38,473 nucleotides of DNA from a virus. Numbering within the stretch: the first letter of the stretch is position 1; each line of letters begins with the position of its first letter. The stretch is from positions 1 through 38,473 of the IMG/VR virus record IMGVR_UViG_3300046690_000087; one strand, written 5' to 3'. Position numbers and translations under genes: made by a program. The notes beneath the pieces were generated by a model. The model ran no database searches, was not told the origin of the DNA, and saw only the letters and a list, made by a program, of their open reading frames with translations. This document shows positions 1 to 38,473 of the stretch, one piece after another.

Positions 1-111
1 AAGGAAATGAGAAGATTGGCGGAGTGCATGGCCGATGTAGAGTTTGATGTTCCCATGCTGAGCGACGGCAGCTACGGGGCCAACTATCAAGACCTAGCGG
101 AGACCCTATGA
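1..111 (+). CDS. C-terminal end of an unidentified protein (truncated by window edge)
   Basis: The first frame is open from base 1 to the TGA at 109-111 and encodes 36 residues. The stop overlaps the next start in an ATGA arrangement, typical of coupled phage genes. An in-frame ATG at 7 has no room for a ribosome-binding site inside the window, so the real start is probably upstream. The visible part is acidic (LAECMADVEFDV) and ends in LAETL. No family is recognised. Confidence 0.6.
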   Translation, partial: KEMRRLAECMADVEFDVPMLSDGSYGANYQDLAETL

Positions 112-326
112 CACAATATGCCATCGGCGACGATGGTGTGGCCTACATCGTCCGGGACCACAGTAACCTAGGAAAGAAGCTTACGATTGAAAAGGCGCGG
201 GAAATACGTATCCGCTACGCTGCCGGGGACATTTCACAGGCCAAGCTCGCCCAGATGTACGACGTAACCCTGCTATCTATCAGCAACGTAATCCGTGGCA
301 GGACCTACCGGGAACCCAACACATGA
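108..326 (+). CDS. Small helix-turn-helix DNA-binding protein
   Basis: This 72-residue protein carries a C-terminal helix-turn-helix at about residues 25-66. It reads as LT-x-EKAREIR-x-RYAAGD-x-SQAKLAQMYDV-x-LLSISNVIRG. That pattern (a helix with EIR, then G-(D/S)-(I/S)-SQ, then LA..Y.V and an IS..I.G recognition helix) is common in phage proteins and in the DNA-binding end of homing endonucleases. No nuclease domain is present, so it is probably a stand-alone DNA binder or regulator. It overlaps both neighbours by 4 bp (ATGA), which supports its reality. Its target is unknown. Confidence 0.8.
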   Translation: MTQYAIGDDGVAYIVRDHSNLGKKLTIEKAREIRIRYAAGDISQAKLAQMYDVTLLSISNVIRGRTYREPNT

Positions 327-1000
327 TCAACCAGTGGTCGTACTCCCGCATTAGCGCGTATCAACAGTGCCCGCAAAAGGTGAAGTTCAAAGTGATCGAC
401 AAGCTGCCCGATCCGCCGGGTGCAGCGGCCGAGCGGGGAACTTACTGGCACAGTGTTCTAGAGCATTTCGTTGGACCGGGACGGGTAGAGCTTCCTGAAC
501 CTGCCCCCGGTGCGCCTCAGCTAGAATTGTTCCGTCCACAGTTGATGGCGCTGCGGGAAAAGCAGCCGAAGCTGGAGCTACAGGTTGCATTCAATTCGCT
601 CTGGCAACCCACAGAGTTCTTCGCAAAAGATGCGTGGGCGCGAATGGTGTTTGATGTTCAGTATTACGATGAGCCAGAGCTTACGGTCCAGACGATTGAC
701 TACAAGACCGGCAAGGTGAGCGCCACCCACGCTAATCAGCTAGACCTCTACGCCGCTGTGTCGTTCCTAATCTACCCAGAGGCGAAAGTGTCCAAGACTG
801 AAAACTGGTATCTAGACTTAGGACCGAGTGCCAAACTCCAGCGAACTATGAACAAGGCCGCAAGTCAGCATGTACTGAAGCGGTGGGCAAACATCGCACA
901 GGAAATGTCTATGGATGCTGAGTTTAAGCCTCGCCCCGGTCAGCACTGCAAGTGGTGTGCCTATGCGAAGAGCAAGGGAGGCCCGTGTACGTTCGGCTAG
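323..1000 (+). CDS. PD-(D/E)XK nuclease, RecB/Cas4-like with a probable Fe-S cluster
   Basis: This 225-residue protein resembles the RecB/AddB/Cas4 nuclease family. The N-terminal segment (WSYSRISAYQQCPQKVKF) matches the usual S-x-S-x-L/I-x-x-Y-x-x-CP opening, with a first cysteine at about residue 17. ERGTYWHSVLEHF follows with the conserved G-x-x-x-H. The catalytic D-(E/Y)-K element appears as TIDYKTGK near residue 130, with QLDLYA after it as the usual QLxxYA helix. The C-terminus has CKWC followed by a further Cys, completing a four-cysteine set likely to hold an iron-sulphur cluster. Such enzymes degrade or resect DNA ends. It lies in one run with a VRR-NUC protein and a SNF2-like helicase, suggesting recombination or repair. 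Start ATG 323 overlaps the previous stop. Confidence 0.85.
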   Translation: MINQWSYSRISAYQQCPQKVKFKVIDKLPDPPGAAAERGTYWHSVLEHFVGPGRVELPEPAPGAPQLELFRPQLMALREKQPKLELQVAFNSLWQPTEFFAKDAWARMVFDVQYYDEPELTVQTIDYKTGKVSATHANQLDLYAAVSFLIYPEAKVSKTENWYLDLGPSAKLQRTMNKAASQHVLKRWANIAQEMSMDAEFKPRPGQHCKWCAYAKSKGGPCTFG

Positions 1001-1275
1001 AAAGTGATTTAGAAAAAGCGATGTGCACGTATGCGGATAAGCTCCACATCCTGCACATCAAACTGAACCTGCGCGGCAAGCGAGGCTTCCCCGATAGGCT
1101 GTATTTCATCCCCGGCGGAAAACCGCTAATGGTGGAGTACAAGCGGGAAGGTGAGCCACCCCGTCGGTTGCAGACGTACATTCACGCTCAGCTTGTGTCC
1201 CTCGGCTATCGCGTAGAAGTTGTAGATAATACCGCAGAGGGATTCGCTTTACTGGAAAGTACTCTAATCAAATGA
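985..1275 (+). CDS. VRR-NUC domain nuclease
   Basis: This protein of about 96 residues matches the VRR-NUC fold, a PD-(D/E)XK-type nuclease found in phages and in FAN1. The order is an N-terminal helix (LESDLEKAM), then RGKRGFPDRLYFIPGG holding the G-x-PD catalytic Asp, then MVEYKRE as the E-x-K motif, then Q-x-x-x-x-x-x-L-x-x-x-GYRVEVV. GTG 985 is chosen because the conserved first helix begins just after it and GGAGG lies at 977-981; the spacing of 3 bases is short. The ATG at 1021 would cut into that helix. It overlaps the upstream nuclease gene by 16 bp. It probably cleaves branched or structured DNA with the neighbouring helicase. Confidence 0.85.
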   Translation: MYVRLESDLEKAMCTYADKLHILHIKLNLRGKRGFPDRLYFIPGGKPLMVEYKREGEPPRRLQTYIHAQLVSLGYRVEVVDNTAEGFALLESTLIK

Positions 1276-1412
1276 GACCCGCCACAGTTATTCTCGTCTA
1301 CTGCGCCATATCCTGCGCTTGCCTTATGATCGGCATTGCATTCGGTGCCAAGTGGGAGCGTGAGACTTCCGAGCTAGTAAAGACCGGATTACTCTGCGTG
1401 TGCAAGCCATGA
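1272..1412 (+). CDS. Small single-pass membrane protein
   Basis: This 46-residue ORF begins with ATGA overlapping the VRR-NUC stop and ends with a TGA overlapping the ATG of the helicase gene. This exactly tiled position supports it being translated. Residues 3-25 (ATVILVYCAISCACLMIGIAF) form one hydrophobic segment, followed by a charged stretch (KWERE) and a Cys-containing tail (LLCVCKP). It is too short for a confident family assignment. It may also act as a translational bridge between its neighbours. Confidence 0.5.
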   Translation: MRPATVILVYCAISCACLMIGIAFGAKWERETSELVKTGLLCVCKP

Positions 1413-2764
1413 GCGAACCCTGGACCCCACACGAGTATCAACTCCGTAGCGTCAAGCACTTGCTTGAACATGGCGGGGCGGCACTGTTCCTTGACCCCGG
1501 CATGGGGAAGACTAGCTCTGTACTGGCCGCGCTCAAGCTACTGAAAGCAAAGGTGGGCGATGGCCCTGCGCTAGTACTCGCACCTCTACGGGTAGCCCAG
1601 AATGTCTGGCCGGGTGAAATTGCCAAGTGGGCAGACTTCAATAATCTGTCCATCGTAGTGCTGCACGGACCAGATAAAGACAGACTACTGCGTACACCGG
1701 CAGACATCTACGTCCTAAACTACGAGGGGCTAGATTGGTTCCTGACCGCGCATGGAATAGAGCGCACAGGGGCCACCAGTTTGATTGTGGACGAGAGCAC
1801 CCGGCTAAAGAACTCCCAGTCCAAACGATTTAAGGCGCTCCGCAAACACCTGAACGCATTTGATAAACGGTGGATACTGACAGGCACCCCGAGCGCCAAC
1901 GGGCTGGAAGACCTGTGGGCGCAGATATTCTTACTGGATGGCGGACTTGCACTGGGCCGATACATCACACATTTCCGAACAATGTACTTCATTCCGCCCA
2001 TGCCCGGTAGCTTCAAATGGGAACCGCGACCCGGTGCAGCGGAGGAAATCTACGAAAAGATTAAACCGTTGTGTCTGCGGTTGGCTGCGGAAGATTACCT
2101 AGAGCTTCCGGAACTGGTGAATATCAACGTGATGGTAGATCTGCCCCCGGCTGCGCGTCGCACCTACGAGGATATCTACAATCACTTCATCACTGATCTA
2201 GCAAGTGGGGTCGTCACGGCGGCGAACGCTGCGGTGGCCGGAAACAAGTGCCTCCAGATTTGCAACGGTGCACTCTACAGTCCCGCGCCGGATTACACCA
2301 TCTTGCATGATGCCAAGCTGGACGCGCTTATGGATCTACTGGAGGAGCTCAACGGTGCGCCCGCGCTAATCTTCTACCAGTACGACCACGACCTAGCCCG
2401 AATTCAACAGCGCCTACAGGGCCGCGGAGCTTGGCTTGGGGGTGCTACCACTGCCACCAAACTTCAGGCGCTTGTGAACGGTTTTAACGCGGGTGCCGTG
2501 CCTGAATTGTTGGCGCACCCGGCAAGCGCGGGCCACGGTTTGAACCTCCAGGGGACATCCAACCATGTGATCTGGTTTGGCCTGCCGTGGTCGCTAGAAT
2601 TGTACGACCAAGCGCTCAAACGGGTGTGGCGTCAGGGCAACCCGAACACCCACGTATTCATCCACCACATTCTAGCCAACGATACGATAGACTTAAAGGT
2701 CCTGCGCGTGCTGCATGGAAAGGATAAGTCGCAGCGGGCGCTATTCGCCGCGCTTACTTCATAG
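1409..2764 (+). CDS. SNF2-like (SF2) DNA helicase/ATPase
   Basis: This 451-residue protein has superfamily 2 helicase motifs in order. A Q-like start (WTPHEYQLRS) leads to motif I/Walker A (FLDPGMGKTS, about residues 27-36), motif Ia (LVLAPLRV), motif II as DESTRLKN, and motif III (ILTGTPSANGLEDLWAQIFLLDGG). Lobe 2 has HGLNLQG and motif VI as ALKRVWRQGN. DESTRLKN in place of DEAD and the R-x-x-RQGN ending are typical of phage SNF2-type proteins. It is expected to use ATP to translocate on or remodel DNA. The ATG at 1409 gives a 4-bp overlap with the small gene before it; the site before it is weak, so coupling is likely. With the two nucleases it forms a plausible recombination or replication-repair set. 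Confidence 0.9.
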   Translation: MSEPWTPHEYQLRSVKHLLEHGGAALFLDPGMGKTSSVLAALKLLKAKVGDGPALVLAPLRVAQNVWPGEIAKWADFNNLSIVVLHGPDKDRLLRTPADIYVLNYEGLDWFLTAHGIERTGATSLIVDESTRLKNSQSKRFKALRKHLNAFDKRWILTGTPSANGLEDLWAQIFLLDGGLALGRYITHFRTMYFIPPMPGSFKWEPRPGAAEEIYEKIKPLCLRLAAEDYLELPELVNINVMVDLPPAARRTYEDIYNHFITDLASGVVTAANAAVAGNKCLQICNGALYSPAPDYTILHDAKLDALMDLLEELNGAPALIFYQYDHDLARIQQRLQGRGAWLGGATTATKLQALVNGFNAGAVPELLAHPASAGHGLNLQGTSNHVIWFGLPWSLELYDQALKRVWRQGNPNTHVFIHHILANDTIDLKVLRVLHGKDKSQRALFAALTS

Positions 2765-2785
2765 AGGAGCGATCTACAAAAGGTC

Positions 2786-2814
2786 TTGCATTCCTAGACG
2801 TGAAGGCGCATAAT
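2786..2814 (+). promoter_or_regulatory. Sigma70-like promoter for the 2845 gene
   Basis: TTGCAT (2786-2791) and CATAAT (2809-2814) are separated by 17 bp. Transcription would start near 2821, just before a CCACCAC/AAGGAGG leader and ATG 2845. The TTGC core recurs in four other promoter candidates in this window. Confidence 0.6.
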
Positions 2815-2825
2815 GGGGTTGCTGT

Positions 2826-2841
2826 CCACCACACAAGGAGG
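2826..2841 (+). promoter_or_regulatory. CCACCAC-type extended ribosome-binding leader, copy 1
   Basis: The sequence is CCACCACACAAGGAGG, three bases before ATG 2845. It belongs to a set of at least seven similar leaders on the plus strand. The AAGGAGG part is a near-perfect Shine-Dalgarno and fixes the start of the 2845 gene. Confidence 0.7.
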
Positions 2842-2844
2842 TCT

Positions 2845-3477
2845 ATGCAACAAGCTGAAGTTCACCGTGGAGTTGAGGATAAGAAGTTCGTTATCGTCGT
2901 AGATCGGCTCGGTGGCCGGGTTTCCTACGTCGATCCCGCAGGTCCGACCATTGATGTATGCACCATGAAGGCGGACCAGTTTACCAAGAAGTTCGTGTTG
3001 TCCAACCAAAATCCGGCTCACGCCGCCCGTGTGTGGATCCTCGGTCACAAGAAGATCAGCGAACGTGCCCGCGCCAAGCTGGATATCATTTCCCAAACGG
3101 AGTACACAATGACACAGGAAGCGCAAGGCCCAGTAGCGAATACGGATGGAACCCCTGCAACGCCGGTGAAGAAGACCCGCAAGACGAAGGTCGCCACTGG
3201 CGAAGCCAAGGCACCGGAAGCGCCGAAGCTGGACGCTGAGGGCAACCCCATCCCGGTTGTGGCGAAGAAGCGTAAGCCGAAGCCTGCGGCGGTCGCGTAC
3301 ACGCTGGACCAGAAGCTCACCGAAGTAGCAGCGAACCCGAAGCGGACGGGCTGCGCGGCGTATGATCGCTATGCGAAGTATGCCGTCGGCAAGTCGTTCA
3401 CCGAACTGTTGGCAGAAGGTCTTACGCGTCCGGACTTCGCGTACGATCTGGCCCACGGGTTCATCAAGGCCGCGTAA
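2845..3477 (+). CDS. Conserved phage protein with NPKRxGCAA C-terminal domain (paralogue of the 35340 gene)
   Basis: This 210-residue protein of unknown function starts at ATG 2845 after a very strong AAGGAGG site. Residues 1-88 form a compact-looking domain. Residues 89-150 are Lys/Ala/Pro-rich (VKKTRKTKVATGEAK, VAKKRKPKPAA). The last 60 residues contain NPKRTGCAAYDRY and end YDLAHGFIKAA. That C-terminal part matches the 35340 gene product (NPKRAGCAA, WDLAHGFIT), which also has a Lys/Ala-rich N-terminus. An in-frame ATG at 3109, with GGAG about 8 bases ahead, begins where the similarity to the paralogue begins, so a shorter second product is possible. The basic linker suggests nucleic-acid binding; this is inference. 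Confidence 0.8.
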   Translation: MQQAEVHRGVEDKKFVIVVDRLGGRVSYVDPAGPTIDVCTMKADQFTKKFVLSNQNPAHAARVWILGHKKISERARAKLDIISQTEYTMTQEAQGPVANTDGTPATPVKKTRKTKVATGEAKAPEAPKLDAEGNPIPVVAKKRKPKPAAVAYTLDQKLTEVAANPKRTGCAAYDRYAKYAVGKSFTELLAEGLTRPDFAYDLAHGFIKAA

Positions 3478-3495
3478 TTTCCCGTCGCTGCGGTG

Positions 3496-3523
3496 CAGAC
3501 CCCGGCCTGAGTGCCGGGGTCTG
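3496..3523 (+). terminator. Strong GC hairpin after the 2845 gene (terminator-like, no clear U-tract)
   Basis: An 11-bp perfect stem (CAGACCCCGGC with GCCGGGGTCTG) encloses a 6-base loop. It lies 19 bases after the stop at 3477 and before the glycosyltransferase start. No T-run follows, so it may be a weak terminator, a processing or stability hairpin, or an attenuator between two operons. Confidence 0.45.
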
Positions 3524-3547
3524 ATCACATCTGGAGGTCATCTAGTC

Positions 3548-4369
3548 ATGTACATCTACATTCCCACCAAAGGTCGCGGACCCAAGCTTCAGAAAACTGC
3601 CGATGCTTTGGCCTCGGTATCCGTGTTTCCCATCACGCTTGTCTGCCCGCCTGAAGAAGTTAAGGGTTTTCAAGCTGCCGGATACACTGCCGTAGCCTGT
3701 TCGGCCGAACGCATTGGGGCGACGCGCCAGTGGATCATCAACAACAGCCCCGACAAGAGCGTCCTGATGCTGGATGACGACTTGGGAAACTGGGCCTGCC
3801 GCATTCCCGGAACCCGTAGCTATCTGCCCGCCACCCAAGCGCAACTTCATCAGACACTAATAGATGTCGAGACAGCGTTGGAGGAATACGCTCACGTCGG
3901 CGTTGGGGCGAGGCTGTTCGCCAACAATCAAGAGGACACAGTCCTCAATGGCCGCATCACCCGTGCGTGGGGCATACGGGCCGACATTGTTAAAGAGCAC
4001 GACCTGAAGTTTACCTGCCCGGTAGACGATTTGGAAATGACCATCCAACTACTGCGGATGGGCTACGCCAACTGGATCACCTACATGACCGTGCAGGACC
4101 AGAAGGAAAGCCAGTCCCCCGGCGGAGCTTCTACCTACCGGACGCTGGAATATCACAACGCCTGCCACGAGCAGATTAATCGGTGGCACGCTGACTATAC
4201 TCGGCTAGTGGAAAAGACAACAAAGGCCGGATGGTTTGATGGTAAGCCCCGCAAGGAAGTAGTTATTTCTTGGGGAAAGCTAGTGAAAGAGTGCTACCCT
4301 GCCCCCATCCGGGAACGTGCTGAAGGTCTGGTGCGCGTCAGCCGTGGGCCGCGTCCTTATGAATATTAA
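3548..4369 (+). CDS. TAGT-like (TET-associated) GT-A-type glycosyltransferase, probable DNA-base modifier
   Basis: This 273-residue protein begins MYIYIPTKGRG, the usual opening strand and R-G of GT-A enzymes. Residues about 25-70 hold further Rossmann-like strands (ITLVCPPEEV). IGATRQWIIN follows, and then a clear acidic metal/nucleotide motif, VLMLDDDLGNW, near residue 80. The combination of I-P-T-(K/R)-GR, the (R)QWI helix and MLDDDL resembles the TET-associated glycosyltransferases that decorate hydroxymethylated pyrimidines in phage DNA. Two other apparent thymine-hypermodification genes lie nearby (the next gene and the 7245 gene). The start is ATG 3548, with GGAGG about 10 bases upstream. 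It could be another GT-A enzyme; a sugar transferred to 5-hydroxymethyl-dU is an inference. Confidence 0.7.
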   Translation: MYIYIPTKGRGPKLQKTADALASVSVFPITLVCPPEEVKGFQAAGYTAVACSAERIGATRQWIINNSPDKSVLMLDDDLGNWACRIPGTRSYLPATQAQLHQTLIDVETALEEYAHVGVGARLFANNQEDTVLNGRITRAWGIRADIVKEHDLKFTCPVDDLEMTIQLLRMGYANWITYMTVQDQKESQSPGGASTYRTLEYHNACHEQINRWHADYTRLVEKTTKAGWFDGKPRKEVVISWGKLVKECYPAPIRERAEGLVRVSRGPRPYEY

Positions 4370-5186
4370 GGAGCTGAGTTACTTTATCAAAGAACGAGTG
4401 GACATAGCCGTCCGACGGGGCCGGGGTGAACCGCCCCCATGGACGGCAGACACCATCCTCCGCACATATCGTTTCTGTAACGTATACCGGGAATGGGACC
4501 CCGTATCGGAGTTCATCCATCAATGGTTGGGGCCGTATGCCCATCACTGTGAAGCACGGGTGGCATTGGCCCGGTACATCAACGAACCACGGACGCTAGA
4601 CACTCTGGGGCGTTGCTCCCCGTGGGAACCTACCTCTGTTCTAGCCAACCTGAACATCTGGCGCTCCAGTGGCAACCGGGTGTTCAATCCTGCTTACATC
4701 GTCAGCACCAACGGTATCAAGCAGGATAAGCTGGAATATGTCGTGGAGTTGGTGACGCGGGTACACAACGAAGTTCATCTGGCGGGTAGCGAAACATTGT
4801 CTGAAGCTGCCAATATGTTCCAAGCGGTCCGGGGCGTAGGGTCGTTCATGGCAGGACAGATGGTGGCGGACCTGAAGCAACAGCCCGTGCTCGCCAACGC
4901 CGAAGACTGGTGGACGTGGTGTACTCCGGGGCCTGGAAGCCAACGGGGGCTGAATCGTGTGATGGGTAGACCCCTGAAATTCAAGTGGCCCCCGCAACTG
5001 TTCCGGGAAACATTGGTGGAGCTAGGCACGGAGCTCATCCCCATCATTCAATCCCTTCCCAAACCGTTGGACGCGCAGAATCTCCAGAACTGCCTTTGCG
5101 AGTTTGACAAGTGGAGTCGGGCCAAGAATGGTGAGGGTACTCCTAAGCAGATCTACGTTTCGTCCTCTTACAGAAATGGCAATTAA
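4359..5186 (+). CDS. Thymine DNA hypermodification protein (5-hmdU DNA kinase helical / aGPT-Pplase-like)
   Basis: This 275-residue, mainly helical protein carries the signature of the 5-hmdU DNA kinase helical and alpha-glutamyl/putrescinyl-thymine pyrophosphorylase group. An N-terminal helix (LSYFIKERVDIAVRR) is followed by GEPPPWTADTILRTYRFCNVYREWDPVSEF; the PWT.D.IL..YRF.NV.RE.D core is diagnostic in my judgement. Near the C-terminus, RGVGSFMAGQMVADL resembles the family's G-(I/V)-G-x-F-MA-x-Q helix-hairpin segment. I see no Walker A, so calling it a kinase is not secure; the family acts after 5-hydroxymethyl-dU has been incorporated into DNA. It overlaps the glycosyltransferase gene by 11 bp, so the two are probably co-translated. 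The site before ATG 4359 is weak, consistent with coupling. Confidence 0.75.
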   Translation: MNIKELSYFIKERVDIAVRRGRGEPPPWTADTILRTYRFCNVYREWDPVSEFIHQWLGPYAHHCEARVALARYINEPRTLDTLGRCSPWEPTSVLANLNIWRSSGNRVFNPAYIVSTNGIKQDKLEYVVELVTRVHNEVHLAGSETLSEAANMFQAVRGVGSFMAGQMVADLKQQPVLANAEDWWTWCTPGPGSQRGLNRVMGRPLKFKWPPQLFRETLVELGTELIPIIQSLPKPLDAQNLQNCLCEFDKWSRAKNGEGTPKQIYVSSSYRNGN

Positions 5187-5207
5187 AACAACGTCTTAGA
5201 AGGAGTT

Positions 5208-5268
5208 TGGGGTTGTATGCTACCTGCCACGGGCGCATACTGGTGGGCCGTACAACCCCACCTCTGAA
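5208..5268 (+). promoter_or_regulatory. Structured leader with possible leader peptide ahead of the primase gene
   Basis: TGGGGTTGTA (5208-5217) pairs perfectly with TACAACCCCA (5251-5260) across a 33-base loop. Inside the loop, GTATGC can pair with GCATAC in an alternative fold. An AGGAG at 5201-5205 precedes ATG 5217, which opens a 16-codon ORF (MLPATGAYWWAVQPHL) ending at TGA 5266-5268. The primase start at 5280 has only a weak site (GAAGAG), so the hairpin or leader ORF could control its translation. Function is inferred from structure alone. Confidence 0.4.
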
Positions 5269-5279
5269 GAGTCCCCCAC

Positions 5280-7223
5280 ATGATGGATTTGATTGTATCC
5301 GACCTCGCTCGGAGCGGTCTAGTTATCGATGATATGAAGGTAGCGTTGGAGGGCAATTTCGGGTATAGGATTCCATACTTCCTACCCTCTGGGGAGTTAC
5401 ACCCTCACATGTTCCGCATTCGCAGGTTTGAGCCTGCAGAAGACGGGAGCAAGTATACTCAGGCTGCGGGGGTGCCTCCCTATCCATATTTCACACCTGG
5501 AGCTGACTGGCGCGGTGCCCACAACCGCGTCCTACACTGGATTATAGAAGGTGAAAAGAAAGCTGCCGCTGCGTGGAAGTTCCTTAAGATGGCGGCGATA
5601 GGCATTGGTGGCTGTCATAACTGGAAGGGTCCAAAGAATGCGCGGGTTTACCGCACTGTCAGCCCGCACATACTGGAAGCTATACCGGAGGGAGCTACGG
5701 TTGAGATCATCTTTGATGGCGACTATCGTACGAATTCGCAGGTACAGCATGGTTTGGCTGAACTCTGTCTGGCGTTGCGTGACGCGGGGCGAGTGCCGGT
5801 GGTGGTGACGCTGCCCGAGGGCCGCGATAAGGTCGGGTTTGATGACTGGCTAGTCGCTACAAAGGGAGTAGGATTTGATAAGCTGCCCCGGCACAACGGA
5901 CACGATTTGTGGGATGGCGTAGCGAGCCTCGCCTACCGCAGCGGAGCTAGGACGCATGGTCAGTTTGACCGTATCATTCCCAACGCAGAAAACGCCGCCC
6001 GCATCATGCAGGTCCACGATTGGTTCAAGGACAATTTGTGGTACGACACATTCATGCAGAAGCCCGTCGTAGACAGCAAGCCAATGGAAGACGGGGACGC
6101 CGTCCGTATCTTGGGCAAGTTCCAGCATGAAGTAGAACCATCATTCAAAAGAGGCACCGTGGAAGATGCGCTTCTCAAGGTGTTCCAAAATCCACGCTTT
6201 CGCCGTAACCCTCTGGTCGAGTATCTGGAAGACATTAAGTGGGATGGTGAAGAACGGGTACCAACATTCTTCGAAAACTACTGCAACTCGGCGGAAGACA
6301 AAGAATACTTACGGGCCGTGAGTAAGAACTGGCTCGTATCCCTAGTGGCCCGAGCGTTGCGTCCCGGCTGTAAGGCTGACAACATGCTGATCCTTGAGGG
6401 CGGGCAGGGTATCGGTAAGAGCCGTGCGTTACGTGCGCTTGGAGGCGATTACTACCGGGAAAGCACTGTCCACGATGTGGGCAGCAAGGACTTTCTCCAA
6501 AACATGGCCGGGGCATGGATATACGACATCAACGAGCTACGGGCCATGCGGCGGTCAGACCACGCCACCATCAAGTCACTGCTGTCCTCTTCCGAGGACA
6601 CATTTCGCCTGCCCTACGGACGGCTCAGTGTTACCCAGAAGCGACAGTGCGTGATTGTGGGCACCACGAACGAGGACACCTACCTCACAGATGAAACGGG
6701 CGGGCGGCGCTTCTGGCCGATACGCTGTGGATACATCGTGGAAGTAGACCTGATTACGCAGAACCGCGACCAGATACTTGCGGAAGCGGTGCAAATGTTC
6801 AAGGATGGCTACGAGTGGTGGGAAATGCCGAGCACCAAGACGGAGTTGGTTGTCAGAGCACGGAATACTCTTTCACCGTTTGCTGAAACAGTGCAGCGGG
6901 CCACCCGTGATCTTCGTTGCCTGCCCCGGTACAAATCCCTAACCGCAGGGAGTAAGGTGGACTATGAAACATACGCCTACGTTACGACTGACTACATCTA
7001 CGCGTTCATGCAGCTTGACAATTCACACAAGAACCATCAACGGAGTATGCAAATTTCAGCGGCTTTGAAAGCTGTGGACTTAGAAAAGGTGCGCGTATGG
7101 AATGACACTCTAGGAGAAACACCCGGCCCCGGCCAAACCACCATCTTTCGCAGGAAACTGGGGCCGTGGCCCGAGATATCCCTCAATCCGGACCCACCAA
7201 AGACCTCCAGTAAGTTGTCGTAG
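5280..7223 (+). CDS. Toprim (DUF3854-like) primase fused to VapE-like SF3-type helicase
   Basis: This 647-residue replication protein has an N-terminal Toprim-like region, about residues 75-200. IIEGEKKAAAAWKF is the catalytic Glu motif, IGIGGCHNW follows, and then VEIIFDGD (the D-x-D pair) and DDWL. The C-terminal ATPase resembles virulence-associated E/VapE. WDGEERV leads into it, Walker A is GGQGIGKS at about residues 374-381, WIYDINEL is the Walker B/sensor region, and IVGTTNEDTYLTDETGGRRFWPIRC carries the conserved N, GGRRFWP and arginine residues. It probably primes and unwinds phage DNA. The start is ATG 5280 or ATG 5283, both weakly supported by GAAGAG. It sits between the hypermodification genes. 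Confidence 0.9.
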   Translation: MMDLIVSDLARSGLVIDDMKVALEGNFGYRIPYFLPSGELHPHMFRIRRFEPAEDGSKYTQAAGVPPYPYFTPGADWRGAHNRVLHWIIEGEKKAAAAWKFLKMAAIGIGGCHNWKGPKNARVYRTVSPHILEAIPEGATVEIIFDGDYRTNSQVQHGLAELCLALRDAGRVPVVVTLPEGRDKVGFDDWLVATKGVGFDKLPRHNGHDLWDGVASLAYRSGARTHGQFDRIIPNAENAARIMQVHDWFKDNLWYDTFMQKPVVDSKPMEDGDAVRILGKFQHEVEPSFKRGTVEDALLKVFQNPRFRRNPLVEYLEDIKWDGEERVPTFFENYCNSAEDKEYLRAVSKNWLVSLVARALRPGCKADNMLILEGGQGIGKSRALRALGGDYYRESTVHDVGSKDFLQNMAGAWIYDINELRAMRRSDHATIKSLLSSSEDTFRLPYGRLSVTQKRQCVIVGTTNEDTYLTDETGGRRFWPIRCGYIVEVDLITQNRDQILAEAVQMFKDGYEWWEMPSTKTELVVRARNTLSPFAETVQRATRDLRCLPRYKSLTAGSKVDYETYAYVTTDYIYAFMQLDNSHKNHQRSMQISAALKAVDLEKVRVWNDTLGETPGPGQTTIFRRKLGPWPEISLNPDPPKTSSKLS

Positions 7224-7224
7224 T

Positions 7225-7240
7225 CCCACCACCAAGGAGA
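7225..7240 (+). promoter_or_regulatory. CCACCAC-type extended ribosome-binding leader, copy 2
   Basis: The sequence is CCCACCACCAAGGAGA, four bases before ATG 7245. It lies in the 21-base gap after the primase stop, so here it acts within an operon rather than at a transcript end. Confidence 0.7.
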
Positions 7241-7244
7241 AGCG

Positions 7245-8216
7245 ATGCACGTAGTCCAAGCACGGAATGTCAACGGTGCGCTGTGCGATATGCTCTGGCG
7301 CGTAAAGACCAGTGGCGTCAAGGTCGACACCCGCAACGGCCCCGCCCTGAAGATAGATGCCCCGGTATGCGTCACGTACACCCGTCCACAGGAACGGGTG
7401 CTGTTCAATCCCATGCGCGATGCCAACCCGTTCTTCCACTTTATGGAGGCCTTGTGGATGCTTGGCGGGCGGGATGACGTAGCGTTTCTGACTACGTTCC
7501 TGCCCCGTATGAAGGAGTACAGTGATGACGGAGCCACGCTCGCGGGTGCCTACGGGTATCGGTGGCGGCAGCACTGGGAGTTCGATCAACTGGCCTACGT
7601 ATCCCGGCTGTTGCAGGAAGACCCTACGACGCGGCGGGCTGTACTCACCATGTGGGACCCGCAGGTGGATCTCACGTTGGAGGAGGGGCGCAAAGACCGC
7701 CCCTGCAACCTGAACGCCATGTTCCAGATCAACAACGGCAATCTGGATATGATGGTGACCAATCGTAGCAACGACATCATCTGGGGAATGTGCGGGGCCA
7801 ATGCCGTACACTTCGCATTCTTGCAGGAGTACATAGCCCGCAGAATTGGGGTGCCCGTGGGGATGTATCACCAGGTCAGCTTCAACGCACACGTTTACCT
7901 GAACGAGCAGTACGAAAAGCTGTCCTTCGTTCCGTATTCGGATGACCGCTACTTGACAAACAATATGCGGGCGCTCCCCATGCTCTGTACTACCGACGAG
8001 TTTGATGAGGACCTGCAAAAGTTTCTAGAGCGCCCAGAAGACACAGCGGATTTCACCACCAGTTACTTCACCGACTACGTGTGCCGCATCTGGGATGCGT
8101 GGTGGCTTCACAAAGAGGGGGATAAGGAGGCAGCGTTGAAGTGCATCGGGGCCATACCGGGCTGCGACTGGAGCATTGCCTGCTACGAATGGTTGGAACG
8201 GAGGTGCCTCAAGTGA
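7245..8216 (+). CDS. Thymidylate synthase family protein, probable dUMP hydroxymethylase
   Basis: This 323-residue protein belongs to the thymidylate synthase/hydroxymethylase fold. NPFFHFMEALWMLGG and YGYRWR near the N-terminal third are typical. The nucleophile lies in RPCNLNAMFQI, and the substrate loop reads RSNDIIWGMCGANAVHF where classical ThyA has RSxDxxLGxPFN. Phage relatives with the RSND..WG..GAN form include nucleotide hydroxymethylases. In context (glycosyltransferase and hmdU-type protein nearby) I infer that it makes 5-hydroxymethyl-dUMP. A plain thymidylate synthase cannot be excluded from sequence alone. ATG 7245 has a perfect AAGGAG site. The stop overlaps the next GTG start. 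Confidence 0.88.
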   Translation: MHVVQARNVNGALCDMLWRVKTSGVKVDTRNGPALKIDAPVCVTYTRPQERVLFNPMRDANPFFHFMEALWMLGGRDDVAFLTTFLPRMKEYSDDGATLAGAYGYRWRQHWEFDQLAYVSRLLQEDPTTRRAVLTMWDPQVDLTLEEGRKDRPCNLNAMFQINNGNLDMMVTNRSNDIIWGMCGANAVHFAFLQEYIARRIGVPVGMYHQVSFNAHVYLNEQYEKLSFVPYSDDRYLTNNMRALPMLCTTDEFDEDLQKFLERPEDTADFTTSYFTDYVCRIWDAWWLHKEGDKEAALKCIGAIPGCDWSIACYEWLERRCLK

Positions 8217-8668
8217 GCGTAGACACCCATCAGGAAGACGGCTCTCACTACAAGAAGTGCCCGCCAGAATTCCAGCATTGGAACCTCGTGGTTATTCACG
8301 GATGGGACTACTTCCAAGCACAAACCATCAAGTATATCATGCGCTATCGCGACAAGGGCGGTGCGAATGACCTACGCAAAGCGCGGCACTTTATCGACAA
8401 GATGATCGAGCTCGCAGAAAAGCATCCCGTGCGCCAGTGCCCGCCACAGCCTTTATTCGCAGACTTCCTACAGCACGTCAAGCCGTCCGGATGGATTGGC
8501 TTTGTATTTGAAGGCTCTGACGATAAGGGGTTCCTCTACACCTGTGGGAACTGTAGGCTCAAGATATACTGTGCGGAGTTTGAACCACCGTGGGCGCATC
8601 ACAACGCAATAGAGTGTGAAGATATTGCGGCGGGTGCCACTCCGGCTTACGTAGACCAGGATAAGTGA
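8213..8668 (+). CDS. DUF3310 (SaV-like) protein with C-terminal Cys/His tail
   Basis: This 151-residue protein starts at GTG 8213, overlapping the previous TGA, with GGAGGTG at 8200-8206. Residues about 9-68 match DUF3310: DGSHYK, then H-x-D/G-W-x-YFQAQTIKYIMRYRDKGGANDLRKARHFIDKMIEL. This domain is common in phages and often lies near nucleotide metabolism genes, where it resembles small helical nucleotide-kinase-associated or MazG-like proteins; its biochemical role is unknown. The extra C-terminal part (CGNC, then C, HH and C) may bind a metal. Confidence 0.85.
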   Translation: MSVDTHQEDGSHYKKCPPEFQHWNLVVIHGWDYFQAQTIKYIMRYRDKGGANDLRKARHFIDKMIELAEKHPVRQCPPQPLFADFLQHVKPSGWIGFVFEGSDDKGFLYTCGNCRLKIYCAEFEPPWAHHNAIECEDIAAGATPAYVDQDK

Positions 8669-8871
8669 TGGCCCTCCGCATCTGCAAACAGTGCAAGCAC
8701 TACAAGGAAATCAACCAGTGTAGTCATCCCGAACTGGTTGATAACGTGACGGGGGAACCTGCGGATTGCTACATGACACGTACCTACGTGGAGAACCCGC
8801 AAATCCCCCATTGCGGCCCCACGGGCACTTACTGGGAAGCCAAGCAAGACCAATCAAACGGGCCACCGTAA
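8668..8871 (+). CDS. Small Cys-rich, probably zinc-binding protein
   Basis: This 67-residue protein reads ALRICKQCKHYKEINQCSHPE at its start, a C-x2-C-x-H-x7-C-x-H arrangement, with further Cys at ADCY and PHCGP. Small phage proteins of this kind usually bind zinc and are of unknown function. ATG 8668 overlaps the preceding TGA (ATGA), and the upstream ribosome site is weak, so coupling is likely. Confidence 0.7.
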   Translation: MALRICKQCKHYKEINQCSHPELVDNVTGEPADCYMTRTYVENPQIPHCGPTGTYWEAKQDQSNGPP

Positions 8872-8968
8872 GCACGGCCAAACCGGGCATGTGGTAGCAT
8901 ACCCTGCCCCTTTGAAATGCCCCTAAAACCGCTTTTTATTCGGTGTCATGCTGTAATGGGACGAATAC

Positions 8969-8997
8969 TTGCGCTTTGCGGGGGATTATGCCATACT
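8969..8997 (+). promoter_or_regulatory. Promoter for the 9115 gene, sharing a 16-bp block with the TerS promoter
   Basis: TTGCGC (8969-8974) and CATACT (8992-8997) are separated by 17 bp. The block AATACTTGCGCTTTGC (8964-8979) recurs exactly on the minus strand at 34438-34423, in front of the terminase genes. The predicted transcript starts near 9004 and has a leader of about 110 bases. The rest of 8872-8963 holds no gene, only a small GGGC/GCCC stem near 8890-8915 that might be a weak terminator. Confidence 0.6.
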
Positions 8998-9032
8998 TTG
9001 TTTCACTCCTGTGGTGGGAGCTGTAGTGGCGA

Positions 9033-9069
9033 AGCCCTTCCCGGTCGTGCAATGCTTCCGGGGAGGGCT
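9033..9069 (+). promoter_or_regulatory. Leader hairpin upstream of the 9115 gene
   Basis: AGCCCTTCCCGG (9033-9044) pairs with CCGGGGAGGGCT (9058-9069) over 12 bp with one G-U pair and a 13-base loop. It lies within the predicted 5' leader and is not followed by a T-run. A smaller CTCC/GGAG stem lies just before it (about 9007-9020). Confidence 0.45.
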
Positions 9070-9095
9070 GAGCTTTCCAACCACGGGATACGCTA

Positions 9096-9110
9096 ACCAC
9101 CACAAGGAGA
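9096..9110 (+). promoter_or_regulatory. CCACCAC-type extended ribosome-binding leader, copy 3
   Basis: The sequence is ACCACCACAAGGAGA, four bases before ATG 9115. It is the main evidence that the 9115 ORF is really translated. Confidence 0.65.
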
Positions 9111-9114
9111 TGAC

Positions 9115-9408
9115 ATGACCGACCACACCGACCTGATCGCGCGGCTGAAAGCCCTGTACCCCTCGGAGAGTCACGCCCCTACCGTGTACGAGGCCATCGC
9201 CGCGCTTTCGGCGTCGCCGGTAACGGTGACCGAGTGGGAATACGTCGAACACCCGCCCATACTTGAGGATCACACTACGGGTTCGTCACTACCACCGGAA
9301 CAAACACCGGCGGCACAATCGTCACAGGAGAATTGTCTTGAACGCCGGATGTCGGCTGTGCTCCCCCGACTACCACTAATCCGTCCCGATTGGTTACCCA
9401 AGCGTTAG
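9115..9408 (+). CDS. Unidentified small protein overlapping the lipoprotein gene on the other strand
   Basis: This 97-residue ORF has a good promoter, a hairpin leader and a perfect AAGGAG site. No family is recognised. Residues 1-45 (DLIARLKALYPSESHAPTVYEAIAAL) look like a small helical domain. The last 45 residues or so are antisense to the C-terminal end of the lipoprotein gene (overlap 9275-9408) and are low-complexity (TTGSSLPPEQTPAAQSSQE), so this tail may be a by-product of the convergent overlap. The junction ends both the plus-strand block and the late minus-strand block. Confidence 0.5.
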   Translation: MTDHTDLIARLKALYPSESHAPTVYEAIAALSASPVTVTEWEYVEHPPILEDHTTGSSLPPEQTPAAQSSQENCLERRMSAVLPRLPLIRPDWLPKR

Positions 9409-9922
9409 TGTCGGTCGTGGTCGTGGTGTTGATGATGTTGTGGCTATCCGTAGTCGGCAGGGGTTGGAACGGTGCAGGCTTCATACTGACTAGGGCAGCG
9501 TAGCTGCTCTGAGTCGTAGCAGCCTGATTGTTGCTCTGCACCTTGCCTAGCTGATAACCGAAGTAGCTGCTGACCAGTGCCGTTGTAGGCCCAGAGAAGA
9601 TAGCTGCCCATTTCAGGGCACGATCTTCTTGCGTTTCAGGAATGCGGGGGAGCTGGACTTCAACAGGTCGAGTGCTGGATTCCCCCCTGCCTCCGAGCGC
9701 AAGTGCAAGGATTGCCATAGACTTGGTGGCTCCATCCGAGCGCTCCGCGATTTGGGCCATCGCTTGGTAACGGGCTTCTTCTGCTCTCGCACGGGCAACC
9801 TCCACATTCTGCTGACTGGTAATGGTGAGCCTGTAGGACTCCAACTGAATCGCGTAGTTGGGATCCAGTGTAGTGGCGCACCCGGTAAGCGTGACGCATA
9901 GACCAAAGACAATGTACTTCAT
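9275..9922 (-). CDS. Lipoprotein with internal transmembrane segment, possible spanin-like lysis protein
   Basis: This 215-residue protein begins MKYIVFGLCVTLTGCATTL, a signal peptide with lipobox LTGC, so lipid attachment at Cys15 is expected. Residues about 35-60 are an Ala/Glu/Arg-rich helix (VEVARARAEEARYQAMAQIAERS). A hydrophobic segment near residues 103-122 (LKWAAIFSGPTTALVSSYFGY) could cross the inner membrane. A Thr/Asn/Pro-rich tail follows. A lipobox plus a transmembrane segment is seen in phage spanins, and three tiny membrane proteins lie immediately upstream, so a lysis role is plausible. A structural lipoprotein is an alternative. It is the last gene of the late block. Confidence 0.75.
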   Translation of the reverse strand: MKYIVFGLCVTLTGCATTLDPNYAIQLESYRLTITSQQNVEVARARAEEARYQAMAQIAERSDGATKSMAILALALGGRGESSTRPVEVQLPRIPETQEDRALKWAAIFSGPTTALVSSYFGYQLGKVQSNNQAATTQSSYAALVSMKPAPFQPLPTTDSHNIINTTTTTDTNAWVTNRDGLVVVGGAQPTSGVQDNSPVTIVPPVFVPVVVTNP

Positions 9923-9930
9923 AGGAATCC

Positions 9931-10065
9931 CTATCCTTTAAAGAAGTAGGCGATCAACGCGGTAACGGCAGCGACGATCATTCCCTCCACCGCGAGGATG
10001 AGCAGCCGCACCTTGGCCTCAAGGAGTGCGAGGCGCACTTCAATTGGCTTGCCGCTGTCAACCAC
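9931..10065 (-). CDS. 44-residue single-pass membrane protein
   Basis: This short ORF starts at GTG 10065 with GGGAAGG about 10 bases upstream and ends with TAG at 9931-9933, eight bases before the lipoprotein start. An amphipathic helix (VRLALLEAKVRLL) runs into one hydrophobic segment (ILAVEGMIVAAVTALIAYFF) and ends KG. The arrangement of a charged helix followed by one transmembrane segment resembles small holins or haemolysin XhlA-type proteins. Its place between DUF3309 and the lipoprotein supports a lysis or membrane role, but no family match is certain. Confidence 0.55.
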   Translation of the reverse strand: MVDSGKPIEVRLALLEAKVRLLILAVEGMIVAAVTALIAYFFKG

Positions 10066-10069
10066 ACCG

Positions 10070-10228
10070 TCACAACCTTCCCGTCAGCAGCAGGACAATC
10101 AGGATGATGAGCAGGATACCGACGACACTCACGGGTCCGTGCCCCCACCCCGCCGAGTACGGCCACGCGGGGAACACGCCGACCAGTATCAGGATCAACA
10201 GGATAAAAAGGACTGCGCCGATGTTCAT
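10070..10228 (-). CDS. DUF3309 family two-helix membrane protein
   Basis: This 52-residue protein (MNIGAVLFILLILILVGVF, then PAWPYSAGWGHGP, then VSVVGILLIILIVLLLTGRL) matches the DUF3309 pattern: two hydrophobic helices joined by a P-x-WP-(Y/H)-S-x-x-WG-x-GP loop and ending LLLxGR(I/L). ATG 10228 overlaps the upstream gene's stop (ATGA). DUF3309 proteins are widespread in proteobacteria and their phages, with unknown function. A longer in-frame ORF upstream is ignored because it reads antisense-like sequence through another gene. Confidence 0.8.
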   Translation of the reverse strand: MNIGAVLFILLILILVGVFPAWPYSAGWGHGPVSVVGILLIILIVLLLTGRL

Positions 10229-10392
10229 TTGACCGGGGCCCCGAAAGTCTGCCAACCGAGAATGAGCAGCAGGATGAACAGCAGTATGTTCGGCCCTACC
10301 ACCGGCCACGCCACCGGCCCGCGAGCTGTGAAGTAACCGTAGCCGACGAGCCACAGCAGCATGAGAATCCAGAACAGTAGTCCTAGTGACAT
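10225..10392 (-). CDS. Small two-helix membrane protein, holin candidate
   Basis: This 55-residue protein has a first hydrophobic segment (LGLLFWILMLLWLVGYGYF), a short loop with RGP, and a second one (VVGPNILLFILLLILGW). It ends TFGAPVK. AGGAGGCACC immediately precedes ATG 10392, a very strong site. Two transmembrane helices and a location in a row of tiny membrane genes plus a lipoprotein suggest a holin-type role. No endolysin was recognised next to it. Confidence 0.65.
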   Translation of the reverse strand: MSLGLLFWILMLLWLVGYGYFTARGPVAWPVVGPNILLFILLLILGWQTFGAPVK

Positions 10393-10400
10393 GGTGCCTC

Positions 10401-11429
10401 CTATGCTTCGGAAATTATCAGCGCGTTATTTCCACCACCGGGTGCGCTACCTCCGTTGGTGAGTTGAAAGTAGGTCGGGTTGGGAACCCTTATCTGCGTC
10501 ACCGTTACGAGATAGGTGCCGCCCGTGGCGTTGGCGGTGAGCGATGGGGATGAGGCCAACCCATTGGAGTCCGTGGATGCTGTCACTGGGTCGGTATACG
10601 GTGCGGCCCACACTAGCGATGCTCCGCTGTTCGGCGCATCGAAAGTGACGACTACTCCGGCCACCGGCCCGCCCGCACCGTTGGCGACGCGAACCACCAA
10701 CGGCTGCGAGAACGGAAAGCCTGGAGGCGTGGACTGATTGTTCCCCGCGTACGGAGATAGTGAGGCCGGGATGGATGGGTCGGCAATCGTGAACGTAGCG
10801 TTGGCCGACACTCCTCCATAGGAGATAGTTGGGTTGAAAGTACCTGCGAAGTTGGCGGCGGTGAACGGAGGGAACGTTGCGTAGCCCCCGGCATCGGTTG
10901 TCACCGTACTGGCGTTGCTCCCTCCGGGGAATGTTCCCGTGCCACCCGGACAGATCATGGTCAATGGAGCGAAGGGTACTCCATTATTTGATTCGTCTTG
11001 CAGGCGGGCTGTCACAGGCTGGAACGAGTCGTAGTAGACTACCGTCTGCGTACTGTTAGCTGTGATGAGTACGGAGGTTGGAGTGCGCGGCACCACCACA
11101 TTGGAGAGATAGAAATCAGCCCGTACCGCTGGATTGGTAACGGAGGCCACAGTCCCCACCCACGTCCCGAGCAGGCCATCGGCCTGAATAAACTCCGACA
11201 CCGCTTTACCATCGGCATCCGTGGTGGCCGTAAATATGGATTCTCCACCTGGGAACGTTCCCGAAGGAACGGCCAAAGAAATGGGCAGCACGAACTCTAG
11301 CTGCTCCCCCGGCATCCACGCACCCACTTCATCATACAGTCGCCCCATAATGCGCGAACCGAACAGCGCATTGCGCGGCGCTGACTGCCCAGAGCCGCCT
11401 TCAAGGAACAGAGTAGTGGGGGTGGGCAT
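10401..11429 (-). CDS. Virion surface protein with Ig-like (Big-1-type) repeats
   Basis: This 342-residue protein is rich in Gly/Thr/Ser/Val and shows at least three Ig-like repeats. Each contains a V.F..P...G.F.GG..T.T..TDA.G.A line (PSGTFPGGESIFTATTDADG, GTGTFPGGSNASTVTTDAGG, and a third ending TASTDSNGLASSP). The repeats fit bacterial Ig-like group 1 domains that occur on phage fibres and capsids. It begins at ATG 11429 through a TGATG overlap with the tail fibre gene, so the two are probably made together. It may decorate the tail or help in surface attachment. Confidence 0.7.
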   Translation of the reverse strand: MPTPTTLFLEGGSGQSAPRNALFGSRIMGRLYDEVGAWMPGEQLEFVLPISLAVPSGTFPGGESIFTATTDADGKAVSEFIQADGLLGTWVGTVASVTNPAVRADFYLSNVVVPRTPTSVLITANSTQTVVYYDSFQPVTARLQDESNNGVPFAPLTMICPGGTGTFPGGSNASTVTTDAGGYATFPPFTAANFAGTFNPTISYGGVSANATFTIADPSIPASLSPYAGNNQSTPPGFPFSQPLVVRVANGAGGPVAGVVVTFDAPNSGASLVWAAPYTDPVTASTDSNGLASSPSLTANATGGTYLVTVTQIRVPNPTYFQLTNGGSAPGGGNNALIISEA

Positions 11430-13057
11430 CAGTAGATGGAGGCCGTGGCGAGGATGTTGCTGCCGTCGTCGTTCTCAAGCACGACAATCGCCCGCTTGAG
11501 TGGGCCTGCCCCGAACGAAGGAGTGACGCCCAGAGGCCAGTGAACACTGGCGGGCCAAGTGAGCGGGATGTTGGTGTTGGCGATCACCAGACGCAAGATC
11601 GCACCCCCCGGTATGTTGTTCACTGCCGTAATATTCGTCGCGGCGTTGAGGTAGTAAATCTGCGACTGCCCGTTGTTGAAGTCCACGGTAACATCGCCAA
11701 ACGCGATAAACCCGTAGCTAGGCGATGTGTAGAAACCCTTGCCGGAAGTGACAAATCCAGCGGACGCAACAGAAGGAGCGTTGATGCCGCCGCTGAAATT
11801 GGCCCCGGCCAAGTTCGCAGGCGCATACCCCAACGCTCCAGTTACATCCGAGGAAGTCAGCCCCACCGCTCCAGTGCGCGAGTTGAATGACAGCACGCCA
11901 ACGAGCGCCGCTGTCTTATTGTCAACGTATTGCCGGTTCGCTAGTTCGTTTGCTGTAGCAGGGAGTGCGGGTTGAATGATGGGTCCGGTCATCGTGCCGC
12001 CTGCCTTTGGCAGCTTTCCTGCGATGATCGGGTCCATCTGGTTCATCCACGACTGCGCGTCGGTGACGGCGGGCAGCGTCGGGGTAGCATTCATCACCAC
12101 CGTGGATGCGGCAACGACGGTGCTGGATTGGGGATCGTAGTACCACCCATCCGGCGCGTTCGGGTTGGTTGACCCAACCCGCAGGATGATCGCATCGCCT
12201 ACCGCGACCGGCGTGGCCTGTGCGGTGTAGACGTTACCTCCGGCAGTGACGCGGAACAGCGTCAGTGTACCGGCGACGGTGATAACGTAGAAGTTACCGT
12301 TGAAGATACCGGAAGTAGAGGGTAGAACGCCCGGTGCCGCATTCCACACGCCGACGAAATGTATGTCGGTGAAAGGCAGCTGAATGATCGGCACCTTGCC
12401 GCTACTGTCCAGCTTGGTCATGCCTCCCGCGACGTTACTGTGCGGGGTCAGTGTGGCGATATTGGTGCCCGTGTCATTCACTACCGAGATCAGTGCCGGG
12501 TCGGAAGACTGCACCGAGTTCACAGTGCCAGTGGCCCCCGCCACCACTCCGGCAATGAGAAATGTCAGGTTGGAGAAGAAAACGGTCACAATGGCCCCGT
12601 TACGAACAAGGCCAGGAGGCACTGGTGCGCCGTTGATGAGAATCGGCAACGCGGCGCTGCCGTTAATCGCTAACGTCATCGGTCCAGTGTTGGTAGCGAA
12701 AGCATGGAAGTTATACGAACCACCATTGCTCAACGGGGTAGCTAGGAGTGCGGTGCCGACGTAGTTGTTGCCACTGGCATCTACCGTCACCGTCACATTG
12801 GAAAACGCTTGGTCCCGTATCTGTGTGGCCTGTGGTACATCGTTAGCCTCCGTGGCGAAGCCGACGGATACAATCTTGTACCCATTCATCGCCAACGGTG
12901 CGGACATCCCGCCCTTGCCACTACGCGAGAGTGAATCAGTTATCGCCGCCGCAAGGTCGGTCATCGTGGGGTTGGCCCACGCGGTAGCTATAATCGTGTT
13001 CGTCAGAACCGGATTGCCGGGGGCAAGGGAGTAATTGCCAGATGGGTCACGGCTCAT
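11429..13057 (-). CDS. Tail fibre protein
   Basis: This 542-residue protein starts MSRDPSGNYSLAPGNPVLTNTIIATAWANPTMTDL and continues AAAITDSLSRSGKGGM. This N-terminus is typical of tail fibres in podovirus-like phages, where it attaches the fibre to the tail. The middle holds Gly/Thr/Val-rich beta-structure (residues about 180-330), a Gln/Met region with LPKAGGTMTGPI, which is a common fibre repeat phrase, and a C-terminal segment (FSGGINAPSVASAGFVTSG) before a compact end domain. AAGGAG lies 7 bases before ATG 13057. It overlaps both neighbours (ATGA and TGATG). Receptor binding is inferred. Confidence 0.85.
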   Translation of the reverse strand: MSRDPSGNYSLAPGNPVLTNTIIATAWANPTMTDLAAAITDSLSRSGKGGMSAPLAMNGYKIVSVGFATEANDVPQATQIRDQAFSNVTVTVDASGNNYVGTALLATPLSNGGSYNFHAFATNTGPMTLAINGSAALPILINGAPVPPGLVRNGAIVTVFFSNLTFLIAGVVAGATGTVNSVQSSDPALISVVNDTGTNIATLTPHSNVAGGMTKLDSSGKVPIIQLPFTDIHFVGVWNAAPGVLPSTSGIFNGNFYVITVAGTLTLFRVTAGGNVYTAQATPVAVGDAIILRVGSTNPNAPDGWYYDPQSSTVVAASTVVMNATPTLPAVTDAQSWMNQMDPIIAGKLPKAGGTMTGPIIQPALPATANELANRQYVDNKTAALVGVLSFNSRTGAVGLTSSDVTGALGYAPANLAGANFSGGINAPSVASAGFVTSGKGFYTSPSYGFIAFGDVTVDFNNGQSQIYYLNAATNITAVNNIPGGAILRLVIANTNIPLTWPASVHWPLGVTPSFGAGPLKRAIVVLENDDGSNILATASIY

Positions 13058-14757
13058 TGTGGTGCTCCTTCTTCTAACAACTGACGCAAGAGTTCCTTGC
13101 GATGTTCACTCAATCCCAGTGATTCAAGTCCCGGAACCACACCCTCTTGCTGTAATCCCTTTACGAGCTTGGAAGCATAAGACGGGCTATACTGTGGGCG
13201 AATTCCCTTTTGGTACGCATCACTCTTAAGTATAGCACGTACCGGGGCGCGTACACCCGTCCAAACTTTGGAAGCTATCCCGGCAGGATTGACCGTGTGG
13301 CCCAGTATCGCCAGTCCAAGGTCCATTGGATTGATGGCCGTCGTAGGCGCACGGGAAGGAATCTGCGCGGCCTCTGGATACTTAGACCCAAGATCGGCAA
13401 TGTCCCCCAGCTCACCAGATATCTTGGTGCCTCTGCTTCGTGAATCAGCGATTGCTTTGGCAGAAACTTCTCCTGTCGCCAGTGTGGCCTTCTCTACATC
13501 GTAGGTCTTGGCGATCTTAGTGCGGGCTTCGCGAAAACGTGTAAGCGCCCCAACATCCCCCTTCTCCTTGAGGTTCTGCTCTACCAGTGCTTCAATGTTG
13601 TTGGCAAGATCCAGTTGGGTGCGGGCCTTCTCCACGGTGGAGGCGGTCCGGGACTCAAACCCCTTCTTGGCGTCGGAGCGCAACTGCGTAATCCGGTCCA
13701 CCACAAAGTCAGGATTCATCTCGCTCTTACGGAGGGCGGAATCTAGCAGCTTGAGCGAAGGTTCCAAAGACTTAAAGGCCTCAGGGTCCTCTGCTATCTT
13801 AGCGCGTACCCTGTCCGCTTCGCTGCCTACTTTGGCGCGAAACTCAGGGGTAATTTCCATTCCCGGAGTGACAACCTCAGCGGGGATACCTGTCCCCGGC
13901 CCAGTGCCGGGACGCGGTGGAACTTCCGTGTACGGAGCGCCCTCCACAGCCTTGGCAACTTCGCGGTACGGAGCCGCTGACGTATCACGGGATGCGGACA
14001 GTGTGTCTAGGTTGATGGGTTCGTCCACCGCAAGCCCCGCCTCACGCCGAGCTTTCGCTTGCGTTACAGGCTGATTGGCTTCGCTGATACCGCGGTCTCC
14101 CGCTGCCTTACCACCGATGGTTTCCAGCGTCTTGTTCCAGAACGAATCGGGGTTGATGCGCCCCGGTGGCAGCTTGTATCCGGCATCCTGCGCGGCAGCA
14201 ACATCGGCGTCCCGTGTAAGCGCAGCGGCCTGAGCCTTAGCCCTCGCGCCCGGTGTACTAGGAAGTTCCCCACCGGGCAGCGCACGTTCAAACGTGGATA
14301 CCTTAGCCCCCGGCATCTTGGTACCGAGTAGAAGAGGAATAGCGTTGATGCCAGTGTTGACGGCGCTACCTATGAGGGGGCTACCTGTCTTTTCAGCAGT
14401 CCATTCACCCGCAGCATTGGCTCCCTTAGCAAGATACTCCCCCGGCAACCCAAGAAGATGCAGCGCCATCTGGGCATTCTTGGACTGTGGCTCGTAGGTT
14501 AGCGCATCCTGAGTTTCCTTAACCCAGTCCGCACCCTGCCCTTCCGGGCCAGGAAGTACTGAACCGGCAAGTCCGGTGATGCCCGCCACGGCAGGAGCAA
14601 CGGCACCGGAAACAAGGCCCGCACCGGCCTCCAGTGCCTCGCCATATGGCAGCTTCGGCACCATGCTCTTGATTTGCTGCCACGTAGACTGTGGAGCAGC
14701 CTTCTTAGGCTCATCCCATTGGATGTCCTTATCCCAAACAATGCCGTCATCAGCCAT
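13054..14757 (-). CDS. Probable internal virion / DNA-ejection protein
   Basis: This 567-residue protein begins MADDGIVWDKDIQWDEPKK. Two Gly/Ala-rich hydrophobic stretches follow (about 40-70, EALEAGAGLVSGAVAPAVAG; about 125-145, SAVNTGINAIPLLLG), which could insert into membranes. The central 180-450 part is helical and charged. No enzyme motif is seen. It lies between the tail fibre gene and another large virion-like protein, where P22-like phages keep ejected internal proteins. The name is inferred from position and composition. It starts by a TAATG overlap with the previous gene. Confidence 0.6.
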   Translation of the reverse strand: MADDGIVWDKDIQWDEPKKAAPQSTWQQIKSMVPKLPYGEALEAGAGLVSGAVAPAVAGITGLAGSVLPGPEGQGADWVKETQDALTYEPQSKNAQMALHLLGLPGEYLAKGANAAGEWTAEKTGSPLIGSAVNTGINAIPLLLGTKMPGAKVSTFERALPGGELPSTPGARAKAQAAALTRDADVAAAQDAGYKLPPGRINPDSFWNKTLETIGGKAAGDRGISEANQPVTQAKARREAGLAVDEPINLDTLSASRDTSAAPYREVAKAVEGAPYTEVPPRPGTGPGTGIPAEVVTPGMEITPEFRAKVGSEADRVRAKIAEDPEAFKSLEPSLKLLDSALRKSEMNPDFVVDRITQLRSDAKKGFESRTASTVEKARTQLDLANNIEALVEQNLKEKGDVGALTRFREARTKIAKTYDVEKATLATGEVSAKAIADSRSRGTKISGELGDIADLGSKYPEAAQIPSRAPTTAINPMDLGLAILGHTVNPAGIASKVWTGVRAPVRAILKSDAYQKGIRPQYSPSYASKLVKGLQQEGVVPGLESLGLSEHRKELLRQLLEEGAPQ

Positions 14758-16385
14758 TATTGAATCTCACGTGTGCCGTCGGTGTACTCTATGACCTTTC
14801 TACCATCTGCCGTCTTTCCCGTACGCGCAACAGTCTTACCTGCCGCAGCCGGGGCCACTGTAGACTTCGCATCGCCAGACAGTCGCTTCTGGAGCGCCGC
14901 CGATTCGCCTTCCATTGCTGCCACCCGATTGCGCCCGTCGGTAACGAGGCGGTCCACAACACGGGTGTACGAACCGAGGGTCATGTTGCCGCTGACGATG
15001 TCCTGCATTTCGCGCTTCGCCGTATCCGTAAGCTGCCCGGTCAGGCGGGGGTTGTTCAGCACCCGCGCCGCTTCCGTCTGCACAATGTGCGTCTGTGCGA
15101 GGAACTCGGCAACGTCAGGATTGTCACCAATGTTCTGCCGCAGCCAATTAAGAGGTCGGTTCGCAAGCCGCGCATCCGTAGCGATGGCCTTCTGCGCTAA
15201 GGTCTTGGAAACCTGTGCATTTGTGTCCAGCATCTTTTCATATGGCCGGATGAACGCCAAGTCCTTGTTGAGCTGAGTGTACGCGGGAAGCACAGCCTTG
15301 ACTTCCAAGCGGTCGGTAACTGTTTCCGCCGACGTCTTACCTGCATCCTTCATCTGCTCAGCAGCACGGTTAAGGATGGCCTTCATATCATTGGGGCTGC
15401 GGGCCAGTGCAGGCATGGTCTTCGTGCGCCGGTACTCTTCCGCGGCAAGGTCAATCGCCTCCGGCGTTAGATCGGTCTGCCCGTCCGCTTTACCAGAAGC
15501 TTTCAACGCCGCCAAGCCTGCCATCGTCGCTGCTCGTTGGTCGGCAAGTTCCCTCTTAAGATCACGGTCCTTCTCGTTCTCTGCCTCTTTATCAATGCGG
15601 CGATGTTCGTCTAACCGCGCTGTTTCAATCTGCTTGAGCTCGATCTCGTGCGTCCGTTGGCGAGCCGCTTCTGCTGCTGCGTCCTTCTTATCCTGTACTG
15701 CCGCCTTACGCGCTTCCTCCTTCGCAGGTGCTTCCATCTCGTTAGTCAGCACGCTCTGCGCGATGTGTGCGTACATCGGGCCACCCTGCGCCATCTTAGC
15801 AATGAGCGGCAGCTTTTCTTCCAGCGACTTAGGAATCATCGGCGTCGCAGCCTTGTACGCATACGATGGAGGCTGAGGCACCATCCCGCCCCCCGGTTCT
15901 GGAGTAGGCGGAACATCTGGCGGTCCACCCAGTTGCTCCGGCCCTGCATCCGGAGGCGCTGCCGGTGCGCTCTGTGGACCACTCAGTTGTTCTGGCATCC
16001 CCGGCTGTGAGGGAGGCTGCTGACCATACGTCGTCGGTAGCGGCGGGCCACCACCAAGACTTTCCAACTCCGGTGGCGGAACGGAGGGATTTTGTTCTGG
16101 CTGCGCCTCTACCTTTGGCTTCGCATACTCCCTTAGCGCATCCAGTGCCGTCTGCTGCCGACGCCCCGCAAGTTCCTTACTCTTATCGTTCTCACCCGTC
16201 ATCAGCGCAGTGCCGATGGAATTCTGCAGGAAGTTGGCGAGCGCACCGCCCCACCCCGAACCGGCACCACCGACGGGTGTTTTCATGGCAGCGAGGAGCT
16301 GCGCTTTACGCTGATCTATGGCGGTCTGATCTTCATCAAAGTCGCCGGGTGCGTCAGTGCCATAGATCGGCTTATAGGTGGGCAT
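14757..16385 (-). CDS. Probable internal virion protein, Pro/Gln-rich with coiled coil
   Basis: This 542-residue protein opens MPTYKPIYGTDAPGDFDEDQ. Residues about 95-190 are Pro/Gln/Gly-rich and disordered. A long Ala/Lys/Glu/Arg stretch (about 215-300) is predicted by eye to form a coiled coil, and the remainder is helical. AGGAG precedes ATG 16385. No catalytic motif is visible. Size and position between the 16395 gene and the fibre operon fit an internal or ejected virion protein. This is a contextual call. Confidence 0.55.
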   Translation of the reverse strand: MPTYKPIYGTDAPGDFDEDQTAIDQRKAQLLAAMKTPVGGAGSGWGGALANFLQNSIGTALMTGENDKSKELAGRRQQTALDALREYAKPKVEAQPEQNPSVPPPELESLGGGPPLPTTYGQQPPSQPGMPEQLSGPQSAPAAPPDAGPEQLGGPPDVPPTPEPGGGMVPQPPSYAYKAATPMIPKSLEEKLPLIAKMAQGGPMYAHIAQSVLTNEMEAPAKEEARKAAVQDKKDAAAEAARQRTHEIELKQIETARLDEHRRIDKEAENEKDRDLKRELADQRAATMAGLAALKASGKADGQTDLTPEAIDLAAEEYRRTKTMPALARSPNDMKAILNRAAEQMKDAGKTSAETVTDRLEVKAVLPAYTQLNKDLAFIRPYEKMLDTNAQVSKTLAQKAIATDARLANRPLNWLRQNIGDNPDVAEFLAQTHIVQTEAARVLNNPRLTGQLTDTAKREMQDIVSGNMTLGSYTRVVDRLVTDGRNRVAAMEGESAALQKRLSGDAKSTVAPAAAGKTVARTGKTADGRKVIEYTDGTREIQ

Positions 16386-16394
16386 TTCGTGCTC

Positions 16395-17573
16395 CTACTT
16401 CGTCATGTAATTCGACAATGCTGTCCCGAGACCCTTTCCTGCTGCACCGAGCAGCGGGCCACCGAAGTACGTGCCCGCCAATCCTGCGATCGCTGGAAGC
16501 ATTCCACCTTTGTTCTGTGCCGCTTGGGCCGCGTCCTGGTACTGGGCTTGCTCAGCACCTACGAGATTGCCCGTGCCGTAGTTACCCATGTTCCCTTGAC
16601 TGGTGCCAAACTGCGGGATCATCTGCCCGCTCTGCCCGAACTGTCCCATCTTATACAGCTCGTTGAATTGCTCTGCGCGGTTTGCGTTGTCCGCAGCAAG
16701 CTGAGCATTAGACATAGACGCTCCGGCACTGATACCGGCAGCGCCAAGAGTGGCGTCCTTAGATGAATCGTACCCGTACTTCTGGAGCCACTGCTTCGCA
16801 CCTTGATCCTGCGCCGCGTTGTGGAACGCACCGAGGTTGCCTGCTTCAGTCATACCCTGATTGCGGAGTTGTAGCGCCATGTTCTGCGCCCGCTCCGCCT
16901 CGGCCCCGCCACCGGCGATCGCACCCTGCCGCGCTGATTCGTAAGCCTTTTGGGAGGAATCACTCTGCAACTGCGCGGCCCGATTGTATGCCTCCGTACC
17001 CGGCACCAGTCCCTGATTGGACAGCTTAGTTTCCAGGGACTTTTGGGCATTCTGCATCTGTGGGTCAAGATACTGCGTGTTCATCTTGTACAGAGCATCC
17101 TGCGCTTGCTGCCGCGCCACGCCGGGATCAGTGGTCGGCATCCCAGTCAACTTGGAGTAGTCCAAGTCGGTCTGGATGCCTCCAGGAAGACCCCCACTGC
17201 CTCCCGCGCTACTGGGGATGCTGACGTTGATACCCCCACCACTGGAAGATGAGGAACCCCCGCCTCCGCCACCACTACCATCACCCCAGTATCGGCCCAT
17301 GAAGGAATCTAGTGCACCGCTCGCATTGCCTGACATCTGCTGTGCGAGCGCGTTATTCTTTTGATAAAGCGCCTGTTGCTCCGGAGCAAGCGTGGTGACG
17401 TTCGTGACCTTACCGTCCGGGCCAGTCACCCAATCGTTACTCGCAAACGGTGTTGTCTGCGAATACCGATTCTGATTCATCACATCGGTGGCAGCGTCCT
17501 TGTTCAGCTGGACCTGCTGAGCATTCGCAGCGACGAGATCAGGTGCTTTCGGTGCCTTTGACTTGCCGCCCAT
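16395..17573 (-). CDS. Structural protein, Gln/Ala-rich (internal virion type)
   Basis: This 392-residue protein begins MGGKSKAPKAPDLVAANAQQ, a start seen in many uncharacterised phage virion proteins. A Gly/Ser-rich linker (about 105-140) follows, then a long Gln/Ala-rich helical region, and a Gly-rich hydrophobic C-terminus (LPAIAGLAGTYFGGPLLGAAGKGLG) that could contact membrane. AGGAG lies 6 bases before ATG 17573. It overlaps the GNAT gene by 35 bp. Proteins with this opening often lie next to ejection-type proteins. Confidence 0.6.
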   Translation of the reverse strand: MGGKSKAPKAPDLVAANAQQVQLNKDAATDVMNQNRYSQTTPFASNDWVTGPDGKVTNVTTLAPEQQALYQKNNALAQQMSGNASGALDSFMGRYWGDGSGGGGGGSSSSSGGGINVSIPSSAGGSGGLPGGIQTDLDYSKLTGMPTTDPGVARQQAQDALYKMNTQYLDPQMQNAQKSLETKLSNQGLVPGTEAYNRAAQLQSDSSQKAYESARQGAIAGGGAEAERAQNMALQLRNQGMTEAGNLGAFHNAAQDQGAKQWLQKYGYDSSKDATLGAAGISAGASMSNAQLAADNANRAEQFNELYKMGQFGQSGQMIPQFGTSQGNMGNYGTGNLVGAEQAQYQDAAQAAQNKGGMLPAIAGLAGTYFGGPLLGAAGKGLGTALSNYMTK

Positions 17574-17985
17574 AGCGGTCTCCTAGATATCTGCAGTCTT
17601 TCTTCCACATTACAAACAAGAGCAGGTCACCGTTTGGCGAAGCCCCGTGTAGCGTAGCTTCATGTACGAAGCCCATGTGCTTATCAAGACGAATGGCTTC
17701 CAAGTTGGAGGCGTCCACTGGGCCGGTAATGCGCTCCACTCCAAGTTGAATAAAGGGGTAGTGATACATGGCATAAAGGAACCCACGAGTAAGCCATCGT
17801 GCTCCCGGCTTACCCGCGATGTGCGCCCAGATGTTCCTACCATTGAACCCATCGTAAACCACCCCTCCAACCAACTCACCATCCCGCTCAATGCCTATCG
17901 CCGTGTGCACGCCCCACTGAATGTTGCCCATCAACTTAGAGCAAAACTCCCCGACCCGCTCCGCATCGGCAGTAAGAACGTACAC
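17539..17985 (-). CDS. GNAT-family acetyltransferase-like protein
   Basis: This 148-residue protein starts at GTG 17985, two bases after the preceding gene's TAG, with GAGGTAGG as its site. The central part (IGIERDGELVGGVVYDGFNG) and the later GVERITGPVDASNLEAIRLDKHMGFVHEATL match the GNAT acetyl-CoA fold: strand-turn-strand, then N-x-x-x-x-x-x-x-x-x-x-x-GF. Its target is unknown. In virion operons of related phages, GNAT-like proteins are found but their role is not settled. Its C-terminus overlaps the 17573 start by 35 bp. Confidence 0.75.
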   Translation of the reverse strand: MYVLTADAERVGEFCSKLMGNIQWGVHTAIGIERDGELVGGVVYDGFNGRNIWAHIAGKPGARWLTRGFLYAMYHYPFIQLGVERITGPVDASNLEAIRLDKHMGFVHEATLHGASPNGDLLLFVMWKKDCRYLGDRYGRQVKGTEST

Positions 17986-17986
17986 C

Positions 17987-18574
17987 CTACCTCAGCGGAT
18001 TCTGTCCAAAGCGGCCTGTCGTCGGTGGCGTAGGTATCTGCATTCTCTGCTGCAACATCGTCTGAGCGTTCTGCTGCGTCTGCGGATCAGGCGGAGCCTG
18101 CGTGTTCTGCGCTGCGGCCTGCTGAGCTGCCATTGCCTGCATATCTGGCGCAGCCTGCTGCGGAGACGTGTTCCAGTTATCTTGCGGAGCAGGAGAGTTC
18201 TGCATAGGTTGCATCGCAGCAGGGGATGCTCCCACGGGGGCATTGAAGCTCGGCATAGCTTGCGCCGCCTGTGCTCCGGGGCTGTAGTCGCCGAACGACG
18301 GCGGCGGGGCCTGCGATCCGAACCCTGAGGACGGCTGTTGCTGCATCAGCGCCCCGGCCATTGCCTGCGGACGGCTAAATCTGGACATCATTCCGCCACC
18401 GTGTAGCCGACCAGAAGGTGCGCCCCATCCCTGAGAGCCACCCATAAACCCACCCAATCCACCGAATGGAGATTGCTGCGCCTGTGGTGCTCCGCCCATC
18501 AATCCACCACCCAGTCCGCCACCTGCTCCACCACCCAGTTGAGGTGCGCTCGGTTGCTTTGCCTTGCTTCCCAT
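17987..18574 (-). CDS. Gly/Gln/Pro-rich low-complexity virion protein
   Basis: This 195-residue protein is dominated by Gly, Gln, Pro, Ala and Met (GGGAGGGLGGGLMGGAP; QQAAAQNTQAPPDPQTQQN). No folded domain is visible. AGGAG precedes ATG 18574. The N-terminus MGSKAKQPSAPQL echoes MGGKSKAPKAPDL of the 16395 gene two places downstream, which may mark a shared attachment or signal peptide-like element. Function is unknown; flexible linkers of this kind are common in phage particles. Confidence 0.6.
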   Translation of the reverse strand: MGSKAKQPSAPQLGGGAGGGLGGGLMGGAPQAQQSPFGGLGGFMGGSQGWGAPSGRLHGGGMMSRFSRPQAMAGALMQQQPSSGFGSQAPPPSFGDYSPGAQAAQAMPSFNAPVGASPAAMQPMQNSPAPQDNWNTSPQQAAPDMQAMAAQQAAAQNTQAPPDPQTQQNAQTMLQQRMQIPTPPTTGRFGQNPLR

Positions 18575-18583
18575 GATATACTC

Positions 18584-20227
18584 CTAGATTGTATCGCCAA
18601 GTTCAAACACGTAGTCAGTTGCGACCCAGAGCGTCTGCACGTTCTGTGCTACGAGCATATGGAGCGCCGCAGCGTATCCCATGCCCTGAATAGATTGCCA
18701 CCGCCGAAAGCGGGCGTACTCCTGATCCCACTTCGCTACATCCCACAGTGAACGTGGGTCATCCCACAAGTAGTCTGAACCGGCTTGAACACTACCGGGT
18801 ATCGCCAGTGAAGTTCGCACTGCAAAGTCAACTTCCAGATTGATGGCACTCTCAGGAATTGTTCCTGCCTGGAAAATGGGTCTCGCCATTGTCCATCTTT
18901 TCGTAACTCCCATAGCTTCAAAGTAGTTGTATGCCGTCACCACTTCAAGTTCAATACGTTCACCAACCGTCTTGTCCCACGGTACGTTATCGTAGAAGCC
19001 TGTCCACGCTTGGCAAACTCGCCCATCCCCAGTAATGAAGACTGGATTATCATTGTAGATGGCCGTGCTGCGAATGTCCATGTTAGTGAACTGACACCAT
19101 GCGCCACTGATGGTGTTCATCGCGTATATCTGGACCGGTATAGTCCCCGGCACCACATCTTTTGGAGCACTGACTGGTGAAACTGCGGCAGCGGACGGCA
19201 CTACAAGCCACACCTGATTTTCATTGTAGAACAACATCATTTCCCAACCCACAACGCTCTTATACTGGGAAATGAGCTCGCTGATGGTGTGCTGTATCTT
19301 GTCTGTAAGTGTATCCGCTGTGTTGACGCGAGTGCTTTGCAGCGCCGCCGAGATAGGAACCATCCCATCGGTAGTCAGCAAAAGAAGATCGCCGCCGTAC
19401 TTCACCCCGCAGCGGCGACCAACGGGAGCACCCAGACGAAACACACCCTCCAGCCTCCATGCATCAGGATCACTTGGATCTGTGCCAGAGTACATAGCAC
19501 ACTCACCGTTAGACGAAATCAGCACCAACTTGTCGTCCATCCCATCGCCGCTGTCCACGGTCCATGTGTAGATCGCCATGAGGAAACCGCCGAACTTCCA
19601 TAGCTGCCCCACAGGAAACACCGCCGCGTCACCGCCTAGTTGATCGACTGGAAGATACCACGCTTGCGTGGAATCCTTCTCTACAAACCACAGGCGACGT
19701 TGATGAATAGCCACATGGATGAACTTCTTGGGGTCCACACCACTGACATTGAAGCCTGTAGCGGGAGACGCCACCTGAGCAACAGCCGTAAACGCTACTC
19801 CGTCATATATCTGTGGAGCATCTACGCCGTTAACGGAATAGAGATAGTTACCGCCGATGTTAGAGTACATCGTGGTTTGCCAATAATCACTTGTCTGCCC
19901 TGTGACGGCAGGTGCAGGCGCAACACCGGGAGCATGAATTGTATAGATGTTGCCACCCGTGTAGGCTACGATAGTACGTGATCCAACCTTTGGGTGATGG
20001 ACAGAAACCGTAGGAGTATTGCTGTGCGGAAGACCCACAGTCAGCTCTTTCCATCCTTTACGCATGGATACTGCGTATGGAAATGGAAACCAGTTACGCA
20101 GAACCAATGCATCTGTGACAGGCATGGCCGCAGCCGATTCACGAGCATTCAGCCCGCCAATCGGCGATGGTACGGAGGCCGTCTTACTGACGTTTCGCCG
20201 GCCACTATTTTTCCACGGCAGCGTCAT
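18584..20227 (-). CDS. Tail nozzle-like / tail tubular B-type protein
   Basis: This 547-residue protein has the segment VPSPIGGLNARESAAAMPVTDALVLRNWFPFP near its start, a phrase shared by a family of podovirus tail and nozzle proteins. Repeating beta-strands and aromatic residues (VVAYTGGNIYTIH, YLYSVNGVDAPQIYDGV, WQTTMYSNIGG) suggest a beta-propeller or tube. It follows the putative adaptor gene with a 4-bp overlap, as in short-tail assembly clusters. I infer a role at the distal end of the tail tube; P22 gp10 or T7 gp12-type equivalence is not proven. Confidence 0.7.
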   Translation of the reverse strand: MTLPWKNSGRRNVSKTASVPSPIGGLNARESAAAMPVTDALVLRNWFPFPYAVSMRKGWKELTVGLPHSNTPTVSVHHPKVGSRTIVAYTGGNIYTIHAPGVAPAPAVTGQTSDYWQTTMYSNIGGNYLYSVNGVDAPQIYDGVAFTAVAQVASPATGFNVSGVDPKKFIHVAIHQRRLWFVEKDSTQAWYLPVDQLGGDAAVFPVGQLWKFGGFLMAIYTWTVDSGDGMDDKLVLISSNGECAMYSGTDPSDPDAWRLEGVFRLGAPVGRRCGVKYGGDLLLLTTDGMVPISAALQSTRVNTADTLTDKIQHTISELISQYKSVVGWEMMLFYNENQVWLVVPSAAAVSPVSAPKDVVPGTIPVQIYAMNTISGAWCQFTNMDIRSTAIYNDNPVFITGDGRVCQAWTGFYDNVPWDKTVGERIELEVVTAYNYFEAMGVTKRWTMARPIFQAGTIPESAINLEVDFAVRTSLAIPGSVQAGSDYLWDDPRSLWDVAKWDQEYARFRRWQSIQGMGYAAALHMLVAQNVQTLWVATDYVFELGDTI

Positions 20228-20970
20228 GGTCCCGTTGGTCCCGTGTTCCAGTTACCGTCGCTAATGTTCCACGGGCCGATGTAAATCGGGGACACCCGTG
20301 GGCTGAGGGATAGCCGAGGCGCACCCTGATTACGGCTCATGGCTTGATTGAACATTATGTCGTAGTCTTTGGCAAGCGCCGCCGTATCGAAGCCCTTGAT
20401 TTCCCACAGCTTGAGTTTGATACCGTTAATCATCAACCGATTGCTAAACACCGCACGATCACCGTCGCTCGTAGATTCATTGGCCGTAGCGCCTGCGGGC
20501 GTCACCACCCACCCGTTCGCGTAGTACATGAAACTGAGCTTGTACGGGGTGAACACATTTCCACCCGTGACCGTGGGCGTGGGGAAGAGCTCCACCGTAT
20601 TGCCGACGTACCGATAGCGCAGCCGGGGGCCAAGTGCGACGATGCCTGACTGGAGGGTCTGCCATTGCTGCGGCGTCGCCTGTCCAATGAGGGACCAGTG
20701 GTTTGTCTTATCCCACTCCGTTTGATCTATTGGCCCCGCCCAGTCGGCAGGTAGTGGATACGCCGCTTGATCTTGCACGGTTACAAGATCAAACGTTTTC
20801 TCCAACTCCTTCCACCGATACTTCTCATACAGCTCCTGTCCGAGCGCGTTCCAAAGGCCGAAGATTTGCCGCCCAGTCGTGTCTTCAGTCTGTGCCGCGG
20901 AGTCTGGCACGGGTAGCCCAAGCTCTCGCAGCGCATCCTGGCATTGCTTCAGTACCGTAGGGTTCGGCAT
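20224..20970 (-). CDS. Head-to-tail adaptor-like protein (tail tubular A-type)
   Basis: This 248-residue protein begins VLKQCQDALRELGLPVPDS, followed by a helical part (FGLWNALGQELYEKYRW) and beta-rich stretches with PADW and the Y-x-V-x-G-N-x-VELFPTPT line. Adaptor/tail tubular A proteins have this order: N-terminal helices, then strands with a FPxP-like phrase. The next gene encodes the nozzle-like protein, as expected. AGAGG precedes ATG 20970. Confidence 0.7.
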   Translation of the reverse strand: MPNPTVLKQCQDALRELGLPVPDSAAQTEDTTGRQIFGLWNALGQELYEKYRWKELEKTFDLVTVQDQAAYPLPADWAGPIDQTEWDKTNHWSLIGQATPQQWQTLQSGIVALGPRLRYRYVGNTVELFPTPTVTGGNVFTPYKLSFMYYANGWVVTPAGATANESTSDGDRAVFSNRLMINGIKLKLWEIKGFDTAALAKDYDIMFNQAMSRNQGAPRLSLSPRVSPIYIGPWNISDGNWNTGPTGP

Positions 20971-20985
20971 CGCTAGCCTCTATGT

Positions 20986-21561
20986 CTATTTCTTCTGCTT
21001 GGCTTCCAGTGCCTCAAGCCGCGCACCCATCTGCCGGATAATTTCATCCTTGGCATCAAGCCGCTGCTCCAACTCGGCATTGGCTGTCGCGAGCCGCTGC
21101 GCCTCAGCGGTGTTCTTAGCAGAGGCAAGGAACGCCACTGCCTTGCGACGCATTTCATGCCCACCCATGAACCGCTGCGCCTGCGTGTCCGCTATTCCTG
21201 CGAGCTGCTCCACGGTGAAGATGTTAAGCGCCTTGAATTCGAACACTTGCCCAATCGTCAGCAGGGGCCACTGCTCCAACGGGGTGCCTTCCGGTGCCTG
21301 CGACATGTTCTTCTGGAACTTCTCCCACTGCACCGGGAAGCGCATCTTGTCTTCCTCGATGACTGGGCGTTCCACTACGGAGGTCTTGTCCCCCGGCACG
21401 TGGATGCGTACATGCGGCACGTCATCGTATATAGGACGACCTTCCTGCTCTGTACGAAAGCCGTTCTGCACCGCGTGCATGGCGAACACGACATAGAGTT
21501 TGTTATCGGCCGCAAACCGATTGTCAAACGTACTGGCTTCAATGACTGCTTCGAGTCCCAT
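20986..21561 (-). CDS. Conserved virion-associated protein with C-terminal coiled coil
   Basis: This 191-residue protein has the block IHVPGDKTSVVERPVIEEDKMRFPVQWEKF followed by TPLEQWPLLTIGQVFEFKALNIFTVEQLAGIAD. I recognise this as a phage family usually found close to capsid and tail genes. Residues about 150-191 (TANAELEQRLDAKDEIIRQ) are a coiled coil. The family's function is unknown. The start overlaps the 21561 gene's stop (TAATG). Confidence 0.65.
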   Translation of the reverse strand: MGLEAVIEASTFDNRFAADNKLYVVFAMHAVQNGFRTEQEGRPIYDDVPHVRIHVPGDKTSVVERPVIEEDKMRFPVQWEKFQKNMSQAPEGTPLEQWPLLTIGQVFEFKALNIFTVEQLAGIADTQAQRFMGGHEMRRKAVAFLASAKNTAEAQRLATANAELEQRLDAKDEIIRQMGARLEALEAKQKK

Positions 21562-22001
21562 TACTTAGTCCCTTTCTTGCGTTTGAGTACGGCCAAGGCT
21601 TTCTTTTCACCTTGGGTTAGAACAATGGTCTGTGGAACAGCCTGCGGCGTCCCAGTAGGTTGCGTCGGTGGCGGGTCTCCAGGGATCGGCCACCCCGCCC
21701 ATGTGTGCGGGTAGTCGCCGGGGCCGAAGAGGTCGCGCTTGACGATGATCGTGCCGTCGTCGTACATCTCGGCCTCGTACAGCCGGACAAACGCCGAGGC
21801 GTCGAAGTCGGGAGCAACAAGCACGTCCCAAAAGTCGGGCGTGGGCCCGCTCAACGGGAACGCGCCGTTCTGCACGCCGGTCGGCTCAAGGTTGATGCCG
21901 ACGCGCCCCTGCATCGCCGCCAGTTGCGGGTCGTTGGGTTCAAGCGGGTCGGCCACCGTGGCCCCGGCGAGAACAACGAGTCTACGGGTCACTGCGCTCA
22001 T
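21561..22001 (-). CDS. Unidentified small virion-region protein
   Basis: This 146-residue protein has no family I recognise. The middle (TPDFWDVLVAPDFDASAFVRLYEAEMYDDGTIIVK) looks beta-structured, and the C-terminus is basic (ALAVLKRKKGTK). It overlaps the giant spike gene (ATGA) and the next gene (TAATG), so its expression is linked to both. A small virion component or spike assembly helper is plausible but unsupported. Confidence 0.6.
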   Translation of the reverse strand: MSAVTRRLVVLAGATVADPLEPNDPQLAAMQGRVGINLEPTGVQNGAFPLSGPTPDFWDVLVAPDFDASAFVRLYEAEMYDDGTIIVKRDLFGPGDYPHTWAGWPIPGDPPPTQPTGTPQAVPQTIVLTQGEKKALAVLKRKKGTK

Positions 22002-25000
22002 GTCGTCAGTCCTTGCAGTTGTGGATTGGGCAGGCGCACGCTGTAGAACTTCACGTTCTTCATGTAGCCTTGCAGGGTCAACCCCGGCGCGTCAGGCGCG
22101 GACCCCATGACGGCAGTGCCCGCCGTGACGTAGACGGGCGGCGTCCCCGATGGCCCCGTCACCAACGCTACCCCGGTCACGCAGATAGACGATCCGGCGG
22201 CGTCCCACGAAGAACCGTTCTTGTTCCGCGCAGTCGGGGTGGCGGCGTTGGTGATCGCCCCGTTCGCGCCTTGGGCGAAGAACGTCAACTGCCCCGCGCC
22301 CTGATAATACTGCGGCGCGCCGACGGGAGGACCGGAGAGGCGGAAAACCAACCGCGTCAACGCCGAGGCGTAGGGCAGCATGGTTTCGACGTAGGTTGTG
22401 CCCTGTGCCCCCGTAAGGTTGCGGAACATTGGGTAGGACACCACATCCTCGTTGCGCGTCACCGTCACCGTGGTCGTCGGGATGTATGTTGTGGGGTAGG
22501 AGGTCTGCTCCACCTGCATCCCCCAAATGAACACGGTGGCTCCGGTGCCGACGTAGACGGGGGCGTAGGAGTTGGTGTTCGCGTTGAGTCCGTACACCGA
22601 CGGCACGGAACTGGTCGTCGCGGTGCCGGTGACACTCAACCGATACCACCCGTTCGGCAGCGCAACCACCGAGGCCGTGCAGCCTGCGGCGACGAACCCT
22701 ATCGTGCCGGTCGATGGGTTGAAGTTGGCCCAAATGGAGTTGCGAAGGCTGAGTTGCACCCACTGCATCGTCCCGGCCTTGATGTAGAGGCTCGTCGTGG
22801 CCGGGGTGGCCGTGGTGGTCGCGCCGTTGAATATGCCGTGTCCCACGGAGTTCGCGTTGTCCGCGAAGGTGTCCGCCGTCAGCGTGCCGTCCGGCGCGAC
22901 CTGTGTGTTCGGCGTGACGACTGCATCGCTCTTGGTCCACGCAGCGTTGTCGAACGTCTGCGACTGCAACACGAGATTGGTTGCCGGATTCTCGACAAGG
23001 TAGCCGAGCAACGTCGCTGCGGGGATCGGTGTGCCGACGCCGGGGACGACGACGCTGTTGACGACGGAGTTGCCATTCGTCGTGTCGTAGCACTTGACCC
23101 CATCTGCGCCGCTGCCTTGGAACGGGTTGACGTAGAGGGAGGGGTTGGCGAGGAAGTCGGAGGGAGCGTCGTTGGCGACTCCCGACAACTCCATCTGCGG
23201 TTGCCAGAGATCGACTGCATCCCCGAGCGTGTTTATCTGGATGCCGAAACCGTAGTTGGAGGTCGTACCGCTGAGAGTTCCACCAAACGTCGAAGGCACC
23301 GTGATCCGCTGCCACGCAGCGGTCAACACCGCCGTCACATCCACCAAGACGCTATCGGGACCTGTGATTCTGATTATCCCCGTCCCGGTGCGGCGGCGCA
23401 TCCAGATGGAATTGCGAAGGCGCAGGCCGAAATCGAGAAGGTTCTGCTGCCATGAAAGAGCGCCGGTCGGCCCACCGTTGGTGAACGTCAGCGTGATCGC
23501 AGTGGTGCCGCCATTCGGATCGGCAACGCCCGTCGTTCTGGCGGACGTGACGTTGACACTCCACGCCGCCACCGACATATCCGTGGGAACGAAATTCTGC
23601 ACCCGCCGCGCACCCGCGAACCGTGCCTCGCCAAGCGCGCAGTTACGCAGCACACCCTCGAAATCGGGGACCATCGCCAACGACGAACGAACAAACGTCG
23701 GCAGGTAGTTGCCGCACGCAGCGGGGATGAGCGACTTGGTGAGCGGCGCGTCGAAGGTCGGGGGCGGCACCGCCAATGTGGTGTTCGTCACCAGTTGCGC
23801 GTCGCTCAACCGCACGTTCTGTATGTTGACGTTGCGAAGGATGCCCGCCATCGCGTTGCCGAGATACCCGTCGCACCCGAGATACATGACCCCGGTGTTC
23901 GGCGGCGGCGACCATCCGGCAATCGCCGCAACCGCATCACCGTTGAGACACATCGACTCGGTTGCGCCGCCCCACGCTGTCGCTGCCTTGTTCAGCACGC
24001 CGACGTAGCGAGCGTTGGTGGTGGACAAGGACACACCCACCTGCGAAAACAGCTTCTTGGGTGGTGCCGCATAGAACTGCGGTGAGGTCACGTTGTCCCA
24101 AAAGCGATGCACAACCTGCGTTTTCGGGTCTTGCGGTGTGGGGAAATACTGCTCCGTGTAGAGGGTGCCCGTCACACCGCTGATGTTGGTCGGGACCGGA
24201 TACGAAAGTTGATCGTCGCCCCGTGACACCGCGACCGTGGTGGTCGGGATGTATGTCGATGCGTCGGGGCCTGCCTCCATCTGCGCGCCCCACAGGAACA
24301 TCGTCTGCCCAGTGCCGACGTAGGCGGGGAGCGCGGCAGCGGAGTTGGTGAGGCTGCCGAGAATGTAGAAGTCGGTTATCCCAGTGGCCCCCGACGTAAC
24401 GGTGATGGTGACACGGAACCAACCATTGCTGAGAGCAACGGAAGAACCGACGGCACCACTGGAGTTCCCGACCTCGCCAGTGGCGAGATTAAAATTGGCC
24501 CAACGAGATGTAGACCCATCGAAGTGCAGCAATTGCATCCACGGCAGCGTGCCACGCTTCACATACAGGCTGAGTGTGTAGGCCGTTCCAGAAGTCGTGC
24601 TTAGTCCTTGTTGAGCAACATAATGGGCGAGGTTGGTTGCATTGTCGGTGAAGGTATCCGCCGTCAGAGTGCCGTCCGGTGCAATCTGCGCGTTCGACGT
24701 TGTGGTGGCGTTAGGCTTCGTCCAAAACACAGTCTCAAACGTCTGCGATTGCAGGCAGATGTTCGTCGCCGCGTTCTCCATGACACAGCCCAACATTGCT
24801 GTGTAGTTGGCCGCGCTCCCCGTAGGGGCGTAGGTGGACGCGGCCCCGGCCTGCTCGTACTGCGCCCCCCACACATACAGCGTCTTGCCCGTGCCGGGAT
24901 AGGCTGTGTTCGTCGTCGTTATGTTGGAAGGAATCATGTACGGAGATACGTTGCCGCTTCCCCCCTGTACGAAGGTGACGGAGCAACGATACCAACCGTT

Positions 25001-27163
25001 CCCCACTGCCGTCATCGACGCCGACCCGCCGGGGAGCGTGTCGCGGTTGCCGATGACTCCGTTGATGAGATCGAAGTTGGCGTAGTGGAAGTTTCCATCG
25101 TAGTAGATAAGCTGAACCCACTGCGCCGTGCCCGCCTTGAAATGGAAACTCGCCGTGTGGATCGCGTTGTTGAAGCCGCCGATGAACTGATAGAAACGGT
25201 GCTGTTCGTTGGCTAAACTTTCCGTCATCAGCGTGCCGGTCATCGTGCCGTCCGGGGCCGCGATGGCATTCGGAGTCAACGTCGCGCCGAACGGAGTCCA
25301 CGCAGGCGGTTGGGTGAACGCCTGCGACTGCGCGAGCATGTTGACCGGCGCGAACGGCCCCGTGGGCAGCGGCAGTCCCACCGCTTCCACCACGATGCCT
25401 TGGACGCGGGTGGCGGTCGTTACCGTGTAGGGCGATGGTGAATAGCTGATCTCCACCTGCGCGCCCCACACGAGCATGGTCTGTCCCGTGCCGGTGTAAA
25501 CGTCGTCGAGATGGTTGATGTCGGACAGGCAACTCAACGCCCCGACAAGACCGGACACATCATCCGAGGGCACCACCGTCATCGAACAGCGATACCAACC
25601 GTTCGGCAGCGCGATCATGGTGCGCGAAATGACCGACGCACTGTTCCCCACCAACCCCGTCACCAGATTGAAGTTGGCCCACGCGGAGTCGCCGGGGATC
25701 GGCACCTGCAACTGCACCCATGTCAGCGTGCCCGCTTTCAGATAGATGCTGAACGTGAGCGGCTTATTCGCAAGGAACTGGTTGGCGGGGTACGAGAGAT
25801 CGCCAAGCGGGGCTTGGGTGAATGCATGGCGACCGTTTGTTGCGTCGTCCGCGAATGTGAACGCGGTCGTCGTCCCGTCGGGGGCCGCTACGCCGCCTAC
25901 CATCGTGCAGCGATCCTTGAACCACAGCGGCGTCTGCGAGAAGTCCTGCGAGAACGTGAACAGGTTGCTCGCTATGCTGTTGGCGTTGGTGGTGTTGAAG
26001 TATTGCACGCCGTCAACGCCGTTGCCGTGGAACGGAGCCGCGCCGCCAACGCTGACGTACTCGCCGGGGGCTTGGTTGGATTGGCCGTCCACATTTTCGA
26101 GTTGCGCGTTTGTCACCGAACCCGTGACAGTGCAGACCAGACCACCGGCAGTTGCAGTAAACGGCGGCGTTCCAGCCCTTACTGCCGACCCCTGCCCCAC
26201 CAGTGAACCGGATGCGGCACCCGAATAAGTGATCGTGCCGGTGCCGGTGAATGAAATAACGTATTGCCCCGCGACAACAGTTGGTGTCTGAGTAGCAAGC
26301 GTTCCGGTTGCGGTGAACAAATTTCGCACCCGCCGCGCACCGTGGAACCGCGCCTCACTGGCTCTCGCATTACGCAGCACACCCTCGAAATCCATCGCAT
26401 AGGCGAGCGAGGACCGACCGAAGGTGAACGAGGGGTTGCCCGCGAACGTGGGCACCAGTGTCGTCATCAGCGGCGCGACGAACGTGATCTGCTGCACGCC
26501 GGTGGTGAGGAACGTCATGTCGGCACCGACCGCGTTGCCCACGCTGTTGGTGCCGAGGATGCGGTAGTGGTAGGTCGTCCCGGCGAACAGCCCCGTGAGG
26601 GCCGCCGACGCGGGGGCATTGAAGGCGTTGGCGGCGAATGGGTTTTGGGTCGCCGCGACGACGGTGCCGTAGGCCGTGGTCGGCCCGTACTCGAAAGAGG
26701 CGGTGGTGGCCGCATTGCTGCTCGTCACCAGACCGTTGATGGTCGCCGTGGTGTCGGTGAGGGCCGTGGCTGCGGTGGTGGTCACGGTCGGAGCAACGGG
26801 GACCACCGGCCCAAGGCCGCTGCTCGCAATGCTGCCGTCCACCGCAACAGGCCATCCACCCACGCTATACGCGGGCGGGCTACTCGACATGAACACCCGG
26901 CCATCTGTGGATACAGCAATACCGCCGATGTAGAACAGGGGCGAGGGCAGCGCAGTGATGACATACATCTGCCCGGTATTGGTGAACCGAATTCCACCCA
27001 CCCATGGATCGGCTGCTGCGGGCACCGCGTCAATAACTGCGAGAGCGCCAGTTGCCGGATCGTAAGTCATGCCTCCGAGTTTCGGCCACGCCGTCGTGGG
27101 CGCAGCCGTTGTCACCGTCAGCTTACCGGCGGCATCTATCGGGGCACGATTGACAAGTGGCAT
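21998..27163 (-). CDS. Giant head spike / fibre protein with repeated carbohydrate-binding-like modules
   Basis: This 1721-residue protein lies directly after the capsid and decoration genes. Residues 1-120 are beta-rich and may anchor it. A fibronectin type III-like domain follows (about 123-222). The line RSSLAxxxDFEGVLRN..EARF.GARRV.N occurs twice, near 248-280 and 1158-1188. Five modules end in W-(G/Q)-x-Q-x-E (near 565, 765, 958, 1320 and 1546) after phrases such as PDGT.TA.TF.D, YLKAGT, WANFN..TG and NGWYR. These resemble phage head-spike fibre domains. Two LamG-like segments (about 985-1150 and 1565-1721) close each half, so the C-terminal half looks like a shortened copy of the N-terminal half. 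GGAG precedes ATG 27163. Adhesion to the host or to glycans is inferred. Confidence 0.8.
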   Translation of the reverse strand: MPLVNRAPIDAAGKLTVTTAAPTTAWPKLGGMTYDPATGALAVIDAVPAAADPWVGGIRFTNTGQMYVITALPSPLFYIGGIAVSTDGRVFMSSSPPAYSVGGWPVAVDGSIASSGLGPVVPVAPTVTTTAATALTDTTATINGLVTSSNAATTASFEYGPTTAYGTVVAATQNPFAANAFNAPASAALTGLFAGTTYHYRILGTNSVGNAVGADMTFLTTGVQQITFVAPLMTTLVPTFAGNPSFTFGRSSLAYAMDFEGVLRNARASEARFHGARRVRNLFTATGTLATQTPTVVAGQYVISFTGTGTITYSGAASGSLVGQGSAVRAGTPPFTATAGGLVCTVTGSVTNAQLENVDGQSNQAPGEYVSVGGAAPFHGNGVDGVQYFNTTNANSIASNLFTFSQDFSQTPLWFKDRCTMVGGVAAPDGTTTAFTFADDATNGRHAFTQAPLGDLSYPANQFLANKPLTFSIYLKAGTLTWVQLQVPIPGDSAWANFNLVTGLVGNSASVISRTMIALPNGWYRCSMTVVPSDDVSGLVGALSCLSDINHLDDVYTGTGQTMLVWGAQVEISYSPSPYTVTTATRVQGIVVEAVGLPLPTGPFAPVNMLAQSQAFTQPPAWTPFGATLTPNAIAAPDGTMTGTLMTESLANEQHRFYQFIGGFNNAIHTASFHFKAGTAQWVQLIYYDGNFHYANFDLINGVIGNRDTLPGGSASMTAVGNGWYRCSVTFVQGGSGNVSPYMIPSNITTTNTAYPGTGKTLYVWGAQYEQAGAASTYAPTGSAANYTAMLGCVMENAATNICLQSQTFETVFWTKPNATTTSNAQIAPDGTLTADTFTDNATNLAHYVAQQGLSTTSGTAYTLSLYVKRGTLPWMQLLHFDGSTSRWANFNLATGEVGNSSGAVGSSVALSNGWFRVTITVTSGATGITDFYILGSLTNSAAALPAYVGTGQTMFLWGAQMEAGPDASTYIPTTTVAVSRGDDQLSYPVPTNISGVTGTLYTEQYFPTPQDPKTQVVHRFWDNVTSPQFYAAPPKKLFSQVGVSLSTTNARYVGVLNKAATAWGGATESMCLNGDAVAAIAGWSPPPNTGVMYLGCDGYLGNAMAGILRNVNIQNVRLSDAQLVTNTTLAVPPPTFDAPLTKSLIPAACGNYLPTFVRSSLAMVPDFEGVLRNCALGEARFAGARRVQNFVPTDMSVAAWSVNVTSARTTGVADPNGGTTAITLTFTNGGPTGALSWQQNLLDFGLRLRNSIWMRRRTGTGIIRITGPDSVLVDVTAVLTAAWQRITVPSTFGGTLSGTTSNYGFGIQINTLGDAVDLWQPQMELSGVANDAPSDFLANPSLYVNPFQGSGADGVKCYDTTNGNSVVNSVVVPGVGTPIPAATLLGYLVENPATNLVLQSQTFDNAAWTKSDAVVTPNTQVAPDGTLTADTFADNANSVGHGIFNGATTTATPATTSLYIKAGTMQWVQLSLRNSIWANFNPSTGTIGFVAAGCTASVVALPNGWYRLSVTGTATTSSVPSVYGLNANTNSYAPVYVGTGATVFIWGMQVEQTSYPTTYIPTTTVTVTRNEDVVSYPMFRNLTGAQGTTYVETMLPYASALTRLVFRLSGPPVGAPQYYQGAGQLTFFAQGANGAITNAATPTARNKNGSSWDAAGSSICVTGVALVTGPSGTPPVYVTAGTAVMGSAPDAPGLTLQGYMKNVKFYSVRLPNPQLQGLTT

Positions 27164-27182
27164 TACAGAATCTCCACAAGCA

Positions 27183-27209
27183 AACGGGGGCCGTGGTCCG
27201 GCCCCCGTT
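27183..27209 (-). terminator. Intrinsic terminator after the decoration gene
   Basis: On the minus strand a perfect 10-bp stem (AACGGGGGCC with GGCCCCCGTT) and 7-base loop is followed by TTGCTTGT. It sits between the decoration gene stop and the spike start. It would reduce read-through from the highly expressed capsid genes into the giant spike gene. Confidence 0.6.
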
Positions 27210-27228
27210 CGTTACAGCTCAAGGGGCG

Positions 27229-27630
27229 TCAGGCAGCCTTCTTGGCGTCCTTTGCAGGAGTTTCCGCAGCAGGAGCGGCGGCAGCGTCGGCGAGTGCTGT
27301 CACTTGGCCGGTCGTCAGCCACGCATAGTCGCCCGTCACGAGCGCAACGCCCGTGTCGTTCGTCCACGTGTTTCCGCCCGCCGCTGCCGCTGTGACACCA
27401 TCCGTGCCGATGCCCGCCGTGGCTCCCGCTGCGATACCCGTTGCACCGACGCGGCAGAACTTCGCCACGGTGCGACTGGTGCCTGCGGGCGGCGTGATGA
27501 GACTGACAGTGCCCAGTGCGAACGGGGCTTGCGCGTCATCGGGTAGATTCGACGACACATTCAGTTTCTGCTTCCAGACGTTGGCAATCGTTGCCCCCGC
27601 CATCGGTACTGCAAATGCTCCTGCCGGCAT
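27229..27630 (-). CDS. Head decoration protein
   Basis: This 133-residue protein follows the major capsid gene by 37 bases and is preceded by AAGGAG. It is small, Ala/Thr/Gly-rich and apparently beta-structured (TVAKFCRVGATGIAAGATAGIGTDGV), with a Lys/Ala/Pro-rich tail. Size and position fit a capsid cement protein of the kind found beside many HK97-fold capsid genes. The family name is not certain. Confidence 0.65.
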   Translation of the reverse strand: MPAGAFAVPMAGATIANVWKQKLNVSSNLPDDAQAPFALGTVSLITPPAGTSRTVAKFCRVGATGIAAGATAGIGTDGVTAAAAGGNTWTNDTGVALVTGDYAWLTTGQVTALADAAAAPAAETPAKDAKKAA

Positions 27631-27667
27631 GATATTCTCCTTGCTAACAGATGGGTTGAGGGGAGGC

Positions 27668-28651
27668 TTACGTGTTGTCCAGCCGACCTTGCAGCGAAGA
27701 GTTGCTGCAAGTCATGTTACCCGCGAAAGCCAGGATCTGCGTTACTGCATCCTGGTTGATGGAATACCGCTTGCCCGGATCGAGGGCAACGAAGTTGCGG
27801 TCCCGGTGCGGCCGGAAGAACGCATACTTCGTGTCCAGGAAGTACGCGACCGTTGCCGGTGCGAACCCACCCAGACCGCCGTCCAACACGACGTCCGCGT
27901 CCATGTACTTGATGGTCGGGAAGCCGAGCGTGGCGCTGTCGCTGGAGCTAAAGCGTTGGATGGCCTGAAGGGACTGCATGTAGAACGCCCACATCAGGTT
28001 GTCCATCACGATCAGGTCTGGCCGGTTCTGACCGCGCACGAGCTTCGCCCACAGGCGGTTCATGTAGACCTGGATGTTCGTGGCGCTGATGGCTGCGCCG
28101 CCAGTCGTCGTGCCCTTGTAGATCTGGGGTTGCCAGAAGGGCCATGCGGCGCGATCGATGCCGCCATAGACGCCGGTAAGCGGGTTGGCCGGGATCATGG
28201 CATCCAGACCGGTGAGTTCCTTCCCGCCGTAACCTGTTCCGTTGGCGTAGACGCCTTGGGCCACGAGATTCTGCATCGTGTCCTCACCGACGGTCATGCG
28301 CCCTTCCAGCAGGTCGATGATCTGTTCCTTGCCGCTGTTTTGCAGGAGCTCCAACCCTGAGATCGTAACCGGGCAGGCCGCTTGCTTGATGTCGAACTGG
28401 GAGGCGCTGATGACGTCCTGTGCGCCGGTCGGGAGTGTTTCATAGCCGGAATACCATCCGGCGTTGCCGTTCTGCGCGAACGACAGCTCCTGCATGATGA
28501 CGTTACCGCCGGAGAAGGGCTTGCTGTTCCCCCGGCCTTGCAGACGCCGCAGAAGGGCGTTGTTCTTTGTTACGTTGTCCGCGATAATCCCGCTACGCGA
28601 CTGGATCGTCGTGGCGATGATGTCGCTGACCTGACTGTTGGCGAATGCCAT
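27668..28651 (-). CDS. Major capsid protein
   Basis: This 327-residue protein has the phage capsid opening FANSQVSDIIATTIQSRSGIIADNVTKNNALLRRL followed by GGNVIMQELSFAQN, which I associate with an HK97-fold major capsid group in podovirus-like genomes. Size, a strong GGAGG site and its own promoter upstream (28752-28780) fit the most abundant virion protein. It lies after the scaffold-like gene and before the decoration gene. It forms the icosahedral shell. Confidence 0.9.
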   Translation of the reverse strand: MAFANSQVSDIIATTIQSRSGIIADNVTKNNALLRRLQGRGNSKPFSGGNVIMQELSFAQNGNAGWYSGYETLPTGAQDVISASQFDIKQAACPVTISGLELLQNSGKEQIIDLLEGRMTVGEDTMQNLVAQGVYANGTGYGGKELTGLDAMIPANPLTGVYGGIDRAAWPFWQPQIYKGTTTGGAAISATNIQVYMNRLWAKLVRGQNRPDLIVMDNLMWAFYMQSLQAIQRFSSSDSATLGFPTIKYMDADVVLDGGLGGFAPATVAYFLDTKYAFFRPHRDRNFVALDPGKRYSINQDAVTQILAFAGNMTCSNSSLQGRLDNT

Positions 28652-28751
28652 GTGATGCCTCCGATGGGGTGAATTACGTTGCGGCTCTTGGGCGCTGAGC
28701 CATCGGAGGCTGCGCTACGAACTGGGGTGAAGTCACCTGCTCGTGCGTAGC

Positions 28752-28780
28752 AGTGTGCGCCACCCCGGCCCAAAACGCAA
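28752..28780 (-). promoter_or_regulatory. Promoter for the major capsid gene
   Basis: On the minus strand, TTGCGT (28780-28775) and CACACT (28757-28752) are separated by 17 bp. The surrounding GCTTGCGTTTTG resembles the CTTGCGCTTTG block of the TerS and 9115 promoters. The -35 element lies just upstream of the scaffold stop at 28786-28788 in transcription terms, leaving a leader of about 100 bases before ATG 28651. Confidence 0.55.
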
Positions 28781-28785
28781 GCACT

Positions 28786-29865
28786 TTATACGCGACCTCC
28801 AGGACTCGCAAACTGAGCCTCCAGAAACTCGCGAAGCTTGCTTGGATCAGTTCCTGCGGTTGATGCTGCGGCGACAGAACCCGGTGCGCCATTCACGGCA
28901 GCGAGCGCATTGCGGTTCTTTCCCTGATCCTGAGCTCGCCGCAGATTCTCCGCTTGCTGAAGTGCAGCTCGTACTTGCGGATCACTCCAACAGGCACGGT
29001 CATAGGCTTCCTGCAGATTCGTAGCAGCATTCGTCGTCAGCAACCCTGCCATCACAGGCCGTACACGCTCGTAATACTCGTGCCCCGGTGCCTGAATAAA
29101 CTGCTCCAGCTCAGTCTGTACTTCCTGTTGGAGCCGAACCTGCTGCTGTGTTCCGGCACGGGCGTCGTTAATGTTGCGGGAATCACGCTCCCACTCTAGC
29201 CGTGCCCGCTCGGGGTCGATCTGCTTTTTGAGATCGATGCCGTACTGCTGCGCCAACGACATGAACAACGCCTGCTTGTGTTCGGGGGAGCCATAGCGAA
29301 GCGTGTAGCTCGTTTCCAGCAGTGCCCGAATTGCCGCCTGCGGCGTCGCACCTTCCTGTTGCAGGATTTCCGCATAGGGGGCAAACTCCCCCATAATAGA
29401 ATCGCCAAACCGACGAGCGTCTCCTGCCCGCTGCAAGCCAACGGTAATTTCGCGTTCTCGGCGGGTTATTTCGGCTTTAACGGACGGATCCAGCTTACCC
29501 CACATCGCCTTGACATCATCTTTCCACGCCGGAGGAGCAATGTCGGCAGCGGGCGCTTGCGTCTGAGGCTGACCCGTTGCAGGATCCACTGGCGCAGCCG
29601 GAGCTTGCGTACTCGTGGGAGCGGCCTGCGCGTCTGGCGCGTCAGGACGTCCCAGATGAGCCGGTGTGTCAGCCGTCTTTCCACCTACAAACCTCCCACG
29701 TGAATCACGTCCCTCGCGGGGCGCAAGCGCAGGCGTCTGGTCACCACTCGACGCTTCCGCCGGGGCGGCAGGTTCGGGTGTGGATGGAGTCGCTTGTTCG
29801 ACTGTGTCAATGGCAGCATTGAGTGAATCCGCTATTGATGGGGGTGCTTGTTCTTCCGGTGGCAT
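28786..29865 (-). CDS. Capsid scaffolding protein
   Basis: This 359-residue protein is Pro/Ala/Gln/Glu-rich in its first 130 residues (PSTPEPAAPAEASSGDQTPAL), followed by a long helical region (LQQEGATPQAAIRALLETSYTLR; QQQVRLQQEVQTELEQFIQ). Acidic and disordered N-terminus, helical middle and location just before the major capsid gene are the usual marks of scaffolds. It is expected to guide procapsid assembly and then leave. AGAGGA precedes ATG 29865. Confidence 0.8.
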   Translation of the reverse strand: MPPEEQAPPSIADSLNAAIDTVEQATPSTPEPAAPAEASSGDQTPALAPREGRDSRGRFVGGKTADTPAHLGRPDAPDAQAAPTSTQAPAAPVDPATGQPQTQAPAADIAPPAWKDDVKAMWGKLDPSVKAEITRREREITVGLQRAGDARRFGDSIMGEFAPYAEILQQEGATPQAAIRALLETSYTLRYGSPEHKQALFMSLAQQYGIDLKKQIDPERARLEWERDSRNINDARAGTQQQVRLQQEVQTELEQFIQAPGHEYYERVRPVMAGLLTTNAATNLQEAYDRACWSDPQVRAALQQAENLRRAQDQGKNRNALAAVNGAPGSVAAASTAGTDPSKLREFLEAQFASPGGRV

Positions 29866-29878
29866 GTCGTCCTCTAGG

Positions 29879-30187
29879 TTAGTCCCGAGCCTTGTGACCT
29901 CGTGATACGCGATCTGTGTATTCCCAGATCATCTCACGCCGCGCCTTCTGTTCTGGCGGCGTGTTGAATACTGGCTTGCGCGTCTCATCTCCCTTTTCAA
30001 AGGGGACGACGTTGTGTTTCCGCATGTGGTTCTCATAGGCGCGACGTCCTTGGACGACACTGCCATCGAGCGGCGAAACAAATGGCGGAATATCCCCATG
30101 CACCATCGGCAATCTTTCCACCTCTGGGTCAATAGATACTTCCACCATGCAATCCGTAGCTCGATCATAACGAAACCTGCGTTTCAT
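29879..30187 (-). CDS. Conserved small phage protein between portal and scaffold
   Basis: This 102-residue protein begins MKRRFRYDRATDCMVEV and contains IDPEVERLPMVHGDIPPFVSPLDGSVVQGRRAYENHMRKHNVVPF. The PDI-like phrase I-x-x-F-x-S-P-x-DG-x-x-I/V-x-S/G-R-x-x-x-x-x-H-x-x-x-x-x is a pattern I associate with small phage proteins beside portal genes. Function is unknown. It overlaps the portal gene by 4 bp (ATGA). Confidence 0.7.
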   Translation of the reverse strand: MKRRFRYDRATDCMVEVSIDPEVERLPMVHGDIPPFVSPLDGSVVQGRRAYENHMRKHNVVPFEKGDETRKPVFNTPPEQKARREMIWEYTDRVSRGHKARD

Positions 30188-32775
30188 TTTCCAGGCTCCT
30201 TCTTCGCTTTGGCCGCTGCCTCAGCCTGTGCGAGCGCCTGAGCTGCGGCATCTGCCTGCTGCGACTGCCCCGCAGCATGGGCTTCAGCACCCTGATCCAA
30301 ACCCTGTTGGTGCGTCAGATCAGATTGGGTCAGGTCCTGTATTCCTGCCGTGGCACCGTGCGCCAGTTTCTGCGCCTGAGTTTCATCTGCATGAGCCAGT
30401 TTCTGTACGTGGGCACTCCCCGTAGTGGCGAGATCCTGTGCGGTCTGCTGCGCGGCGGCGTCCACCTTCGTTGTAGTCGTAAGCGCAATGCCTTCCAGCG
30501 CAAGCGCGTTCTTTTGCCGAATGAAATTGAGTTCTTCCGCGTGCTTTTTCTCAGTGTAGCTCAAATCCTCAGCATTGGACTGCTGTTTAATCGCTAGCAG
30601 CTCTTGCTCCCGCGCCGCATCAGCTTGATGTTTCTCCTGCGCCTGCTGCATGTCTTGCTGATGCGCCTGCTGCTCCGCTTGGAGTTTCTGCTGTGCCGGG
30701 TCTGGCGGGGGAGCCGGTGGCCCTTGCTTCGCCATCTGCGCGATGCCCTGCTCGATCTCCCCTTCAATGTCGCGGCCTATCTTAAAGCCACGCACCGACC
30801 ACAACATGATGTGACCAATCATCGGCGCAATGGAGGGCATTTTCTCCACGGCGGGCACCATCTGCTGCATCAAATACCCGAAATTCTGCATAAAGTCGTT
30901 CCGGGCGGTCTGCTCGTCCTTATCGTCCTGCTCCGTAATGGCGTCGACGCTGACCGTAATCTTATGCTGAATGAGCTTACCGTCCTTAATGAGCTGGACA
31001 GCTCGCGACACATACTGAAAGTCTGGCCCCTCTGGGTCTTGCAGGTCAGCGTTGATGATCAAAGTCTCCGGTTGGAAGAAATTGGTCATCAACTGCGCGG
31101 CCATATTAATCAAGTCACTCGCAAACCGTGCGATATCCTTCTGGACGTCGTTGATGCGAATGTTGGCGAACTTTTCCTTGATAGTCTGCGCGGTGGCCGT
31201 TTCCGAGGCCACCGATGCGCCACGCACGATGTCTGCAATACCCGTAATTTCGTAAATGTCCTGTTTGACAGTCCCCCGGTCGGTAATCAGCTGAGTTAAC
31301 ACCTTGGACACCAGCTCCACGGGGAAGAAATCAACCGTACCTTTCAGCCCGCCGCGCTCTGCAAACATCGCCCAGTTGTCCACCGGGATCATTACGTTGT
31401 CTACACCCTCGGTGAGAAGCCTTTGAACTCCATCCTGGGTCTTGTCGTAAAGGCCGATAACCTTAAGAGCTTGCGTAAGGAGAGATATACGATTCGTGAT
31501 CTGATCGAGTTCCTGTGCTTGATCCTGGTACATGCAGTAATCAGGAATAGGAATTGTGCTTTCGTTAGTCGTTGTTGCGAGCAACGGCTTCGGACACGGG
31601 AAGAAGTCGTCCAACTGGAACAGGTCGTCCCGAACATCGAGGACTTCCGGATGGTCCTCACAGAGCCAGTAGACTTTAAGGTCATCTTTACTCCATATTT
31701 CCCAAACCGCCGCTTTCTTGAGGACGCCGCTGCCGCCTGCGAAGGACTTATTCCCGAGCTTATCTTCCTCTGTAATCTTCTCCGTGTGGTTCAGCGGCAC
31801 GTCCTTGAACACAGCTTCAGTAAATCGCTTGTTACCGTTCTCGCGGGTCATGTACACGCGACGCGCCACCCAACAGCACTCGTCCCACGTCCGGCACGGC
31901 GACATGCGGAAGTCTTTCCAGTACACGTAGTCGAAGCACACCTGCTCGCCACTGATAACGCTGGATTCATACGCGTCACCTGTAACCGCCTTGTTCTGCG
32001 CATCCTTAGGCTGAGGAGGAGTTATGGGCAGCGGTGTCGGCTGCGGAGCTCCCAACATCTGTAGCGGTCCCTGCGGCAGTTGCTCGATCGGTGGCTGCGT
32101 CGGAGGCGGACCCCCAAATCCAGGACCGGGTGCTCCTGTCATTCCTGTAGGGGGTGCCGGGGGTCCGCCCATTGGGGCGGCACCGGGGACTCCCCCTTGC
32201 GGCGGCGGCGGCGCTCCTTCTGGCGTCCCCGGCGTAGGGGGTTGAGGTTGGTCTGGAGGCGGGGGTGGAACTGGCGGCAACGCCGTCGGCCGCGTGTGAT
32301 ACACGGGCTTCATATCTGCCACATAGCGGACCCACGCCGTACCACGACCCGGCAACAGCCGATCTTCTACACATTGGTTCATCGTGGCGTCGAACATGGA
32401 ATGTTCGCACACCGTGAAATGCAGGTTGCGCTCCAACATGGAGGCCGCTACCCGGTTGATTTGACTGGATGTATCAAAGCGGCGGGATACCTCCGGCTCG
32501 GGAGGTTTGGAGTACACCGCAGGCTTGAGCGTCTGTACATTCGCCCACAGGATGTTGAATTTACGGTCCTGCGCGTCCGCAGCGTCCCGCTCGTCTCGGT
32601 ACCGCTTGAGTGTCTTCTCTGCTCGCTTGACAAAAGTCTGTTCGGACCGCTTACCGGCGTCCAGCTCAGCCTTCCATCGCTTGAATTGACCGCCCTTGCC
32701 CGGTCCGAAGTCCTCTACCTTTTCGAGCGCCGCTACTCCACGAGACATCTGGTCGTCGTTATTCGTACCGCTCAT
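30184..32775 (-). CDS. Portal protein (P22-like)
   Basis: This 863-residue protein matches the P22-like portal group. FVKRAEKTLKRYRDERD leads to NILWANVQTLKPAVYSKPPEPEVSRRF and then NRVAASMLERNLHF, the characteristic early block. A Pro/Gly-rich insert lies near residues 165-250. The C-terminal third is a long Gln/Ala/Glu-rich coiled coil (about 690-860), as in portal barrels. ATG 32775 is preferred because AGGAG lies 6 bases before it; ATG 32778 and GTG 32793 are in frame. It forms the dodecameric DNA channel. The start touches the TerL stop. Confidence 0.9.
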   Translation of the reverse strand: MSGTNNDDQMSRGVAALEKVEDFGPGKGGQFKRWKAELDAGKRSEQTFVKRAEKTLKRYRDERDAADAQDRKFNILWANVQTLKPAVYSKPPEPEVSRRFDTSSQINRVAASMLERNLHFTVCEHSMFDATMNQCVEDRLLPGRGTAWVRYVADMKPVYHTRPTALPPVPPPPPDQPQPPTPGTPEGAPPPPQGGVPGAAPMGGPPAPPTGMTGAPGPGFGGPPPTQPPIEQLPQGPLQMLGAPQPTPLPITPPQPKDAQNKAVTGDAYESSVISGEQVCFDYVYWKDFRMSPCRTWDECCWVARRVYMTRENGNKRFTEAVFKDVPLNHTEKITEEDKLGNKSFAGGSGVLKKAAVWEIWSKDDLKVYWLCEDHPEVLDVRDDLFQLDDFFPCPKPLLATTTNESTIPIPDYCMYQDQAQELDQITNRISLLTQALKVIGLYDKTQDGVQRLLTEGVDNVMIPVDNWAMFAERGGLKGTVDFFPVELVSKVLTQLITDRGTVKQDIYEITGIADIVRGASVASETATAQTIKEKFANIRINDVQKDIARFASDLINMAAQLMTNFFQPETLIINADLQDPEGPDFQYVSRAVQLIKDGKLIQHKITVSVDAITEQDDKDEQTARNDFMQNFGYLMQQMVPAVEKMPSIAPMIGHIMLWSVRGFKIGRDIEGEIEQGIAQMAKQGPPAPPPDPAQQKLQAEQQAHQQDMQQAQEKHQADAAREQELLAIKQQSNAEDLSYTEKKHAEELNFIRQKNALALEGIALTTTTKVDAAAQQTAQDLATTGSAHVQKLAHADETQAQKLAHGATAGIQDLTQSDLTHQQGLDQGAEAHAAGQSQQADAAAQALAQAEAAAKAKKEPGK

Positions 32776-34124
32776 CATATTCTCCTGTTCCACCGACCCA
32801 TCGGTGGTGGAAGTGTCTTCCAGAGCTCGTTAAGCTGCATCCCCTGAGACATTGGGGGTTTTTCACGATATTTCGGCGGCACCCATATGGACTGCGAAAC
32901 ACCAAAGTCCTCGCGGTAGCCCAGTGCTCCTATCCGCAAGGCGTCGGCATAGTGAGATGTCCAGTCGTGGCGGGGCCGTTCATGAAATGCCTTCTTGTCT
33001 TCACTCCACTCGCGTTGGTATTGCTTCAATGCCTCCATACCGACTCGGCAATTTTGGGCATCAAAGCACGCAATGCCGAGCATCTTTCTTGTGGCCTGTA
33101 TTCCATCCTGTACGGACATCTCGGGGGCGATACGCCCGCGTATGTCGAAGGAAAGTAGCTGCTCCTGCATACTGCGGCCCGTCTGTAGGGACTTGGCCCG
33201 CACATCGTGGGGCAGATAATACGTCCCGTAAGTCCAGCCATACTGGTCTTTCTTGTTATGCAGAACATCAACGTAGTCGCTTATCTGCAGACCCGATGCT
33301 GCGTAGCAGTCAAAGAAAATAGGGCGGTTAGCAATGACCTGGAAAAACCAGATAACCGTATCGTCGGTGTAACCCAGATCCCAACAGGTGTAGACCTTAT
33401 GGCCTTCTTCGTAGGGGTAGATTCCAACGCGGTTTTCGAGGATGGCTCGGTTGATATCCCGCCCGTAGAAGCTCCCTCGTATCGCCGCATCGAAGCTGCA
33501 CTCGTACTCCTGGGCGTATTCTTCTTCATCCATCATCTCCCGGGCCTGCCTTAACTCCTCCTCGTCCAGAATGTGGGACTCGGACGCCCGGAGGATCATG
33601 CTAAACCACTCTGGGTTATTCTGCGCTTTATCCCAGATGTCCCAGAACTCATTCTTCCCTGCCGGTGTTCCCATAAACACCGCCCACCCCTTGCGATCGC
33701 TCAGTGCGGGCCGGATAATCTCCGGCCAGAGGCGTGGTTTTTGCTGAGCCGGTTCATCCATGAGGACACCGTCGTGATACAGCCCCCGCAGTGCGTCGGG
33801 GTTATCCCCTCCAAACAGGCGGACTCTTGAGTTATTCACAAGCTCGACCGTGAGTTCCGCGATATTAGCCTTTCTACGAAAGGGGGCGCTATACCGGAGG
33901 AGATAATCCCACGCTACTGACTTGGCCTGGGAATAGAATGGTGCCACGTAAGAGTATCTAGCGTTCTCCTTGGGCGTATACATCGCCCTCTCTACTAATT
34001 CGTTCACTCCCGCTACGGTCTTACCTGCGCGCCTGTGACATACTAGCACTCCCCACCGCTGCGTCCTCTCGTGGAAAGGTATAAACTGGTGGCGGGGGCT
34101 GTAGATACTGTGGAGTTCATCCAC
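32775..34124 (-). CDS. terL: Terminase large subunit (DNA-packaging ATPase/nuclease)
   Basis: This 449-residue protein has Walker A-type VCHRRAGKT (about residues 28-37), the Walker B/catalytic pair GVLMDEPAQ (about 115-123) and the C-motif/coupling region AVFMGTPAGKNEF. In the nuclease half, YTCWDLGYTDDTVIWFF carries the first acidic residue, and the C-terminal part has HDWTSHYADALR, the last metal-binding Asp line. It packages DNA through the portal and cuts it. GTG 34124 is chosen, with GGAAGG upstream; it overlaps the 34398 gene by 8 bp and the portal start at its end. Confidence 0.95.
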   Translation of the reverse strand: MDELHSIYSPRHQFIPFHERTQRWGVLVCHRRAGKTVAGVNELVERAMYTPKENARYSYVAPFYSQAKSVAWDYLLRYSAPFRRKANIAELTVELVNNSRVRLFGGDNPDALRGLYHDGVLMDEPAQQKPRLWPEIIRPALSDRKGWAVFMGTPAGKNEFWDIWDKAQNNPEWFSMILRASESHILDEEELRQAREMMDEEEYAQEYECSFDAAIRGSFYGRDINRAILENRVGIYPYEEGHKVYTCWDLGYTDDTVIWFFQVIANRPIFFDCYAASGLQISDYVDVLHNKKDQYGWTYGTYYLPHDVRAKSLQTGRSMQEQLLSFDIRGRIAPEMSVQDGIQATRKMLGIACFDAQNCRVGMEALKQYQREWSEDKKAFHERPRHDWTSHYADALRIGALGYREDFGVSQSIWVPPKYREKPPMSQGMQLNELWKTLPPPMGRWNRRI

Positions 34125-34398
34125 TCGACTCTACCTTCCGGACCAGCTCTCCCTCCAACGCGGGCAGCTCTCCATCAAGGGGTGACTGTTTGATGGAGTG
34201 GACAACCTTGAACACATGCTCTCCTAGTGGACCAGCTCCCCTCACCTCCTGAGGCATTTGCTTCTCTATCATCTCTACAAGTTTCGTGTTGTGGGCTCTC
34301 CAATACGCCCGACACCACTGAGGGGTGGCTACCTCAAGCGCAGCCGTCGTCAGACGTTCCTTGAGAGTATCGACGTTTTTCTTTACGATATCGTCCAT
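34117..34398 (-). CDS. Candidate terminase small subunit
   Basis: This 93-residue protein is mostly helical (VDTLKERLTTAALEVAT; NTKLVEMIEKQMPQEV). Its place immediately before TerL with an 8-bp overlap is where the small subunit usually lies, but there is no clear helix-turn-helix. The sequence is too divergent for a family match, so the name rests on context. The ATG lies only 6 bases after the predicted -10 box, so its transcript may be leaderless. Confidence 0.55.
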   Translation of the reverse strand: MDDIVKKNVDTLKERLTTAALEVATPQWCRAYWRAHNTKLVEMIEKQMPQEVRGAGPLGEHVFKVVHSIKQSPLDGELPALEGELVRKVESSG

Positions 34399-34404
34399 GG
34401 TCGC

Positions 34405-34433
34405 ACTATACGCGCACCGGGTGCAAAGCGCAA
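34405..34433 (-). promoter_or_regulatory. Late promoter for the terminase and structural block
   Basis: On the minus strand, TTGCGC (34433-34428) and TATAGT (34410-34405) are separated by 17 bp. The block AATACTTGCGCTTTGC (34438-34423) is identical to the one at 8964-8979 on the plus strand. The predicted start falls at or within a base or two of ATG 34398. Confidence 0.65.
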
Positions 34434-34570
34434 GTATTTCCGCAGGTGGTTCCCTTTTCCTGATGTAAATATCTCACCGGACTGTCTCATTCCTAATACT
34501 CTCGCTGGAACGTGGAAGGTGGGGGCGACTCCACAGGGCCACCCCCGCCTGCGGGCTCACTAGGGGGTGC

Positions 34571-34628
34571 CTAGACCACAGACAACAGAACGTTTGTGGT
34601 TTTGCGAAAAGACAACAGACCTAGACCA
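34571..34628 (+). repeat. Nested direct repeats CTAGACCA and AGACAACAGA
   Basis: CTAGACCA occurs at 34571-34578 and 34621-34628, and AGACAACAGA at 34580-34589 and 34610-34619. The order is CTAGACCA, AGACAACAGA, spacer, AGACAACAGA, CTAGACCA. The spacer region also contains TGTGGT, which can pair with ACCACA at the left. It may be a protein-binding site. Confidence 0.5.
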
Positions 34629-34742
34629 AGGACGCAACAGTGGATACGAAAGAGCTCATCGCGAATTCAGCTCCACATCGCGCGCATCGGCACCAGAACG
34701 CGATTATAGACGCGCCGACGCCGGTCTACGGAGGGGGGCCTA

Positions 34743-35122
34743 TGCATAGGGGCAGAGCGTGCAAGGGGGCTCTTGTGCAGGCCGTGCAAATGCATAGGGC
34801 TGTAATAAGGGGTATGTTATGTATATATATCATGTTTTATAGTCTTATATATAACTACCCTGCACACCCACACCCACGGGCGTAGAGCCACGCACCAATA
34901 TGGAGCACCCATGCACCATTGCAGGGTTGAGAATGAAGCATTTTCCTTCAGTGCCTGAATTCAGCACAATGTGTCGTCCCGCGTCACCCTTGCTCCCCTG
35001 TGCAGGGTGCCGTGCAAGGGCGGCACAATGTGCCCTCTAGCGGCACCCAGCACATACTATGCCATACTATACCCAGTCGCCCTAAATGTTGGGCAAGGGT
35101 GCAGGGCGTTACCCTTGCACCC
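34743..35122 (+). repeat. TGCA-rich iteron-like cluster with GTGCA(A/G)GGG copies and inverted repeats
   Basis: TGCA begins at 34743, 34760, 34776, 34785, 34791, 34861, 34912, 34920, 35001, 35013, 35100 and 35116, twelve copies in about 375 bp. Several extend to GTGCAAGGG or GTGCAGGG in either orientation. GCAAGGGT (35093-35100) pairs with ACCCTTGC (35111-35118), and CCCTTGC (34987-34993) pairs with GCAAGGG (35014-35020). GCACAATGTG is repeated directly at 34964-34973 and 35023-35032. Confidence 0.5.
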
Positions 35123-35320
35123 GGCACAGACCGGCGCAACCCCACCTAAACGCGACCAAGCGCCACGCAGAGCACGCACCCGCTACCTACCCCGCCACTG
35201 GCACCCTCTCGCCCGCCTATGGCCCCATTTGCGCTCCGTCCAAATAGTTGGCCCAAACCCGCGCTCCTGGCATGGCGCTTGCTCTATATACTGTGCGGGG
35301 CCGACCGGCACCCGCCAAAC

Positions 35321-35334
35321 CCGCCACTTGGAGA
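35321..35334 (+). promoter_or_regulatory. Degenerate CCACCAC-type leader (possible eighth copy)
   Basis: CCGCCACTTGGAGA differs from CCACCACAAGGAGA at three of 14 positions and lies five bases before ATG 35340. It supplies the GGAG site for that gene. Confidence 0.4.
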
Positions 35335-35339
35335 AAACC

Positions 35340-35792
35340 ATGGCACGCAAGAACAGCACGAAAAAGGCCGCGCAAGCGCCTAGCACGCCCGTTGTGACCG
35401 TTGTGAGCGCACCCGCGCAAGATGCACCCGTTGTGACCGTTGTAAACGCACCCGCACCCGCGGAAACCACGGCGATTACGCCCGCGCAAGTGGCGGCGAA
35501 CGCAGTGGCACCCGCGAAAGCGCCGCGCTACGTTACGCGGGCGAATTTTAACTTGCAGCAGACCGTGGCGACGGTTGTGCCCAACCCGAAGCGGGCCGGA
35601 TGCGCTGCCCACACGGCATTTTCGTTTTACGAAGTTGGCGCTACGCTTGCCGCGTGCATGGAAAATAGCGCCAAAGCGGGCCACAAGGGAAAATTCGCCC
35701 TGCTGACCGCGAACGTGGCGTGGGATTTGGCCCACGGGTTTATAACGCTGAACGCCGTGGCGACCGCGCCAGTTGCCGCAGAAACCAAGTAA
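35340..35792 (+). CDS. NPKRxGCAA-domain protein (paralogue of the 2845 gene)
   Basis: This 150-residue protein starts MARKNSTKKAAQAP, a short basic N-terminus, followed by an Ala/Pro/Val-rich stretch in which PVVTVV(S/N)AP is repeated. The C-terminal domain carries NPKRAGCAAH and ends WDLAHGFITLNAV, matching NPKRTGCAAY and YDLAHGFIKAA in the 2845 gene product. The domain recurs in small phage proteins of unknown function. GGAG lies 6 bases before ATG 35340. A terminator-like hairpin follows the stop. It is the first gene of the right-hand cluster, suggesting strong early expression. Confidence 0.75.
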   Translation: MARKNSTKKAAQAPSTPVVTVVSAPAQDAPVVTVVNAPAPAETTAITPAQVAANAVAPAKAPRYVTRANFNLQQTVATVVPNPKRAGCAAHTAFSFYEVGATLAACMENSAKAGHKGKFALLTANVAWDLAHGFITLNAVATAPVAAETK

Positions 35793-35807
35793 GCGCCGAA
35801 AGGCGTA

Positions 35808-35838
35808 GCCAAGAGCCCCGAAGTTTGGGGCTGTTGGC
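35808..35838 (+). terminator. Terminator-like hairpin after the 35340 gene
   Basis: GCCAAGAGCCCC pairs with GGGGCTGTTGGC (11 of 12 bases) around a 7-base loop, and ATTTCT follows. The stem starts 16 bases after the stop at 35792. The U-tract is short, so partial read-through to the downstream genes is expected. Confidence 0.6.
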
Positions 35839-35900
35839 ATTTCTAAGCTCTGCCGCGAAGTACCACCGTCGGCTGCGTTTAGAAATGCCCTCCGGCAGAG
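35836..35900 (+). ncRNA. Candidate pseudoknot RNA element
   Basis: GGCATTTCTAA (35836-35846) is complementary to TTAGAAATGCC (35879-35889), 11 bp. CTCTGCCG (35848-35855) is complementary to CGGCAGAG (35893-35900), 8 bp. The strands occur in the order S1, S2, S1', S2', the pattern of an H-type pseudoknot. An A-rich run follows. The first strand shares three bases with the upstream terminator stem, so the two structures could compete. It may be a small RNA, an RNA-stability element or a regulator of the following genes. Confidence 0.45.
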
Positions 35901-35933
35901 AAAAAATAAATCTTTCAATCTAGGAAAAATAAA

Positions 35934-36026
35934 ATGAAGTTCATAGTCGAAATCGTTATTCTGCTTTTGCCCCACGGACGCACCCGTGCGATTTTGTCGC
36001 ACATCCTGAAGACGGTAAAAAGATGA
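35934..36026 (+). CDS. Possible 30-residue membrane peptide
   Basis: ATG 35934 opens a 30-codon ORF (MKFIVEIVILLLPHG then RTRAILSHILKTVKR) ending TGA 36024-36026. An AGG about 9 bases upstream is a weak site. A hydrophobic first half and basic second half resemble small membrane or toxin-like peptides. It may be a chance ORF. Confidence 0.3.
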   Translation: MKFIVEIVILLLPHGRTRAILSHILKTVKR

Positions 36027-36053
36027 CCCATCCGGCCATTGCTGCGGTATAAT
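36023..36053 (+). promoter_or_regulatory. Possible promoter ahead of the 36091 gene
   Basis: A perfect TATAAT lies at 36048-36053. The best -35 is ATGACC (36023-36028) at 19 bp, which is long, so the call is tentative. Transcription would start near 36060, just before the CCACCAC leader. Confidence 0.4.
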
Positions 36054-36066
36054 GGTCCTGTAGCAA

Positions 36067-36083
36067 CCACCACCGAAAGGAGA
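36067..36083 (+). promoter_or_regulatory. CCACCAC-type extended ribosome-binding leader, copy 4
   Basis: The sequence is CCACCACCGAAAGGAGA, seven bases before ATG 36091. Confidence 0.65.
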
Positions 36084-36090
36084 ATTAGAA

Positions 36091-36231
36091 ATGAAACCCC
36101 TGACCTATGCGGAAATGCTGGAGTTTGTACGTAACAATATTCCCGACCAACCGGTGACGGAGCGGAACCTTGATTGGATCGCCCGGCTAATGGTTAACTG
36201 GTACGATGTTGGCCGCCGAGAAAGTCAGTGA
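36091..36231 (+). CDS. Small unidentified protein (46 residues)
   Basis: ATG 36091 follows an AAAGGAG site. The product (MKPLTYAEMLEFVRNN, then DQPVTERNLDWIARLMVNW) looks like two short helices. No family is recognised. Its stop overlaps the next start (TGATG), so the two are likely coupled. It opens a chain of small early-type genes. Confidence 0.6.
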   Translation: MKPLTYAEMLEFVRNNIPDQPVTERNLDWIARLMVNWYDVGRRESQ

Positions 36232-36344
36232 TGATAGTCAAACTCACTGCTGTTCTGGTTGGTGTGCCCCTCTTACTGATAATCTGGGGCGCACCCGTAG
36301 TGCTGCTGATGGCAGCGGTCAAGCACATCTGGAACTGGCTATGA
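36231..36344 (+). CDS. Small single-pass membrane protein (37 residues)
   Basis: ATG 36231 shares its A with the previous TGA. The product has one long hydrophobic stretch (LTAVLVGVPLLLIIWGAPVVLL) and ends KHIWNWL. The stop overlaps ATG 36341 in an ATGA pattern. Exact tiling between two genes supports it. Confidence 0.5.
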   Translation: MIVKLTAVLVGVPLLLIIWGAPVVLLMAAVKHIWNWL

Positions 36345-36508
36345 ACATGCTAGTCGCCCTTACGCCAGAATTTGTAATCTATCGCCGTGGGTGGGTCTGG
36401 GCGAAACTGGCCTGCGGCCACGAAAAGCTCATATCCACCCATGCGTTCAACAAGTACCAAGGGCAGAAAATTGTTTGTTTCCGTTGTCCCACCACGAAAG
36501 GAAAATAA
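36341..36508 (+). CDS. Small Cys/His zinc-binding-type protein
   Basis: This 55-residue protein (start ATG 36341 by ATGA overlap) contains YRRGWVWAKLACGHEKLIS and later CFRC, a C-x-H...C-x2-C set that may bind zinc. The longer in-frame ORF upstream runs through the two preceding small genes and is rejected. It may be a short zinc-ribbon nucleic-acid or protein binder. Confidence 0.6.
   Translation: MNMLVALTPEFVIYRRGWVWAKLACGHEKLISTHAFNKYQGQKIVCFRCPTTKGK
36488..36504 (+). promoter_or_regulatory. CCACCAC-type extended ribosome-binding leader, copy 5
   Basis: The sequence is CCCACCACGAAAGGAAA, five bases before GTG 36510. Its first part is inside the end of the 36341 coding region, so the motif is kept there despite encoding residues (PTTKG). 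Confidence 0.6.
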
Positions 36509-36509
36509 A

Positions 36510-36830
36510 GTGAAGGATCCTGTTAGCTTGGATGAAGTAGTCCAGATGCTGTACTCGCCCCACACGGGCGAGCTTAGAACACCGACCCTTGCGGCCAAGG
36601 CGGACGATGAGTTGGTCCAGAAGTGCCGCGCCCGCAACATCGAAATCTTCTACCTGCGGGGCGAAGAGCTCAAGCGGTTTGCCGAGCACAACAAGGACTG
36701 GCCCGAAGAAGAGGGTTGGTACTGGTGGAGCTGTTCCCCTGGATGCTTGCCCGATGGGGAAGCCACTGGGCCATTCCCGACCAAGCGGGCCGTGTGTGAA
36801 GATGCACTGGGAGAAGACGATGGATTTTAA
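36510..36830 (+). CDS. Unidentified phage protein (106 residues)
   Basis: GTG 36510 lies one base after the previous TAA, with AAAGGAAA as its site. The product (VKDPVSLDEVVQMLYSPH) is acidic, with FYLRGEELKRFAEHNKDWPEEEGWYWWS then CSPGCLPDGEATGPF and KRAVCEDALGE. The C-terminal phrase resembles small phage proteins in which EGWYWW...GPF...A is a conserved line, function unknown. It overlaps the next gene by 11 bp. Confidence 0.65.
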   Translation: MKDPVSLDEVVQMLYSPHTGELRTPTLAAKADDELVQKCRARNIEIFYLRGEELKRFAEHNKDWPEEEGWYWWSCSPGCLPDGEATGPFPTKRAVCEDALGEDDGF

Positions 36831-37050
36831 CAGACTTCACAGGATGAATGTGGCGCTGGAATATCTTAAGACCGCCAAGAAAATACTGGAAACCATTGGC
36901 CCAGAAGAGCGGGCCGTGTACGACGAACTTTTGAAGACGGCCCCACAAGCACCGAAAACAAAAGCATTCCTCGCGAACGCTGCGGCGTTGGAAGATGCCC
37001 ACGACTGTGTGGGCGAAGCACTGGAATATCTCGCTCTAGTCACTCTTTAG
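36820..37050 (+). CDS. Small helical protein (76 residues)
   Basis: ATG 36820 follows GGGAGA and lies inside the end of the previous gene. The product is helical and charged (MNVALEYLKTAKKILETI; AFLANAAALEDAHDCVGEALEYLALVTL). The two segments repeat the A-x-EYL pattern. No family is recognised. Confidence 0.6.
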   Translation: MDFNRLHRMNVALEYLKTAKKILETIGPEERAVYDELLKTAPQAPKTKAFLANAAALEDAHDCVGEALEYLALVTL

Positions 37051-37077
37051 GAAGCTCGGGCCGGTGCAAATTAGAAC

Positions 37078-37107
37078 TTGCATTCGGCCCGCTTCGCAAG
37101 GTATAAT
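37078..37107 (+). promoter_or_regulatory. Promoter for the 37157 gene
   Basis: TTGCAT (37078-37083) and TATAAT (37102-37107) are separated by 18 bp. CTTGCATTC is identical to the -35 region at 2785-2793. The transcript would start near 37114 with a leader of about 43 bases containing the CCACCAC motif. Confidence 0.6.
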
Positions 37108-37138
37108 GTAGTTAGTGCGGCGCGAGCCTCACATCTTT

Positions 37139-37152
37139 CCACCACGAAGGAG
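37139..37152 (+). promoter_or_regulatory. CCACCAC-type extended ribosome-binding leader, copy 6
   Basis: The sequence is CCACCACGAAGGAG, four bases before ATG 37157. The in-frame longer ORF from 37115 is rejected in favour of this start. Confidence 0.65.
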
Positions 37153-37156
37153 TGAC

Positions 37157-37345
37157 ATGACTAAGACACAGCAACAGGCTCTACTGAGCACCATAGCTTT
37201 TCTTCTCAGCAAGTTGCCCCACCCCACGCAGGTTCAATTAGTGGAGGCAATCACTCGCTGGAGCACCAAACCAAATGGTCCAGATTTTCCCACGCTTAAT
37301 ATTCAGATAGCGATTAACGAAACCAGTCGCCACTTAAAAGGATAA
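37157..37345 (+). CDS. Small unidentified protein (62 residues)
   Basis: The start is fixed by AAGGAG and the CCACCAC leader. The product (TKTQQQALLSTIAFLLSKLPHPTQ then VEAITRWSTK and INETSRHLKG) is helical with a hydrophobic first helix. No family is recognised. It lies three bases before the DUF932 gene and shares its promoter. Confidence 0.6.
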   Translation: MTKTQQQALLSTIAFLLSKLPHPTQVQLVEAITRWSTKPNGPDFPTLNIQIAINETSRHLKG

Positions 37346-37348
37346 ACC

Positions 37349-38200
37349 ATGAACATCGCAGGCACAGTTCGCTACGCGCCATCCCAAGGGGCGTTGCAGA
37401 TCAAGAACTTTACGAACGCCACCAATGCCGATCTAGAGGCAGTGGCACCCGCCATCTTCGCAGTTGCGCCGCACCCGGAGCGCACGAAGCACACGTACCA
37501 GTTCGTGAGCACCATAGAGATGATCGAAGCCATGCGGAAAGAAGGATGGCAGGTCACCGCAGCGGGCCAGAAGTTTGTGCGGGACATGAACCGTTGGGCC
37601 TACGCCCGCCACTTCATCCGGATGCGCCACCAAGACGCCGTTGGTGACGAGTTTGTGCCGGAGGCCATTATCATGAACGCACACGACGGCACGGCAAGCT
37701 GGAAATACTTTGACGGCGCGTTCCGCCATGTCTGCACGAATGGTCTGGTGTGGGGCGAGATTATGGGCAGCGTGAAGGCCCACCACACGATGCGTCAAGC
37801 CGGACCCCAAGGCGTGACGGCCATCCAGCTCAGCGCGGAGTTTATGCGCGTGCTGCCGGAGAAAATGCGTATTGCTGAGCGGTTGAAGGATGCCATCATC
37901 ACAGAGGCACAGATGCTTTCGTACTTCGCACGTGCCATTGCCGTCCGGTGGCCGCACGGATCGTCTGTCCAACCTGCGGACTTGCAGCTCAGCCCGTGGC
38001 TGAAGGATGACTATGGTCTTACGATGTGGCAGGTCTACAATCACGCACAGCGATGGCTCGTCACCATCGGAGGAGTGCAAGGCGTCAACGCTGCGGGCCG
38101 CGTGTACGTGAGTGCCCCCGTGAAGCGCGTGGACGAAACCGTCCGTATCAACGTGGGGCTGTGGAACGCCGCACTAGATACGATCAAGGAAGTAGCGTGA
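37349..38200 (+). CDS. DUF932 family protein
   Basis: This 283-residue protein matches DUF932, a family of phage and plasmid proteins of unknown function. HTYQFVSTIEMIEAMRKEGW is the usual N-terminal line, FIRMRHQD follows, and EAIIMNAHDGTASWKYFDGAFRHVCTNGLVWG is the core, with its N-(S/A)-HDG and FR..C.NGL phrases. AAAGGA lies about 7 bases before ATG 37349. It sits in a small-gene early cluster. Its stop overlaps the next GTG. Confidence 0.85.
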   Translation: MNIAGTVRYAPSQGALQIKNFTNATNADLEAVAPAIFAVAPHPERTKHTYQFVSTIEMIEAMRKEGWQVTAAGQKFVRDMNRWAYARHFIRMRHQDAVGDEFVPEAIIMNAHDGTASWKYFDGAFRHVCTNGLVWGEIMGSVKAHHTMRQAGPQGVTAIQLSAEFMRVLPEKMRIAERLKDAIITEAQMLSYFARAIAVRWPHGSSVQPADLQLSPWLKDDYGLTMWQVYNHAQRWLVTIGGVQGVNAAGRVYVSAPVKRVDETVRINVGLWNAALDTIKEVA

Positions 38201-38388
38201 GCATAAGATCCGGTAAAGGATTCCCACCTAGACATATCCGCAAGGCAGATCAAGAATGGGAGCTTGCCGGATGTGCGCGCCAAGATGGCGATAAAGCAGC
38301 CGAACTTAAACATACCGAGCGTGCGCGTCTATGGCACCAAGGTATAGATCCTGATATAGTAGATCCCACCACAAGGAGAAACAAATGA
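38197..38388 (+). CDS. Small basic protein (63 residues)
   Basis: GTG 38197 overlaps the previous TGA, with AAGGAAG just ahead. The product (SIRSGKGFPPRHIRKADQEWELAGCARQDGDKAAELKHTERARLWHQ) has charged helices. No family is recognised. The stop overlaps the next ATG. Confidence 0.55.
   Translation: MSIRSGKGFPPRHIRKADQEWELAGCARQDGDKAAELKHTERARLWHQGIDPDIVDPTTRRNK
38331..38360 (+). promoter_or_regulatory. Possible promoter ahead of the 38385 gene
   Basis: ATGGCA (38331-38336) and TATAGT (38355-38360) are separated by 18 bp. It lies inside the end of the 38197 gene and would give a short leader starting around the CCACCAC motif. Confidence 0.35.
38365..38379 (+). promoter_or_regulatory. CCACCAC-type extended ribosome-binding leader, copy 7
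   Basis: The sequence is CCCACCACAAGGAGA, five bases before ATG 38385, and it is embedded in the last codons of the 38197 gene. Confidence 0.65.
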
Positions 38389-38473
38389 ATGAGCAAGTCA
38401 TTGGTACAGATGGAGTAGAGCAACCCACGGCGGAGTACCTCGCGGAAGCGGCCCGCCGTGAATACACCACGGG
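38385..38473 (+). CDS. N-terminal part of an unidentified protein (cut by window end)
   Basis: ATG 38385 overlaps the previous TGA (ATGA) and follows AAGGAG after 6 bases. The frame stays open to the window end with MNEQVIGTDGVEQPTAEYLAEAARR. No family can be named from 29 residues. Confidence 0.65.
   Translation, partial: MNEQVIGTDGVEQPTAEYLAEAARREYTT

Follow-up and report, generated by a model that had tools for sequence, protein, structure and literature searches.

The stretch of DNA analysed here (the window) is a phage contig, a virus record of 38,473 bases, and the non-coding, repeat-rich region between its two divergent gene blocks is probably the main control region of the phage. It is possibly also the replication origin, and sequence alone cannot separate the two roles. 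We give an even chance to the combined reading, namely a main early/late control region with a sigma-54-type promoter for gp150, the first gene to its right. The control region would then be organised around gp150: host sigma-54 RNA polymerase would transcribe this gene from a -24/-12 promoter, and a DNA-binding protein of phage or host origin would occupy an array of CCYTGCAC-type sites. The array encloses the genome's most easily melted stretch together with a long inverted repeat, and would most likely act as a replication origin, as an operator/enhancer of divergent promoters, or as both. The sequence comparisons establish that the elements are present, non-random and conserved among relatives, that they move with gp150, and that the promoter consensus is there; binding of a protein, sigma-54 use, opening of the strands and an origin role are inferred from these. 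A repeat-rich divergent control region is ordinary for a phage; a promoter of the -24/-12 type is seldom reported in phages, and its presence here, with the same motif clustered in other phages, may surprise a specialist.

The leftward genes extend from around 34.4 kb to 10.4 kb and comprise putative TerS, TerL, portal, capsid, tail and lysis genes. In the rightward direction gp150 comes first, at 35340, and is followed, across the contig ends, by exonuclease, helicase, glucosyltransferase-like, 5-hmdU-kinase-like, VapE-like primase and thymidylate-synthase-like genes. A gap of 941 bp between 34398 and 35340 separates the divergent flanking genes and holds no convincing gene. This layout confirms the first-pass annotation, which had placed the region between a leftward late and a rightward early-type block in a phage with its own primase-helicase; both the VapE-like primase and the helicase genes lie in the window. 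The putative terS gave no match in a family search. Profile and single-protein scans returned only two close relatives in IMG/VR: a 41.7-kb genome (L002/L005; TerL 96%), which has a 127-bp terminal overlap and is probably a circular assembly, and a 4.4-kb contig (L006; TerL 92%). Compared with the circular relative, around 4 kb is missing between the window ends (38473 / 1), and in that relative the stretch encodes a family-A DNA polymerase. L003 is a distant relative (TerL 57%, gp150 54%), and 80 TerL-distant phage loci (TerL 45-52%) were used as a background set only. A search of genome contigs found no relative, and the region DNA had no match in phage records. The features of the region are listed in Table 1.

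Table 1. Features in and around the divergent region (window coordinates; strand + rightward, - leftward,. no strand).
Feature	Position	Strand	Basis or remark
Putative small terminase gene (terS)	34117..34398	-	First late-block gene; by position only, without family match
Conserved non-coding block next to putative terS; candidate packaging site or leader	34518..34655	.	Alignment; nested repeats 34570-34633
12-TGCA cluster, many CCYTGCAC in either orientation; candidate protein-binding array	34743..35119	.	Site counts, flank consensus
AT-rich patch, candidate unwinding element	34800..34859	.	Least stable 60-mer of window
Conserved box CCCTGCACACCCACACCCACGGGCGTAGA, right of AT-rich patch	34858..34886	.	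Alignment
Two GCACAATGTG repeats	34964-34973, 35023-35032	.	Second copy is the tip of the 34999..35054 inverted repeat
Long imperfect inverted repeat, hairpin/cruciform potential; two TGCA sites inside	34999..35054	.	Fold z-score -3.3
Near-palindrome CATACTATGCCATACTATA overlapping leftward one-mismatch -24/-12 match TGGCATAGTATGTGCT	35049..35071	-	Alignment, motif scan
Perfect -24/-12 (sigma-54-type) promoter match TGGCATGGCGCTTGCT	35268..35283	+	Ends 57 bp before gp150 start codon
gp150, 150-aa; low-complexity N-terminus, conserved C-terminal WDLAHGFITL motif	35340..35792	+	Sequence comparison; no family match

A scan for the pattern TGGCAY-N5-TTGCW yields one perfect match in the window, at 35268-35283. 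The first-pass annotation described the repeat features of the region correctly but overlooked this match, which is its best-defined element. The background occurrence of the motif is low (3 in 627,816 bp of the 80 TerL-distant loci), and both close relatives carry a perfect match in the same place, with spacers that differ across the three genomes (GGCGC, GGCCC, ACCAG). Because of this match, at least part of the region is best read as a transcription element. As in bacterial sigma-54 promoters, the consensus lies at a plausible distance from the gene, with the other repeats and the palindrome farther upstream. Unlike them, it is found in a phage, without activator sites of the NtrC or NifA type, and no gene for sigma-54 or a sigma-54 activator is found in the window or its relatives; the gp150 promoter would rely on the sigma-54 of the host. 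L003 has a one-mismatch copy at the corresponding place and four perfect copies nearby. Some of these copies are arms of inverted repeats, and given this arrangement the motif might be the site of another protein; in L004 the site is absent. Keyword searches of the open-access literature did not turn up any sigma-54 promoter described within a phage genome, a negative that carries little weight.

These observations bear on a possible alternative that we place somewhat below an even chance, in which the region is a pure transcription switch, with operators/enhancers plus divergent promoters that serve gp150/early genes on one side and late genes on the other, and plays no part in replication. 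Besides the perfect match ahead of gp150, such a switch would account for the leftward one-mismatch match at 35049-35071, which is conserved together with its near-palindrome (a perfect CATACTATG-C-CATAGTATG in L006) and is a candidate operator or late promoter. It would also suit the HTH protein gene at 108-326 and the early/late divide itself. It is less easily reconciled with the failure to find NtrC-type GCAC-N7-GTGC or NifA-type activator sites in the region, with a sigma-70 promoter scan that gave nothing above chance and no convincing candidate, and with the position of the TGCA sites, which are grouped around the weakest duplex and not around any recognised promoter.

The twelve TGCA sites (starting at 34743, 34760, 34776, 34785, 34791, 34861, 34912, 34920, 35001, 35013, 35100 and 35116) fall in 377 bp, where around 1.5 are expected at the window-wide rate (155 in 38,473 bp). 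The reported excess thus holds, and it is above all 300 dinucleotide shuffles of the whole window, in which the maximum was 9 per 375 bp. Extended sites in both orientations are likewise present as described: GTGCAAGGG occurs in three copies, in both orientations and within the window only in this region, and GTGCAGGG shows the same pattern. Spacings are irregular (6-88 bp). Six of the eight CCYTGCAC copies in the window lie in the region, which makes up 2.4% of its length, and two lie elsewhere.

That these sites are a functionless accident of composition, a local rise of TGCA within GC-rich intergenic DNA, is improbable. Shuffling the 901-bp region by itself gives a mean of 5.8 TGCA against the observed 12 (around twofold, p ~0.007), and part of the excess is therefore local composition. 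Densities of 9-12 TGCA per 375 bp are also reached in TerL-distant phage loci, and the density therefore stands out within this genome but not among phages generally. Nonetheless, an accident would explain neither the concentration of CCYTGCAC nor the conservation of non-coding blocks, of site density and of flanks in the relatives. Individual positions turn over, while the density stays (13, 13 and 11 per 0.95 kb in the window and the two close relatives), the count in L006 alone not being significant (p 0.12). Pooled over four genomes, the oriented flanks again give the consensus CCYTGCAC, with an information content of 2.93 bits; the highest value among 200 random sets of TGCA sites was 2.64. 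L003 has nine sites within around 210 bp; in L004 the cluster is absent.

The A+T-rich patch noted at first reading is the weakest duplex of the window. The least stable 60-mer lies upstream of gp150 at rank 1 in four of five genomes (the window, L006, L003 and L004) and at rank 2 in the circular relative, and TGCA sites adjoin the least stable duplex in most relatives. The patch fits an origin and a promoter region alike, because the weakest duplex tends to fall between divergent genes in any case. An example is Stenotrophomonas phage BUCT555, a distant portal relative that likewise has a non-coding early/late divide, a late block starting with terminase genes and its weakest duplex at that place. 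Unlike the region studied here, that of BUCT555 contains only one TGCA, no -24/-12 site and what looks by eye like a sigma-70-type promoter.

The nested direct repeats (CCTAGACCA at 34570 and 34620; AGACAACAGA at 34580 and 34610) and the GCACAATGTG repeats are all found as first described. Short-repeat density peaks in the region, reaching 27 repeated 9-mers in 600 bp (window mean 4.35), although the stretches with the highest counts also include the start of gp150, which is of low complexity; the same region is likewise densest in repeats in the nearest complete relative. An alignment bears out the conservation of the region, as TGCA density, AT-rich patch and inverted repeats are all kept upstream of gp150, and four non-coding blocks are retained in the two close relatives (34518-34655, kept mainly in the circular one, 34798-34886, 34999-35071 and 35268-35290). 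Pairing of the 34999-35054 inverted repeat is maintained across the three relatives' sequences with no compensatory changes, so that selection on its structure is at most a possibility. An Rfam scan of the window gave no match up to E = 1. Two further structures were observed: a strong stem-loop after gp150 (window 35795-35905, z -5.6), whose inverted repeat GGCATTTCTAA / TTAGAAATGCC can be seen in both close relatives as well, and, at 4578-4698 of L003, a 120-bp set in which GGCACGAATCTTGC units recur as nested direct and inverted repeats and which has a very stable fold.

Comparison of the gp150 product with protein families, PDB sequences and PDB folds gave no match; its BFVD matches are not significant, its structure model is of low confidence, and no homologue was found in phage records. 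In L003, TGCA cluster, least stable duplex, a CACACACCCC stretch, an inverted-repeat cluster and gp150 follow each other in this order, and the whole unit points toward the terminase genes, inverted relative to the late genes when compared with the window. The region therefore moves with gp150 and is not a marker of the early/late boundary as such. In L021 and L022 (~3574-4300), the C-terminal domain of gp150 (WDxAHG) has paralogues arranged in tandem, each preceded by its own promoter-like repeat (read by eye).

Iteron-type theta origins with an AT-rich unwinding element are known from SaPI, phage P4 and the lambda ori. The region resembles them in that multi-copy short sites adjoin the weakest duplex and that the phage encodes a VapE-like primase. 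It departs from them in that the sites are irregular, degenerate and in both orientations, where iterons have regular spacing and a common orientation, and no recognised initiator gene is adjacent; origin activity is putative. Of the iteron-plus-unwinding-element layout proposed in the first-pass annotation, the repeat-rich conserved divergent region, the AT-rich patch and the replication genes stand; the irregular TGCA spacing and the lack of DnaA and IHF boxes in the window's region do not agree with it. The proposed check by cumulative GC skew also gave a divided answer. Its minimum, at 35483, is near the region (maximum at ~13.1 kb), and the minimum of the circular relative lies 1249 bp right of the contig join, corresponding to ~36.1 kb in window coordinates and thus ~0.6 kb away. 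The minimum at 35483 is, however, collinear with the switch in gene direction, and the skew at four-fold sites is weak and uneven and could not separate replication from transcription.

The region may accordingly be read as a replication origin proper, where an initiator bound to TGCA iterons would melt the AT-rich patch for bidirectional theta replication and the transcription elements would be incidental. We weight this as we do the pure switch; both functions may coexist, and the readings overlap and do not sum to one. The adjoining of site array and least stable DNA argues for an origin, together with the inverted repeats (including the 120-bp set in L003), the phage's own primase-helicase and helicase, the DNA polymerase A of the relative and the nearby skew minima in both genomes. 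Its weight is lowered by the ambiguous skew, the irregular sites, the missing DnaA and IHF boxes and the example of BUCT555, as well as by the lack of a recognised initiator, for which gp150 and the HTH protein (108-326) are candidates. If the array doubles as an origin, this phage, which appears to produce hypermodified DNA, would offer a compact candidate replicon. A likely DNA-hypermodification cassette is found in the window at 3362-4369, 4317-5186 and 7245-8216, with glucosyltransferase-like (phrog_842), 5-hmdU DNA kinase helical domain (PF18723) and thymidylate-synthase-like (phrog_5131) genes.

The terS-proximal block at 34518-34655 raises a separate question, as it could be a cos or pac packaging site recognised by the terminase, which we consider unlikely. 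It lies just upstream of the putative small terminase gene, contains the nested direct repeats and is the most conserved non-coding part versus the circular relative, where it is nearly identical; its GC-rich core (34518-34555) is kept in all three genomes. A pattern scan finds this core in the two close relatives only and not in L003, which counts against a packaging site, as does the 127-bp terminal overlap of the circular relative, which is probably an assembly overlap and not a mapped end. RNA folds of 34500-34660 are unremarkable.

Returning to the sigma-54-type promoter of the combined reading, the longer pattern TGGCACN5TTGCTCTATAT occurs in 33 IMG/VR stretches, and in several of the phages concerned the general motif is clustered. 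Ten records were picked for holding the motif once, and only additional copies count: G008 has 12 copies in 22.8 kb, all within ~6 kb; G010 has 11 copies in 303 kb, nine of which lie on the same strand within 13 kb; and G009 has 6 copies in 31.9 kb. The reversed pattern, used as a control, gave zero matches in all ten records. None of the ten (0/10) contains a match to sigma-54 (PF04552), and activator-domain matches were limited to weak ones in G010. The chance falls only just short of even that several unrelated environmental phages, including this one, exploit host sigma-54 RNA polymerase through -24/-12 promoters before phage genes, some of them clustered, with no recognisable sigma-54 of their own in the ten records. 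If the -24/-12 element is used, gp150 at the early/late divide would depend on a nitrogen/stress-type sigma factor of the host, and infection would in this way be coupled to the physiology of the host. With the clusters of G008 and G010, the idea of a phage transcription programme based on sigma-54 could be tested directly. Sigma-54-type clusters, on contigs without a recognisable sigma-54 gene, were observed in the IMG/VR records behind L121 (G008), L124 (G010), L113 (G009), L117 (G006) and L122 (G007), and some of the motif clusters share a leader, TATAAGAAAGAGAG.
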